Assembly (NCBI GenBank): GCA_030065635.1
Contig: JASJDJ010000030.1
Coordinates: 1 to 56,892, forward strand
Reading direction: 5' to 3'
DNA length: 56,892 nucleotides
From: Xenococcaceae cyanobacterium MO_188.B32
Lineage (GTDB): Bacteria; Cyanobacteriota; Cyanobacteriia; Cyanobacteriales; Xenococcaceae
Shown here: one piece after another, positions 1 to 56,892 of the stretch
Numbering within the stretch: the first letter of the stretch is position 1
Layout: each line of letters starts with the position of its first letter
The notes under the pieces: model-generated
The model's database searches: none
Seen by the model: only the letters and a program-made list of their open reading frames with translations
Told to the model about the DNA's origin: nothing
Translations under genes and position numbers: made by a program

Positions 1-689
1 GCTGTCTGTAGCCATTCGTATCTGTCTAGACAAACAATAGTCCGATCGCTGGTGGTAATAAAGGGATAAATTGTTTGATTGTATGAGCGATCGCTTCTTA
101 CTTTTTCTGCTACCTTAGCCAGTTCGCCATCGTACCTAACTACCGTAGATAAATTAGCGTGACAAGTAATATCTGGGTGATTAGCTACGATAGGTTCTTT
201 TTCCCCTACTGGCGGTAATTGTGCGCTATCGCCTACAAAGATTACTTTAGTCTTATTAGAATCCTCTACTTCAATTTTGATATCTACAAAATTATCTATA
301 TTTACCATCGAGAATTCATCAATGATAATCACTTCATAAGTATCTATAGTTTCAGTGCCTTGACTGATAAATTCCTCTTTACCAGTCTGTTCATTTAATA
401 CTGCTTGTTGACCGAGTAATTTAGCTACTGTCGTAACTTCTAGGTCAATACCAGCATCTTTTGCCATACTTTCTAGGTTTTTAGCTGCTTTATTGGTAGG
501 ACTAGCTGCTATTACCTTGTAGTTATTATCTTGTAACCAGCTAATTAACTGACAGATGAGATAGCTTTTGCCTGTACCAGCATAACCAGTAAGCCTAAAG
601 AATTTATGTTCTGGGTAAGCACAAAATTCCTTCATAAGAGCGATCGCTTTTTCTTGGTCATTAGTAAGTTTGAAAGTAGTTGTAGTCAT
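1..689 (-). CDS. RecD/Pif1-like superfamily 1 helicase, 5' part only
   Basis: This reading frame starts at the ATG at 689-687 and stays open to base 1, so the 3' part lies outside the window; 229 codons are visible. Near residue 35 it has the Walker A motif GYAGTGKS, followed by IIIDEFSM (Walker B, near residue 117) and GDSAQLPPVGE (near residue 141). That combination is typical of SF1B 5'-3' helicases of the RecD2/Pif1/TraA type, which are common on plasmids and phages. The family is clear, but the exact subfamily is not because the C-terminal half is missing. It sits at the left of the iteron region and probably serves replication or transfer of the integrated element (inference). Confidence 0.85.
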   Translation of the reverse strand, partial: MTTTTFKLTNDQEKAIALMKEFCAYPEHKFFRLTGYAGTGKSYLICQLISWLQDNNYKVIAASPTNKAAKNLESMAKDAGIDLEVTTVAKLLGQQAVLNEQTGKEEFISQGTETIDTYEVIIIDEFSMVNIDNFVDIKIEVEDSNKTKVIFVGDSAQLPPVGEKEPIVANHPDITCHANLSTVVRYDGELAKVAEKVRSDRSYNQTIYPFITTSDRTIVCLDRYEWLQT

Positions 690-747
690 TGTTGTAAGTT
701 AGCTCTTGTGTATACTCTCCCTTAAAAAAGAGAGAACACATTCCCCC

Positions 748-882
748 CTCAGCCCGCTTACAAAAAAAAAGAAATTGCCCATAGTCGTATGCTGTCAAGT
801 GCTTGCCCGTAGGGTCGGAACGTAGTGGAGATACTTGACGGTAGTAGACGGGGCAATATACTAGCGGAAAAAGCGGGTGAGT
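748..882 (+). other. folded element, copy 1 (covarying with copy 2 at 5215-5350)
   Basis: Three nested helices can be drawn. The outer one is CTCA-g-CCCGCTT with AAGCGGG-TGAG. The middle one is TTGCCC (775-780) with GGGCAA (851-856). The inner one is CTGTCAAGT (792-800) with ACTTGACGG (833-841). A second copy near the integrase keeps the inner helix almost unchanged but has different, still complementary, outer and middle helices. The strand is arbitrary. It could be a structured RNA, or a DNA fold used in replication, transfer or recombination. No known family was recognised. Confidence 0.6.
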
Positions 883-1051
883 TACTTTTCTATTCAAGCT
901 CGAGCGCTATATAGTCTCTAGAGTTAAAGCTTTTATTTGAATAGATTAGCTGGGAATCAACCATCCTTTAGTAGGAGTTTCGTCCTGACATGAAAATTTC
1001 AGTGTTAATACCCTTGACGTTTAAAAAAAAGGGAAGCATTATATAAATAAT

Positions 1052-1064
1052 CCGGCTGTGCCGG
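1052..1064. other. short GC-rich hairpin
   Basis: CCGGC-TGT-GCCGG forms a perfect 5-bp stem with a 3-base loop in an otherwise AT-rich spacer. No T-run follows it, so it is not a classic terminator. Nothing else between 890 and 1150 was recognised. Confidence 0.3.
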
Positions 1065-1247
1065 TCTGCCTGAGGGGATGATTATAATCAGGGGTGGAGG
1101 TCGGGGTAGGGATGGTAATTAATTAATATATATTATTTAATTTAATTATTTAGATATAGGTGTACATAATTAGGTGGGCATAGGTCTACGCTTTCCTTAT
1201 ATAGTAAGGGTTAGAGGTCTACATAAGGTCTACACTGCTCGTATTTT

Positions 1248-1300
1248 AAAAATGTCTAATAGTATAAGTAACACTATTACTGTAAGTAACAGACATTTTT
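1248..1300. other. 10-bp stem hairpin within the iteron array
   Basis: AAAAATGTCT (1248-1257) pairs with AGACATTTTT (1291-1300). Array 2 holds a related hairpin, AAAAATGT (5030-5037) with ACATTTTT (5087-5094), whose loop sequence differs. The same hairpin position in both arrays suggests that it belongs to the repeated module. Confidence 0.45.
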
Positions 1301-1423
1301 ATTTTATGGATACTTAGGTCTACACTATGAGGTGTACACAGGTCTACACTTTCTTTGTACAGTAAGGGTTTTAGGTCTACATAAGGTCTACATTTTAATT
1401 AGATGAGAGTATATTTAATAAGT

Positions 1424-1453
1424 GTGACACGAATTTGTGTCACGATTTTTTTT
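1424..1453 (+). terminator. hairpin plus T-run, first copy
   Basis: GTGACAC (1424-1430) and GTGTCAC (1437-1443) form a 7-bp stem with loop GAATTT, followed by eight T residues (1446-1453). This is the form of an intrinsic terminator for rightward transcription. Confidence 0.45.
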
Positions 1454-1629
1454 ATAGGTACAGAATATATGGAAGAATAGGTCTACACTATTAGGTGTAC
1501 ATAGGTCTACATTTTCCTTATATATCAAGGGTTTGAGGTGTACACAGGTCTACACTTTCTTTGTACAGTAATGCTTTGAGGTCTACACAAGGTCTACACT
1601 CTAATTAGGTGAGAGTATATTTAATAAGT

Positions 1630-1659
1630 GTGACACGAATTTGTGTCACGATTTTTTTT
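1630..1659 (+). terminator. hairpin plus T-run, second copy
   Basis: This is an exact repeat, 206 bp downstream, of the GTGACAC/GTGTCAC hairpin with its T-run. It is part of the tandem 206-bp unit. Confidence 0.45.
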
Positions 1660-1824
1660 ATAGGTACAGAATATATGGAAGAATAGGTCTACACTATTAG
1701 GTGTACATAGGTCTACACTATCCTTATATATCAAGGGTTTGAGGTATAGATAAGGTCTACACTCTAGTAATGAAGTGAGCGTATTTTAAAAACGTAATAT
1801 AAAAGAGTAATACACTTTTTAAAA

Positions 1825-1929
1825 ATGCTCACTTACTCAATTTTAGACTTTGAACTAGTACGGTCTGAGTTGGCTTTTAACATTGACGGAGATTTTACTG
1901 CTAGCTTTACGTTTAGCGATCGCTATTAA
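1825..1929 (+). CDS. possible 34-residue small protein
   Basis: An uninterrupted ATG-to-TAA frame of 34 codons begins MLTYSILDFELVRSEL and ends FSDRY. It lies just right of the iteron array. No clear ribosome binding site and no recognised family were seen, so it may be chance or a remnant. The rest of 1930-2273 shows no gene. Confidence 0.2.
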   Translation: MLTYSILDFELVRSELAFNIDGDFTASFTFSDRY

Positions 1930-2273
1930 CTCACCGTTCGCCCATTTTAAAATGAGGAGTGAAAAATTGCTTACGAGATAAAAGGATTGTAGGGTTTTTT
2001 GATGAGCGCGAGCGCAACGACAAAAGAATTTCACTCCGGCGATCGCCAGAAAGAACCAATTAGAAAGCGAGGATTTTAGGAAAACCTACAGAAATAATCA
2101 TTCCCCCTGTTAGGTAAAAGGTTGGTGACGAAAGAAAAATACTTGGGCGGAGAGATTATTTTTTTGTAAATCCCTTAGCTGATTTCAAAAAACAAGTAGA
2201 TAAAGATCAGTATTTTCAGAGCGGATAGTGCTCTCTAATTCCCCTCTTTTTTATTGTTTTTCTGTTTTTGGGC

Positions 2274-4202
2274 TCAGGTGTGGTTCGGAGGATTCTTGGT
2301 CATAAATTCGCCAACCAAGTCGATTGATTTCGTCACGCTAATTGGGGGAACAGAACCCTCCACCGTCTCCACATCTTTCTCCACCCACTCTAAATGCAAA
2401 TATTGTGACAATAGTGCTAAGAATTTCTCCTCGTTAAGGGGTTTGCTGAGAAATTCGTCGCAGGGGAGATACTGCTCTAGCTCTTTAGTGATAGTAGTAG
2501 AGGAAAGCACAATTAGGGGAATATTTTGATATTCTGACCTTTGTCGTAATTTCTTAGCTGAGGTCAAGCCAGTTTGTTTCGGCATAAATAAATCCAGGCA
2601 AATCAAGTCAGGTCGTTGTCGCTCTAGCACCTCGAACATCTGTTCTCCATTTTCCGCTGTCAGCACTTTAAAACCCAGGGGGGAGAGGAGCTGGATCAAC
2701 AGCCCACGATGTTCTTCCAGGTCATCTACTACCAGAATCTGGCGTTGTTTGCCTTTATATCTTCGTTGTTTTTCTCGTGGTCGCTGTGGTGGCACAGCAG
2801 CCCTATTTTCTGAGACTAAAGTCAACATTGTCTCGAACCAGAACTTAGAGCCTTGACCTAATTGACTAGTAACTTGTAGCTGACCCCCCATTAACTCTAC
2901 CAATTGCTGGCTAATGGCTAAACCCAAACCAGTCCCTCTACTCCTCAAACTTACCTCCCCAGTTTTGACAAAAGGTTCAAAGATTTGGGCTTGTTCTTGT
3001 CGACTGATGCCTCTCCCTGTATCAATGACTTCAAAACGGATTTTTTGTTGAGCTAAACCTTGATGGAGGACCACAGCACTCATCCCTCTCACTCTTAAAG
3101 TTACTCCACCCCGCTCTGTAAATTTAAGGGCATTGTCTAACAGATTAATCAAGATCTGTTGCAGTCTGGTTTCATCTGCTAACACTCTGGTGGGCAGGTT
3201 TTCCAAGCCGAGCTTGATTTCTAGCCCTTTTTCTTGAGCCTGATAGTTCATCATCTCTATCACCCCAGTCAAAAATTCAGGCAAGTTTAAATCCAGAGGA
3301 TGAAGCTCCAGTTGCTTGACTTGATTTTGCGCCAAATCCAAGAGCTGGTTAATCAAGGTTAGTAAATGCCCTCCACTCTTTTCCATCAGCTTAAATTTTT
3401 CCCTTTGCCGAGAAGTTAACGGCAGTTCTCTTCGCAGTAATTTGGCATAACCGAGAATTCCCTGAAGAGGAGCACGCAATTCATGACTGAGATTAGCTAT
3501 CAATCTATCTTTAGCCCCCTTAGCTGTTTCGGCAGCTTCTTGAGCCTCTTTTAACTGGGCAGTCCGCTCTTGGATTTGAGCTTTTAATTGAAGGCAAGAT
3601 TGTTCTAATTGTTCGCTCACTTGATTAAAAGAATTAGTTAGAAGACCCAGAATCAGAGCAGTGAGGGAAGTGACTACCAAGGCGAAAATTTGCACCTTTT
3701 TTTGGCTGGCGAATAATTCCTGTTCTGGCTGAATAACGAGAATTACCCAGTCCTTCTCTAATCGCTGACCATAAGCAACCCAATTAACCCCAAGAGCGTC
3801 CTCAAACACAAAGCTGCCCTCCCCCTCCGACCAGATGTGTTGGACGGGAGGAGCAGTACTCAAAGAGCTCAGCTGGTCTTTGGTCTTATCGGCTGAAGGG
3901 GGATGAACGAGGAAACGACCTGTTCGTTCTATCATCAAGACATAAACTGTCTGACCCCAGCTAATTTGACTTAGTTGTTGGTTTAAGTTAGACCAGTCTA
4001 AAGTGTTAGTTAAATCTCCTTGAGCTATTAATTCCGCTAAGAGATTAGCTTGAACAGCCAGATTGGCGCGAACTTCTCGACCAATTTGTTGAGCAACTCG
4101 ACTACTATAGTAAGTAACGCCTACTATGGTTAAAGGAATAACACCGAAAACAACCAACTCAGGTCTCGGCCACTTGAGGCTCTTTAATAATCTAAGTTTC
4201 AT
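2274..4202 (-). CDS. hybrid sensor histidine kinase with receiver domain
   Basis: The 642-residue membrane protein has a TM segment (about 16-32), an extracytoplasmic Cache-like sensor region (about 40-165) and a second TM (about 172-189). A coiled linker leads to a HisKA domain with phospho-acceptor H240 in NLSHELRAPLQG. The HATPase domain shows the N box NLLDNALKF (353-361), DTGRG (394-398) and GTGLGL (423-428). The C-terminal receiver has acceptor D537 in LDLFMP and a conserved K587. All key residues are present, so it should autophosphorylate and pass phosphate to its own receiver. No partner regulator is adjacent. It lies between two iteron arrays and is probably cargo of the mobile element (inference). 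The signal is unknown. Confidence 0.9.
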   Translation of the reverse strand: MKLRLLKSLKWPRPELVVFGVIPLTIVGVTYYSSRVAQQIGREVRANLAVQANLLAELIAQGDLTNTLDWSNLNQQLSQISWGQTVYVLMIERTGRFLVHPPSADKTKDQLSSLSTAPPVQHIWSEGEGSFVFEDALGVNWVAYGQRLEKDWVILVIQPEQELFASQKKVQIFALVVTSLTALILGLLTNSFNQVSEQLEQSCLQLKAQIQERTAQLKEAQEAAETAKGAKDRLIANLSHELRAPLQGILGYAKLLRRELPLTSRQREKFKLMEKSGGHLLTLINQLLDLAQNQVKQLELHPLDLNLPEFLTGVIEMMNYQAQEKGLEIKLGLENLPTRVLADETRLQQILINLLDNALKFTERGGVTLRVRGMSAVVLHQGLAQQKIRFEVIDTGRGISRQEQAQIFEPFVKTGEVSLRSRGTGLGLAISQQLVELMGGQLQVTSQLGQGSKFWFETMLTLVSENRAAVPPQRPREKQRRYKGKQRQILVVDDLEEHRGLLIQLLSPLGFKVLTAENGEQMFEVLERQRPDLICLDLFMPKQTGLTSAKKLRQRSEYQNIPLIVLSSTTITKELEQYLPCDEFLSKPLNEEKFLALLSQYLHLEWVEKDVETVEGSVPPISVTKSIDLVGEFMTKNPPNHT

Positions 4203-4724
4203 AAGCTTATTTTGACTCTCTGCTCAAAAATTTTGACCCTAATTTATCTCCAACAAATTATTTAATTAAGTTCTTCTCAAGCTCTAAACTTTAAAAGTCA
4301 ACTGGCATTTTTGCGTAACTGTTCTGAGGGGAAATCCCTTTCGGCTCGAAGTGTAAATCTAAATGAACCTTAATACCAGTATTTTTCTCCATTTTTATCA
4401 AAGATTTAAATACGTAAAAATCCTTCGGTAGAATTACCTTAATTACTGATACTTCGACCTAAATATTGTTAAATAAAATTCAGTAATTCCACTCGAATAG
4501 CTAATTTTAGCCCTAACTAATTCTCTTTTTTTTGTTTAAATTTTCCCAAAAAAACTTCTTTTGTGACAAGAGGGAGTCTTTTACTTGGCTTAAGTGATTC
4601 TACGCAAAAGTATTAATATATATGAAGTTACCCGCATTTCTCACCCAAAAGGCGATCGCTGAAGACTGAAATAGATTTTGCTGTCAATTTTTAATGAGCG
4701 CGATCGCCAATAGCAAAAGATTAA

Positions 4725-4791
4725 AACTTGCACATTTATTCAGAAAGATAAAACTATTACTGGGTGGTAAGGGTTTCAAAATGTGCAAGTT
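4725..4791. repeat. 13-bp inverted repeat in the HK-integrase spacer
   Basis: AACTTGCACATTT (4725-4737) is perfectly complementary to AAATGTGCAAGTT (4779-4791). It could be a hairpin or a small palindromic element. To its right (about 4780-4908, minus strand) there is a start-less 40-codon open stretch ending LTCTF, possibly a gene remnant. Nothing else between 4203 and 4915 was recognised. Confidence 0.4.
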
Positions 4792-4925
4792 AAGAGAATA
4801 ACTAATCCTGGTAGTCTTTGTTTGCTGGCATAAACCCACCTACCAAATTCGTTACTAGCAGCTTTAGCAGTAGCTTTAAAGTCTATTTGATTAATTAGTC
4901 TTAATAGGGACTTATGAGCCTACAC

Positions 4926-5188
4926 AGGTCTACACTATTAGGTCTACACAGGTCTACACTTTCCTTATAGAGTAAGAATTTGAGGTCTACATAAGGTCTA
5001 CACTATTAGGTGTACACTGTTCGTATTTTAAAAATGTATATTATTAATAGTAATAGTAATAGTAATAGTAATAGTGTTAGTAACAGACATTTTTATTTTA
5101 CAGACACTTAGGTCTACACTTCAACGGTGTACATAGGTCTACACTTTCCTTATAGCTCAAGGGTTTAAGGTATGGATTAGGTGTACAT
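4926..5188 (+). repeat. iteron array 2 (AGGTSTACA, about 9 copies)
   Basis: Copies of AGGTCTACA or AGGTGTACA lie at 4926, 4940, 4950, 4983, 4994, 5008, 5110, 5135 and 5179, with a variant near 5125, in the same orientation as array 1. The spacers also match array 1 (a TTTCCTTATA-type stretch after an iteron and the AAAAATGT hairpin), so this is a diverged copy of the same module and not a chance cluster. Confidence 0.7.
5045..5074 (+). repeat. TAATAG microsatellite, 5 copies
   Basis: Five perfect tandem copies of TAATAG lie in the loop of the hairpin inside iteron array 2. The equivalent loop in array 1 lacks them, which suggests local slippage. Confidence 0.7.
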
Positions 5189-5214
5189 TATCCCAGTTAG
5201 AAGAGATACATCCC

Positions 5215-5350
5215 CCTCGCCTACCGCCAAGAAAAAAGAAATTCCCCGCTTGCCCTAGACTGTCAAGTGCTTGGTTCGTCAGAACTTCCGCTAGGAACAC
5301 TTGACGGTAGTAGGCAGGGGAATAAACTAGATAAGCGGTAGGTAGGGTTA
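5215..5350 (+). other. folded element, copy 2 (covarying with copy 1 at 748-882)
   Basis: The helices are CCTACCGC with GCGGTAGG (outer), TTCCCC (5242-5247) with GGGGAA (5317-5322) in the middle, and CTGTCAAGTG (5260-5269) with CACTTGACGG (5298-5307) inside. Relative to copy 1, both the outer and the middle helix change on both strands while pairing is kept. Sequence blocks such as GACGGTAGTAG and AAAGAAATT are conserved. It lies between iteron array 2 and the 3' end of the integrase gene. Confidence 0.6.
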
Positions 5351-5487
5351 GTTATTGCTGTTAGTTACTACTAATAAAAAATAATAAAAAAAACTACTTG
5401 GAATTCCAGGTAGTTAAGTTAGAATTTAGCTGTGTTATTATTCGTAGCTATCAGGGTAGGTTTGAGTATTTCCTACCCTGTATTTAT

Positions 5488-6960
5488 TTAGTTTGTTTTC
5501 AGGCTTTCTAGTAATTGTTGAATAATTGCTTTAAGCTGTTCATTTTCTTGTCTCAATAGGTCAACTTGCGCTTCTAGAGATAGACTGCTATTTTCTTTAT
5601 TTTTTTGCCTTTTTTCCCACTCATCTAAGGCATCTAAACAGCTTTTAACTCCTTGAGATTCTAGGTAGGTACTAGTATTTTGTAAGATTGTATGCCCTAA
5701 GTTTTTGGCAATAAGACTTACTGGGATGCCTAGTCCGTGAGTTTTTACGTTATAAGCATGACGTAAATTGTAAGCTGTAAAAGTAAAATTATGCTTATAA
5801 AGAAAAGCTCTATAGTTCCCTCCTTTAATTAACTTAGCTTTTTCCTTGTCATATTGATTCAAGTCTTTAATTTTATCCATAAAATTAAAGTACTCTTGAG
5901 GAACTTCCCTGAGTTTAAATTTTTCTAACCATCGCAACGGCTGAGGTAAAAATGCTGCGCGTTTAACTCCTTTTCCTCTAGTGTAAATAATTCCTCTAGG
6001 GTTTTTGGCTGAATCTACAAAAGGAAGGTATAACTTCCCGTCATCTCCTTCATACTCGCAATCAAGATTGTAGATATTTAATACTTCATGATTTCTAAAA
6101 CCATAAGTAGCTTGCATGGCATACCACCACTGCCATAATTCCCAATGACTAGGATTTCCTTTAAGTCCTTTCCATTGAGGGAATTTATAATACCAACTTT
6201 CAATTTCTTTTTCACTTAAATCCCGTTTAGGCTTTGCTTTTACTTCAATTTGATTTTTTCTGAGCCTAAATTCTTTTGGATCGTAATCTGGTAATCCACA
6301 ATAAGGAGCAAGTTTTGTTAATGCGCTACAGCATTGATTTCGTTTAACTGATTTTGGATAATCCCTGGCAACCTTGTCTAAAATCTCTTTATTTGGTACA
6401 ACATCCCAGTCAGGGATTTTTTTATAATAGGCGACGTAGGTGTCTCTTAAGTTCTCATGGTCTTGAAACCTTTTTTTGTCTTTAGTTAGCCAATAATCAT
6501 CAATAAAAGCATTTATTGCGTCTCTAAGTATTATTGGTTTATCTGATTGTACATGCTTGGGTTTAAGGTTTTTGGGCAACCATTGAGGATAATCTTGCCA
6601 AGAAAAAGAATCTGCTTTGATTTTTAAATCAATCTCTTGAGCGATCCGTATAGCTCTGTTAACTGCTTCCGAGCTTAGGGGAAATTTGCCTCTATTTAAG
6701 GCATTTAATGACCGTTTTATACGTCTGGGGACAATTAAGGTAGAATCATCCCAATCAACCATAGTGTGCCATTGTAAGCCTATAGATTGCTTGTCTTTAT
6801 ATAATTTTACTAGAGAGTCTTTAAGTAATTTCTTTTGGGATATCCATGCTCGATCGAATTTTTCTTTAACTCGCTTTTCTCTTAAAGCTTTTCCCTTTTT
6901 GCTTCCTAAGTAACTACCATCATCAGGTACTATACCATTAGGTGTTTTTTTTTCGCTCAT
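5488..6960 (-). CDS. tyrosine recombinase / integrase
   Basis: The 490-residue protein has a basic N-terminus, a core-binding region and a C-terminal catalytic domain. Catalytic positions can be assigned: R289 in YGFRNHEV, R400-H401 in YNLRHAYN, H423 in LGH and the nucleophile Y432 in TSTYLES. The usual first histidine of the HxxR box is Y397 here, a variation seen in divergent members. A coiled coil (about 463-487) follows the nucleophile. It is the last gene before the tRNA-like attachment remnant at 7041-7081, as expected for an integrative element whose integrase is adjacent to its att site. It probably catalyses integration and excision of the element to its left. Confidence 0.85.
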   Translation of the reverse strand: MSEKKTPNGIVPDDGSYLGSKKGKALREKRVKEKFDRAWISQKKLLKDSLVKLYKDKQSIGLQWHTMVDWDDSTLIVPRRIKRSLNALNRGKFPLSSEAVNRAIRIAQEIDLKIKADSFSWQDYPQWLPKNLKPKHVQSDKPIILRDAINAFIDDYWLTKDKKRFQDHENLRDTYVAYYKKIPDWDVVPNKEILDKVARDYPKSVKRNQCCSALTKLAPYCGLPDYDPKEFRLRKNQIEVKAKPKRDLSEKEIESWYYKFPQWKGLKGNPSHWELWQWWYAMQATYGFRNHEVLNIYNLDCEYEGDDGKLYLPFVDSAKNPRGIIYTRGKGVKRAAFLPQPLRWLEKFKLREVPQEYFNFMDKIKDLNQYDKEKAKLIKGGNYRAFLYKHNFTFTAYNLRHAYNVKTHGLGIPVSLIAKNLGHTILQNTSTYLESQGVKSCLDALDEWEKRQKNKENSSLSLEAQVDLLRQENEQLKAIIQQLLESLKTN

Positions 6961-6964
6961 TATC

Positions 6965-6993
6965 CGCTCAATTTTATTGGGGATAGTTGAGCG
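6965..6993. promoter_or_regulatory. inverted repeat just upstream of the integrase start
   Basis: CGCTCAA (6965-6971) and TTGAGCG (6987-6993) flank a 15-base spacer directly before the integrase ATG. Its place suggests an operator or a 5'-UTR hairpin controlling the recombinase (inference). Confidence 0.35.
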
Positions 6994-7040
6994 TATTTTG
7001 AAGAAATAACGGATTACTAGGGGTTTTGCCTATTTATTGT

Positions 7041-7081
7041 GGGTTCAAGTCCCGAGTTCCGCATTTAGCAACTAAGTATTA
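7041..7081 (+). other. attachment-site candidate with tRNA 3'-end remnant
   Basis: GGGTTCAAGTCCC has the form of a tRNA T-arm and loop, and the following GTTCCGCA resembles the 3' acceptor strand plus discriminator base. The matching 5' strand would read GCGGAAC, as in many tRNA-Leu genes. No 5' half lies upstream, so this is a 3' fragment, the usual trace left where an element integrates into a tRNA gene. Bases 7046-7081 recur at 7169-7204. Confidence 0.55.
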
Positions 7082-7168
7082 TAACCCTTGCTAAACTGAA
7101 TACTCGAACCTAAAAGTCGCACAAAATTGGAACCCTAAAAAAATATCTGCTCGAGATACGCTCGCTGT

Positions 7169-7204
7169 CAAGTTCCAAGTTCCCCATTTAGCAACTAAGT
7201 ATTA
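7169..7204 (+). repeat. second copy of the 36-bp attachment-like repeat
   Basis: It matches 7046-7081 at 33 of 36 positions (differences at repeat positions 6, 9 and 16). The last 20 bases are identical. The copies start 123 bp apart, just before the first core gene, which suggests two successive integrations or a nested att site. Confidence 0.65.
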
Positions 7205-7233
7205 CTTTGTTCTTCCTTATTAGTCAATAGGTA

Positions 7234-8025
7234 GTGACAACTAAGATATTAACTAGCAACAAAAATCCTCTAATTAAACAGATACGTAAACTGCATCGAG
7301 GCAGAGAAAGACAAAAGCAAGATTTATTGCTACTAGAAGGAACTAATTTAATTCAAGTAGCTTGTGAAGTAGATTATGGTTTAGAAACAGTTTGCTGTAC
7401 TCCTCAATGGCAAGAAAATCATCCACGATTATGGCAAGAAATTCAGACTAAGGCAAAACGAGTAGAGTTAGTTAGTGGGGAAGTTTTACAAGCGATCGCC
7501 ACAACGGTCAATCCTGATGGAATTATTGCTACAGCAGTAAGGAAAACGGGACAAACACCAAAAGTAAATACAACTAAATTAGGATTAGCGATCGAAAGAT
7601 TACAAGACCCTGGTAATTTGGGGACAATCATCCGTACTGCGGTAGCTGCGGGAGTAGATGGTTTATGGTTGAGTGAAGATAGTGTAGGCTTCGATAATCC
7701 TAAAGTATTAAGAGCTTCTGTAGGGGAATGGTTTCGGCTACCTATGGCAAGCGATTGTAATTTAAGTGCAGTAGTGACAGCCCATCAACAACAAGGAGTA
7801 CAAATAGTTGCTACTCTACCCCAAGCAACCAAAACTTATTGGTCGATAGATTATAAACGTCCTACTCTAATTTTATTGGGTAACGAAGGAGCAGGATTAT
7901 CAGCAGAACTAATTGCTTTAGCTCAAGAACAGATTAAAATTCCACTAATGTTCGGGGTAGAGTCTTTGAATGTAGCCATATCTGCTGCTTTAATCTTGTA
8001 TGAAGCAAGAAGACAACAGATATGA
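7234..8025 (+). CDS. TrmH/SpoU-family RNA 2'-O-methyltransferase
   Basis: The 263-residue protein starts at a GTG. An N-terminal substrate-binding region (to about residue 95) is followed by a knotted SPOUT domain. The family motifs are visible: LQDPGNLGTIIRTA (motif 1), LLGNEGAGLS (motif 2) and VESLNVAISAALILYE (motif 3). The conserved N and R of motif 1 and the E of motif 2 are present. It probably methylates a ribose in rRNA (TsnR-like group); the exact nucleotide cannot be told. It is the first gene outside the mobile element. Confidence 0.9.
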   Translation: MTTKILTSNKNPLIKQIRKLHRGRERQKQDLLLLEGTNLIQVACEVDYGLETVCCTPQWQENHPRLWQEIQTKAKRVELVSGEVLQAIATTVNPDGIIATAVRKTGQTPKVNTTKLGLAIERLQDPGNLGTIIRTAVAAGVDGLWLSEDSVGFDNPKVLRASVGEWFRLPMASDCNLSAVVTAHQQQGVQIVATLPQATKTYWSIDYKRPTLILLGNEGAGLSAELIALAQEQIKIPLMFGVESLNVAISAALILYEARRQQI

Positions 8026-8144
8026 ACTTATCCTGCTAACTGATGTTATGCAAAAGCTCTCATAAACTATTAGGGATAGTTACACAATTTTCAGGGAAAA
8101 TAAGGATCTAGACTTAATTTAAGTAAATTTCTTCAGTTAGTTTA

Positions 8145-9185
8145 ATGCTCCCACTTCTAAAAATCCCTAATTGGCTGAATTTTTGGTTGATATTTCCCCT
8201 CATTGCGTTAGATAGCTGGCTAATTTTCTTGCTATGTAAGTATTTACAGCCAATGCCAAGTATAATAGTGACTGCTAGCCTGATTGCTTTTTTGCTTGAA
8301 TTGCCGATTATATTCCTAGAAAAGCAAGGTTTACCGCGAGGGTGGGCGATTTCTCTAGTACTATTGCTGGCTTTAGTAATTGTAACTATTATGAGTCTGA
8401 TCTTAGTGCCCCTTGTATTTGAGCAATCAATTGAGTTTGCTAGCCGTCTTCCTGACTGGCTTGAAAAAGCCGAGGCACAACTAGAAAAGCTTGACACTCA
8501 AGGCATCTTACAAAATTTGCCTTTCGAGGTGAAAAATTTAACCACCCAGTTAATCAACCAAATTTCGACGGCATTTAAGTCTTTTACTCGTCAACTCATT
8601 GGTTTTACTCTGGAAACCATTAACAGTACCCTTAATCTTTTAGTGACACTAGTATTGTCAATTCTCCTTGTTATCAGTGGTTCTGAGCTCTGGAGTGGTC
8701 TTTTGAGCTGGCTACCTACTCAATGGCGCGATCGCGTTGAGGCTTCCCTTAGACCAAGTTTTCAAGGGTACTTTGCCGGACAGGCTATTATTGCTCTTAT
8801 TTCAGGAATTGCGCTTTCGTTTGCATTTACTGTATTACAGATTCCCTTTGGCTTACTCTTTGGCATCGGAATCGGTATCGCCAGTGTTATTCCCTTTGGA
8901 GGAACTATTACCATTTCTTTAGTGAGTGGTTTACTAGCATTTCAGAATGTGTGGTTAGGGGTAAAAGTTTTAGTTGTGGCATTAATTGTGGGGCAACTTA
9001 ATGAAAATGTAATTGCCCCACGTTTGATTGGTGGTCTTACTGGGTTAAATCCGGCTGTAGTATTTATTTCCTTGTTAGTCGGTGCTAAGATTGGCGGATT
9101 TTTAGGCTTGATTTTAGCTGTTCCGACAGCTAGTTTTATCAAGCGACTTGCAGATATGTCGAGGAATCCTGAGTTAATCGATTAA
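8145..9185 (+). CDS. AI-2E/PerM-family membrane transporter
   Basis: The 346-residue polytopic protein has hydrophobic pairs at about 15-50 and 65-90, a hydrophilic central section (about 95-150) and a C-terminal block of five or so TM segments. The glycine-rich stretch [16 protein letters not shown] and the segment [27 protein letters not shown] are characteristic of the family. Members have been linked to export of small molecules or Na+/H+ antiport, so the substrate is not predictable. Its stop codon overlaps that of the convergent yidD gene. Confidence 0.88.
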
Positions 9186-9424
9186 TTGTTAGAAATAGAC
9201 TTTTCTTTTTCCAAAAGGGGCACTGGATCGTAACCTCCAGGATGAAAAGGATGACAACGCATTATCCGCTTAGCTGCTAACCAACTACCTTTCAACATTC
9301 CAAACCTTTCTAAAGCTTGAATTGCATATTGGGAACAAGTAGGTTGAAAACGACAACTAGGTGGAAACAGAGGCGAAATCAACAAGCGATAACCGCGAAT
9401 TAGCCAGATCGATAAAATTTTCAT
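9182..9424 (-). CDS. yidD: membrane protein insertion efficiency factor YidD
   Basis: The 80-residue protein contains the family signature [19 protein letters not shown] followed by [17 protein letters not shown], with the conserved cysteines. The ATG at 9424 gives the usual length with an N-terminal amphipathic segment ([17 protein letters not shown]); an upstream start would add seven atypical residues. YidD acts beside YidC in membrane insertion. In many bacteria it lies between rnpA and yidC, but here it is about 9 kb from that cluster, as is common in cyanobacteria. Confidence 0.93.
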
Positions 9425-9465
9425 GGGACAATCAACAATTAACAATCAACAATAGACAATGAAAA

Positions 9466-10155
9466 ATGAATTACATTAGCGAATCTGCTTCCGGTCTGCT
9501 TTATCCTCTTATTTTAGTCTTTATCTATCTCGCCTTTTTAGTGTTTCTAGCTGAAACATTAAAGCGTTTTATTACCGAAGACCCAGAATTGACCAGAAAA
9601 ATAGTTCACATTGGTAGCGGTAATGTTATTTTACTTGCTTGGTGGCTCAAGATCTCAACTATTGTCATAGTAGCTGCTGCTGCGATCGCGTCTATAATTG
9701 CTCTAATTTCTTATTTTATTCCTATTCTCCCTAGTATTAATAGTGTAGGGCGCAAAAGTTTGGGTACATTATTTTATGCTCTTAGTATCGGTATTTTAGC
9801 AAGTTGGTTTTGGCAAGATCGACCACAATATACAGCAGTCGGGATTTTGGTAATGGCTTGGGGCGATGGTATGGCAGCAATTATCGGTCAACGTTTCGGC
9901 AAGCATACTTATCATATTTTTGCTATTACTAAAAGCTGGGAAGGTTCTTTGGCTATGGCTATAGCTACTTTTATCGTTACTAGTACAATTTTATGGGCAG
10001 TAGAAGGTATTAACTGGCAAATTGGATTAATATCCATCATAACTGCGCTAATTGCTACTAGTTTAGAAGCTTTTTCCAAGCTAGGTATCGATAACTTGAC
10101 CGTTCCTCTCGCCAGTGCGATATGCTGCTTCTTATGTAGTCAAATTATTATTTAA
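9466..10155 (+). CDS. phytol/dolichol kinase-like integral membrane protein
   Basis: The 229-residue protein has about seven hydrophobic segments. It carries the conserved block LTRKIVHIGSGN near residue 45, then VLVMAWGDGMAAIIGQRFGKH and TKSWEGSLAM, which are characteristic of the VTE5/SEC59/phosphatidate-cytidylyltransferase-like group. In photosynthetic organisms such CTP-dependent kinases recycle phytol from chlorophyll for tocopherol or chlorophyll synthesis. Substrate assignment is inferred from the family and the cyanobacterial context. Confidence 0.8.
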   Translation: MNYISESASGLLYPLILVFIYLAFLVFLAETLKRFITEDPELTRKIVHIGSGNVILLAWWLKISTIVIVAAAAIASIIALISYFIPILPSINSVGRKSLGTLFYALSIGILASWFWQDRPQYTAVGILVMAWGDGMAAIIGQRFGKHTYHIFAITKSWEGSLAMAIATFIVTSTILWAVEGINWQIGLISIITALIATSLEAFSKLGIDNLTVPLASAICCFLCSQIII

Positions 10156-10220
10156 CCTCTATAAATTGTTCGACTATAATTACAGATAAAACTTTAATCT
10201 TGTTACTTAACTTAAAATTT

Positions 10221-10409
10221 ATGACTGAAACAACAGAAAAAATAAACGAGCAAAAAACATCCTCAGATAATATACCTAAAGATAGTTACGTCAAATTAGC
10301 TATGCGGAATATGGTACGTAAAGGTGGTACTTCCCTCAAACACTTTTTTTTGACTACAGTAGGGCTAGTCGGGTTATTAATCGGTCTTGCCTATTTAACT
10401 CGACCATAA
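10221..10409 (+). CDS. DUF3285 small membrane protein
   Basis: The 62-residue protein has a charged N-terminus, then the segment AMRNMVRKGGTSLKHFFLTT and a single C-terminal TM helix ending GLAYLTRP. This matches the small cyanobacterial DUF3285 family as remembered. The ATG at 10221 is preferred over a TTG at 10200. It lies 4 bp upstream of ybeY, so they are probably cotranscribed. Function unknown. Confidence 0.75.
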   Translation: MTETTEKINEQKTSSDNIPKDSYVKLAMRNMVRKGGTSLKHFFLTTVGLVGLLIGLAYLTRP

Positions 10410-10413
10410 ACCA

Positions 10414-10944
10414 ATGGAATCATCGATAAAAAAACCGATAAGTGTAGAAGCTTACATCGAAAATCCCGATTGTGAGGCATCATTAACTAACGAGCTGACT
10501 GCGGATTACTTATCTATCCCCTGGTCGAATTGGTTGCAGACTTGGTTAGAAGTTCTTTATGACGCTCTTCCTCAAGCTGATAGCTATGAGCTTAGTCTAA
10601 AATTGGTTAGCGATCGTCAAATGCAAGCTATTAACGATCGGTATCGCCAGCAAAACAAACCTACTGATGTTTTGGCTTTTGCTGTTCTAGAAACAGATAT
10701 GCCCAAGCCTACCGAGCCTAATTATTTGCTAGAACCTTTATACCTAGGAGATTTAGTTATTTCTTTAGATACTGCGAATAAACAGGCTCAAACACAAGGT
10801 CATTCTCTGACTACCGAAATAGCTTGGTTAGCTGCTCATGGGTTATTACATCTTTTAGGTTGGGATCATAGTGATGAAGCTAGCCTAGAGGAAATGCTTA
10901 ATTGGCAAACAAAGTTATTGAATTCCATTAGTAATATTACGTAA
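10414..10944 (+). CDS. ybeY: endoribonuclease YbeY (rRNA maturation)
   Basis: The 176-residue protein carries the metal-binding signature HGLLHLLGWDH near residues 142-152, with three histidines positioned to bind zinc. Upstream is the conserved NKPTDVLAFAV and LGDLVIS region. YbeY processes 16S rRNA 3' ends and takes part in ribosome quality control. It sits between DUF3285 and dgkA, all on the plus strand. Confidence 0.95.
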   Translation: MESSIKKPISVEAYIENPDCEASLTNELTADYLSIPWSNWLQTWLEVLYDALPQADSYELSLKLVSDRQMQAINDRYRQQNKPTDVLAFAVLETDMPKPTEPNYLLEPLYLGDLVISLDTANKQAQTQGHSLTTEIAWLAAHGLLHLLGWDHSDEASLEEMLNWQTKLLNSISNIT

Positions 10945-11078
10945 AAAATTAGGTATATTTACTAAAGATAAAGTGGCGCATTGGCTGTTTAAATTGAACG
11001 TAACACTAAAATAGGTTGAGCTATGATCGAAAGCAAGATGAGCGGAATTACCGATTAATTAAAGAAATTTTGTTTAAT

Positions 11079-11582
11079 ATGACTGAATCAACTAATACTA
11101 ATACTGGAACGATATCCTTTTTAGAAGCTACTAATTCTCTTATGAACAACACTATTAATGCTGCTTATTCGTCACAAGAAAAAAAATTACGCCAACTAGC
11201 CTGGAAAGTTGCTCCTAGCCTTTTTATCAGTTTTAAGTATGCTTGGGCAGGAGTACGCTATGCTTTTTTAACCCAAAGAAACTTTCGCATTCATACAGTA
11301 GTAGCAACCCTAGCAATTAGCTTAGGGTTTTATTTGCAAATTACAGCAATGGAAATGGCGGTAATTACGATTACCTGTGCCATGGTCATGATTTTAGAAT
11401 TAATCAACACGGCGATCGAATCTGTAGTGGATCTGACAGTTAAGCAAACTTATCATGAGTTAGCTAAAATAGCTAAAGATTGTGCTGCTGGTGCTGTCTT
11501 ATTATCAGCGATCGCAGCAGTTTTGGTAGCTAGTTTTATCTTGTTACCCCCTCTTTTGAGATTAATTCTCTCGGTTTCCTAA
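11079..11582 (+). CDS. dgkA: diacylglycerol kinase (DgkA family)
   Basis: The roughly 167-residue protein has an N-terminal extension of about 55 residues, then [21 protein letters not shown], three TM helices, and the catalytic signature [13 protein letters not shown]. This matches prokaryotic DgkA and undecaprenol kinases. The start is uncertain: ATG at 11079 is chosen, while a TTG at 11016 would add 21 residues. It recycles diacylglycerol or undecaprenol at the inner membrane. Confidence 0.9.
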
Positions 11583-11592
11583 AGGAGAAGCT

Positions 11593-12222
11593 TTGATTAT
11601 AGTTATCGATAACTACGACAGTTTTACCTACAATTTAGTTCAATATTTAGGAGAATTAAGCACGGAATTTCCTGTCGCCCAAGAAATTAAAGTCTACCGC
11701 AATGACCAAATAACATTAGAAAACATCGGTCAACTTAATCCTGACGGTATTGTAATTTCCCCTGGACCGGGTCGTCCAGAAGATGCAGGAATTTCTCTAG
11801 CATTAATCGAAAAGTTTGCTCTACAATTGCCAATTTTAGGAGTTTGCTTGGGTCATCAAAGTATCGGACAAGTATTTGGTGGTAAAATCGTATCTGCACC
11901 AGTACTCATGCACGGCAAAACTTCAGCCATCTATCACCGCAACGTTGGCGTATTTGCAGGTCTAAAAAATCCTTTTACAGCTACTCGATATCATAGTTTA
12001 GTTATAGATAGAGAAACTCTACCAGATAGCTTAGAAATCACTGCTTGGGTGGAAGATGGCACGATTATGGGTATTCGCCATCGGAACTATTCTCATCTTC
12101 AAGGAGTCCAATTTCATCCAGAGAGCATTTTAACTGATTCTGGTAAGCAGTTATTGGGTAATTTTTTAAAATCTCTCCAACCAAAATCCATAACTACAAA
12201 TACTTTAATTTCTAAACTATGA
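11593..12222 (+). CDS. trpG: glutamine amidotransferase, anthranilate synthase component II (TrpG/PabA)
   Basis: The 209-residue class I glutamine amidotransferase starts at TTG behind a good Shine-Dalgarno (AAAGGAG, 11581-11587). It has [16 protein letters not shown] at the N-terminus, the oxyanion region [11 protein letters not shown], the nucleophile in [10 protein letters not shown] and the H/E pair in VQFHPESIL. It supplies ammonia to anthranilate or aminodeoxychorismate synthase. Sequence alone does not separate the TrpG and PabA roles. Its stop overlaps the next ATG by 4 bp. Confidence 0.9.
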
Positions 12223-13004
12223 AACGGCGACAGCTAATTCGCTATTTTAGCTACAGTTTTCTAACAGCCACAGCTATAACTACAACCTCTTCTTGGCAAA
12301 GTTGGTCAGCCCAAACAGATAGTGAGTCTCTAAAAATACAGTGGTTGGGACATACTTGTTTTCTATTTACTAGCAATGGGACTAAAGTTTTAGTTAATCC
12401 TTTTCGTCCTCTTGGTTGTACGGCGGGATATTCTACTCCCGATATAAAAGCTGACTTGGTATTAATTAGTAGCTTTTTGTTAGATGAAGGAGCGATCGAA
12501 GATTTATCTGGTAATCCGAAGATATTAACTCAACCAGGAGACTATCAAGTTAATAATATTAAATTTCAAGGCATTAGTATACCTCATGACCGCGAAGGGG
12601 GAAGACGCTTTGGGAATAATATAGCCTGGCGTTGGCAGCAAGGAGGCATTAATATTCTTCATTTAGGTGGTGCTGCTGCCCCTATTGGTATCGAACAAAA
12701 AATCTTAATGGGTAGCCCCGATATCGTTTGTGTACCTGTTGGTGGTGGACCAAAAGCCTACAACCCAGAAGAAGCAGTAAAAGCGATCGAGGTACTTAAA
12801 CCAAAAGTAATTATTCCTACTCAGTATCTTACCTCAGCAGCAGACCCAAGTACTTGCGACCTTGCCCCAGTTGATGAGTTTTTAGCATTAACTCAAGATA
12901 TGGATATACGCAAACTAGATAGTAATGCAACTACCATTAGACCAAGAGATTTACCCGAAGAAGGAACCCTAATTCGCGTTTTTGATAAAGCTCTTAGCTC
13001 TTAG
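12219..13004 (+). CDS. MBL-fold metal-dependent hydrolase with signal peptide
   Basis: The 261-residue protein begins [10 protein letters not shown], a basic N-terminus with a twin-arginine-like start, followed by a hydrophobic signal and a cleavable-looking ASS/SAQ region. The body has LGHTCFLF and KVLVNPF, as in the UlaG-like branch of the metallo-beta-lactamase superfamily, and conserved PHDREG and HLGG histidine motifs. The full HxHxDH motif is not seen, so catalysis is uncertain. It is translationally coupled to trpG through an ATGA overlap. Confidence 0.75.
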
Positions 13005-13090
13005 TTTTTTGGGTTTAAGGCAAAGCGAATTGTAACAAAAGCAGCAAAGTAGTTTGGCAGAGTTAAAACTATAGCAGTACGTATTTATAT

Positions 13091-13222
13091 TACTGAGATC
13101 TTGCACCTAATCTGTAACTGATTTGTCTTATCAGGGAAAAGGGGAAAGGTGGGGAAAGGGTAATAAATTGATTCCCAATAGCTAATTGTTTAGTTTTTTT
13201 GTACTGGTGCAAGATCTGAGTA
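13091..13222. mobile_element. 132-bp MITE-like element with 17-bp terminal inverted repeats
   Basis: TACTGAGATCTTGCACC (13091-13107) and its near-complement GGTGCAAGATCTGAGTA (13206-13222) match at 16 of 17 positions, and TA sits at both ends. The flanks resemble a dispersed repeat near 29635-29660 (minus strand) that lacks the insert. That is what insertion into a TA target would give, as in IS630/Tc1-type MITEs. No coding potential. Confidence 0.5.
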
Positions 13223-13251
13223 TTAGGACGTGAATTAATTGATTTGCGAGC

Positions 13252-13307
13252 TTGCTACTTGCTACTTGCTACTTGCTACTTGCTACTTGCTACCTGCTAC
13301 TTGCTAC
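13252..13307 (+). repeat. heptamer tandem repeat TTGCTAC, 8 copies
   Basis: Eight tandem heptamers occur, the seventh reading CTGCTAC. The complement occurs four times at 29606-29633. Such short tandemly repeated repetitive sequences are typical of cyanobacterial spacers. Together with the adjacent MITE this accounts for most of the 13005-13321 spacer. Confidence 0.85.
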
Positions 13308-13321
13308 TCCCAAAGCCAAAT

Positions 13322-14152
13322 CTATCTACCAAACAATTTTTCTAAACGCTCATCCCATTTTTTTTGATTGGCATGAGCATCTCGAACAAAGGGAGATAAA
13401 GCAATAATCTTAAGTAAAAGGTGATTGAGCCAAGATAAAGGAAAACCCATTGGTCTGACTATATCCATAAACAGCACTACTCTAACGCCGTCGGTTTCAT
13501 TCCAGGCTTCGTGGGGAAAAGAATCATCAAATAGCATTCCTTTTCCTTCTTGCCAGTGTCTGACTTCATTAGCTACACGAATACCACATTGCTGTCGCGG
13601 TTCGGGAACTTTTAAGGCTAAATGATAGCGTACTACTCCTTTGTAGGGGCCTCTATGTTCGGGGATATGCTTATTTGGTAGCAGAATTGAAAAAAATGCT
13701 GTTTTCATCCCTGGGATTTTTTCGATCGAGCGAGTAGTTTCAGGACATCTTTGACAGTTTGTGTTTACTTTGATGCCATAACCATAAAGAAAATATGTTT
13801 TCCACAAATTATCTTGAGTAGTGCTATAGCCTTGGTCTGGAGAAATGTCTTGAAAATTGGGTAATTCTTCTTTATGCTCTAAAATTTTGTCCAATTCTTG
13901 GCGAATAACTAGCCAATTAGCTTCTAATTCTTCTGTCCAGCTAAACTGCTTAGTGTCTAAAAAAGGAGTAGTACCAATTAGAGAATACTCTGGAATTAGT
14001 TGCTCATATTTTTTAAGTAGTTTAAAACCAATATCGTAAACGATTAAATCTCTAATTTTTTTTTTGAGATCGAAGCGCGCCCAGCTTGACTGGCAGGCTT
14101 TGCCCGATCGCACTTTAGGGGATGTTTCCATTTGTTTGACTTTACTCCTCAT
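13322..14152 (-). CDS. aspartyl/asparaginyl beta-hydroxylase-like 2-oxoglutarate dioxygenase
   Basis: The 276-residue protein has the family core: HIPEHRGPYKGVVRYHLAL, carrying the first iron histidine and adjacent basic residues, and DDSFPHEAWNETDGVRVVLFMD with the distal histidine and the 2-oxoglutarate-binding arginine. Members are Fe(II)/2OG enzymes that hydroxylate Asp/Asn side chains or related substrates; some are linked to lipid or peptide modification. No substrate can be named. The first ATG is used; an ATG at codon 8 is an alternative. Confidence 0.85.
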   Translation of the reverse strand: MRSKVKQMETSPKVRSGKACQSSWARFDLKKKIRDLIVYDIGFKLLKKYEQLIPEYSLIGTTPFLDTKQFSWTEELEANWLVIRQELDKILEHKEELPNFQDISPDQGYSTTQDNLWKTYFLYGYGIKVNTNCQRCPETTRSIEKIPGMKTAFFSILLPNKHIPEHRGPYKGVVRYHLALKVPEPRQQCGIRVANEVRHWQEGKGMLFDDSFPHEAWNETDGVRVVLFMDIVRPMGFPLSWLNHLLLKIIALSPFVRDAHANQKKWDERLEKLFGR

Positions 14153-14188
14153 ACCTTTTGATTAATCACAGTACGTAATTATCTTATT

Positions 14189-15460
14189 TTATTTATTTAG
14201 ATAATCATCTGCTCCTGCTTCTAGCGATCGCGACTTAATTTTACTTGACTTGAGCAATGAACTTATTCCTAAAGAGCTAACAAATAACAAACCCAGCAAA
14301 GAACCAGGTTCAGCTACAGAAGTTGCTCCAGAAATAAAAAAAATACCGAAAGGATTAACACCGACATTTATATCTGTAGTAGGAGTCGAACCAACAGGCA
14401 ATCCAGTAATAGGGTCAAGATCGTAGACTGTTACTTTACCTGGATTTAAACTGCCAATGGAATGAGAGATATAAAGTTTTTCATTGTCATTTGTTACAGC
14501 GATATTGTGAGGAACTGCAAATCCTGTATTAAAGCCACTATTGTCAATGATTTCATTCGTTACCGTGTCAATTACAAACAATCCATTAGAACCATCGGTA
14601 GAAGGTAAGTTAGTAGTGTAGAAAAATCGACCATTCGGAGCAGAACTACCCGCTATTCCTACCCCATGGGCTCCAGGAACCGTTAAATTTTTCACAATAG
14701 AAAAATCTTCCCTAGCCAAGACAGTAACCACATCACTATTTTGAGCAGCTACGTATAATAAATCATTTTGACTAGTCAATCCTAAATGGGGATCGACCCC
14801 GACATCAAGGCGATCGATTTCCTCAAAGGTTTGTGTACTATATTTTAGTAATACATAAGTAATATCACACCCCTCGCATTCTGAACCTGGAACTGGAGTA
14901 TGATCTTCGCTCAGACCTAGCACAGAAACGTAGGCAAAATCTCCTGAAGGGTCTAGAATCACGTCGTGAGGTCTACCTTCTTCTGCAACTAAATCTGCTG
15001 GAATAGCAATTGTTGTGAGAACATTTTTATTAACTGGGTCAATTACAGTAATTGTATTGTCAATATCGTTATTAATCCAAAGCTGAGTATCATTGGGAGA
15101 ACCCCACATATGGAAAACTCCATTGCCTGTCTCCACTGTTCCCGTGACTTCGTAGCTATTTTGGTCGAAGAACACAATACGATTATTAGCCCGATCTCCT
15201 ACTGCCACTTCGTTTGTACTGCGTACATGAAAGATATACATGGGTTCTGGACGTGATTCACCAAAAGGTATGTCTATTGTTGTTGCCGTATCGGTTACAG
15301 TATCGATTACAGAAAGAGTTCCACTTTCTCGGTTAGCAACAACTACTCGATCGCCTTGGAAAGATGCTGCTTGAACTATAGAACTTACACCCAGTGAGAG
15401 AAAACTGAGGACAATAGTATGAGCCGAAAGATTTGCGATCTTTTGATAAGTATTTTTCAT
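14189..15460 (-). CDS. secreted YVTN-type beta-propeller protein with PEP-CTERM-like tail
   Basis: The roughly 423-residue protein has an N-terminal signal peptide (KNTYQKIANLSAHTIVLSFL, cleavage near VQAAS). A series of propeller repeats follows, with phrases such as VVANRESGTLSVIDT, NDIDNTITVIDPV and KLYISHSIGSLNPGKVTVYD. Near the C-terminus VAEPGSLLGLLF precedes a hydrophobic helix and basic residues, which resembles a PEP-CTERM sorting signal. The ATG at 15460 is preferred. It is probably an exported surface or matrix protein with unknown ligand. Confidence 0.75.
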   Translation of the reverse strand: MKNTYQKIANLSAHTIVLSFLSLGVSSIVQAASFQGDRVVVANRESGTLSVIDTVTDTATTIDIPFGESRPEPMYIFHVRSTNEVAVGDRANNRIVFFDQNSYEVTGTVETGNGVFHMWGSPNDTQLWINNDIDNTITVIDPVNKNVLTTIAIPADLVAEEGRPHDVILDPSGDFAYVSVLGLSEDHTPVPGSECEGCDITYVLLKYSTQTFEEIDRLDVGVDPHLGLTSQNDLLYVAAQNSDVVTVLAREDFSIVKNLTVPGAHGVGIAGSSAPNGRFFYTTNLPSTDGSNGLFVIDTVTNEIIDNSGFNTGFAVPHNIAVTNDNEKLYISHSIGSLNPGKVTVYDLDPITGLPVGSTPTTDINVGVNPFGIFFISGATSVAEPGSLLGLLFVSSLGISSLLKSSKIKSRSLEAGADDYLNK

Positions 15461-15578
15461 CACCGACAATTTGCAGAGTTCAATTGTGATTTGTTTGGCA
15501 AAAATTATACGACGGCTATAACTCTACTGTATGTAAAGAAATTTGCTCTCTATCTCAACAACATGAAGTCTATTAAGT

Positions 15579-16241
15579 TTATTTCTCTTCTTCTGTTTCT
15601 TTATTCTCTAATGGCGTAGGCTCAATTTCTGTAGGACTGGATTTTGGAGTAGATTGGGGTTCCGGTCTTTCTGGAGTTGGAATGATAAAGAAGGTGGCAG
15701 TAGCGAAAGCTAAACTAGCTATTCCTATAGCAACAGGAGTTATTCTTTGTACTAATGGCTCATCTGGTTGACGATGTCTCTTACTCAGAGATTGTAACTC
15801 TAGAGTAAGAGCGGGAAGAGTATATCGATCGGCAAAGAATTGGTCTACGGCTTCTACCAAATCGAAAAGCTCTACTGTAGTCAAATCGATTTCTGATTTT
15901 TGCTGTTCTGGAGCCGATTCTGGTTCAAAAGTTAAACGGTGTAAATTTTGGTTGCTAACTTTTTCAATATGTATTTGAGGATATTCAGTTTGAGAATTTC
16001 GTCGATGAGGTAAGCCACTTAAAAACTCTTGAGCATAAGCACTAACTGCTTTAACTAAGTTTTCAAAAAAAATACTTCCGCCACTCAATTCTAGATTATA
16101 TTTGACAAAATGACATTCAGCATTCACTAAAATTGATAGACATTGTTGGGTAAAAACATCATTTTCTGACTCAGAAGCATCAGACAATCCTTCTAAAATC
16201 AAGGTACAGTTAGGCAAAATATACTGTCTTTTAATTGTCAT
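15579..16241 (-). CDS. DUF4335 protein
   Basis: The 220-residue protein begins TIKRQYILPNCTLILEGLSD, the hallmark start of the cyanobacterial DUF4335 family. A TM helix (about 166-188) is followed by a proline/glutamate-rich tail. It overlaps the upstream DUF3038 gene by 4 bp, so the pair is translationally coupled. The two families are commonly adjacent in cyanobacteria; function unknown. Confidence 0.8.
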   Translation of the reverse strand: MTIKRQYILPNCTLILEGLSDASESENDVFTQQCLSILVNAECHFVKYNLELSGGSIFFENLVKAVSAYAQEFLSGLPHRRNSQTEYPQIHIEKVSNQNLHRLTFEPESAPEQQKSEIDLTTVELFDLVEAVDQFFADRYTLPALTLELQSLSKRHRQPDEPLVQRITPVAIGIASLAFATATFFIIPTPERPEPQSTPKSSPTEIEPTPLENKETEEEK

Positions 16242-16867
16242 CTTATTTCCCCATCAAACAAACTAAACCAAATACGCTCTATTCCTTTTGTCCCCGTGCA
16301 GAATAATAGTTTTTTCAGCAAAGATAAAGCTAGCTCATTCAATTCTGATTCTGAAGCAATGTAGGCAGCCACTTTAGTACGGCGAGGATTCATGCGACTA
16401 CGAAAATGAGCGCGAAATCTTTCTAAGTATTCGGAAAGGCGAAAATGATTTTCTAGAGGTAATTGTTTCTCTTTCATTTGTTGCTCGGCCAAAAGCAATT
16501 GTCGAATTAAAACCATGGACTTTTTGGCGCGATCGCCTGCAATAATAATTAAAGCTTTTGCTCGATCTAGAGAGAGACAATCTCTGGTAAAAGAACGTCG
16601 CCAGGGATTACTAGAGCGTAAACGCCAAAGATGAACTCGACCTTTAATGACTTCTTCCAATTCCAACTTTTTGATTGTTGCCAACATATGCTCTGATGCT
16701 CCTAATTCTAGAGCTTCAACGGCTAGAAGCAACAAGTCGATTTGTTGCTGAGTATGAGGAGAACAATTCCCAGAAGGCACGGGAATATCTGGTAAAGTAT
16801 TTAAAATTGCTGGTTTAGCCTGAGTAGAAAGATCGGGATCGGATACCATACTTATAGATTGACTCAT
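16238..16867 (-). CDS. DUF3038 protein
   Basis: The 209-residue soluble protein has a helical core QQIDLLLLAVEALELGASEH followed by a basic region with HLWRLRSSNPWRR. This matches the cyanobacterial DUF3038 family as remembered. It is first in a two-gene operon with DUF4335. No catalytic motif is seen; function unknown. Confidence 0.8.
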   Translation of the reverse strand: MSQSISMVSDPDLSTQAKPAILNTLPDIPVPSGNCSPHTQQQIDLLLLAVEALELGASEHMLATIKKLELEEVIKGRVHLWRLRSSNPWRRSFTRDCLSLDRAKALIIIAGDRAKKSMVLIRQLLLAEQQMKEKQLPLENHFRLSEYLERFRAHFRSRMNPRRTKVAAYIASESELNELALSLLKKLLFCTGTKGIERIWFSLFDGEIR

Positions 16868-16999
16868 CCTAGAATTAAGTCCATATTTTAACTATCTATA
16901 TTTTCTTCTTAGTCGAGGGTAACAGATTACTCTCTGCTGCCATAATGCCATAGCTATAAAATTAAACAGCAAGATCGAATAAATTTATTGAGTTTTTTT

Positions 17000-17518
17000 A
17001 TGAATCTCAAAGCTTTAATCCGAGATATACCAGACTTTCCTAGATCGGGTATTTTGTTCCGAGATATTACAACTTTACTCAGTAATGGGCAAGGATTACG
17101 CCACACTATCGACACTCTTACCCAAAAATGTCAGGAAGCAGCTTTGCTACCCGATTATGTTGTTGGTATGGAGTCTCGCGGTTTTATTTTTGCCCCGCCT
17201 TTAGCTTATCAACTCAATGCGGGTTTTGTCCCTGTCCGCAAACCAGGAAAACTTCCTGCTGCCGTACATTCGATCGAATATGAACTAGAATACGGTACCG
17301 ATAGTTTAGAAATTCATCAAGATGCCATCCAAGCTGGAACTAAAGTACTAATTGTAGACGACCTCATTGCTACCGGAGGTACAGCCAAAGCCACGGCGGA
17401 ATTACTCCAACAAATTGGTGCGGAAGTACTAGGTTTCGCTTTTATAATTGAATTGACAGACTTAGGGGGTAGAAAAAAATTACCCGACGTACCGATTATT
17501 ACTTTGATTGAATATTAG
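17000..17518 (+). CDS. apt: adenine phosphoribosyltransferase
   Basis: The 172-residue protein starts [20 protein letters not shown] and has [16 protein letters not shown] and the PRPP-binding loop [16 protein letters not shown]. It converts adenine plus PRPP to AMP in purine salvage. The ATG at 17000 gives the standard start; a TTG four codons upstream is less likely. Its TAG stop lies inside a perfect 26-base palindrome. Confidence 0.96.
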
Positions 17519-17541
17519 GGGCGATTCGCGAATCGCCCCTA
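17516..17541. repeat. 26-base perfect palindrome at the apt stop codon
   Basis: The sequence is TAGGGGCGATTCG followed by its exact complement, so it could form a long hairpin. The apt stop codon is its first three bases. Related palindromes lie at 48820-48849 and, split by an insert, at 46918-47090. It may act as a transcript-end hairpin, but the recurrence points to a dispersed repeat family. Confidence 0.8.
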
Positions 17542-17658
17542 CGGAAGTGTGGCACTTTTTTCATTGCTCTACGTCTCACCATAGGATAACTTTGCTAAAG
17601 TCAAGAGATAGTAAATTATTAGCAACTTAGTAATAAATATTTAGAATAGTAAAACATT

Positions 17659-18180
17659 ATGTCTTTTAAACGTATATTCACAACTGTAGCCGTGTCTGGT
17701 TTTTTAATTGGCGGTATCCAAGGGATTACCTCCGCTCAAAGTAATCCTGGATTGACTATTTTTAGTGGAGTAGAGCGAGAAAATATTCTCAATTACCATC
17801 TAGATTTTGGCGGACATGCAGGCTCTTTCGATCGCTACCGTTTGCGTATTGGCAGCAAAAAAATGACTCAGGGAGCATCGAAATTTTTTATTGCCTATCC
17901 CGATTACTATAAAGGTAAATTCGATCCTGACAAAATTGAAGTCAGAATCAAAGGAGAACCTATCCCCTTGCGAGAAGTAGTTTGGGATAAAGAAAGCCGA
18001 ATTATCGAAATCGATCTAGAACAACCGATAAGAGAAAGTAAAAAAGTAGAGATTGTTTTCTCTAACGTTAAAAACCCTCGTTTTGGTGGTACGTATTACT
18101 TCCATTGTCAAGTTTTGCCCGCAGGAGATTTACCTATTCGTCAGCATCTAGGTACTTGGATTTTAAGTATTGGCAACTAG
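17659..18180 (+). CDS. DUF2808 exported protein
   Basis: The 173-residue protein has a signal peptide (FKRIFTTVAVSGFLIGGIQG, cleavage near TSAQ) and a beta-rich body with KFFIAYPDYYKGKFDPDKIE and VFSNVKNPRFGGTYYFHCQV. It matches the cyanobacterial DUF2808 family. A distant paralogue is encoded at 44639-45235. It precedes rpmH, a position it often holds in cyanobacteria. Function unknown, probably periplasmic. Confidence 0.82.
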   Translation: MSFKRIFTTVAVSGFLIGGIQGITSAQSNPGLTIFSGVERENILNYHLDFGGHAGSFDRYRLRIGSKKMTQGASKFFIAYPDYYKGKFDPDKIEVRIKGEPIPLREVVWDKESRIIEIDLEQPIRESKKVEIVFSNVKNPRFGGTYYFHCQVLPAGDLPIRQHLGTWILSIGN

Positions 18181-18259
18181 AACTGAGGATTGAAAGTGTA
18201 ATATAATTAGAGATTGTGGCTTTTGTATAAAAACTTAACTGGTAAGGAGGTAATAATTC

Positions 18260-18397
18260 GTGACTCAGCGTACTCTGGGTGGTACTAACCGTAAACAAAA
18301 GAGAAAATCAGGCTTTCGCGCTCGTATGCGAACTAAAAATGGCAGAAAAGTAATTCAAGCTCGTCGCAAAAAAGGAAGACATAGTTTAGCAGTATAA
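18260..18397 (+). CDS. rpmH: 50S ribosomal protein L34
   Basis: The 45-residue, strongly basic protein begins [20 protein letters not shown] and continues with the L34 core [18 protein letters not shown]. The start is GTG at 18260, set by the strong Shine-Dalgarno AAGGAGG at 18244-18250. It heads the classic rpmH-rnpA-yidC-jag cluster, with rnpA 35 bp downstream. Confidence 0.97.
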
Positions 18398-18432
18398 GCG
18401 TAGCTGAATAGTAATGGAAATAATGATGCAGG

Positions 18433-18804
18433 GTGGGATTACCAAAAGAAAATCGACTTAGAGATGGGCGAGATTTTCGTGCTGTCTATAGCCAAGGATT
18501 ACGCCAAAATAGTCGGCATCTAGTTTTAAGGGCATTATTGACTTCAAAATTAGAGAAACAATTCTGGCAAGAGCCTACCCGTTTAGGTATTTCTATTAGC
18601 CAAAAAGTAAGCAAAAAAGCTGTGGTACGCAATCGCATTAAAAGGCAAATTCGAGCTGCTTTCAGAGAACTACTACCAATAATACCCCCTGGTTGGAAAA
18701 TTGTTATTGTAGTGCGAGCGCGAGCAGTTGAATGCAAATATGAACATTTTTTGCGAGAATTAAAGCAGTTATTAATAGAAGCAAAAATAATAAATGGGTA
18801 TTAA
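18433..18804 (+). CDS. rnpA: ribonuclease P protein component
   Basis: The 123-residue basic protein begins [20 protein letters not shown] and contains the RNR signature region [20 protein letters not shown]. It partners the RNase P RNA in tRNA 5' maturation. A GTG start is used. Its 3' end overlaps the next gene by 11 bp. Confidence 0.95.
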
Positions 18805-19186
18805 AGAAGACGTTTATTTTGAAGGTGGCCCCCATATCGGCGATTTGATTGTTAATATTTTGTTAGCGTTCACCGTAATTTGTATTCCCTTAACGGTAGG
18901 TGCAATTGTCAGGGCTTTGTGGCTGCGTTATCGAATTACCGACCGCCGTATCTCGGTGAAAGGAGGATGGATGGGACGCGATCGCACAGACCTGATTTAC
19001 AACGAAATCGTTAAAATAGTTAAAGTTCCTCGCGGAATCGGTTTGTGGGGGGATTTAGTAGTAACTCTTAAAGATGGCAGTCGTTTAGAATTAAGAGCTA
19101 TTCCCCAATTTAGGGAAATTTATGACTACATTGCCGAACAAGCAGCAGCAAAAACAAATAGACCGATCGAATCGATCGCTAACTAA
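18794..19186 (+). CDS. PH-domain (DUF304-like) membrane-associated protein
   Basis: The 130-residue protein has one hydrophobic segment (about 16-42) followed by a bacterial PH-like beta domain: [27 protein letters not shown] and [18 protein letters not shown]. It lies between rnpA and yidC, the usual cyanobacterial order. The role is unknown; the context suggests membrane assembly. Confidence 0.8.
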
Positions 19187-19259
19187 CAATTTAGGTTTGC
19201 TTCGATCGGGTAAACTAGACTGAGAAAAAACTAGGTGCAGAGGCTGGACTGATTAAAGA

Positions 19260-20411
19260 ATGGATTTTGGTATAGGCTTTATTTCCAATAATATTTTGTT
19301 GCCAATCCTAGATTTCTTCTACGGGATTGTGCCAAGCTACGGTTTTGCAATTATCGCTTTAACCCTGGTAGTCCGCTTCGCTGTATTTCCTCTTAGTGCA
19401 GGACAAATTCGCAATATGCGTAAAATGCGAATTACTCAGCCATTGATGAAGGAACGACAGGAAGATATCAAACGAAGATACAAGGATGATCCCAAAAAAC
19501 AACAAGAAGAAATGGCAAAAGTGATGCAGGAATTTGGCAATCCCTTGGCGGGGTGTTTGCCTTTGCTTCTGCAAATGCCAATTCTATTTGCTTTGTTTGC
19601 TACATTGAGAGGTTCGCCTTTTACCGATACCAATTACACTATTGATGTACAAATCTTTCCTCAAGAACAAATTGAGAGGATTCAACCCCAAGCCTTTGCT
19701 ACCAACGCTCAGAATATATACTTCGATGATGGCGTTCACGATAAAGTTGCTGCTTTACTGCCAGGTGGTAACAAGCTGATAGTAGGAGAAAAAACTAAAG
19801 TAGAATTTCAAACTTTAGAAGGTAAACCTTTATCAAGTCTAATTGCTAAGTATCCAGAAAAAGATATTCAACCTCGATGGGAAGTAACCAAAGGTTCAGA
19901 AAGGCTAAAAATCAATGATGATGGTACTATAGAGGCTTTAGAGCCAGGAGATGCCACTGTTCAAGCAACGATCCCTGGTATTGCTGCCCATACAGGATTC
20001 TTATTTATTAAAGCTTTAGGGCAAGTAGGGGTGACTGATGCAGATGGCAATATCAATTTTGATATCCTGGGAATGGTACTGTTTTTCGGTATCAGTCTCT
20101 ACGTCAACCAGCAACTAACTGGGCAACAAGGAGGTTCTGGAGCTAACGCCGATCAACAACAAGCAGTTAACAAAATTACACCAGTCTTGTTTAGTGGAAT
20201 GTTTTTGTTTTTCCCCTTACCAGCAGGAGTACTGATGTATATTGTGGTAGCCAATCTATTCCAGATGGGTCAAACTTGGTTTTTAATGCAAGAACCTTTA
20301 CCAGAAAATATCCAAGAACTGGTGAAGCAACAGGAAAAAGCCGAAAAATCGAGAGAAGCTCTTCCTTTTGAACGCAAACGTTCTAAGAAAAAAGAGAAAA
20401 CTTCTGGCTAG
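19260..20411 (+). CDS. yidC: membrane protein insertase YidC/Oxa1
   Basis: The 383-residue protein has the cyanobacterial form: an N-terminal TM, the [19 protein letters not shown] helix, a cytoplasmic basic hairpin ([20 protein letters not shown]), [21 protein letters not shown], a large lumenal insert (about 120-250) and C-terminal TMs ending in a lysine-rich tail. It inserts membrane proteins, including thylakoid proteins. It is followed 12 bp later by jag. Confidence 0.95.
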
Positions 20412-20423
20412 TACTTAATTACC

Positions 20424-20912
20424 ATGGAAAATCAAGTTCAGCGGGGCACAGAATGGTTGTCCAAACTTCTAGAATTAATGGCCATTCCTGCTGCTGTTGT
20501 CACCGAAGAAGCCGATAAAATGCCAGTAGAGTCTGATGCCTGCTGGCTGATTATTGAGTCTCCTCATCTCGACCAATCACAGATAGAACTTATCATTGGG
20601 GATCGAGGTAAAAGCATTGATGCAATCCAGTATCTCGCTAATACTTTACTCAATCTCAATATAGATAAAGAATTGCAAGGGTCTTATACTGTCGAGATTA
20701 ATGGTTATCGATTAAAAAGGTACCAGGAATTACAAGCACTAGCCCAACAAGCAGCACAACAAGTTAGAGAAACTGCTCGAGAAGTAACTATGCCAGCTCT
20801 ATCTTCTGCTGAGAGGAGACAAATTCATAATTTTCTCAAAGATGCAGAAGATTTGGAGACAGAAAGTCGCGGACAAGAGCCAGATCGACGTTTGATCGTG
20901 CGATTACGCTAA
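20424..20912 (+). CDS. jag: KH-R3H RNA-binding protein (Jag/KhpB-like)
   Basis: The 162-residue protein has a KH domain with the loop IIGDRGKSIDAIQYLANTLL (about 57-76) and an R3H domain with AERRQIHNFLKD and GQEPDRRLIVRLR at the C-terminus. This is the short, Jag-N-lacking form. Partner of YidC by gene order; the family binds RNA and affects cell elongation and division in other bacteria. Confidence 0.9.
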   Translation: MENQVQRGTEWLSKLLELMAIPAAVVTEEADKMPVESDACWLIIESPHLDQSQIELIIGDRGKSIDAIQYLANTLLNLNIDKELQGSYTVEINGYRLKRYQELQALAQQAAQQVRETAREVTMPALSSAERRQIHNFLKDAEDLETESRGQEPDRRLIVRLR

Positions 20913-21077
20913 ACCAGTTAAATCAGTCAACAGTCAACAGTTATCAGTTAACAAAAAACACAAAGTTTCTAAAGCTGGATTTAGACTACGAGAGGAACGT
21001 TCTATTTATCAAGATGGGAAACTCCGACTCCCAGAGAAAAAATGTAACTGATAACTGATAATTAATAACTGTCAAAG

Positions 21078-21593
21078 ATGGAAGCTATTTATATCCCGCA
21101 ATTACTAAAGTTGCCAGAGCGGAAAGAAGAACTTAAATTTCAAGAACCTATCTCTGGCTTGACTACTCTCACTCCTGTCAAAGGAGTAATGAGCATTAGG
21201 CATGGAGGTACATTTTTAGAGATATTAGTCCAAGCAGAGACAATTGTTACTTTAATCTGCGATCGCTGTTTACAAAATTATAATCATCGTTTATCTATAG
21301 ATACTTCAGAAATTATTTGGTTAGAAGAGCAAAAAGTAACAGCAGAAAGCTTTTTGTCGGAAAAAGAAGTATCTTTAGAAGATTTATCGGAAACTTTACC
21401 GCCTAATGGCTATTTTAAGCCTGATGTTTGGCTTTACGAACAATTATCTCTAGCCATGCCCATGCAAAAAATTTGTGGTAAAGATTGTCAAGGCGCAGAT
21501 TCCCCCGAAGAAGTTAATGAACCCAAGATAGATAGTCGTTGGTCTTCTTTAGCAGCCCTCAAAGAGCAATTATCCAAAAATTACGAATTATAA
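21078..21593 (+). CDS. YceD/DUF177 family protein
   Basis: The 171-residue protein carries the DUF177 features: a CDRCLQNY cysteine pair near residue 60, an acidic middle and KICGKDCQG with a second cysteine pair, followed by DSRWSSLAALKEQL. In other bacteria the family is next to rpmF and linked to 23S rRNA synthesis; plant and cyanobacterial members are linked to rRNA accumulation. Here it closes the rpmH-yidC-jag cluster. Confidence 0.87.
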   Translation: MEAIYIPQLLKLPERKEELKFQEPISGLTTLTPVKGVMSIRHGGTFLEILVQAETIVTLICDRCLQNYNHRLSIDTSEIIWLEEQKVTAESFLSEKEVSLEDLSETLPPNGYFKPDVWLYEQLSLAMPMQKICGKDCQGADSPEEVNEPKIDSRWSSLAALKEQLSKNYEL

Positions 21594-21600
21594 GTTTGAG

Positions 21601-21628
21601 TTCGTAGTTCGTAGTTCGTAGTTCGTAG
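21601..21628 (+). repeat. heptamer tandem repeat TTCGTAG, 4 copies
   Basis: Four perfect tandem heptamers lie in the spacer before ycf46. Complementary CTACGAA units occur in the spacer after yebC near 56626-56650. Confidence 0.85.
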
Positions 21629-21682
21629 TTGGGAAAACAATATAAAATCAAATAACAAATAACCAACAGCAGATAGCTAATA

Positions 21683-23197
21683 ATGAACTTTAGTGAGGAA
21701 TTTGCTTTACTTCTAAGGGCTTGTTACCCGTTGATTTATATTTCTACGACAGAAGAGGAAAGGCTAGAAAGAGCGATCGCTTCTGTGGCTGAGAGATTAG
21801 GGAATCGTCAAGTATATGTTTGGGATTTTGTCGATGGGTATCAGGAAAATCCTAATAATACAGGTTTGGGTAAGCGAAATCCACTGCAAGCTTTAGAGTT
21901 TTTGGAAAAAATGCCCTCAAAAGTAGGGGGAATTTTTATATTAAGAGATTTTGAGCGTTTTTTAGAAGATATTTCTATTTCTCGCAAATTACGGAATCTA
22001 GCCCGCGAGCTTAAATCTCAACCTAAAAATATTGTGATTGTCTCTTCTCAAGTCGAAATTCCCCCAGAGTTAAGTGAAGTTTTGACGGTTATTGATTTTC
22101 CTTTACCTACAGCAAAAGAAATTAAAACAGAAATACAAAGATTAGTACTGGCTACAGGACAAACCTTAACTGATAAACTACTTGACGAAATAGTCCGTTC
22201 TGCTCAGGGATTATCCTTGGAGCGCATTCGGCGAGTATTAACTAGAGCGATCGCCACTCATGGGCAAATAGAACCAGAAGACGTAGAATTAATTTTAGAA
22301 GAAAAACGGCAATCGATCCGTCAAACTCAAATCCTCGATTTTTATCCCGCAACCGAACAAATTTCTGATATTGGCGGTTTAGATAACTTAAAAGACTGGC
22401 TGTTAAGAAGAGGGGGAGCATTCAGCGATCGCGCCCGTGCTTATGGTTTACCCCATCCCAGAGGACTGTTGCTAGCAGGAATTCAAGGAACGGGAAAATC
22501 TCTTACTGCTAAAGCGATCGCCCATCACTGGCATTTACCCCTACTGCGTCTAGATGTAGGACGTTTATTTGGGGGGTTAGTAGGGGAATCGGAATCTCGT
22601 ACCCGACAGATGATTAATTTAGCCGAAGCTCTTTCTCCTTGTATACTCTGGATCGATGAAATTGATAAAGCTTTTTCTGGAGTAGAAGGAAGGGGGGATT
22701 CTGGTACTACTAGTAGGGTTTTTGGTACTTTTATTACCTGGATGGCAGAAAAAAAATCTCCCGTGTTTGTAGTAGCGACAGCCAATAATATTAAAGCTTT
22801 GCCTCCAGAAATGTTGAGAAAAGGAAGATTCGACGAAATCTTTTTTGTCGGCTTGCCCAATCAAGAAGAAAGAGAAGCAATCTTTAAAGTCCATTTAGCC
22901 AGATTACGCCCTCATAACCTCGGCAACTATGACGTAAAAAGGTTAGCCTATGAAACACCAGACTTTTCGGGAGCAGAAATCGAGCAAACCTTAATAGAAG
23001 CCATGCATATTGGCTTTAGTCAAAATCGAGATTTCACCACCGACGATATTCTCGAATCTGCCAGTCAAATTATTCCTTTAGCCAGAACTGCTCAAGAACA
23101 AATTCAGTTTTTACAAGACTGGGCAGCAGCAGGAAAAGCTCGTCTTGCTTCCAGAAAAACTAGTTTAAGCGATCGCATTCAAAATCAATTTAATTAG
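21683..23197 (+). CDS. ycf46: AAA+ ATPase, Ycf46 type
   Basis: The 504-residue protein has an N-terminal degenerate P-loop-like domain (about 1-200) and a C-terminal AAA+ module with Walker A GIQGTGKS (266-273), Walker B ILWIDEID (321-328) and the arginine-finger region LRKGRFDEIFFVGLPN. This domain order and length match Ycf46, encoded in red-algal plastids and in cyanobacteria. Work in cyanobacteria links Ycf46 to photosynthesis under low inorganic carbon; that link comes from the family, not from this sequence. Confidence 0.9.
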   Translation: MNFSEEFALLLRACYPLIYISTTEEERLERAIASVAERLGNRQVYVWDFVDGYQENPNNTGLGKRNPLQALEFLEKMPSKVGGIFILRDFERFLEDISISRKLRNLARELKSQPKNIVIVSSQVEIPPELSEVLTVIDFPLPTAKEIKTEIQRLVLATGQTLTDKLLDEIVRSAQGLSLERIRRVLTRAIATHGQIEPEDVELILEEKRQSIRQTQILDFYPATEQISDIGGLDNLKDWLLRRGGAFSDRARAYGLPHPRGLLLAGIQGTGKSLTAKAIAHHWHLPLLRLDVGRLFGGLVGESESRTRQMINLAEALSPCILWIDEIDKAFSGVEGRGDSGTTSRVFGTFITWMAEKKSPVFVVATANNIKALPPEMLRKGRFDEIFFVGLPNQEEREAIFKVHLARLRPHNLGNYDVKRLAYETPDFSGAEIEQTLIEAMHIGFSQNRDFTTDDILESASQIIPLARTAQEQIQFLQDWAAAGKARLASRKTSLSDRIQNQFN

Positions 23198-23249
23198 TTT
23201 TTGGTTATTATTTGACTGATAACTGATAACTAATAATTGATAACCGATC

Positions 23250-23741
<492 letters not shown>

Positions 23742-23888
23742 TCGGCGACTATGAACTATTATTTAGATGTGAGCGAAAAATTATCGGCAAGGTAGGCGAA
23801 GTTTTCTCTTCAGTGAGAGTTCGTGTAGGTCGAAAGCCGATCGCAAGTCATAATAATTAAATTCAAATTTCTTATTGCTGATTGTTCG

Positions 23889-24716
23889 ATGAATCTTAAC
23901 GATCTGATTGCTCAAATTCAATCTCAGCTAGAAGAGTTAGCTAATCAGGAAAACATAAATCAACAAGAACAGAAAGCCACAAATCAGCGCATCAAAACAT
24001 TAGAAAGAAAAATAAAAGAGCAATATCATCGTCAAAGTGAGCTAGATGACGAAGCTATTCGGCTTTATCGTCAAGGAGAAGAACTAAAGACAAAGTTAGA
24101 TAAATTAAACAGAATTACTGCCTTAACTCAAGAATTTCGTGACTTACAGACTGAATGCCAAGATAATCAAGAATTATTACATACTTTATACTCTTCTATC
24201 TCACTGTTAGCAAAAGAAGAATCGATCGATATCGATCGCCAGACAATATTCAATGACGATCGACAATTGATAGATGATTACCCTTTTGAGGAGCAACCGA
24301 CAAATAGCGCTCGCCAAGAGGCTAACTACCAAATTCATTTTGAGGACTTGAACGCCGAGTCTCCCCAAGATAGTACAAGTGACTGCACTCAAAATAAGCA
24401 AGATGATGAAGATGAATCGACAACACTAACCTTGCAATATATCAAAACTGTCTTACCAAATGCTGAATTAATTTACAAACAGTTAATTGCTCGTAATTTA
24501 GAAAAATATCAAACCTACCAAAATTTAATTATTGATGAGCTTGATGTAATCTGGTGTTCTGTTGCTTTTATTGCTTTTGGACGTGGTGCCTATCGTCAAC
24601 TAAGTTTTAAGCATCACCCAGATTTAAATGGTTCGGAAGAAGCTATGCAGCTAATTAATACTGCTTGGGAAATCTCCGAAGAATATCTAGCCGAGACAGT
24701 AAATAGCGATCGGTAA
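23889..24716 (+). CDS. coiled-coil protein with C-terminal J-domain-like module
   Basis: The 275-residue protein has a long N-terminal coiled coil (about 10-110, rich in Q/E/K), an acidic disordered middle (about 115-185) and a C-terminal helical region with FKHHPDLNGSEEAMQLINTAWE. That region resembles helices II-III of a DnaJ domain, with the HPD tripeptide that stimulates Hsp70. The first J helix is unclear. It may target a DnaK to a specific client (inference). No named family recognised. Confidence 0.6.
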   Translation: MNLNDLIAQIQSQLEELANQENINQQEQKATNQRIKTLERKIKEQYHRQSELDDEAIRLYRQGEELKTKLDKLNRITALTQEFRDLQTECQDNQELLHTLYSSISLLAKEESIDIDRQTIFNDDRQLIDDYPFEEQPTNSARQEANYQIHFEDLNAESPQDSTSDCTQNKQDDEDESTTLTLQYIKTVLPNAELIYKQLIARNLEKYQTYQNLIIDELDVIWCSVAFIAFGRGAYRQLSFKHHPDLNGSEEAMQLINTAWEISEEYLAETVNSDR

Positions 24717-24739
24717 TTAGGTAAGGGCAATTCGTCACA

Positions 24740-24944
24740 AGTTAAGGTGATGTGCTGTTTGTCAACACCAAGGGTTTGGTATAGCAAGGAAACCTCGCCA
24801 TTCCTCTCAGTTAATTGGTTTTAAGCTATCAGCCCTTCGGGTTCGTGCTGTTTAATATTTAAATTATTTAAACTCAAAGGAACATTTCCTGAGTTAGTGA
24901 TTTTGACAAAATCGAAAATGGTAGTGCATAAGTCCACCTTAACT
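24740..24944. repeat. 205-bp segment with 10-bp terminal inverted repeats
   Basis: AGTTAAGGTG (24740-24749) is exactly complementary to CACCTTAACT (24935-24944). It may be a MITE relic, but no target duplication is visible. It contains a CCCTTCGGG hairpin also found in other elements of this window. Nothing else was seen in 24717-25111. Confidence 0.3.
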
Positions 24945-26073
24945 AACCTATATAAATCTAACCTATATAAATAAAAAATCTAGCCCGAACCAAATATGTT
25001 AAACATTATGTTTTGTTTATTCTGTCAAACTTGAGTTTGTGTTGCACGACCACTTTTATCTATTGATCTTGAATGATTTCCTAAGTACGAGATGTATCTA
25101 TCAGATTTGAAGTGACGTTGATGAAACAAAAACCAACTAGACGAAGCCGAGGTGTAATTCTCACCCTCAAAGGCTGGGATAAACTTCAAGCAGCGAAAAC
25201 TGAAGCCGAGTTTAAGGATAATACTAGAGAACGCTTTTCTTTGGAAGAACTTAGCGATCGCATGAGTTTATCAATGCACACTGTCTCCAGGATACTGGGG
25301 CGATCGAAACCAGTAGATAAAAGTTCGTTACAATCTGCCTTCGCTGCCTTTGGGTTGGAATTGTCTAAAAGCGATTATACTCGATCTATCCCACCATGTG
25401 ACAGTTTGGAAGCCCGACAGGCTTCCCCAATGTATGACTGGGGAGAAGCACCTGATACGTCTATATTTTACAATCGCTACGAAGAAATGTCGCAATTACA
25501 ATATTGGGTGTTAGAGGAACGATGTCGTTTGGTAACATTGCTGGGAATTGGTGGTATTGGCAAAAGTACTCTAGCAGTAAAATTGGGGCTACAAATTCAA
25601 GATGAATTTGAGGTAGTAGTATGGCGAAGCCTACAAAATGCAACACCAGTAGAAGATAAGCTCACAAGCATACTGCAATTTTTGCTATGGGCGTTGCGAA
25701 AAGAGATAGTAATACCCCAAAACTTTGAGGGAAAACTATCAAAGCTGATGGAATGTTTGATAAATCACCGTTGTCTGCTGATTTTAGATAATTTCGAGAC
25801 AATTTTATCTAGTAATAGTCAAGTAGGGCAATATCGTCCTGGCTACGAAGGATATGGTCAATTACTCAAACTGATTGGAGAAGTACCTCATAACAGTTGT
25901 GTTCTGCTGACTTCTAGAGAAAAACCAAGAGAAATTTTACCTTTAGAAGGAGAAAGAACAAAAGTTAAATATTTGCAGCTAGGAGGGTTAAATCCTAACG
26001 ACGGGCGCGAATTATTCCAGCAAAAAGGACATTTCACAGGTACAGAACAAGAATGGGAGGTACTCATCAAGCA

Positions 26074-26200
26074 TAGGGCAAACGCATCTAAATTCCACAA
26101 CCGCGATCACGTCTAGATTTGCTAAATTCATCAAAAATCAAAGGCGAGCGCTCAAACCTGTATCCCGCTTATAGTCTAAAAATAAGATGCGTTTGCCCTA
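26074..26200. mobile_element. 127-bp MITE with 16-bp TIRs and 10-bp target duplication
   Basis: The ends are TAGGGCAAACGCATCT (26074-26089) and its exact complement (26185-26200). The decamer TCATCAAGCA flanks both sides (26064-26073 and 26201-26210). Removing the element and one decamer restores the frame across the site to read EVLIKHYGGNPLALK, a normal NB-ARC sequence. No coding capacity. A long target duplication is compatible with IS4- or ISAs1-like transposases (inference). Confidence 0.85.
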
Positions 26201-26976
26201 TCATCAAGCACTATGGAGGTAATCCCCTAGCGTTGAAGATAGTAGCAGCAGGGACAAGGGAGCTTTTCAATGGTAGAATCGCCCAACTTTTGGATTATTT
26301 GAAACAAGGGAGATTTATTTTTGAGGAAATACGCGACTTGTTGGAATACCAGTTCCAACGTTTATCGGTGGTGGAAAAGGAGGTAATATATTGGCTGGCA
26401 ATTAATCGAGAACCAGTATCTCTAGACGAATTAACTGCCGATCTAGTTACATTTTCTTCCAAGCGTCCGTTACCCCAAGCCCTTAGAGGATTGTTGCGAA
26501 GGTCATTGATAGAAAAAAGCGGTGAGCATTTCTTTCTTCAACCAGTAGTACTAAAATATACTACGCAGCGATTAGTCGATCGGATTTGTCAAGAATTAGT
26601 AGAAGAAAAGCCTCTATCTTTACGCTTATTTAAAACCCATGCCTTAATTAAGGCAACATCTAAAGACCACATTCGGGATACACAAAAGCAAGTTATTATA
26701 CAGCCATTACTCGAAAAACTGTTAATAGAGTTGGGCAGTCAAAAAAAACTGGTAATTTTGTTGCAGGATATACTGAGACAGCAAAAGCATCAACCGTCAA
26801 TACTCACGGGATATGCGGGGGGTAATGTTCTTAATTTATTAGCATTTTTACAGGTAGATTTACAAGGCTATGATTTCTCTAATCTGACAATTAGGCAAGC
26901 ACAGTTGCAGAATGTCATATAAATTAGCTTTAGTCCTGATAGTAACTTATTAGCAAGTGGCAGTGATGATTAAGAC

Positions 26977-27067
26977 TAAGCTTAGACGCACTAAAGTTAT
27001 CTATTCTGTTCCTTCCCCATAAGGCGTTTGAGAATTTTAAAGTGCAATGTAAATGCGTCTAAGCTTA
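26977..27067. mobile_element. 91-bp palindrome-ended insertion in the WD40 remnant
   Basis: TAAGCTTAGACGCA (26977-26990) is complementary to TGCGTCTAAGCTTA (27054-27067). TTAAG lies next to both ends. It interrupts WD40 coding fragments. Joining the flanks does not restore frame exactly, so further decay has occurred. Confidence 0.55.
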
Positions 27068-27126
27068 TTAAGCTATGGGATATTAATAACTTTACCTGTC
27101 TGTACAAATGTGCATATAATAGTTAG

Positions 27127-27871
27127 ATGAGGTATCAATGGGACAGAAACAAGGCAGTGACATCCTCCGTCAGTTTACTGACGGCTTCCTTACCTCGCGA
27201 TAAGGCATTCCTGCACTACGCCCTTCGGGTTCACCAGTTGCTCATGGGGGAAACCCCCAAGACCGCACTGGTTCACCACTTATCTAGATACACAGCAGCT
27301 ACTATGCACCCCCGACAGACCGACAATTTTACAGGCAATTTCTTTCCCCCAGAGTCCCTGGGTACTAACGCATCAAAGATACTTTATCCTTTGTACGTTC
27401 GAGATTTTACCGACACAACGAATATTCCTGTGTCGAACCCCATATCTCAAGTTGTCAAGGTTCTGCTTTGCGCCAACTTACAGCAATTTTTAGCTAGATT
27501 TCTGGCACTTGAAAGTATTATATAGCGTCCAAAACCCTTAGTATATGAAGATTCCGTGTCAAAACTGTAAACCGACAGACCCTGCGTACAAATTCATCCC
27601 GTCGCTAAAGCGAAGGACTTCTTTGGACAACAAGTTAAAAAACCTAAGTAAACACGGTATAGATTTTGCTGATGCTGTATCAGTCTTTTCTGACGAATTA
27701 GCTATCACCATTTTTGACGCTCGCTTTGAAGAAGAAAGATTTATCACCATTGGCATGGATATCTTGAGCCGAATTTTAGTTGTAGTTTATACCTTACGAG
27801 ATGATGAAATTCGCCTAATCTCTGCCCGTAAAGCTACCCAAAACGAGCGTAGACAATATGAGGAAGAATAG
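27127..27871 (+). pseudogene. brnT: BrnT toxin gene split by an IS200/IS605-like element
   Basis: Codons 1-10 at 27127-27156 read MRYQWDRNKA, a typical BrnT start. The rest resumes near 27635 as LKNLSKHGIDFADAVSVF and runs to 27871 with the conserved EERFITIGM, VVVYTLRDDEIRLISARKAT and RRQYEEE. Joining the parts gives WDRNKALKNLSKHG, the family pattern. The intervening DNA has no BrnT similarity. A downstream frame from 27545 could give a protein with a foreign N-terminus lacking the WD motif, probably inactive. BrnT is a ribonuclease-type toxin neutralised by BrnA, whose gene follows directly. Confidence 0.85.
27157..27634 (-). mobile_element. non-autonomous IS200/IS605-like element inside brnT (about 478 bp)
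   Basis: On the minus strand it runs from a TCGCT-AA-AGCGA hairpin (27602-27613) to a CCGTCAG-TTTA-CTGACGG hairpin (27167-27184) followed by GGATGTCAC, a right-end form seen in IS200/IS605 elements. There are no terminal inverted repeats and no target duplication, as expected for that superfamily. No transposase or TnpB frame is present. Inside is a structured module (about 27222-27275) shared with the insert at 46918-47090. The exact borders are inferred from BrnT reading-frame restoration, with an uncertainty of a few bases. Confidence 0.7.
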
Positions 27872-28138
27872 ATGATAGATTCTGAATATGATTTCAGTCA
27901 AGGAAAACGAGGTGCTGTTGAATCGGTTCCACCTGGGAAAACTCGTATTACTATTCGCTTAGATGATGATATTTTGGCATGGTTTCGCACCAAAGTTCAC
28001 TCCATGGGTGGTGGCAACTACCAGACATTAATCAACGATGCCCTGCGACAACACATTCAGCAAAAACGCGAACCATTAGAGGAAACATTACGTCGAGTTT
28101 TGCGAGAGGAACTCAAGCAAATAGAAAAAGAAAAATAA
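27872..28138 (+). CDS. brnA: BrnA antitoxin
   Basis: The 88-residue protein contains KTRITIRLDDDILAWFRTKV and GGNYQTLINDALRQHI, the ribbon-helix-helix BrnA signature, and a basic/acidic C-terminal helix. It begins directly after the brnT stop codon, as in an intact operon. It is intact although its toxin gene is disrupted. It would normally bind BrnT and repress the operon promoter. Confidence 0.92.
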   Translation: MIDSEYDFSQGKRGAVESVPPGKTRITIRLDDDILAWFRTKVHSMGGGNYQTLINDALRQHIQQKREPLEETLRRVLREELKQIEKEK

Positions 28139-28282
28139 TTTTCAGCATCCTACGTCAATTTTTTAGTCTTGTTTCCCATCTTGTTTTATGTTAAGAATTG
28201 TGTGCGTTTGCCCTGTGTACAAAATGAGATGAGCTTACCCTGATATTTATAGATATCTTTTTTGGCTATGGTGAGGTAAGTA

Positions 28283-29476
28283 ATGATTGAGAAAGTCTCA
28301 GCGTGTCCTGGCAATGACAAGGATTTAAATAGCAACAACGAAAAAGCAATCATCAGTTTAATTGGTAGTTCTACGGCTGATGCTGTTGGATTACCTGGTA
28401 AAGCTTATACCAGCGAAGAATTTCTAGAACAGGAACGACATACTATATTTGCTAATTATTGGGTTTGTGTTGGTAGAAGTTCAGTTTTGACCCATTCTGG
28501 GGATTTAATTCCTATAGAGGTAGCAGGGATACCGATTATACTAGTGCGCGATCATCATAATGAAATCCATGCATTTAATAATATTTGTTCTCACAGAGGG
28601 TTAAAGTTAGTCACTCAACCCTGTCAACAGCAGAAACAAATTCGCTGCCCCTATCATTCTTGGTCGTACGATTTAAATGGTCAGCTTCAATCTACACCTC
28701 ACTTTGGCGGTTACTGGCAAGATACCTATGAAGGATTCGATCGCTCTAGTAAAAATTTACAATCGATTAGGTGTGAACAGTGGCTTGATTTAATTTTTAT
28801 TAATTTGGCTGGTAATGCACCACCGTTGAGAGATTATTTACAACCAATTATCGAAAGATGGTCAGTTTATGATTTGAATTTACTGCGCTACGGAGAAGAA
28901 ATTAGTTTTGAGTTTAATGCTAACTGGAAACTGGCAGTAGAAAATTTCTCCGAACACTATCATTTACCTTGGGTTCATCCCCAACTAAATAACTCTTCTC
29001 GAATGGAAGATCATTTCAGTTTTGAAGTTGGAGAAAATCATATTGGTCAAGGTAGCAAACTTTATCGTATTGGCGCAATCGGCGATCGCACTTTGCCTGT
29101 TTTTCCGAATCTACAAACAACCAGACGAGAAACTGTAGCAGAGTATATTTCTGTCTTTCCTAATTTAATGCTAGGAATTCACCCCGATTACTTTTTAGCT
29201 TTAGTTGTCAATCCTCTCAGTCCCAGTCTTTCCGTAGAAAAGATGACATTTTATTTTGTCGGTGACGAAGCAACTAATAGCGAATATGAAGAATTACGCC
29301 AGATCACCATAGATCTTTGGAAAATTACCACCGATGAAGATATAGAAATCATCGAACGACTCCAGAAAGGAAGAAACTCACCTGCTTTTGGCGGTGGTTG
29401 CTTTTCTCCTGCCTTAGAAAGCACCTTACATCAATTTCAACGTTTAGTAGCTAAAGCGATCGCAATCTACTCTTAA
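28283..29476 (+). CDS. Rieske non-heme iron oxygenase, alpha subunit
   Basis: The 397-residue protein has a Rieske [2Fe-2S] domain with C102-H104 in CSHRG and C122-H125 in CPYHSW. Its catalytic domain starts with NWKLAVENFSEHYHLPWVHP, where H227 and H232 are likely iron ligands. It resembles the choline/carnitine/aromatic-acid monooxygenase group. No reductase or ferredoxin partner is adjacent. The substrate is unknown. Confidence 0.9.
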   Translation: MIEKVSACPGNDKDLNSNNEKAIISLIGSSTADAVGLPGKAYTSEEFLEQERHTIFANYWVCVGRSSVLTHSGDLIPIEVAGIPIILVRDHHNEIHAFNNICSHRGLKLVTQPCQQQKQIRCPYHSWSYDLNGQLQSTPHFGGYWQDTYEGFDRSSKNLQSIRCEQWLDLIFINLAGNAPPLRDYLQPIIERWSVYDLNLLRYGEEISFEFNANWKLAVENFSEHYHLPWVHPQLNNSSRMEDHFSFEVGENHIGQGSKLYRIGAIGDRTLPVFPNLQTTRRETVAEYISVFPNLMLGIHPDYFLALVVNPLSPSLSVEKMTFYFVGDEATNSEYEELRQITIDLWKITTDEDIEIIERLQKGRNSPAFGGGCFSPALESTLHQFQRLVAKAIAIYS

Positions 29477-29605
29477 CATCTATTCAACTTTATTTCTTCT
29501 TCCATTGAGGATATTTCATTCTTATTCAAAACTCCAGTTTTCAAACTGGACAAGGTTTATAGCCGTACAAAGTTACATTAGGACATATCAGTTATTGGCT
29601 CGAAA

Positions 29606-29633
29606 GTAGCAAGTAGCAAGTAGCAAGTAGCAA
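29606..29633 (-). repeat. heptamer tandem repeat, 4 copies (complement of the 13252 array)
   Basis: Four tandem GTAGCAA units occur, the complement of the TTGCTAC array at 13252-13307. The flanks also match (TTAGGACA/TGTCCTAA and a TAGCATTACGTATTTA-like stretch), so both arrays belong to one dispersed repeat family. This repeat occupies about 29570-29660 of the 29477-30182 spacer. Confidence 0.8.
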
Positions 29634-29814
29634 GTGTCCTAACCTAAATACGTAATGCTATACATGGATTCTCTAAGCATATTACAGCTTCATTTTTCTT
29701 GCGCTTAGCCTGCGGTTTTATTGAAGATTTTGCCCTTGATTATTAAGTCAATTACGCTGGTATTTTTATCTGGTTACTAAATTCTCCAAATCCTTTGTCA
29801 TATCTTATATAATT

Positions 29815-29965
29815 TCATTTCTGGAATTTTTTACTGGCGATAATTTTAATACCTCAATTAGTTTTGGATAATAATTGGCAAGTGGTAGCTATTGAGATTT
29901 TTTGGGCAGGAATTGCATTATGGGGAATAGTAAACAGAAATTCCCATAAAGAAGAGAACTTCTAA
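29815..29965 (+). pseudogene. remnant of a small membrane protein (CBU_0592-like)
   Basis: With one frameshift the stretch reads YNFISGIF then LAIILIPQLVLDNNWQVVAI and EIFWAGIALWGIVN, ending at a stop near 29965. That resembles the C-terminal two TM helices of CBU_0592-type small membrane proteins. No start or N-terminus is seen. This is a weak, by-eye assignment. The rest of the spacer to 30182 shows nothing recognisable. Confidence 0.35.
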
Positions 29966-30182
29966 ATGAATTTAATTTATTGCTTTTATCTTTTTCAAAA
30001 TAGCTTGAATTTTGACTTAAAACTTTTGTACAGGTAAATCAAAAGTTTTTGAGATGTAGCTATTAGATTCTATGTAAATTAAAAAAATTAATATATTGCT
30101 TATTCTTATTTATCTCTATTTTCTGTGAATTTCAGCTATTGTCTAGTTTTTAGCTTATTTTTGAATTATCAAAAAAAAACAA

Positions 30183-31001
30183 TTACAGGATATTACGACG
30201 ATGCAAATAGAAGTATGAAATCATAAAAATCATAAAAATCAAAAAGCTAAAAAGAAAGATTTGATCACTTGTAAAATTAGCAAATAATTTGAAAACAAGC
30301 GGATTTTCACCATGGCTTAAATTCGGGTTTATGCTCAAATTTCGTCCATTTATAAAAATTGCCAAGAAAATTTTGCTACCATCGAAGAATTCTTGTAACC
30401 TGTTACAATCAAGGTATTTTTCTATTTTTTTTATTTCTTTAATTTCTTCAAGATAATTGTTTTCCTTTTTCTTTTCCTCTTCCTCTTCGATGAAGCATTC
30501 TGGTAGTTTTTTCACTGTAAATTCAATAATTTCGATCTTTTCATTAAAAGCTAAATCATTAGAACTAATTTCAGCGTAACGAGAAACAGGAGGATCTGGT
30601 TTATTTTTTGAATCTAAATGTAAAAATTCCACTTCAATTGATTTTTCTATATCTTGATAAATTCTACATTTTTTGACATCCTCAAATTTATATTTTCTTA
30701 TATCCTTAAGTTTACATTTTGTTCCATTCTCAAATTCACATTTTTGCTTCTTAAATTCCAATTTACGATTCTTAAATTCCAATTTACGATTCTTAGATTC
30801 AAATTCACATTGTTGCTCCCCCTCGTTAGGTTGACCGTTTTGACTGTTTATATGGGTCTGGTTTTGCTCCCAATTTTCTTTCGCTTTCTTCCAAAACTCA
30901 TAGTAATCATTGTTCTCGCTGTAATAACTCTTAAGAAAACTTCTGAAACCTATGTTGATGTAAAAATATGTTCTAAATGGAGCGATAAGTTTAAATTTCA
31001 T
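30183..31001 (-). CDS. unrecognised charged protein with C-terminal TM helix
   Basis: The 272-residue protein is rich in K, E, N and F. A short internal repeat, NRKLEFKNRKLEFKKQKCEF, occupies about residues 72-91, with related CEFE segments on each side. A hydrophobic helix lies near the C-terminus (about 245-265), then HRRNIL. The N-terminus is mostly polar. The DNA is clearly more AT-rich than the core genes. It is the last gene of a probable three-gene operon with the lipoprotein and the porin. No family recognised. Confidence 0.55.
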   Translation of the reverse strand: MKFKLIAPFRTYFYINIGFRSFLKSYYSENNDYYEFWKKAKENWEQNQTHINSQNGQPNEGEQQCEFESKNRKLEFKNRKLEFKKQKCEFENGTKCKLKDIRKYKFEDVKKCRIYQDIEKSIEVEFLHLDSKNKPDPPVSRYAEISSNDLAFNEKIEIIEFTVKKLPECFIEEEEEKKKENNYLEEIKEIKKIEKYLDCNRLQEFFDGSKIFLAIFINGRNLSINPNLSHGENPLVFKLFANFTSDQIFLFSFLIFMIFMISYFYLHRRNIL

Positions 31002-31024
31002 TGTATTCTTTAAAAAACATTAAA

Positions 31025-32281
31025 TTATTCAAAAGAAATATAGACATTGGGAACGTAAATTATTTTATCTTTTCGAGGTCCTTGTAGAATTCTAACTTTA
31101 CTAGCATCAATTTGTTTATTATTTTTTGAATTTCCTGGAGGTTCAAAACCTGTGTCCCATTCAAGGACAAAAGCTTTAGTATTGTTCGGAATCAAAAAAC
31201 TACAACTTTCATCATAAATATCTTGTTTTTCTTCCAAAAATCCAGGTCTAAGATTAAAATTACTCTGACATTTTTTTGAAATTTCAGTGTTAGTAGGCTC
31301 GAAATCATAACCAATAACCAAAGGATAGTTGGGAAGAACAGATTTCAAAATTACAAAATTACTTGTATGTGAATTTTGTAATTCGTAACGTCTTTTAATG
31401 GACTCAAGGATTCCATTTTCTTTTAATTCTTTTAAATAACTATTAAAATCTTCGATTAATTTTTCGTCATTTGAGTTTTCTTTTGGGGTTATAAAATGAA
31501 CAGGTATTTTATTCATATTCTTTATTTTAAATTTACTAATTTTATCTACTTTGCCACTAAAATAATTGTTTAAAATTGTATCGCCCACTTCTTCTTCTGA
31601 TGGAAAGAAAACTGTTTTATCATTGTTACAACTGTCGTTCTCTGTTTTTACATCCTGTAATTTTTTTTCCTCAACTAATGACTGAAACCCACTAAATTCA
31701 GTCGGAAATACACGCGTTTTGTCGAGTTTATCTAAATCCTCTCTCTTACCGCCATAATTATAAAATTTAACTAATCCAACGCAATAATCATTTAGTTCAT
31801 TGATCTCTAGATTTTCAGTTTCTCCTTTTCTGATTTTATCTATTAGTTCATTTTTTTTAGAGGATTTGTTATCCAGAATTGAATTGTTATAGAAAAAAGA
31901 AGAATTATACTCAAATATTTTTTGAGAAAAGTGCATTTTTTTACGGCGATCCTTATTCTCTTCAAAAGGGAATGCCCCATCATATTTATTACGCTCTGTT
32001 TGTTTATATGCAAAATCAAATGTTGGAACAAATTCAATTTCAATTTTACGTCCCATGTTTTTAAAAATAGCACTAATCATCTCAGTTATTATTCCTTTTT
32101 GAGGGGAATTCTCTTCAGTATAAGGAGGCCATTCTACTGTGACAATTTTTAGTGTTTTTTTGTCCCAATTACCAGGAGATTCCTGAGGGATGACGCTATT
32201 TACAGGAATCTTCCGAGTAATGCAGCTATTTATTAGAAATATAACTGTAACAATTAACAAAAATAAAAGTAGTTTTTTCAT
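31025..32281 (-). CDS. periplasmic solute-binding-type (SBP_bac_3-like) lipoprotein
   Basis: The 418-residue protein has a lipoprotein signal (KKLLLFLLIVTVIFLINSC with a C at the lipobox). Next is LKIVTVEWPPYTEENSPQKG, the typical first strand of family-3 solute-binding proteins, followed by GIITEMISAIFKNMGRKIEIEF and DGAFPFEENKDRRKKMHFSQ. The second half is poorly conserved. No ABC permease or ATPase is adjacent. It sits 14 bp after the porin gene, so it may pass a substrate from porin to periplasm (inference). AT-rich like its downstream neighbour. Confidence 0.7.
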   Translation of the reverse strand: MKKLLLFLLIVTVIFLINSCITRKIPVNSVIPQESPGNWDKKTLKIVTVEWPPYTEENSPQKGIITEMISAIFKNMGRKIEIEFVPTFDFAYKQTERNKYDGAFPFEENKDRRKKMHFSQKIFEYNSSFFYNNSILDNKSSKKNELIDKIRKGETENLEINELNDYCVGLVKFYNYGGKREDLDKLDKTRVFPTEFSGFQSLVEEKKLQDVKTENDSCNNDKTVFFPSEEEVGDTILNNYFSGKVDKISKFKIKNMNKIPVHFITPKENSNDEKLIEDFNSYLKELKENGILESIKRRYELQNSHTSNFVILKSVLPNYPLVIGYDFEPTNTEISKKCQSNFNLRPGFLEEKQDIYDESCSFLIPNNTKAFVLEWDTGFEPPGNSKNNKQIDASKVRILQGPRKDKIIYVPNVYISFE

Positions 32282-32295
32282 TGGCTATAAGAGAT

Positions 32296-33876
32296 TTAAA
32301 ATTCAAAAATAGTCCTCAAAGTTCCGACATAAATAGTTTCGTTATCTGAAGCACCATTAGGATTAAATAGAGCATAGCCACCTGCCGTAAGTTCAATATT
32401 GTCGGTCAGTTTGTATTGGTATTCGATATTCAAGAGATAGGGTGTATTTTCATCTTCTGCGATCGCATTTCCTTCAGAATCAATCAGACTGGGAGGCTGC
32501 CCAAAACTAACAATCAAAGCCGATCCTTCTTTTAAAAGATCGCTAAGAGTTGCGTATACGTTCCAAGTTAAGATATCTGCATTAGTATCCTCATCGATTA
32601 CCGAAGCGGTGGCGTAGCCAAAGTAACCGCCGATCGCAAGTCGTTTGAGAACTTTAAAACTACTCGCCAAACCATAATTATTAGCTGAATTAGAGCGATC
32701 GCCAAAAGGATCCGTAGCTGCATCAGTTCCGACAAAGCCAGCCAGATCGTAACCACTACCCGCACTTTGATAAGCTCTCAGGTAAGCCAAAGCTAGATTC
32801 AAACGTTCTTCTAACAGGGAGATATTCAAGTTAGCCCCCGCAGCATAGTTACCGTTGAACAAACCATTTCCAGATTCTGGATTTGCGGGGCTCGTTGCCC
32901 AGTAACCTACTTCTAAATTCGCCCAGTCGACAATTTCAAAATCTAGACCGACAGCAGCAGCACCTCCATTGGCGTTGTCGTAAATTAAGTTATTGTAAGC
33001 ACTATAAAGACTGAGACTTGTATAAGCTAATCCCATTGTCGGGTTTACATCAAAAAAATCATCGACATCAACCCCGTTAACACCGACAAAAGCAGAGATT
33101 CTCTCTGTAATCGGAAAACGGTAATACAAGGCTTCTAGTTCAACTCTGTTTTCACTATCACCTTCAAGGTTTAAAGCCAGGGCATTGTTACCACCTGCTT
33201 CAGCAGGGCTAGTAATGTTTATCGCCTGCAAACGGATTCTCAAATGGTCTTCTCCCATAAAGCTAGTGCCAAAGTTGAGACGAAAGCGACTGCTAAAAGT
33301 AATTTGCTCATCAATGTCGCTACCGTCTGGCTTTCGATCGCCAAAAGTCCCCAGCACGTAGTTAACGATTTCTCCATTTAGCTTGGTAGTAGTAGAAAAA
33401 GAATTGTCTTCTAAAAAAGCAGTCCGACTTTCGAGATCGTCGATCCTACCGCCTAAAGTAGCCAGTTCTGCTGCGAATTCCGTAGTTAATCGCTGTATTG
33501 TCTCTAAGTCTTCTCTTGCCACAGATTCACTCTCAACAATTAAACGTTCGATCTGAGTTAGACAGCTATTTAAACCAGCAGCAAATTCATAGCGACTTAG
33601 AGGTTGACTACCTCGATATGTCCGAGCGGGAAATCCGGCAATACACCCATAACGTTTAACTAAACTTCTCAAAGCTTCGTAAGCCCAGTCAGTCGGAGCA
33701 ACATCTCTTAGCTGGTTGACGTTGGTAACTTGAGCGTAAGGGATGGTGAGGTGTTGACGAAGATCTCCTTGGAAGTCGTTCAGAGGTATTGCCAAAAGGC
33801 GATCGCAGTTTAAGTAAAAAAAACTCAGGGCGATCGCACCTAAAGGGAGCGAATTAATAATTAGATTATTCAACAT
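32296..33876 (-). CDS. SLH-domain OprB-like outer-membrane porin (iron-uptake porin type)
   Basis: The roughly 526-residue protein has a signal peptide, then an SLH domain (VNQLRDVAPTDWAYEALRSL, about 54-105, with the RYEFAAGLN end), a short coiled coil (about 105-145) and a C-terminal beta-barrel ending in F. This is the architecture of the cyanobacterial SLH/OprB porins such as Slr1908-type iron-uptake proteins. The ATG at 33876 is preferred over an upstream TTG. The SLH domain anchors it to the cell wall. Confidence 0.88.
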   Translation of the reverse strand: MLNNLIINSLPLGAIALSFFYLNCDRLLAIPLNDFQGDLRQHLTIPYAQVTNVNQLRDVAPTDWAYEALRSLVKRYGCIAGFPARTYRGSQPLSRYEFAAGLNSCLTQIERLIVESESVAREDLETIQRLTTEFAAELATLGGRIDDLESRTAFLEDNSFSTTTKLNGEIVNYVLGTFGDRKPDGSDIDEQITFSSRFRLNFGTSFMGEDHLRIRLQAINITSPAEAGGNNALALNLEGDSENRVELEALYYRFPITERISAFVGVNGVDVDDFFDVNPTMGLAYTSLSLYSAYNNLIYDNANGGAAAVGLDFEIVDWANLEVGYWATSPANPESGNGLFNGNYAAGANLNISLLEERLNLALAYLRAYQSAGSGYDLAGFVGTDAATDPFGDRSNSANNYGLASSFKVLKRLAIGGYFGYATASVIDEDTNADILTWNVYATLSDLLKEGSALIVSFGQPPSLIDSEGNAIAEDENTPYLLNIEYQYKLTDNIELTAGGYALFNPNGASDNETIYVGTLRTIFEF

Positions 33877-34055
33877 ATTTCTCACACCCAAAATCGTTGT
33901 TTGAGAGAAAGCTTCCGAATGCAGAAGTAGGTTCGGGTAATTTCATAACCTATAAAGAGCAGGAAAATCATTTCACAATTTTCATCCCAGGTTATTTTGG
34001 TGCATAATCCCATTCTGTAATGTATCCCTGAATTGCACCAGACAACTTTGATAGG

Positions 34056-34265
34056 ACAGCAATTCTCATTTTGACGCTAGAAGGGCATTTCAGCCCCCTC
34101 ACCGAAAATTTCATTGCAGGGCGCAATGACTGAAAAGCTGAAATTACACCTGTCCAACATTGTCAAACATACTTTAGAAACAGATAGGCGATCGCATTTT
34201 GTCTACCTGTTATAGCTTTGTTTATGTCTGTATCACTTGTTACTTTTTAAAATGAGAATTGCTGT
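34056..34265. mobile_element. 210-bp MITE-like element with 17-bp TIRs upstream of mutL
   Basis: ACAGCAATTCTCATTTT (34056-34072) is exactly complementary to AAAATGAGAATTGCTGT (34249-34265). No transposase frame is present and no clear target duplication was found. It fills most of the porin-mutL spacer (33877-34368) and may affect their divergent promoters. The rest of that spacer shows nothing specific. Confidence 0.6.
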
Positions 34266-34368
34266 GTCGGGACAGCTTCACTGGCACAACTAGCATTTGT
34301 ATTATATAATCTTTTGCTCCCTTATCTTAATTTCACGCTTAAATGTAAAAGTCTACCCTTGTGAGATT

Positions 34369-36117
34369 ATGTCCCTCTCCATAAGAACTTTACCACTAGA
34401 GACGATCGCGCTAATTGCTGCGGGTGAGGTTATTGATTCTTTAGCTGCGGTAGTAAGAGAATTGGTAGAAAATGCTTTAGATGCAGGAGCAAACAGAATT
34501 ACCATTTCTCTGATACCAGAATTATGGTGGGTACAAGTAGCCGACAATGGTAAGGGTATGTCTTTAGAAGACCTACAAGTTTGTGCTTCGCCTCATAGTA
34601 CTAGCAAAATTTGCGATCGACAAGACCTTTGGCGAATTAATAGTTTAGGGTTTCGGGGAGAGGCACTTCATAGTATTGCCCAGGTAGCCGAACTAGAAAT
34701 TTTAAGTCGTCCTCGTATGCCGATAGATGAAATTGGTTGGCGTGTTACTTATCAAGCGGGAAAAGCAGTAACAAAAGAGGCAGTAGCTATTGCCCCTGGA
34801 ACTATTGTGACGGCAGCTAATCTGTTTGGCAAAATACCCGTGCGCCGTCGAGGTTTACCTCCTTTAGCTCAGCAGTTAAAAGGAGTACAAAGTGTAATTC
34901 AACATCTAGCTTTATGTCATCCTCAAGTTACTTGGCAAGTAAAGCAAAATCAAAAGCTTTGGTTTAATCTCAGTCCAGGTAGTAGTTCCCAGCAAATCTT
35001 ACCCCAAATTTTAAAAAGAGTGAGTTTGAGTGATTTGCAGTCTCTTAAATTGAATTTAGATACACCCGATCTTGAAATAGATTCAGATTTAGAAAAAGAA
35101 CCAAGTTTACTACCAACTAAGATCGCCGATGTAAATTTAGTAAAATCTCAACTAGAACTTATAATTGGTTTACCCGATCGCTGTCATCGTCATCGAGCTG
35201 ATTGGATCAAAGTAGCTGTAAACGGGCGCATTGTCAATTTGCCAGAATTAGAACAGACTATCATAGCAGGAATGGCAAGAACTCTACCCCGCGATCGCTA
35301 TCCTCTTAGTTTTCTCCATCTACATACCGACTCAACTCAAATAGATTGGAATCGTCACCCAGCCAAAACCGAAATTTATCTCCACTCTCTTACTTATTGG
35401 CAAGAACAAGTAAATCGAGCGATCGAACAAATTTTGCGCTTAAATACAGTAAGTCTTCCTTCTACAGTAGGCGATCGACGCATTGGTAAATTACTTAAAG
35501 TAGCCGAGAAACAAAGTAAATATCAGCTTGCAGGAGATTCTTCTTCTCAGAAAAAAGTTAGTAATGAAATTGGTTTAATTAAATTAAAAGCAGTCGCTCA
35601 AGTCAATAAAACTTATATAGTAGCCGAACATACTTCTGGCTTGTGGTTAGTAGAACAACATATCGCTCACGAACGAGTATTATACGAACAACTACAAGAT
35701 GATTGGCAATTAATGTCCCTAGAAACTCCGCTTATCCTCAATAATTTAACTTCTGCCCAATTAGAACAATTAGAGCGATTAAGTATAAAAATAGAACCTT
35801 TTGGCGAAGAATTATGGCGTGCCAGAAATGCACCAGCTATGCTAGCTGGAAGAGAAGATTGCGCTAATGCTTTAATTGAATTAAGTTACGGCGGTGATTT
35901 ACAATCTGCTCAAGTAGCAACCGCTTGTCGTAGTGCGATCCGTAATGGGACTCCTCTAGAGTTACCTCAGATGCAAAACTTGCTCGATCGATGGAAAGTT
36001 ACTCGTAACCCCCGTACTTGCCCCCACGGTAGACCAATTTATCTATCTCTAGAAGAATCAGCCTTAGCCCGTTTTTTCCGCCGTCACTGGGTTATTGGCA
36101 AAAGTCATGGTATTTAA
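34369..36117 (+). CDS. mutL: DNA mismatch repair protein MutL
   Basis: The 582-residue protein has the GHKL ATPase signature motifs: IAAGEVIDSLAAVVRELVEN, DNGKGM and SLGFRGEALHSIAQVAEL. The C-terminal region has EQHIAHERVLYE, close to the DQHAxxExxxxE endonuclease motif, and ends with a CPHGRP motif, so it is probably the nicking type of MutL. The ATG at 34369 (SLSIRTLPLETIALIAAGEV) gives the standard start. Confidence 0.95.
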   Translation: MSLSIRTLPLETIALIAAGEVIDSLAAVVRELVENALDAGANRITISLIPELWWVQVADNGKGMSLEDLQVCASPHSTSKICDRQDLWRINSLGFRGEALHSIAQVAELEILSRPRMPIDEIGWRVTYQAGKAVTKEAVAIAPGTIVTAANLFGKIPVRRRGLPPLAQQLKGVQSVIQHLALCHPQVTWQVKQNQKLWFNLSPGSSSQQILPQILKRVSLSDLQSLKLNLDTPDLEIDSDLEKEPSLLPTKIADVNLVKSQLELIIGLPDRCHRHRADWIKVAVNGRIVNLPELEQTIIAGMARTLPRDRYPLSFLHLHTDSTQIDWNRHPAKTEIYLHSLTYWQEQVNRAIEQILRLNTVSLPSTVGDRRIGKLLKVAEKQSKYQLAGDSSSQKKVSNEIGLIKLKAVAQVNKTYIVAEHTSGLWLVEQHIAHERVLYEQLQDDWQLMSLETPLILNNLTSAQLEQLERLSIKIEPFGEELWRARNAPAMLAGREDCANALIELSYGGDLQSAQVATACRSAIRNGTPLELPQMQNLLDRWKVTRNPRTCPHGRPIYLSLEESALARFFRRHWVIGKSHGI

Positions 36118-36261
36118 CAGTTACCAGTCACCAGTGAGCAGTTATCAGTTGATTAACCCCCGTTAACTGGTCATTAATAGGGTTTAAGTCCCCTCTTATA
36201 TAGCGTTACGTATGATTAAACTCTTTCTACTTCATCAATTAGTTATAAAACACAACAGATA

Positions 36262-36296
36262 ACTCTCTCTGCGCCCTCTGCGCCCTCTGCGGTTTA
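36262..36296 (+). repeat. TGCGCCCTC short repeat
   Basis: CTCTGCGCCCTCTGCGCC followed by CTCTGCGGTTT is a widespread cyanobacterial spacer motif. The flanks (36118-36160 and 36350-36385) hold AACTGATAACTG-type repeats also seen near 20940, 21050, 23215 and 44590. Confidence 0.6.
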
Positions 36297-36386
36297 ATAA
36301 AAAGATAGTCAATTTCACGTCAATACCTTTAATTCGATTGCTATAATTCTTAACTGGTAACTGGTAACTGATGACTGATAACTGAT

Positions 36387-37322
36387 TTAATTGCTTATTA
36401 CTTCTTTTTGCGAAGAAGATAAGGATTTGGCTTCAACAAAAATTTGCTTAATTTCTGGATGCTCTTGGCGAATTTGCCTTTCTAATCTTTCTACTGCTAC
36501 TGCTAGCTTTTCAGTGGAAAGATTTGGCTGAAATTGAATTTCTAAATTTAGTAATACTTCTTGGGGACTAAAGTATAAAGTAAGAACACGGATTACTTTT
36601 TTAACTGCTGGATCGGCTTGAGTAATGTTTTTGAGAGAAGCTACTGTTTGCGGATCCGCACCCTCGCCAATTAATAGTCCTTTGCTCTCGTAAACTAAAA
36701 ATATTGCTACGGTAGCCAAAATAACGCCAATAAGAATTGAGGCAACACCATCTAAATACGGATTATTGAGTAAATGTCCTAAAAAGATCCCAGCAAAAGC
36801 GATCGCTAAACCTAAAAGAGCAGCAGAATCTTCTAGTAAGATAGTAAAAATGGTGGGGTCTTTACTAGAGCGTATTGCTTGCCAGATATTCTCTTCACGT
36901 TTAGTAGCTAGAAGTTCTTTGAGAGCAACACTCCAAGAATAACCTTCAAAAAATACCGCTAACCCTAATACAATATAATTCCATAAAGGGTCTTCTAAAG
37001 GTACGGGGTGAGTAATGTGATTAATGCCTTCATAAATAGACATTCCCCCACCAATAGCAAAAATGAAAAGAGCTACAATTAGCGTCCAGAAATATAGCTC
37101 TTGTCCATAACCAAAGGGGTGACTTTCATCTGCTGGTTTTTGACTGAGGCGAACTCCTAGAAGCAAAAGTAGCTCATTCCCCGTATCTACTGCCGAATGA
37201 ATGCCTTCTGAGAGCATAGCCGAGCTTCCTGTAATTGCTGCTGCTACAAATTTAATAACAGCGATCGCTAAATTAGCTATAATCGCTGCTAAAATTGTTT
37301 TTTTGATCGAGCCAGAAGCCAT
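36387..37322 (-). CDS. cation diffusion facilitator family transporter
   Basis: The 311-residue protein has six TM segments with HSAVDTGNELLLLLG in TM2 and SHPFGYGQELYFWTL. TM5 contains EDSAALLGL, and the C-terminal cytoplasmic domain is ferredoxin-like. CDF proteins export Zn, Fe, Mn or Co in exchange for protons. The TM2 HxxxD-like site and the TM5 ED pair suggest metal binding, but the metal is not certain. Confidence 0.88.
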   Translation of the reverse strand: MASGSIKKTILAAIIANLAIAVIKFVAAAITGSSAMLSEGIHSAVDTGNELLLLLGVRLSQKPADESHPFGYGQELYFWTLIVALFIFAIGGGMSIYEGINHITHPVPLEDPLWNYIVLGLAVFFEGYSWSVALKELLATKREENIWQAIRSSKDPTIFTILLEDSAALLGLAIAFAGIFLGHLLNNPYLDGVASILIGVILATVAIFLVYESKGLLIGEGADPQTVASLKNITQADPAVKKVIRVLTLYFSPQEVLLNLEIQFQPNLSTEKLAVAVERLERQIRQEHPEIKQIFVEAKSLSSSQKEVISN

Positions 37323-37399
37323 TCTTTTTTCCTAAAAAAACTAAAGTGCTTCTTTATTGTCTCGTTTATTTAATTTTTAGCTGTTAATAAAGCAAAAAG

Positions 37400-37651
37400 T
37401 TATTCTGGGTTTGTTTCCAAACGCAAGCGATCGCACTTAAGACGATCTGAGAGGATAGAGCTAGCCATATAGCCAGTATGAATCTCTAACTCAGCTTCTG
37501 GAGTTGCTTCAAACAAGAGACGTTGTCTGGGAAATATTACTCTTTCAAAATACCAATCAGAAATATTGCTAATTCGACCAATTTGTATTTGACTTGTCTT
37601 ATTTATATAGCAACAAAGAATTTTGGCAGAACTATCTATCACAGCAACCAT
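37400..37651 (-). CDS. DUF1830 protein
   Basis: The 83-residue protein has ILCCYINKTSQIQIGRISN and NWYFERVIFPGQ-like WYFERVIFPRQRLLFEA, the features of the small cyanobacterial DUF1830 family. No catalytic motif. Function unknown. Confidence 0.8.
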   Translation of the reverse strand: MVAVIDSSAKILCCYINKTSQIQIGRISNISDWYFERVIFPRQRLLFEATPEAELEIHTGYMASSILSDRLKCDRLRLETNPE

Positions 37652-37858
37652 AAGAATTAAACTTAAAGAAATATTAAAAAACTATCCCTCAGATGTTTGT
37701 TACCTAAAGAGGAACTAAAACCTTTTATAGTATAACTTCTATAGATTTATTTATTTGTTTCATTCCTCTTAAGGAAAAATTAATTAACTGTGACAATTAA
37801 TTTAAATAAAGGGTGTTACTCAAGAAAATATAAGTTTTGTCACTACAATAAGAGAAAT

Positions 37859-38086
37859 CTAGACTTCTAGAGGCTTTATTTCGGTTTCTTGCATCAGAAT
37901 AATTGTTTCGCTGCCGATTCTTCCTATTTCTGGCTCTTTTCCTAGAGGCATCTCTACGGCATACATCCATTTTCCCGCCTCAGTAAAACGGGAGACAATT
38001 TTACCCATTCCCCCTAAAAAATATACTTGCTGAAAAGGGCAAAACTTTGGTTGCTCTTGAGTATTTTTTGTGAGTGTAGTCATCAT
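37859..38086 (-). CDS. conserved small protein, unrecognised
   Basis: The 75-residue protein has CPFQQVYFLGGMGKIVSRF and MYAVEMPLGKEPEIGRIG, giving a likely small beta-barrel fold. It begins with two adjacent ATGs. Convincing codon usage and its place between other small cyanobacterial genes support it as real. No family could be named. Confidence 0.6.
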   Translation of the reverse strand: MMTTLTKNTQEQPKFCPFQQVYFLGGMGKIVSRFTEAGKWMYAVEMPLGKEPEIGRIGSETIILMQETEIKPLEV

Positions 38087-38240
38087 CTTTTTACCTCAAC
38101 AAACTTAGCGAATAGATATAGAAAGACCATCTCTAATCTAGTCAAAGTCTCGAACTTGAGAGTAAAGTAGTGATGAAGAAAACAAATTATTTGGTAAAGA
38201 ATCAGTAAATTTATTAGATGGTATTAAGTAAACTCCGATA

Positions 38241-38645
38241 TTAAGAATCTTTCATTGCTGAAGTTTTCTGGGAAGCAAGAAATTGACGTAATCTCATTAA
38301 ACTAAAAGTCTGACCTAAATTTAAAGGCAGCAAAGAAATACCTTCGAGACGAGACTGAATCCAACCATCTCCCCAATACCACTCATGATAACCATCGATA
38401 CTCTTACTTAAGAGTAAACGCAGACAATGGTTATTGGCTGTCTGCACCTCATGAGCAATTTCTATTAATCCCAAAGAAGTAGTAAAAGTTACTCCTTTTT
38501 CGAGTTTTTCTGGCAAACTGGAAGAAAAATTGGCAATTCCCATCCATTTACTTAGTTTATCAGTTTGAAGTAAACTATCGCGAATCGTTTGTTCGTTGGC
38601 TTCTACTTCAATGCGTAAATGGCTCTGTTGAAAAGTTCCTAACAT
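38241..38645 (-). CDS. SRPBCC/polyketide-cyclase-like protein
   Basis: The 134-residue protein begins FQQSHLRIEVEANEQTIRDSL and has a central beta pattern with W-rich HEWYWGDGWIQSRLEGISLLP. That is consistent with a START/SRPBCC helix-grip fold, and similar short proteins occur in cyanobacteria. Fold assignment is by pattern only; the ligand is unknown. Confidence 0.5.
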   Translation of the reverse strand: MLGTFQQSHLRIEVEANEQTIRDSLLQTDKLSKWMGIANFSSSLPEKLEKGVTFTTSLGLIEIAHEVQTANNHCLRLLLSKSIDGYHEWYWGDGWIQSRLEGISLLPLNLGQTFSLMRLRQFLASQKTSAMKDS

Positions 38646-38827
38646 ATTTAGTAAAAATTATCGGTCTCTCTATGCCCAATGTAAAACATTTGCCCGATCG
38701 TTGTTGCTTCTATTGGGGAAATTATGAGACTTCTTGCATGAGTTAATTTTACTTATTTAGATAATATTTTGTTCGCTACTCTAAAGCGATCGAAGCAGGA
38801 GCGCGATCGCTAATCCTGACTGTCAGA

Positions 38828-40315
38828 CTAAGGAGCTTCTGAAAAGAACTTTTTATAATCGTTGAGTTGGTATAAAAATGGTTTCAAGAGGAGCGATTCA
38901 GTGTCTGAATTTTGGATATTATTGTCTTGACTCCCTAGCAATAAACCAATTAGGAAGGCACACAATACCGCTACAAAAGATACAGCTATAGCTGAGACGA
39001 TAGGTATTTTTTTATTCCATATTTTTGGCTGATTACCACTATAAAAAACGTCATTTATTGACACGGAATCAAACACTAACTCGTGGAATGGAAGAAAAAA
39101 ATCTGTTTCTTCTTCATTAAGAAAACTTAATCGATCGGAGTATTGTTCTAAGGCTTCATCTGACATATAGGATTCGAGTTTACCAGAAAGATCGATACCT
39201 AAAAGATCGGCAATCTTTTCTTCGAGAACGAAAACATCTTTTTTAACAGAAAGTATTCTGTCAATATCTTTGTCATAACTAGAATAATAAGAATCTTTAG
39301 CATTAACAAAAGTCAACTTAAGATACATATGAGCTAAAAGTTTTTGTATTTGTTGTAACTTGACCGACTGCCCAAGAGCATCACTTTTTTGAACATTCTT
39401 ATCTTGTAACGGTGAAAAACTAATTTTTACTTCTTCTTCATTTAAAATAGTGAAATATTGTTCGATATTTATTTTATCAAAAACTCTTTGAACTAATTCA
39501 AAATTATTTTTTTCATTGACTCCTAGAAAAAATATATTGTAAAGATAAATACCCAACATATGAAAATAATAAATGCAAGGGTTTATATTTTTATAATAAA
39601 TACATCTATTCAGTAAATTACTGCTATTGTAATCAAAATCCGACCGCTCTATATTACTTGAAGTTGGAGGAATATATTTCAGTTCTACAATCTTATTTTT
39701 AGGATTTACACTAGTTACCCGAAAGAGAAAATTTCGACTTTGATTTATTTGTTTAATAATAATCCAATCATTTTTTTTAACAACACTCTCATGTTTATCA
39801 AAGAAAGAATATTTATATCTATATCGATTAATATCTTGTTCTGTAAAATCACCTCGGTCTTCAATTTTATCCAAAATTATTTCTCTACGCATACTAGAAA
39901 ATAAACTAGGTATGTAAGGATTTCCTTGATAATTATGCATCATAATTTTGGTAAAAACCAAATCATTTCTCAGATCGTTATGATAATTTATTTGCTCGTT
40001 ATATATAACAAAATCTGTATCTAATTCCTTTGGCTCTTGAGAAGCTCCTATCTTTCTAAAAATAATTTTTTTGGGATGTATTTCTGTAAAATAGAAATCA
40101 GAAGGTTTTTTTAAATGTTCTTCAACTAGCTTAGTTAGATTAAAAAAGTACCAAAATCCTCTAGCAAGACGTATATGATATTGATTTGTAGAACAAGTAA
40201 ATAATTCTTCTAGATAATCGATGAATTTTTTTGGTTCTTTTGGTGGATAATCTCCTGGAATATCACCTTTCATTAATGGATTATTATCGATTTTATAACC
40301 AAATTCTTTAGCCAT
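38828..40315 (-). CDS. membrane-anchored pseudokinase-like partner of the tandem kinase
   Basis: The 495-residue protein has one TM helix near the C-terminus (about 437-461) and a short tail. It aligns by eye with the second kinase half of the upstream gene. ARGFWYFFNLT matches QGLRYLHKAG. FYFTEIHPKKIIF (74-86) matches YLHLDLKPANIF, so the catalytic HxD is lost. FHMLGIYLYNIFF (251-263) matches DLFGIGAIAFNLI. FSPLQDKN (300-307) matches FEPFQDKN, and YLKLTFVNAKDSYYSS matches MLYKAEDTFYNSS. It also has a matching beta-rich insert (KKNDWIIIKQ). No glycine loop or DFG is seen. It starts 15 bp after the kinase stop, so the two are cotranscribed. The pseudokinase reading is inferred. Confidence 0.6.
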   Translation of the reverse strand: MAKEFGYKIDNNPLMKGDIPGDYPPKEPKKFIDYLEELFTCSTNQYHIRLARGFWYFFNLTKLVEEHLKKPSDFYFTEIHPKKIIFRKIGASQEPKELDTDFVIYNEQINYHNDLRNDLVFTKIMMHNYQGNPYIPSLFSSMRREIILDKIEDRGDFTEQDINRYRYKYSFFDKHESVVKKNDWIIIKQINQSRNFLFRVTSVNPKNKIVELKYIPPTSSNIERSDFDYNSSNLLNRCIYYKNINPCIYYFHMLGIYLYNIFFLGVNEKNNFELVQRVFDKINIEQYFTILNEEEVKISFSPLQDKNVQKSDALGQSVKLQQIQKLLAHMYLKLTFVNAKDSYYSSYDKDIDRILSVKKDVFVLEEKIADLLGIDLSGKLESYMSDEALEQYSDRLSFLNEEETDFFLPFHELVFDSVSINDVFYSGNQPKIWNKKIPIVSAIAVSFVAVLCAFLIGLLLGSQDNNIQNSDTESLLLKPFLYQLNDYKKFFSEAP

Positions 40316-40330
40316 TTTCTTTTTGTTTTT

Positions 40331-42781
40331 TCAATAATTATGTAAACTTTTAAGTTGCTCTAATAAAATAGCTGTTGGTTCTTTATTAGTAGACTTGCTA
40401 GAATTGTAAAAAGTATCTTCTGCTTTGTACAGCATACATTTTAAGATTAATTCAACAATTTGTCTTGGTACGTATTCTGATGAGTTTTTATCTTGAAAAG
40501 GTTCAAATATCTTAGTTAATCCCGGTTCGCTAGACTCAAAACTATAAACACTTTCATATTTAGCAATTAATTCCGCAACAGTTGAATTTTGAGTATCATA
40601 TTTTCTAATACTTTCGTAAAAACGCTCTGGAGATTCACCACAGGTGATTAAATTAAAGGCAATAGCACCTATCCCAAATAAATCGGTTCTTTTCCCTTGA
40701 ATTTTATAAAATTTAGCTTGATTTCGTTTACATGGTTTTAAATAAAATTCGTCATTTTCATCGGATTTAAGATATATATATACTGGAGCGTTTTTTTCTA
40801 ACTCTATATCTATTCGCTCGATTTTATAAGACTTGTCATTATGTTTTCCGAAGATTACATAATCACCTTTCTCAATGATTGTATCTCGAAAAATAGGGTC
40901 TCTTATAACCAATCTTTTCTGAGTATCATTGTCAATTTCCACATTAGCAACATCAAAAAAGTATTTTTGTTCTGGCGATCGATAATGTAGAGTACCTAAA
41001 GGTAATCGATTATATTTACCCAATAAAGATTGTGGTTTTAAATGATTTTTTTGTAGAAATCCGAGGTCGCCAATCGCGCTTTGGAGTGTGCTATCGAGTT
41101 CTCTATTAAAAATATTTGCTGGCTTTAGATCGAGATGAAGATAACCAGCTTTATGTAAATACCTAAGTCCTTGGGTAATATTTTCTAAATAAGGCAAGAT
41201 AGTAGCTATACGTTCCGCAAAATTAAGATTACTAAGAAGGTCGTATCCATTTAGTTCGTAAATTTTACTTTCAAGATTTTTTTGCTCTTTTTTCTCTTTA
41301 ACTTTTTGTCTGATATATTCCTTGGCTTGTGCTTTGGATTTAAATATTATTGGTTCTATATTTTTGTGATGAATAAGCTTAGAAGATTGAATTGCATATT
41401 TACCAATTCCATCCTCTAAAAGTTCTTCAAGAGTTTTATCATATAACTCCATAACCAGAGCGTAGTTGGATAATCTTTCAATGGAGTTTAATTGTGTAAA
41501 TGTCTTATAAGCATTTGAATCTAGAAATTCTGTTGTCCCATCTATTGTCATCACAATACCGGGAATTTGCCTGACATTAAAGTTCTCCAATTCGTCTATA
41601 ATCTCATTGGAAGACCTTATTTCTGCCTCAAAACGTTCCTTAATGACTTCATTAAGTTCGGAATCATCGTATTTATATAGTATTTTAAAGGCATATTTAT
41701 TAGGATATCTACTATTACCTCCCTTATGGATTAGATAAACTACACCATAATTGCCATTGCCAAGTTCAATCGGTTGATTATTTTCATCTAGAACAAAATA
41801 ATAAGTATTTTGTTGACCATTAGCATTGGTTGTAAATGAATATTTTTCTTCTATAGTATAGTTGTATTTTTTTTGAGATAAAGGCGAGGGAATCTCTTCT
41901 AACAATTCCAACCATTCCAAGACTGAGGACGGACGATCTTTTGATTCTATTTCCATGCCTTTAAGAATGGCATCATTTACTCGATCGCTAATTTGAGGAT
42001 TATAGTGCTGGGGAGGAGGTAATTCTTTTCCTTGATACCTTGCTTGTGAAGATATCGGGTGTTCTTTTGTGAGTAAATAATAAAGTGTTGCTGCTAGAGC
42101 ATAAACATCCGTAGCAGGAATATCCCATGGTTCTAATGGAGTATAACCGGGGGTGTAAAATTGTTGATTCACACCCAATACTTCTTCCCGATAAAATCTG
42201 GCTGCCCCAAAATCAATCAAAACTACCTGATTAGAATCTGCACGCAGCATTATGTTTGAAGGCTTGATATCATGATGAATTATCCTCTGATAAATTTTGC
42301 CTTCTTCATTATGAAGATAATTTAGAGCAGAACCGATTTGCTGTATATATTTTAAAGCGTCTTTTTCTGATAAAGGCCCTTTTTCTCGAACATATTTTTT
42401 GAGATTTTGTCCTTCAATATGTTCTAAAAATAGACACCAAAAATCTCCAATTCTTTCATAGCCTTCTACTTTTACTATATGAGGATGTTCGAGACCAGCT
42501 AGGTTAGCAAATTCGTTAGTTAATACCTCATTTTTTAATGTCCTCGAACCATTAACATTATCATTAATCGTTTTAATGACAAATAATTTTTGCGACCATT
42601 CACCTTTAGCTAGATAAGCAATACCGCAGCCTCCGCTCCCAATATTTTTAATAATCTTGTAGTTATCCTTTCGACCCATAAATACTTCTCCTTCTTGCCA
42701 ATAATTTATGGGAATCGTATTAATTTTGCTGTTAGTTTCAGAATTTTCTAAGTTATATTCTGAATTCAAGTTACTTTGCAT
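40331..42781 (-). CDS. tandem dual Ser/Thr protein kinase
   Basis: The 816-residue protein has two kinase domains. Kinase 1 (about 41-295) has the glycine loop GSGGCG (48-53), K70, HHDIKPSN with D171, DFG at 190-192 and the PLEPW activation-segment end. Kinase 2 (about 325-795) has GNGNYG (341-346), K366, HLDLKPAN with D551, DLG (572-574) in place of DFG, and RSPEQ. It carries two large inserts: about 400-530, partly coiled coil, and about 605-698, a beta-rich segment. No TM helix is seen, so it is probably cytosolic and docks on the membrane partner encoded next. AT-rich relative to neighbours. Both domains look able to bind ATP. Confidence 0.85.
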   Translation of the reverse strand: MQSNLNSEYNLENSETNSKINTIPINYWQEGEVFMGRKDNYKIIKNIGSGGCGIAYLAKGEWSQKLFVIKTINDNVNGSRTLKNEVLTNEFANLAGLEHPHIVKVEGYERIGDFWCLFLEHIEGQNLKKYVREKGPLSEKDALKYIQQIGSALNYLHNEEGKIYQRIIHHDIKPSNIMLRADSNQVVLIDFGAARFYREEVLGVNQQFYTPGYTPLEPWDIPATDVYALAATLYYLLTKEHPISSQARYQGKELPPPQHYNPQISDRVNDAILKGMEIESKDRPSSVLEWLELLEEIPSPLSQKKYNYTIEEKYSFTTNANGQQNTYYFVLDENNQPIELGNGNYGVVYLIHKGGNSRYPNKYAFKILYKYDDSELNEVIKERFEAEIRSSNEIIDELENFNVRQIPGIVMTIDGTTEFLDSNAYKTFTQLNSIERLSNYALVMELYDKTLEELLEDGIGKYAIQSSKLIHHKNIEPIIFKSKAQAKEYIRQKVKEKKEQKNLESKIYELNGYDLLSNLNFAERIATILPYLENITQGLRYLHKAGYLHLDLKPANIFNRELDSTLQSAIGDLGFLQKNHLKPQSLLGKYNRLPLGTLHYRSPEQKYFFDVANVEIDNDTQKRLVIRDPIFRDTIIEKGDYVIFGKHNDKSYKIERIDIELEKNAPVYIYLKSDENDEFYLKPCKRNQAKFYKIQGKRTDLFGIGAIAFNLITCGESPERFYESIRKYDTQNSTVAELIAKYESVYSFESSEPGLTKIFEPFQDKNSSEYVPRQIVELILKCMLYKAEDTFYNSSKSTNKEPTAILLEQLKSLHNY

Positions 42782-43010
42782 TTTTTTAACTTATGTAGAC
42801 TTTAGGTTAATTTGTAATAATGAAAATACTAGAGCAGAAAACAGACAATAATGAAATAATGAGGGATAAATATAACAATTCTAAGTTATTCGTAAAGTAA
42901 ATAAAATAAGATTACTAAAGAAATTAAGAACTATTTCTACCAAGGAAAGATAATTGATTTATTATATTCTCAATCAGATGTTTTCTGGGTAAGGTGAGCA
43001 GTATATTTTT

Positions 43011-44042
43011 TTACAGGCTAATTTTTTCTAAAACATTCGATCGCTTTAATTCAACTAAATTACTATTACCAGTACAAAATAAAACTGTCCTAATCTCTGC
43101 CATTAATATCTGTACTAATTCATCTAAAGCAGAAGGAGAATCTGAGGCTGCTTGTAAGAAAGGGAAAGCTAAACCAGCCAAATCTGCCCCTAAAGCGACG
43201 GTTTTAGCCACTTCCAGACCATTCCGTAAACCACCAGAAGCGATCAGAGGAATATGAGGATATTGAGAGCGAATCTGGACTATACATTCGGCGGTAGGAA
43301 TACCCCAATCAGCAAAAGTGTTACCCAATCTCCGTTGTAAATTAGTTTCTGCCCTTTCTCCTTCTACTTTTGCCCAAGAAGTGCCACCAGCCCCAGCAAC
43401 ATCGATCGCCTTTACTCCTGCTGCCAGCAATTTTTCTGCCATAGCTACAGAAATCCCGTTACCTACTTCCTTGGCAATTATCGGGACGGCAATCTTCTCA
43501 CACAAACTCTGAATCTTATCTAGTAAACCGTTAAAATTAGTATCTCCTTTAGGTTGGATGCACTCTTGTAGAGGATTGAGATGAAGAATTAAGGCATCCG
43601 CTTCTAAAATATCCACTACTCGTAAACACTGTTCTAAGCCGTAAGTATAGTTAAGCTGTACTGCACCAAGATTAGCAAATAGGAGGGCATCGGGGGCAAC
43701 ATTACGAATAGCAAAGGTATGGGCAACATCAGGATTTTCTACCGCTACTCGTTGTGAACCTACCCCCATAGCTAAACCATAGGTTTGGGCTGCTTCTGCC
43801 AAACGGTAGTTAATTAATTTAGCTTCTTCTGTGCCTCCCGTCATGGAAGAGATAAGCAGAGGTGCAGCTAATTTTTTACCTAAAAAAGTAGTAGAGAGAT
43901 CGACTTGTTCTAAGTTTAATTCTGGAAGACAAGCATGGGTAAAGCGATATTTTTCTAACCCATTAGTCAAACGGCTAAATTGTACGTCTTCTTCTAGACA
44001 GATACGCAAATGATCTGCTTTGCGTGTCTGAGTATTAGTCAT
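43011..44042 (-). CDS. fni: type 2 isopentenyl-diphosphate delta-isomerase
   Basis: The 343-residue FMN enzyme has [15 protein letters not shown] at the start, [56 protein letters not shown] and [20 protein letters not shown]. It interconverts IPP and DMAPP and supplies carotenoid and chlorophyll side-chain precursors. It overlaps the end of pyrR by 8 bp. Confidence 0.95.
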
Positions 44043-44583
44043 TATGCTCTCCTCGAATTAACTCTACCGCGTCTCGCCCATCTACATCTTGAAAGTAGAC
44101 TTGCACTTGTTCTTCTTTCGCTGTTGGTAGTTTTTTTCCTGTAAAATCAGGGTGAATAGGTAACTCTCGATGTCCTCGATCGACCAAAACCAACAGTTTG
44201 ATATTTTCGGGTCTACCATACTCTGTAACCGCATTAAGGGCAGCACGAATAGTCCGACCTTTATAGATTACATCATCTACTAAAATGACTGTTTTACCCG
44301 TTATGTCTATAGGAATTTTCGTTTTAGCAGGAGTGCGAGTACGAACTCGATCGAGATCGTCGCGATAGAAAGTAATATCGATCGCTCCTACTGATACACT
44401 AATGTTCTCTAGTATCTCAATCTGCTGCGCTAGTAAAGAGGCTAGAGGGACTCCCTTAGTATGAATACCCAACAAAACAATCTGTGACAAATCTTCAGAT
44501 TTTTCAATTATCTGCGACGCAAGACGAGTTATGGTACGGCGTATTTCTTCTTCAGAAAGGATTTCGACAACCTTAGCTGGCAT
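44035..44583 (-). CDS. pyrR: PyrR, bifunctional pyr regulator / uracil phosphoribosyltransferase
   Basis: The 182-residue protein has the PRPP loop [20 protein letters not shown] and [20 protein letters not shown], which are typical of PyrR. It may bind pyr mRNA and also make UMP from uracil. No pyr gene is adjacent in the window; it is coupled instead to fni by an 8-bp overlap. Confidence 0.93.
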
Positions 44584-44638
44584 TTATTTGGTTATTAGTT
44601 ATCAGTGAGCGGTTATTCGGTTATTAATTATCGGTTAT

Positions 44639-45235
44639 TTAGCGATCGAAAGAACCATCATCCCCTTGGAAAAATTGTAATCTTCCTGCACCTAAGTATA
44701 AACCATCGGGATTCTCTCCCCAAGGAAAGGCCGTGACACCAAATAAATAAACTCCACCAACATCTGGATTGCGTTTCGGTCTTAATCTGACGGTAAAGGT
44801 AGTCCCTGGAGGAATAGGATTGGCAAAAATTACGGTGATTGCTTCAGTTTCTTCATCTTGACTGACATTTTGGAGAGCCAGTTTTTCCTGTTTGCGACGA
44901 TGAGTACCATTATAAGCGACGGTTTTATCTAAATAGAACGAAATGTCATCTACTCCTTGACGTTGAGCAATTACTACTTTTTGTAAAGGCTCTCCTGCAT
45001 CGGCTGGTAATTCTACTGTAAAGTAATACTTCGCTCCCCATACTCTCACACCGCTAAAAGTAGTTACTGCATTCCGTAACAAAGGGGATTTATTAAAAGC
45101 AACTCTGCCACTATCGGGGAATTGAACTGCATTAGTCACGGGAATATTAAGGGTAGTGATAATTAATCCCGTACAGAGAAAAGCGAGCGATCGAAGGCTG
45201 GTAAATAAGCCCGTCGCTAAATTGGAAATATTCAT
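44639..45235 (-). CDS. DUF2808 exported protein (second copy)
   Basis: The 198-residue protein has a signal peptide (LRSLAFLCTGLIITTLNIP) and the DUF2808 body, VWGAKYYFTVELPADAGEPL and VRLRPKRNPDVGGVYLFGVTAFP, paralogous to the product at 17659-18180. It lies downstream of the RND pump on the same strand with a 38-bp gap, so it may be cotranscribed. Function unknown. Confidence 0.8.
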   Translation of the reverse strand: MNISNLATGLFTSLRSLAFLCTGLIITTLNIPVTNAVQFPDSGRVAFNKSPLLRNAVTTFSGVRVWGAKYYFTVELPADAGEPLQKVVIAQRQGVDDISFYLDKTVAYNGTHRRKQEKLALQNVSQDEETEAITVIFANPIPPGTTFTVRLRPKRNPDVGGVYLFGVTAFPWGENPDGLYLGAGRLQFFQGDDGSFDR

Positions 45236-45273
45236 CTTTAATTATGTCCACCTACTTAGCTATATTATAAAAT

Positions 45274-48200
45274 TTACTGGCGATCGCTCTTTAACTGCAA
45301 ACTCCTAACTCCGAATTCCCAACTAAAGTAGTTTCCCTGAAGTAACCGATAAGCTGAAGGAACTAAATAAAGGGCGAGTAAAGTGGCACCGATAACTCCA
45401 CCCGCGATCGCTATAGCTAGAGGAGGCCAAAATTCACCACCGCCTAATAATAGAGGTACAAATCCGATCGCGGTAGTTAGAGTAGTAGCGATGACATGAC
45501 GAGTAGAATGTAATACTACCGCTCGAATTGCTCGGCGATCGCCTATTTTAGCGACAGGATGCTGTTGGATGGCAGCGAGAACTACAATAGAATCGTTAAT
45601 TGCTACACCAATAAGACCAACTGAACCAATGATAGGATTGAAGCCAAAGGGATAGTTAAATAACCAGATAGCAAATAACCCCAAACCAAAGGAAGCGGTC
45701 GCGACGATACCGATAACGGCTGCTAAACGAAAAGAACCTAAAGACAAAACTAAAGTAGCGATCGTTAATACTGCCAGTACGCCGACTGTGGAAACTAAAC
45801 CACCAATGGCATCATCTTTCTGTTCTGCTTCTCCACCAAATTCATAAGTGTAGCCGTTAGGAAGTTGGAAGTTGCTTCGATCCAGAAGTTGTTTAAACTC
45901 GGATAGGACTCCATCGGGTAAAACTCCTGCGGTTAAGAAACCCTGAACGGTATTTACTCTTTGTCCGTTATAGTGAGTAATTTTAGAGATTTCTGTTTCT
46001 AAGGATACTTGCCCTAGAGATGAGATGGGAACAGTGGGAACTGAGTTAGGATTATCACTCGATCTTCCAGAAGCAGTAGGTAATAGATCTAGTGAAGTAA
46101 TGTCATTGACATTGGTGCGATTCTCTTTTGCCAACCTCACTTTAACTGGTAATTCTTCTGTTGCTTCTAAGATCGAGCCTCCTGTAATACCTTCAAGGGT
46201 AGAGTCTAATTGTTGGGCGATAGTAGTGCGGGTCAAACCTGCTAACAATATTTCTTCTTCATCTACTTGAATTTGCAGTTGGGGTCTAATTTCGTCTAAA
46301 CTAGCGCGAGTATGGGTTATTTGACCTAATTGCACCAATAAACTTCGAGTTTGCTCTCCTATTTGCTGCAAAACGTCCAAGTCATGACCGTAGATTCGCA
46401 TTTCGATCGGTGCATCAAAGGGAGGTCCTTGTTCTAACTGACGGACTAAAATACGGGCAATAGGGAAGGTTCGATCTAATTCTGTTTGTAGCTGCTTGGT
46501 AAAAGATGCCGATGCCATAGAATTTAGTTGCACTATAGCTTGGGCATAATTTGCTTCTCGCTCTCGACTTCCTGCCACATTGTAATAGAATCTGGGCGCA
46601 CTTCTGCCAATAAACCAGTGAACATCAGTTATCTCAGGACTTTTAATAATGCGAGCGCGTATTTGTCGGGCAATAGTTTGAGTTTGAGTAATAGAAGTTG
46701 CTGCGGGTAATTCTAGCTGGATTTGTAATTGATCTCTATCAGCAGCAGGGAAAAATTGTTGTTCTAAACTACCTGCTTGCATAAAACCCCATACAGGTAA
46801 TAATAAAGCCAGGAATATTCCTAGAACTGGTCTAGCGATCGTCCATTTTAGGGTTTTGCCATACAACTCGGTCAAGATGGGAATGGAAACGCCAGTTTTC
46901 CACCACAAAGATCTATGTAAGGGGGATTCGCCCTTCGGGTTCGACAGTTTGCTTATGTCGGTGAAACCTTTCAGCATTTGCTCATGGGGGAGACCACGCC
47001 AGTTCCTACAACGGAGGACACCTCCGCAACGGACTGGCTCCCCAAGACCGCAATGCTTCACCACCGCAACTGTCTCACGAATCGCCCCTAGGGTGTTTTG
47101 CCGATAAAATTTTGCTGTTAATGCGGGTATTACCGTCAACGCCAAAAACAAAGACGAAGAGACGGCTAAAATAACACTCAGACCGATCGCGCCGACAAAC
47201 TCCCCTGTCGCACCTGGTAATAAAGCGATGGGCAGAAAAGCCAAAATTGTTGTAATCGTAGAACTTAAAAGAGGAACAGCCAAACGATCGATACTGTTAG
47301 TAATGGCATCTTTAGCTTTAAAACCACGCTCGAGATGATTAGTTACTTCATCCACCATCACGATCGCGTTATCAATTAAAATTCCCAGTGCTACTATTAA
47401 CCCTGTAATCGACATCTGGTGTAGGGGAATACCCATTACATTCATCCAGCCAAACACCATCAAAACCGATAGCGGTAAAGCGGTTCCCACAATAATTGCC
47501 GACCGCCAACCCATCATTAACAGAGTGACAACAAATACTAAACCAGCACCCAATACTAGATTAAAAATCAGACCATTTAATCTCGCTTCCACATAGTTGC
47601 TTTGAGCAAAAACCGTTTGTAAACCAATTCCTTTAGGTAATCCCGCTTTAAATTCCGCTAAAACCTTATCCGCCCTGGTTGCCCACAGATCGAGTCTACT
47701 TGCCGATTCGATATGAACTGCTAAGGTTACCGCAGGTCGATCGCTAATTAAAGTAAGTTCGTTAGCGGGAAAACTCACACCTTTACTGACAGTAGCAAGA
47801 TCTTGTAAACGAATAAATTGCCCATTACTACCAAAACTAATCGGAATATTCCGTATCCGTTCTAAGGTATCTAATTCTCCTGCTATTTCGATAGATAGAT
47901 CGTTATCACTGTTGCGTAGTAATCCTGCCGATACTTTCGCATCACTTTGTTGAATCTGTCGGGCAATATCGGCAGCAGTCAAATTATAACTAGTAATTAG
48001 ACTGGGATTTATAGCTACTAATATTTCTTCATCGCGCTCGCCAAAAAGCTCGATTTCTTCGGTTCCAGAAATAGTTTTTAAACGATCTTTTAATGCTTCT
48101 GCTTGACGACGCAAGATAGCATAGTTGGGCGAATCATTCTGTTGCCAAGTTAAAGCAGTAATTAAGGCATAAGCTTTTACTTTTCCCTTCTCCAATTCTG

Positions 48201-48579
48201 GTTCGGTTATATTTGCAGGTAATTCTGGCTTAACTCGATCGATTTTATTTTGAACTCGCGACCAAATTGCGTCTACCTGTTCTTTTTTGACGCTATCTTT
48301 TAGCTCGATACTAATAATTGAACTACCAGTACTAGAAGTAGATTCATAATTATCTATTTCTTCTATTTCTATTAGCTCATCTTCAATTTTTTTGGTAACC
48401 AAAGCCTCTACTATTTCTGCTTTGGCACCAGGGAAAAAGGTTTTAACTGTAGCAAAACGAGATACTAATTCGGGGTCTTCTAGTCTCGGCAAAGCTAAGT
48501 AAGAAGAAATTCCCCAAACAAAGATGAGGATAATAGTAAGAATTAGCAATCTGACGTGGCGATAAAATAAAGTAAACAT
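45274..48579 (-). CDS. RND-family efflux transporter, inner-membrane pump
   Basis: The 1101-residue protein shows the RND plan: an N-terminal TM, periplasmic porter loops, TM blocks with LIVALGILIDNAIVMVDEV and GLIGVAINDSIVVLA, and a C-terminal TM array. It resembles AcrB/MMPL-like HAE pumps, with aspartates of the proton relay in TM4. It is about 60 residues longer than usual. The extra segment (about residues 497-554) corresponds to a nested palindrome at 46918-47090 inserted after the first TM block. The frame stays open across it. It is paired with the adaptor encoded upstream; an outer-membrane channel is not in the window. Confidence 0.9.
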   Translation of the reverse strand: MFTLFYRHVRLLILTIILIFVWGISSYLALPRLEDPELVSRFATVKTFFPGAKAEIVEALVTKKIEDELIEIEEIDNYESTSSTGSSIISIELKDSVKKEQVDAIWSRVQNKIDRVKPELPANITEPELEKGKVKAYALITALTWQQNDSPNYAILRRQAEALKDRLKTISGTEEIELFGERDEEILVAINPSLITSYNLTAADIARQIQQSDAKVSAGLLRNSDNDLSIEIAGELDTLERIRNIPISFGSNGQFIRLQDLATVSKGVSFPANELTLISDRPAVTLAVHIESASRLDLWATRADKVLAEFKAGLPKGIGLQTVFAQSNYVEARLNGLIFNLVLGAGLVFVVTLLMMGWRSAIIVGTALPLSVLMVFGWMNVMGIPLHQMSITGLIVALGILIDNAIVMVDEVTNHLERGFKAKDAITNSIDRLAVPLLSSTITTILAFLPIALLPGATGEFVGAIGLSVILAVSSSLFLALTVIPALTAKFYRQNTLGAIRETVAVVKHCGLGEPVRCGGVLRCRNWRGLPHEQMLKGFTDISKLSNPKGESPLHRSLWWKTGVSIPILTELYGKTLKWTIARPVLGIFLALLLPVWGFMQAGSLEQQFFPAADRDQLQIQLELPAATSITQTQTIARQIRARIIKSPEITDVHWFIGRSAPRFYYNVAGSREREANYAQAIVQLNSMASASFTKQLQTELDRTFPIARILVRQLEQGPPFDAPIEMRIYGHDLDVLQQIGEQTRSLLVQLGQITHTRASLDEIRPQLQIQVDEEEILLAGLTRTTIAQQLDSTLEGITGGSILEATEELPVKVRLAKENRTNVNDITSLDLLPTASGRSSDNPNSVPTVPISSLGQVSLETEISKITHYNGQRVNTVQGFLTAGVLPDGVLSEFKQLLDRSNFQLPNGYTYEFGGEAEQKDDAIGGLVSTVGVLAVLTIATLVLSLGSFRLAAVIGIVATASFGLGLFAIWLFNYPFGFNPIIGSVGLIGVAINDSIVVLAAIQQHPVAKIGDRRAIRAVVLHSTRHVIATTLTTAIGFVPLLLGGGEFWPPLAIAIAGGVIGATLLALYLVPSAYRLLQGNYFSWEFGVRSLQLKSDRQ
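46918..47090. repeat. 173-bp nested palindrome inserted in the RND pump gene
   Basis: The ends TAAGGGGGATTCG (46918-46930) and CGAATCGCCCCTA (47078-47090) are near-complementary and match the palindrome at 17516-17541. Inside are concentric pairs: GACAGTTTGC with GCAACTGTC, GGTGAA with TTCACC, AGCATT with AATGCT, GGGGAG with CTCCCC, CCAGTTCC with GGACTGG, and GGAGG-aca-CCTCC at the centre. It looks like palindromic units inserted one within another. It is translated in frame as about 58 residues of the pump. Confidence 0.8.
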
Positions 48580-48679
48580 ATTAGTAGTCTGTCAATTTTC
48601 CAATGATGAGGGGAAATGAGGGAAGGGTTTAAAAATAAGTAATTTACTGCTGACTGGGGAACACCAGTCACCGCAGGCA

Positions 48680-48810
48680 CCGGAGGGGCTGTCTCTTGAA
48701 TCGAATTCAAGAGCTTGTATGCCCCGTTCGTTTTACAAGGGGCTGTGGGCGGGTAGGGATTCTCCTGCGTCCGCTCTTCGGGCAACGCCCCGTGGCGGAG
48801 TAACGGTGAC
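48680..48810. repeat. patchwork of GC-rich hairpins between adaptor and pump genes
   Basis: The stretch contains a CTCTTGAAT/ATTCAAGAG hairpin (near 48692-48713) and several short GGGC/GCCC pairs including CTCTTCGGGCAACGCCCC. The composition is unlike the flanking genes and resembles the other palindromic inserts of this window. It probably does not encode protein. Confidence 0.4.
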
Positions 48811-48819
48811 CCGAATTCC

Positions 48820-48849
48820 TGTAGGGGTGGTTCGCGAACCGCCCCTACA
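48820..48849. repeat. 30-base palindrome, relative of the apt palindrome
   Basis: TGTAGGGGTGGTTCG is followed by CGAACCGCCCCTACA; all positions pair, one as G-T. It lies 7 bp beyond the 3' end of the adaptor gene. Its relatives are at 17516-17541 and the ends of 46918-47090. Confidence 0.8.
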
Positions 48850-48855
48850 TCCGAA

Positions 48856-50244
48856 CTAGAGTGAAGCGACTTGACGTACTAATTGACCGGGAACTAAACG
48901 ATGAGTACCGTTAGTAATAATTTCATCTCCTGGCTGTAACGTTCCCCTTACTAAAACTCTGTCTTCTTGGGTTTTGAGAATTTCGACATATCTGCGATCG
49001 ACTTTAGTTTCTTTACCATCTGCTGTTTTGACCACCGCATAACAATTCCACAAACCGCGATCGCCTTTCACTAAAGCAGTAATGGGCAACCAATAACCAT
49101 CGGTATCTACTGTTTGGGTAACTGCTAAACGAGCAATTTCTTTGGGTGCTACTTTTGTGACTGCTGCTGGTGCTAATTTTAAAACGACAGTACGAGTACG
49201 AGTTGCAGGATCTACTTCGGGTAAGATAGAACTAACTACCGCGCTATAGTTTTCGTTACCAATGGTTACTTGCTGTTTACTACCAAGCTGCATTTGCTTG
49301 GCAACGGTAATGGGAACGCCGATTTTTACTTCTGGTTGGCTATCTTCTACTAAACGCAGAATTGATTGACCGGCTTCTACAACTGTTCCTTCATCGAGGT
49401 TACGGGCAGAAACTATAGTATTGAAGGGCGATCTGAGTATACTTTTGTCGAGCGTAATATCTAGCTCGGCAATTGCAGCCGTGAGACGATCGACTTCTGC
49501 TTGTTGTGCAGCTATCTGTTCTACTCTAGTGCCATTTTTTAACTCATCTAAGTTACTTTTGGTATTGGCTAAACGTTCGCTTAAAGCTTTACGGTTAAAG
49601 GCGATTTCGTCTAGTTGTTCTCTGGCGATCGCCCCTTCTCTATATAAGTATTCTCGACGATCGCTTTTGAGTTTTTCTAGTTCTAATTGCTGTTCTAAAT
49701 CTCTTACTGTTGCTTGGGCTGCTGCAATTTGTTCGCTTCTGGCACCATTTTTAAGTTCTGCTAAAATTGCCTTTGCTCGAGCTTTTTGCGCTAATAATCC
49801 CTGACGTTGTGCTTTTAAGTTGGCTGTATCTAATGCTGCTAGAGGAGTTCCCTTCTTCAGGCGATCGCCTTCTTCTACCAAAACGGAGATTAATTTACCC
49901 CCACGTTCAAAACCAACTTCGCTAGTGCGTAGGGCTGTTACTTCTCCTGTATAAATTTGAGAGGTTTGATAAGAGGTGACTGGCTTAATCTCTATGGTTT
50001 CTACTGGCAGAATGTTTACTTCTGTCTTAACCGCTGGTTTTGTAGAGACTGGCTGTTCTGGTTGATATTTTTGCCCCAAGATAAAACCCGATGTTAGTAA
50101 TATTAAGGTTGTTACCAATAGTTGCCATTTTTTGACTTGAATGCCCTGTTGCTTCTCCTTCAATCTAGATAAAGATATAGACCCATTGGAGGCAATAGGT
50201 TCTGATTCTAGTAAGGGTTGGTTAAGACGCGATCGCTCTTTCAT
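48856..50244 (-). CDS. RND efflux periplasmic adaptor (HlyD/MFP family)
   Basis: The 462-residue protein has an N-terminal TM (about 39-58), a lipoyl-like half motif (YTGEVTALRTSEVGFERGGKLI and ALDTANLKAQRQ), a long coiled-coil hairpin (about 135-250) with an internally repeated LAELKNGARSEQIAA / LDELKNGTRVEQIAA, and beta-barrel and membrane-proximal domains. It joins the pump to an outer-membrane channel. First gene of the efflux operon; divergent from a PadR regulator that probably controls it. Confidence 0.9.
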   Translation of the reverse strand: MKERSRLNQPLLESEPIASNGSISLSRLKEKQQGIQVKKWQLLVTTLILLTSGFILGQKYQPEQPVSTKPAVKTEVNILPVETIEIKPVTSYQTSQIYTGEVTALRTSEVGFERGGKLISVLVEEGDRLKKGTPLAALDTANLKAQRQGLLAQKARAKAILAELKNGARSEQIAAAQATVRDLEQQLELEKLKSDRREYLYREGAIAREQLDEIAFNRKALSERLANTKSNLDELKNGTRVEQIAAQQAEVDRLTAAIAELDITLDKSILRSPFNTIVSARNLDEGTVVEAGQSILRLVEDSQPEVKIGVPITVAKQMQLGSKQQVTIGNENYSAVVSSILPEVDPATRTRTVVLKLAPAAVTKVAPKEIARLAVTQTVDTDGYWLPITALVKGDRGLWNCYAVVKTADGKETKVDRRYVEILKTQEDRVLVRGTLQPGDEIITNGTHRLVPGQLVRQVASL

Positions 50245-50458
50245 CTCTATTCACCATTTTGTTTTTAGATTGAATGGTTATGTGATATTGGGACTTTGGA
50301 CGAACAGTAAATTTATTTTGAGTAGGGACAAAATTGCTTTTTTCCCAGTCCTAGTTTTTAGATGTATACTTGTAACTTACTAATATCACCAAGTCGATAC
50401 CAGGCAAGATGAGAAGTTAAGCAAATAACTTAATACCCAACTTAAGCTCGGACTTTGA

Positions 50459-50477
50459 TATACAATTTATTTGTATA
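50459..50477. promoter_or_regulatory. operator candidate 1 (TATACAA-TTTAT-TTGTATA)
   Basis: A perfect 7-bp inverted repeat with a 5-base spacer in the divergent region between the efflux operon and the PadR gene. Together with two further repeats it forms a cluster typical of regulator-binding sites. Confidence 0.45.
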
Positions 50478-50484
50478 CAACTTT

Positions 50485-50523
50485 TTGAGTATTAAACTCA
50501 ATATATACTCAACAAATTGAGTA
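50485..50523. promoter_or_regulatory. operator candidates 2 and 3 (TTGAGT/ACTCAA inverted repeats)
   Basis: TTGAGT-ATTAA-ACTCAA (50485-50501) and TACTCAA-CAAA-TTGAGTA (50506-50523) are two perfect inverted repeats sharing the half-site TTGAGT, only 4 bp apart. The shared half-site strongly suggests one dimeric protein, most likely the PadR regulator encoded 62 bp to the right. This spacer (50245-50584) contains no gene. Confidence 0.6.
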
Positions 50524-50584
50524 TGTCAACCCAAATTTAAACAAAAAAAGGAAGGAAAGTTAACAGCATAACTGATACAGACCT

Positions 50585-51166
50585 ATGGCATTAGCACACA
50601 CAATTTTGGCAACCTTGGGGAACAAAGCTTATAGCGGTTACGATCTCTGGAAACAATTTACCGAATGTACCAATCACTATTGGCAAGCCAGTCAACAACA
50701 GGTGTATCGCGAACTTACTAAACTGGAAAATCAAGGCGCGATCGCCTGTGAGATAATTCCCCAAGAAGGTCGTCCCGACAAAAAACTATATCGAGTGACC
50801 GATCGAGGAAAAGAGATATTAACAGCCTGGATCGAAGAACCCTCAGAACCAAGGGCAATCCGCGAGGAGTTGTTAGTTAAGGTTTTAGCAGCGAGTTTAA
50901 TTCGACCAGAAGTAATTATCAAAGAATTAGAGCGTCGCCGTCAGATGCACTGGGAAAAGCTATCTGCGTGCAAAGAAAAAGAACGAGAAAGTTTTAGCGA
51001 GCCCTCAGCATTATCCTTAGAAGATAGATGCGTTTATTTAACTCTCCGTCGGGGGATTCGTTACGAAACAGAATGGGTAGCGTGGTGTGAAGAAGCGATC
51101 GCGATGTTGAGCAACATGAGTTTGGAAAAACCTTTAGTAGTTGCCGAAGACGCAAACGAATTTTAG
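50585..51166 (+). CDS. PadR-family transcriptional regulator
   Basis: The 193-residue protein has a winged helix with ILATLGNKAYSGYDLWKQF and QQVYRELTKLENQGAI, the basic wing REGRPDKKLYRVTDRGKEIL-like segment, and a C-terminal helical dimerisation domain. PadR proteins repress genes until a small, often aromatic or drug-like ligand binds. It lies divergent from the RND efflux operon, its likely target. Confidence 0.92.
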   Translation: MALAHTILATLGNKAYSGYDLWKQFTECTNHYWQASQQQVYRELTKLENQGAIACEIIPQEGRPDKKLYRVTDRGKEILTAWIEEPSEPRAIREELLVKVLAASLIRPEVIIKELERRRQMHWEKLSACKEKERESFSEPSALSLEDRCVYLTLRRGIRYETEWVAWCEEAIAMLSNMSLEKPLVVAEDANEF

Positions 51167-51554
51167 AGTATTAAAACAGGAAAACCAGACTAAATAATAA
51201 GTATAATATTGTCTTCATTAGACTTGTTGTCTAAATATTTAATTTTCTGACTTTTTTTGTCATTGACAAAAAAATAACTTTTGAGATTAAAAAAGCCTTT
51301 TATCGGGACATATTATTTGCTTGCTTTAATAAGTCTACTTTTGAAAATACTTTTTTGAGCTATGAATTAATCGAGAATACCTGGGGATATTTAGTTGAAT
51401 CGATCTATAAATATTAAATATTAGAGATTTTACGAAGATAATCTCTAAAAATAACTAAAAAATCTCAGTAAAATCACTGATTTATGGAAATCAACTCTGA
51501 GATTATACTGACTATAAATCTTTATTTAGATATTTTTTAAATTAATTGTTCGCA
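51167..51554. other. AT-rich spacer with a hairpin before the pxpB-like gene
   Basis: No gene was seen. TTAGAGATT (51421-51429) and AATCTCTAA (51440-51448) form a 9-bp stem, and TTAGAC/TCTAA pairs lie near 51218-51234. These could be transcript-end or regulatory hairpins. The spacer separates padR from the next operon. Confidence 0.3.
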
Positions 51555-52427
51555 ATGATTTACCCGGAACCCCGTTATCGTTTAGCCGGCGAACAACACC
51601 TTCTCATGGAACTCGGAGATGATGTCAGCTTAGTAAATAACCTAAAAGCGATCGCTCTAGCCAAGAAAATTAGTAACTCATCAGAGCTTGGATTGAAAGG
51701 AATAAAAGCAATTACTGATGTTATACCTTCTTTTACAACTGTATTAATTCAGTACGATCCACGCTTTCTTGTTCTTGATGGTTTAATTGAGTACTGCAAT
51801 TATTGCTGGCAAAAGTTAGACAAAATAGAAGAACTAACTCTTCCTTCTCGCTTAATTGAGATTGCTGTAGCTTATAACGATCGCTGGTCTAAAGCCTGCT
51901 ATCAGGAATACTGTCAAACTATTAAACCCATCGAGCCAAACTTAGAGCTAGTTGCTCGACTAAATAATTTCAAGAGTTTGGAAGAAACGATCGCCTATCA
52001 CTCAACTCCTGAATGGTGGGTAGGGGCAGTAGGATTCGTGGTAGGACTACCAACTTTAATGCCCCTGGCAGATGATTTTTACCTGCAAGCTCCTAAATAC
52101 GATCCTCCTCGAATGTGGACACCACCAGGAACTATCGGTGTTGCTGGCAGTTTAACCACAATTTACCCCATCGTCATTCCTGACGGCTATCAAATGCTAG
52201 GTAGAACTCCCGTACCAATATTCGAGCCAAAACAAACATTACAGCCCTTTCGAGACAGTCCTTTTCTTTTCCGCATCGGCGATCGAGTAAAATTTCGTCC
52301 TATCTGCGAAGAAGAATTTGAAGCCATAGAGCAGGAAGTCAAGACAGAAAAATATCAATATTCAATTACTACAGAAGAAACATTTAGCCTTAAACCTTAC
52401 CTAGAAAAAAAACAACTAGTTAAATAG
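51555..52427 (+). CDS. pxpB: PxpB-like carboxyltransferase subunit (KipI/allophanate hydrolase subunit 1 fold)
   Basis: The roughly 290-residue protein begins IYPEPRYRLAGEQHLLMELGD. It has the KipI-type region YHSTPEWWVGAVGFVVGLPT and PPGTIGVAGSLTTIYPIVIPDGYQMLGRTPVPIF. It is longer than bacterial PxpB (about 220). The usual GFxPGFPYL loop is altered to GFVVGLPTL, so substrate may differ from 5-oxoproline. The ATG at 51555 is chosen over a TTG three codons upstream. It is followed 10 bp later by the PxpC-like gene. The symbol is tentative. Confidence 0.75.
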   Translation: MIYPEPRYRLAGEQHLLMELGDDVSLVNNLKAIALAKKISNSSELGLKGIKAITDVIPSFTTVLIQYDPRFLVLDGLIEYCNYCWQKLDKIEELTLPSRLIEIAVAYNDRWSKACYQEYCQTIKPIEPNLELVARLNNFKSLEETIAYHSTPEWWVGAVGFVVGLPTLMPLADDFYLQAPKYDPPRMWTPPGTIGVAGSLTTIYPIVIPDGYQMLGRTPVPIFEPKQTLQPFRDSPFLFRIGDRVKFRPICEEEFEAIEQEVKTEKYQYSITTEETFSLKPYLEKKQLVK

Positions 52428-52437
52428 ATTCAATCGA

Positions 52438-53502
52438 ATGTTCAATCCCACGACACTAACAGTTTTAGAAAGCGAAAAAAATGCTAGCAAACCAACTTTT
52501 GAAGTAATTACAGGAGGCATAGAAACAACAATTCAAGATGGTTGGTCCAGAAAAGGCTACCTTGGTTTTGGTATTCCTCCTTCGGGGCCTTTAGATAAAC
52601 TATCTTTCCAGTTAGGAAATCAATTACTAGGTAATCAAGAAAATACAGCAGGATTAGAAATTCAATTTATTGGACCGAAATTAAAATTCTTAGCCCAGAC
52701 AGCGGTCGTTATTACTGGTGCCAATAACTATCCAGCCATAAATCATAAGCCAGTACCCCTATGGCAAACTCTTGCAGTTCGACCAGGAGATATTCTTTCT
52801 TTTGGTCACCCTCAAACGGGAGCGCGTAGCTATATTACTTTTGCTGGAGGCATCAACGTTCCTGCTTTAATGGGAAGTCGTTCTACTTTTATTAAAGCTG
52901 AGTTAGGAGGCTTTCAAGGTCGCAGTCTAGAACCAGGAGATATAATTAGCACCTTCTTACCCTATCTTCCTCTAGGGCAAATTGTTGGCCAAACTTTACC
53001 CAAGAAGATGATTCCCGAATTTACTCATCGTTGGGTAGTTGACATTTTGCTTGGTCCTCACGATGATTTTCTTACTCCTAGTGACATCAAGCAATTGCTT
53101 AATTTCGATTGGATTGTTTCTCCTAAATCAAATCGGATCGGCTATCGTTTGGAAGGGCCCGAATTTAAGTTTACAGAAAGTGTTCGCGAACGGTCTGCAC
53201 GAGGTGGCTATCATCCCTCAAATCAAATAGACTACGGTTGTTCGATTGGTTCAGTCTTGTTGTGTGGACAAACTCCCACTATTCTGCTGGCTGATTGTCC
53301 TAGTTTAACTGGATACATAACTCCCTGTACTGTCATTAACCATAGCCTCCGCAAAGTTGGACAAGCTCGTCCTGGAGATATTATCAATTTCCGACAAGTA
53401 AGTCTGGAAGAGGCAATCCAAAAATATAAGATTGCCACCAATTCTACTTCTACTAATTATTGTCTAGCTGGATATCCGCAAAGATGGGCAAATCAAAATT
53501 AA
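52438..53502 (+). CDS. pxpC: PxpC-like biotin-dependent carboxyltransferase subunit (KipA family)
   Basis: The 354-residue protein has TTIQDGWSRKGYLGFGIPPS, GPLDKLSFQLGNQLLGN, GLEIQFIGPKLKF, RSYITFAGGINVP and SNRIGYRLEGPEF, hallmarks of the KipA/PxpC/urea amidolyase C-terminal domain. With the previous protein it should form the PxpBC complex, which in bacteria works with PxpA to open 5-oxoproline. No pxpA gene is in this window. Its end overlaps the EamA gene by 19 bp. Confidence 0.85.
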   Translation: MFNPTTLTVLESEKNASKPTFEVITGGIETTIQDGWSRKGYLGFGIPPSGPLDKLSFQLGNQLLGNQENTAGLEIQFIGPKLKFLAQTAVVITGANNYPAINHKPVPLWQTLAVRPGDILSFGHPQTGARSYITFAGGINVPALMGSRSTFIKAELGGFQGRSLEPGDIISTFLPYLPLGQIVGQTLPKKMIPEFTHRWVVDILLGPHDDFLTPSDIKQLLNFDWIVSPKSNRIGYRLEGPEFKFTESVRERSARGGYHPSNQIDYGCSIGSVLLCGQTPTILLADCPSLTGYITPCTVINHSLRKVGQARPGDIINFRQVSLEEAIQKYKIATNSTSTNYCLAGYPQRWANQN

Positions 53503-54428
53503 TATCTTGGCAACAAGCGGAAACAAAAAAACCCGAGCAACAGAATTTAGAGCGATCGCGGATAGATAAGGTTGGCGTTGGACTGATAATTCTTTCAGCA
53601 GTAGGTTTTAGTACTTTAGGACTGTTCACTAAACTTGCTTATATCCAAGGCTTTAACCCTCTAAGTACTTTATGTTGGCGGTTAGTCGGCTCGGCTGCTA
53701 TCTTGTGGATGTGGTTGTTCTTCAACCGACAATGGCAAGTCAAGAAGGGTAGTGCGGTAGCTGCTTTTTTTTTAGGTGCATCAGTTTATGCCTTACAAGC
53801 ACACTTATTCTTTCGCGCTCTTACTCATGCTAGTGCAGGGATAACTACTCTACTGTTCTACACTTATCCAGCCTTTGTTGCTGTGTGGAGTTACTTATTA
53901 ACTAGAGCGAAACCAGCTTCCCTCAAATCTTGGCAAGGTAAAGCCATAATTTTAGCTTTTTTGGGCTGCTTACTAACTGTAGACTTTAGCAGTCAGACGG
54001 CTCAACCTTTAGGCATAGCTTTAGGCATTACTTCTGGAGCAGGATATGGTTTGTATTTATTTTGTAGTTTTCACCTAGTTAAAACGATCGAACCAATTAA
54101 AGCTGCTGCTTATATGTTACTTGGGTCAGCTTTTACCATTGCTATAGTGGTAACTTCAGGACAAGCTTTAATTATCCCCACCACTAAATCATCTATCTCG
54201 ATCGTTGCTGGTTTAGCCTTGATATCTACTGCTTTACCAACTATAACTTTATTCTTAGGTCTAAAACGTCTAGATGTACTACCTGCTGCGATTTTCTCCA
54301 CTTTAGAACCCATACTCGCTGTAGTAATGGGTATTATTTTTCTCCAAGAACAATTTTGGTTGGGACAAGCATTGGGGGGATTGTTAATTATTTGTTCGGC
54401 AGTAATACTTCAAAGTAAATTAAAGTAG
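53484..54428 (+). CDS. EamA/DMT-family transporter
   Basis: The roughly 314-residue protein has ten hydrophobic segments in two EamA repeats: VGLIILSAVGFSTLGLFTKL and LGIALGITSGAGYGLYLFCS. The second repeat ends FSTLEPILAVVMGIIFLQEQ, a strongly conserved DMT signature. The ATG at 53484 lies inside the end of pxpC, giving translational coupling. It may carry the substrate or product of the PxpBC-like pair (inference). Confidence 0.85.
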   Translation: MGKSKLISWQQAETKKPEQQNLERSRIDKVGVGLIILSAVGFSTLGLFTKLAYIQGFNPLSTLCWRLVGSAAILWMWLFFNRQWQVKKGSAVAAFFLGASVYALQAHLFFRALTHASAGITTLLFYTYPAFVAVWSYLLTRAKPASLKSWQGKAIILAFLGCLLTVDFSSQTAQPLGIALGITSGAGYGLYLFCSFHLVKTIEPIKAAAYMLLGSAFTIAIVVTSGQALIIPTTKSSISIVAGLALISTALPTITLFLGLKRLDVLPAAIFSTLEPILAVVMGIIFLQEQFWLGQALGGLLIICSAVILQSKLK

Positions 54429-54431
54429 CAA

Positions 54432-55735
54432 TTGACACTCCCCAATCCGCTAAGCTGAAACTGGGGATTCTTGATTCATCCCAAGATAGCTAGGTCAATC
54501 AAAGACCGACCCCCGCCAGAGCTTAGTCCACAAGCAGCAACTGTCTGCCCGACAGCCAAAATATTTCTAGCTGCGTTTACATCTCTCAAATTTAAGGAGG
54601 AGCAGCGAGGACAAGTCCATTCTCGAACTTCTAGGGGCAATTTATCTAAGATGTAGCCACAAGGGTGGCATCGCTTAGAAGATGGAAACCACCTATCTAT
54701 TGCCCCTAGAGTTCGCTCGTGCCATTGGCACTTATATTCTAATTGTCTTAGGGCTTCACCCCATCCACAATCAGCTATTACCTTGGCTAACTTATGATTC
54801 GCCATCATGTTTTTTACAGCTAACGTCTCAGTATAGATTGTTTGGTTTTCACGCACTAACTGAGTTGTTAATTTGTGTAAAAAATCTCTTCGGCAATCGG
54901 CTATTTTGGCGTGTAGTTTCGCTACTTTTAACCTAGCCTTATCTCTATTGTGAGAACCTTTTTTTTTCCTGGCTAATCTGCGCTGTAGCAGTTTCAGTCT
55001 AGCCTGGTATTTTTGATAGTGTTTGGGATTGCCAGAGGCAAATCCTTTTGATGTAACCATTACATCTTTAACCCCTAGATCGATCCCGATTTTTTCTGTA
55101 GCAGGAGGGAATAGTTCTAATTCTTCTTCGACCAAAAAGGAGACAAAATATCGATTACTGGGGTCTTTAGAGATAGTTACGCTTTTTGGTTCACCAGTAA
55201 AATATCTACTCCATCTAATTTTTAATGGTCGATTCATCTTGGCTAGAGTCAACTTCCCATCTTGCCAAGTAAAAGCATTTTTAGCGTAGGTAGCTGATTG
55301 CCGATTATTCTTTTTCTTAAACCTGGGATATTTACTTCTACCTTCAAAAAAGTTCTTAAATGCCTTATTTAAATGCCTCAGTCCTTGTTGTAGAGGGACG
55401 GAAGATACTTGTTTGAGCCAAGCTTTTTCTGGGTCTTTTTTGAGCTTAGTTAGAGCGTTAGATGTGTCGGTGTAGCTGAGTGTTTTATTTTCTTGGTAAT
55501 AGCTATCAGTTCTAAGTGCTAATGCCCAATTGTAGACAAATCGAGTACAGCCGAATGTCTTGGCCAACTCTAATCGCTGCGACTCGGTGGGGTAAAACCG
55601 GTACTTAAATCCGCACAACTGTTTCATGATAATATTTTACCATAGAGAGTATTTCGATGTAAAATTTCTTAGTTACGAGTTCGCTTTCATCCTCAATCCG
55701 CTATGCTGAGATTGAGGTCTTCTCGCTCACGCCTG
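54432..55735 (-). mobile_element. IS200/IS605-family insertion sequence carrying tnpB only
   Basis: Related subterminal hairpins lie at both sides: 54440-54466 (CCCCA...TGGGG) and 55691-55717 (CCTCAAT...ATTGAGG). Their inner sequence TCCGCTAWGCTGA is shared. On the minus strand the right end reads GGGGAGTGTCAA, a common form. There is no TnpA gene, so movement would need a transposase in trans. The outer borders are estimated. The region 3' of tnpB to the right end is the expected place of the guide RNA. Confidence 0.75.
54476..55627 (-). CDS. tnpB: TnpB, RNA-guided endonuclease of IS200/IS605 type
   Basis: The 383-residue protein has an N-terminal helix-turn-helix/WED region (FKYRFYPTESQRLELAKTFG). 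The split RuvC domain has D183 in IGIDLGVKD, E267 in IYTETLAVKNM and D349 in NLRDVNAARNIL. A zinc ribbon has C320, C323, C339 and C342. All catalytic residues are present, so it is probably active. TnpB uses an RNA from the element's right end to cut DNA beside a short motif and helps keep the element in place. Confidence 0.93.
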   Translation of the reverse strand: MKQLCGFKYRFYPTESQRLELAKTFGCTRFVYNWALALRTDSYYQENKTLSYTDTSNALTKLKKDPEKAWLKQVSSVPLQQGLRHLNKAFKNFFEGRSKYPRFKKKNNRQSATYAKNAFTWQDGKLTLAKMNRPLKIRWSRYFTGEPKSVTISKDPSNRYFVSFLVEEELELFPPATEKIGIDLGVKDVMVTSKGFASGNPKHYQKYQARLKLLQRRLARKKKGSHNRDKARLKVAKLHAKIADCRRDFLHKLTTQLVRENQTIYTETLAVKNMMANHKLAKVIADCGWGEALRQLEYKCQWHERTLGAIDRWFPSSKRCHPCGYILDKLPLEVREWTCPRCSSLNLRDVNAARNILAVGQTVAACGLSSGGGRSLIDLAILG

Positions 55736-55766
55736 ATAACTAATAACTAGGAGGTTTTGATAAGCA

Positions 55767-56549
55767 GTGGCTGGTCATAGTAAGTGGGCTAATATTAAAC
55801 GGCAAAAAGCTAGAGTTGATGCCAAAAAAGGCAAAACTTTCACCCAGTTATCTCGCGCAATTATCGTAGCAGCTAGAAATGGCATTGCCGATCCTGATGG
55901 TAACTTTCAATTACGTACGGCGATCGATAAAGCGAAAGCAGCAGGTATTCCTAACGACAATATCGAAAGAGCGATCGCTAAAGGTGCGGGAACTTATCAA
56001 GATGATGATAGTATCCTCGAAGAAATTCGCTACGAAGGTTATGGTGCAGGGGGTGTAGCTGTTTTAATTGAAGCCTTAACTGATAATCGTAATCGTACGG
56101 CTGCTGACTTACGGTCTGCTTTTAGCAAAAATGGCGGAAATTTAGGAGAAACTGGCTGTGTTAGTTGGATGTTTGAGCAAAAAGGGGTAGTAATCCTTGA
56201 AGGAGAAGTAAACGAAGAATTACTCCTAGAAGCTTCTATGGAAGGAGGTGCAGAAACTTACGAAATTATCACCGAGGAAGAACATCAGGGTGCGGAAGTT
56301 ATCACAGAAGTAGGGAATTTAGAAAATCTCAATCAAACCTTGCAACAACAAGATTTACCAGTCAAAGAAGTAGAATTACGCTGGATCCCTAATAATACTA
56401 TAGAGATCGACGATCCAGAGCAAGCGCGATCGCTCCTTAAACTCATCGACACCCTAGAATCTCTTGATGATGTCCAAAATGTTACTGCTAATTTTGCAAT
56501 GACTGAAGAGTTAATTCAGGAGATATCAAATCCTCTGAAACAACCATAA
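55767..56549 (+). CDS. yebC: YebC/PmpR family regulator / translation factor
   Basis: The 260-residue protein begins AGHSKWANIKRQKARVDAKK, the invariant YebC N-terminus, with GYGAGGVAVLIEALTDNRNR and GCVSWMFEQKGVV. The GTG start at 55767 is set by AGGAGG upstream (55751-55756 region). YebC proteins were described as DNA-binding regulators and more recently as helping translation of proline-rich stretches. Confidence 0.95.
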   Translation: MAGHSKWANIKRQKARVDAKKGKTFTQLSRAIIVAARNGIADPDGNFQLRTAIDKAKAAGIPNDNIERAIAKGAGTYQDDDSILEEIRYEGYGAGGVAVLIEALTDNRNRTAADLRSAFSKNGGNLGETGCVSWMFEQKGVVILEGEVNEELLLEASMEGGAETYEIITEEEHQGAEVITEVGNLENLNQTLQQQDLPVKEVELRWIPNNTIEIDDPEQARSLLKLIDTLESLDDVQNVTANFAMTEELIQEISNPLKQP

Positions 56550-56892
56550 TATCGGTGGAGAAAGGCAGAAGGCAGGAGGCAGGAGGCAGGAGGAAAGAAT
56601 TTATATTTAACTAAGTTTTTTCCTAACTACGAACTCCAAACTACGAACTCCGAACTCATATTCAATTCTCACCGTTCGCTCATTTTTAAATTGACTTATT
56701 TAATAAATGAGATAAACGCCAATCTTGACAAGGCTTTTAGCAATTTGAGAGGAGATTGACAGAAAAGTTCAGGCGATCGCACTGACAACGAAGTTATCAG
56801 AAGTTGAGGAATATTAGTTGGCGATCGCCTGAACTCAATTTTCTGAGGTTTTCTCCCTCTCTACTTTCTTAAACCCTTATTCAGTAAGCTGT
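56550..56892. other. repeat-rich spacer after yebC
   Basis: No gene was seen. It holds three tandem GGCAGGA heptamers (56571-56591), CTACGAACT units (56626-56655) and a 15-bp inverted repeat, AGTTCAGGCGATCGC (56766-56780) with GCGATCGCCTGAACT (56821-56835), each arm containing a HIP1 octamer. Confidence 0.6.

Follow-up and report, generated by a model that had tools for sequence, protein, structure and literature searches.

A putative split kinase with a degenerate half-kinase partner in a cyanobacterium of the Xenococcaceae

We describe two neighboring genes of Xenococcaceae cyanobacterium MO_188.B32 whose full best explanation, probable though by no means certain, is a split kinase with a degenerate half-kinase partner. 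The first gene encodes two kinase domains, kinase 1 and kinase 2; the product of the second is referred to as the partner. Analysis of a 56,892-nucleotide stretch (contig JASJDJ010000030.1; hereafter the window) and of related loci supports two parts of this explanation: kinase 2 is followed by a further, degenerate kinase C-lobe, which carries the same insert and stands in the same frame in 13 of 17 loci, and one group of loci, including the window, has separate genes, divided at the linker, with a C-terminal transmembrane (TM) helix on the C-lobe domain. The initial annotation had proposed an undescribed two-gene signalling module. Indeed, no description of such a kinase/half-kinase pair was found in the literature searched, and the genes are partnered in every locus found; they are separate genes in only three of these loci, however, and mostly fused.

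The kinase gene and its partner

Both open reading frames of the initial annotation are present, with 15 bp between the stop of the kinase gene and the start of the partner (Table 1). The position of this junction corresponds to the linker of fused relatives. That the 816-residue protein is a dual kinase is confirmed by Pfam, where it matches Pkinase in three stretches (1.2e-53) and contains two kinase domains. In kinase 1, K70, D171, K173, N176, D190 and G192 are invariant in a seven-row alignment; in kinase 2, the same is true of G36, G38, K61, E82, H244, D246, K248, N251, D267 and G269 in an eight-row alignment. Kinase 2 has the residues that characterize a protein kinase, i.e. the glycine loop, the lysine, the glutamate, the catalytic aspartate, the asparagine and the metal-binding aspartate, and in the fused relative L057 it is a bilobal kinase fold (Z 21.8, rmsd 3.7, 269 residues aligned to PLK1, 4j52). 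Its catalytic motifs are HLD and DLG variants. The dN/dS of the kinase gene is 0.12.

Table 1. Positions of the features in the window.
Feature	Position	Strand	Remarks
Kinase gene (kinase 1 and kinase 2)	40331..42781	-	816 aa; ORF
Kinase 1, Hanks-type Ser/Thr kinase	42038..42661	-	PF00069 stretch, residues 41-248
Kinase 2 domain, residues 306-815	40337..41866	-	catalytic residues intact
Kinase 2 catalytic loop HLDLKPAN	41114..41137	-	sequence and alignment
Kinase 2 beta insert, between SPEQ region and helix F	40697..40954	-	matches partner insert, P 0.0009-0.0022
Junction: TGA stop and 15 nt, in frame with partner ATG	40316..40333	-	
Partner gene, C-lobe-only kinase-like domain and C-terminal TM helix	38828..40315	-	495 aa
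Partner helix E equivalent, residues 43-68	40112..40189	-	segment P 0.0017 with kinase 2
Partner degenerate catalytic loop FYFTEIHPKKII, residues 74-85	40061..40096	-	window P 0.00029 with kinase 1
Partner beta insert, residues 143-241	39593..39889	-	
Partner helix F equivalent, residues 246-262	39530..39580	-	model secondary structure and forced hhalign path
Partner YLKLTF..SYY block, residues 330-346	39278..39328	-	resembles kinase 2 LKCMLYK..TFY, window P 0.0009
Partner C-terminal TM helix, about residues 438-461	38933..39004	-	Kyte-Doolittle

The partner has no match in Pfam at E ≤ 1, in NCBIfam or PADLOC at E ≤ 0.1, or among plasmids, viral contigs and PDB chains at E ≤ 1. Only about 45 residues precede its helix E, and it therefore has no N-lobe, the sheet of which is absent from the models. 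It is a C-lobe-only kinase-like domain and not a full pseudokinase, so that this earlier label fits with regard to the C-lobe homology and the catalytic loss, but not the missing lobe. The proposed replacement of LHLDLKPAN by FTEIHPKKI proved to be in register, and the catalytic residues are lost: a glutamate takes the place of the catalytic aspartate, and DFG is absent from the matching stretch. In this glutamate-containing loop, E78 and P81 are invariant in the 10-row alignment A4 and, together with G200, in the 8-row alignment A1; five partner rows added later left both positions unchanged.

The partner was also described as a decayed copy, which is contradicted by its dN/dS of 0.15 overall and 0.04-0.05 over residues 1-150. 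It is under purifying selection and not decaying; in trees, it is longer-branched than kinase 2. As to the TM helix, its C-terminal location in the window is borne out (Kyte-Doolittle 19-residue mean of 2.88, starting at residue 442), but it is confined to the split forms: a TM-grade stretch is found in all three split partners and in none of the 13 fused ones, a count that includes G026 although this sequence is cut ahead of its C-terminus.

Similarity between the partner and the C-lobe of kinase 2

The partner tracks the C-lobe of kinase 2 in the order helix E, catalytic loop, beta insert, helix F and LK...(S/T)(Y/F)Y block, and the collinear alignment initially made by eye was essentially right. 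We compared the two by hhalign in a blind scan of 80-column profile windows, with reversed profiles and decoys as controls. Seven of 132 pairs reached P ≤ 0.002, all of them collinear, compared to 0/132 reversed and 0/621 decoy pairs; one off-diagonal pair reached P 0.01. At P ≤ 0.01, seven of the 621 decoys scored, four of which, pairing kinase 2 with a histidine kinase family, lay just over the threshold (0.0021-0.0028). The catalytic-loop window of the partner is also matched by kinase 1 (P 0.00029). Matched thirds of kinase 2 and the partner gave P values of 0.0017, 0.0022 and 0.009, with cuts picked after the path was known.

Comparisons over the whole length were non-significant. Whole-profile hhalign of the partner with kinase 2 yielded P values of 0.27, 0.37, 0.052-0.14 and 0.11 (range 0.05-0.37), its global mode returned trivial alignments, and the corresponding comparison with kinase 1 gave 0.054, on the catalytic loop. 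BLASTP gave 0.097. In hmmsearch, the kinase 2 C-lobe HMM found partners at 0.065 at best, with a decoy on top at 0.0069, and the partner HMM found kinase 2 at 0.046 and 0.27, ranks 1-2 above the decoys. A block-permutation test with a home-made profile alignment gave Z of 0.2-2.2, the real score being reached by 5 to 150 of 200 permutations across nine settings. The profile comparison that had been proposed initially as a possible refutation was non-significant for the whole proteins, but significant for 80-column windows against the reversed and decoy controls.

At the structural level, both halves of an AF2 model of fused L057 (pTM 0.62, carrying no interface confidence) share their secondary-structure order through the insert. 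The beta insert and the LGIYLYN of helix F, both among the landmarks named initially, align with kinase 2 in a forced hhalign path and in the secondary structure of this model. Foldseek and VIA-align searches with the partner model had no kinase among the 50 matches listed, an absence that carries no weight as evidence by itself. The listed VIA-align matches cover mainly residues about 139-244, i.e. the insert (best Z 7.2, rmsd 3.5, 94 aligned), and those to the insert in the structure searches include F1-ATPase N-terminal barrels, a reductase FAD domain and Upf1. Given the windowed comparison, the match to kinase 1 and the shared insert, homology of the partner to the kinase 2 C-lobe is supported. 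Of two short matches noted initially, NAKDSYYSS/KAEDTFYNSS is conserved in both families; PLQDKN/PFQDKN was rejected as a sign of homology and is probably a chance likeness, since the partner family does not conserve it.

The pseudokinase domain of Gcn2 is bilobal and lies ahead of the kinase, and the bacterial pseudokinase MviN is not known to have a fused parent kinase. As described in PMC4014428, the degenerate kinase domain of Gcn2 adjoins the active one and is required for high activity. The two stand side by side like kinase 2 and the partner, but in one chain, whereas the partner consists of a C-lobe only, lies 3' of the kinase and has a gene of its own in 3/17 loci. MviN, of the ActPs3 family, is likewise a bacterial degenerate kinase domain in a transmembrane protein, but in the account of PMC12599244 its N-lobe, which the partner does not have, forms the dimer interface. 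The same account describes CP1 pseudokinases as annotated mainly in cyanobacteria and proteobacteria, hosts reminiscent of ours, and states that every one of them is joined to a COG3899 domain and that they are without TM regions, whereas the split partner has one. Among Pfam models, neither such a domain nor an ATPase domain was seen in the kinase gene or the partner. Plant tandem kinase-pseudokinases such as Yr15 also combine a kinase with a degenerate one, but as far as PMC6170490 presents them they are resistance proteins, and the analogy is one of build-up only.

Fused, split and broken relatives

We found 17 loci: 13 with kinase 2 and the partner in one frame, three split, including the window, and one, G571, disrupted by a stop together with an internal deletion. 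A further kinase 2, G074:C352, was excluded, its contig stopping about 15 bases past the gene. The partner frame is open in 16 of the 17 loci, one being cut by the contig end. The split loci cluster beside fused G010 and G001b with support of 100/100 for kinase 2 and 100/99 for the partner, whose tree excludes the partial G026, and the genome G001 holds both a fused and a split version. Given the grouping of the three split loci beside fused forms, the two-gene form looks derived from the fused one; with midpoint-rooted trees, however, that fission and not fusion took place is only inferred. The frame is kept across TGA and 15 nt in the window and in G001a, and the partner of G074 starts in a different frame, 8 nt past a TAG.

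In the survey of co-occurrence that the initial annotation had suggested, each genome with a strong match contained both kinase 2 and the partner. Both were found in the same 10 genomes among 217 of the family and, at strong scores, in the same 2 among 386 of the phylum. None of the genomes with a strong match has the two genes apart, with up to 10 candidates scored per genome in one survey, 7 in the family surveys, and 4 and 3 in the phylum surveys. These counts omit G619 (E 5e-4), with an open frame of 46 aa and no kinase 2 match. The partner profile also matches, at its positions 255-392, a protein in six genomes that belong to a single genus (E 3e-6 to 7e-6); judged by eye, this protein is a response regulator that ends in a helical tail.

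Alternative readings and the proposed mechanism

We consider it unlikely that the partner has no relation to kinases, being instead a domain made up of helices and a beta barrel that accompanies kinase 2, for instance as a sensor or substrate domain, and that its kinase likeness is twilight noise. The non-significant whole-length tests and the structure matches listed, with no kinase among them, would agree with this; yet the collinear windows stand out from the reversed and decoy controls, kinase 1 matches the same segment, and the insert sits at the same place in kinase 2 and the partner. Read-through of the in-frame TGA, which would yield some fused protein in the window and make the split conditional, is quite improbable: the G074 partner lies in another frame behind its TAG, and an in-frame state in two related genomes can be chance, even though the frame is kept in the window and G001a and most of the loci found have the fused form.

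That the partner is a functionless, decaying remnant is scarcely credible. Its lost catalytic motifs, its branches, which exceed those of kinase 2, and the broken G571 locus would fit, but the idea is largely refuted by constraint (dN/dS 0.15 overall, 0.04-0.05 over residues 1-150), by frames open in 16/17 loci (one cut by a contig end) and by co-occurrence with kinase 2. It is also highly improbable that this is a kinase of phage defence such as MAD6 or PglW. In both NCBIfam and PADLOC, the window kinase gene scores best with MAD6 models, and MAD6 of the MADS defence system (NF047741), by our own reading of L096 and L097, has two kinase-like domains per chain, the first degenerate. However, these scores rest on the kinase domains, the gene reaches 165.6 bits, far under the cut-off of 460, and the partner has no PADLOC or NCBIfam match at E ≤ 0.1. 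We dropped the link after comparison with these two MAD6 proteins of relatives, which in our reading differ in build-up, with another domain order and N-terminal region; the literature searched on MADS yielded nothing of use here.

In the split-kinase explanation, the partner would have originated by duplication of kinase 2 itself, and the split would trace to a single event in a fused ancestor. The partner may still bind kinase 2, with the contact now made from one chain to another, and act as a non-catalytic docking and allosteric domain. Within the split lineage, it would thereby bring the soluble protein of kinase 1 and kinase 2 to a membrane. The lysines before the TM helix suggest that the kinase-like domain would be cytoplasmic, with about 34 residues of tail on the other side of the membrane. 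More tentatively, we regard it as possible that this is a kinase family with an inactive C-lobe-only copy, insert included, as a built-in regulator or docking domain, which one fission and the gain of a TM helix turned into a trans-acting membrane subunit.

If so, it would add a family to surveys of bacterial pseudokinases, since the models of Pfam (E ≤ 1) and of NCBIfam and PADLOC (both E ≤ 0.1) do not match the partner, and would show how a soluble bacterial kinase turns membrane-bound. It would represent a natural experiment in which an intramolecular kinase regulator became a two-gene membrane module and, as fused and split versions coexist, even within G001, it would make cis versus trans regulation by a lone degenerate C-lobe directly testable.

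Architecture of the kinase gene and its partner

The two open reading frames lie where the initial annotation had placed them, and the 15-bp spacing it reported was borne out: both genes share one frame, interrupted by a single TGA. In the relative G001, the split locus (G001a, L054) has a junction of the same frame and length as the window but with different bases, while that of G074 is not so. The kinase gene encodes 816 residues, a canonical Hanks-type kinase domain (kinase 1) followed by a second one (kinase 2), whose catalytic positions are invariant in all eight alignment rows, with HLD replacing HRD and DLG replacing DFG. In a comparison with solved kinases, the kinase 2 part of an AF2 model of L057, the fused locus of G001 (pLDDT 76, pTM 0.62), scored best against PLK1 (4j52; Z 21.8, rmsd 3.7, 269 aligned).

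Searches of Pfam, NCBIfam and PADLOC at the cut-offs applied gave no model matching the 495-residue partner. Its designation as a pseudokinase holds insofar as catalytic residues are lost, with Glu in place of the catalytic Asp and no DFG, but it does not extend to a whole kinase domain: as modelled (pLDDT 70, pTM 0.71), the partner is a C-lobe only, since the stretch ahead of helix E is about 45 residues long and the model contains no N-lobe sheet.

Kinase 1 precedes kinase 2 in frame in the window genome, G001, G010, G026, G049 and G074. In the Nostoc-family loci that were read, it does not; there, the kinase-partner gene is preceded by an open frame of 244-283 codons (with the exception of L062, and shorter in G571) that belongs to no known Pfam family. 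One such protein, when searched, had no match in the six kinase 1 genomes, including that of the window, nor in G643.

Coordinates of the loci and features discussed in the text
Feature	Location	Remark
Kinase gene	window 40331-42781 (-)	kinase 1, kinase 2
Partner gene	window 38828-40315 (-)	
Junction	window 40316-40333	in-frame TGA, then 15 nt
Conserved upstream ORF	L060:7814-8569	~250 aa, directly upstream of fused gene
Conserved upstream ORF	L085:5556-6341	same
Conserved upstream ORF	L086:9101-9874	same
Conserved upstream ORF	L087:5171-5902	same
Conserved upstream ORF	L088:9219-9956	same
Broken copy, G571	L089:7367-8101	
Weakly matching protein	L072:4940-5815	

Fused and split loci

Kinase 2 lies directly ahead of the partner in 17 of 17 loci, which is a lower bound on the partner loci present. 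Thirteen encode both in one frame (G010, G001:C240, G026, G049, G200, G593, G589, G643, G553, G573, G640, G524 and G608; in G026, a contig end removes the partner's C-terminus), three are split (the window, G001:C94 and G074:C173), and one, in G571, is broken by a stop and an internal deletion. G001 thus holds both versions. The deletion in G571 spans about 368 residues relative to L060 and makes kinase 2 run on into the partner at roughly corresponding positions in the two C-lobes.

When kinase 2 (16 rows) and the partner (15 rows, without G026) are placed in midpoint-rooted trees, the split forms make up one group adjoining the fused G010 and G001:C240 (100/100 and 100/99, the latter with a long-branch warning), and a single fission would be their simplest history. 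The proposed membrane anchor is supported in the window: a TM-grade hydrophobic stretch occurs in all three split partners (19-residue mean 2.2-2.9) and in none of the 13 fused ones (19-residue maximum 1.65; G026 without its C-terminus).

Partner and kinase 2 co-occur in every genome with a strong match. In the Nostoc family, the partner profile detected at least 11 of 217 genomes (at least 10 without G619), and the kinase 2 profile (E<=1e-30) at least 10 of 217, identical to those 10. Among relatives, the partner occurs in at least 6 of 100 genomes and kinase 2 (E below 1e-100) in at least 6 of 150, the same six. In a phylum sample of 386 genomes, only G000 and G200 had strong matches to both among the candidates scored; weak partner matches in six more, all of one genus, represent another protein (L072), response-regulator-like by eye, whose helical C-terminal part matches the partner profile from helix F to the end (E ~3e-6 to 7e-6).

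Relationship of the partner to kinase 2

The initial annotation regarded the partner as a copy of kinase 2 and named profile-profile comparison as the test that could refute this. Over the whole length, no significant match was obtained by hhalign (P 0.27, 0.37, 0.052-0.14 and 0.11), BLASTP (0.097) or block permutation (Z 0.2-2.2); in hmmsearch, a kinase 2 C-lobe HMM reached 0.065 at best against partners, with a decoy ranked first, and a partner HMM 0.046 against kinase 2, with kinase 2 rows ranked first. The end-to-end path forced in hhalign aligns kinase 2 185-505 (G001:C240 numbering) with partner 21-373 and pairs both catalytic loops, both inserts and both helices F.

Windowed comparisons, by contrast, favour the copy. 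Matched thirds along this path, with cut points chosen once the path was known, gave P 0.0017, 0.0022 and 0.009 (mismatched 0.035-0.5, reversed 0.31-0.41). In a blind scan (windows of 80 columns, step 40), P<=0.002 was reached by 7 of 132 pairs. All seven are collinear, at offsets of 120 to 200 columns; they fall in three separate regions and, because windows overlap, amount to about three independent matches. The next-best pair (P 0.01) lies off this line, and with kinase 2 reversed none of 132 pairs reached P<=0.002 (minimum 0.01). Six decoy comparisons, pairing three neighbour families with partner and with kinase 2, yielded none of 621 pairs at P<=0.002 and seven at P<=0.01.

Alternatively, the partner could be an unrelated domain that travels with kinase 2, its kinase likeness being noise. 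In four of those seven decoy pairs, kinase 2 is matched with a histidine kinase family at P 0.0021-0.0028, close to the threshold; together with the midpoint rooting, they shift a little weight to this explanation, which we nevertheless consider rather improbable given the collinear matches and clean reversed controls. A split kinase with a C-lobe-only partner is, as a whole, the explanation we moderately favour. Of 77 window pairs between kinase 1 and the partner, just two fall at P<=0.01 (0.00029 and 0.0019), and both match helix E and the catalytic loop of kinase 1 with the partner's window over the same elements; no insert windows are among the best four pairs. In the L057 model, the order of secondary structure elements is the same in kinase 2 and partner, down to the insert strands and a short helix ahead of the last strand. 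The insert common to both suggests that the partner derives from kinase 2 in particular and not from just any kinase.

Constraint and possible function

The partner is under constraint and not decaying, contrary to the earlier description. Between the window and G001:C94, dN/dS (Nei-Gojobori, own script) is 0.15 for the partner and 0.12 for the kinase gene; along the partner, it is 0.04-0.05 (residues 1-150), 0.21, 0.10 and 0.38 (last 95, including the TM stretch). Between the fused G001:C240 and G010, it is 0.16 for the partner and 0.08 for kinase 2, at synonymous distances above 1.

Our literature searches found no published description of a kinase with a C-lobe-only partner. Among the families covered in the sections consulted of a 2025 review of bacterial pseudokinases (ActPs1-3, GLW, CP1, DYD and DLHK; PMC12599244), none consists of a lone C-lobe copied from, and still joined to, a parent kinase; the words 'C-lobe' and 'tandem' are absent from the review's text. 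By working principle, the closest of the systems considered is Gcn2 (PMC4014428). MAD6-type defence kinases of two relatives (L096, L097) seem, by eye, to have a degenerate kinase domain ahead of an intact one.

As the usual ATP binding is not expected of a C-lobe without an N-lobe, the function kept by the partner should be binding, be it of kinase 2, of its substrate or of another protein. Kinase 2 would be the favoured target, given the partner's likely origin from it, their constant company and the partner's persistence after the split. In the split lineage, the partner's TM stretch would then carry the kinase to a membrane.
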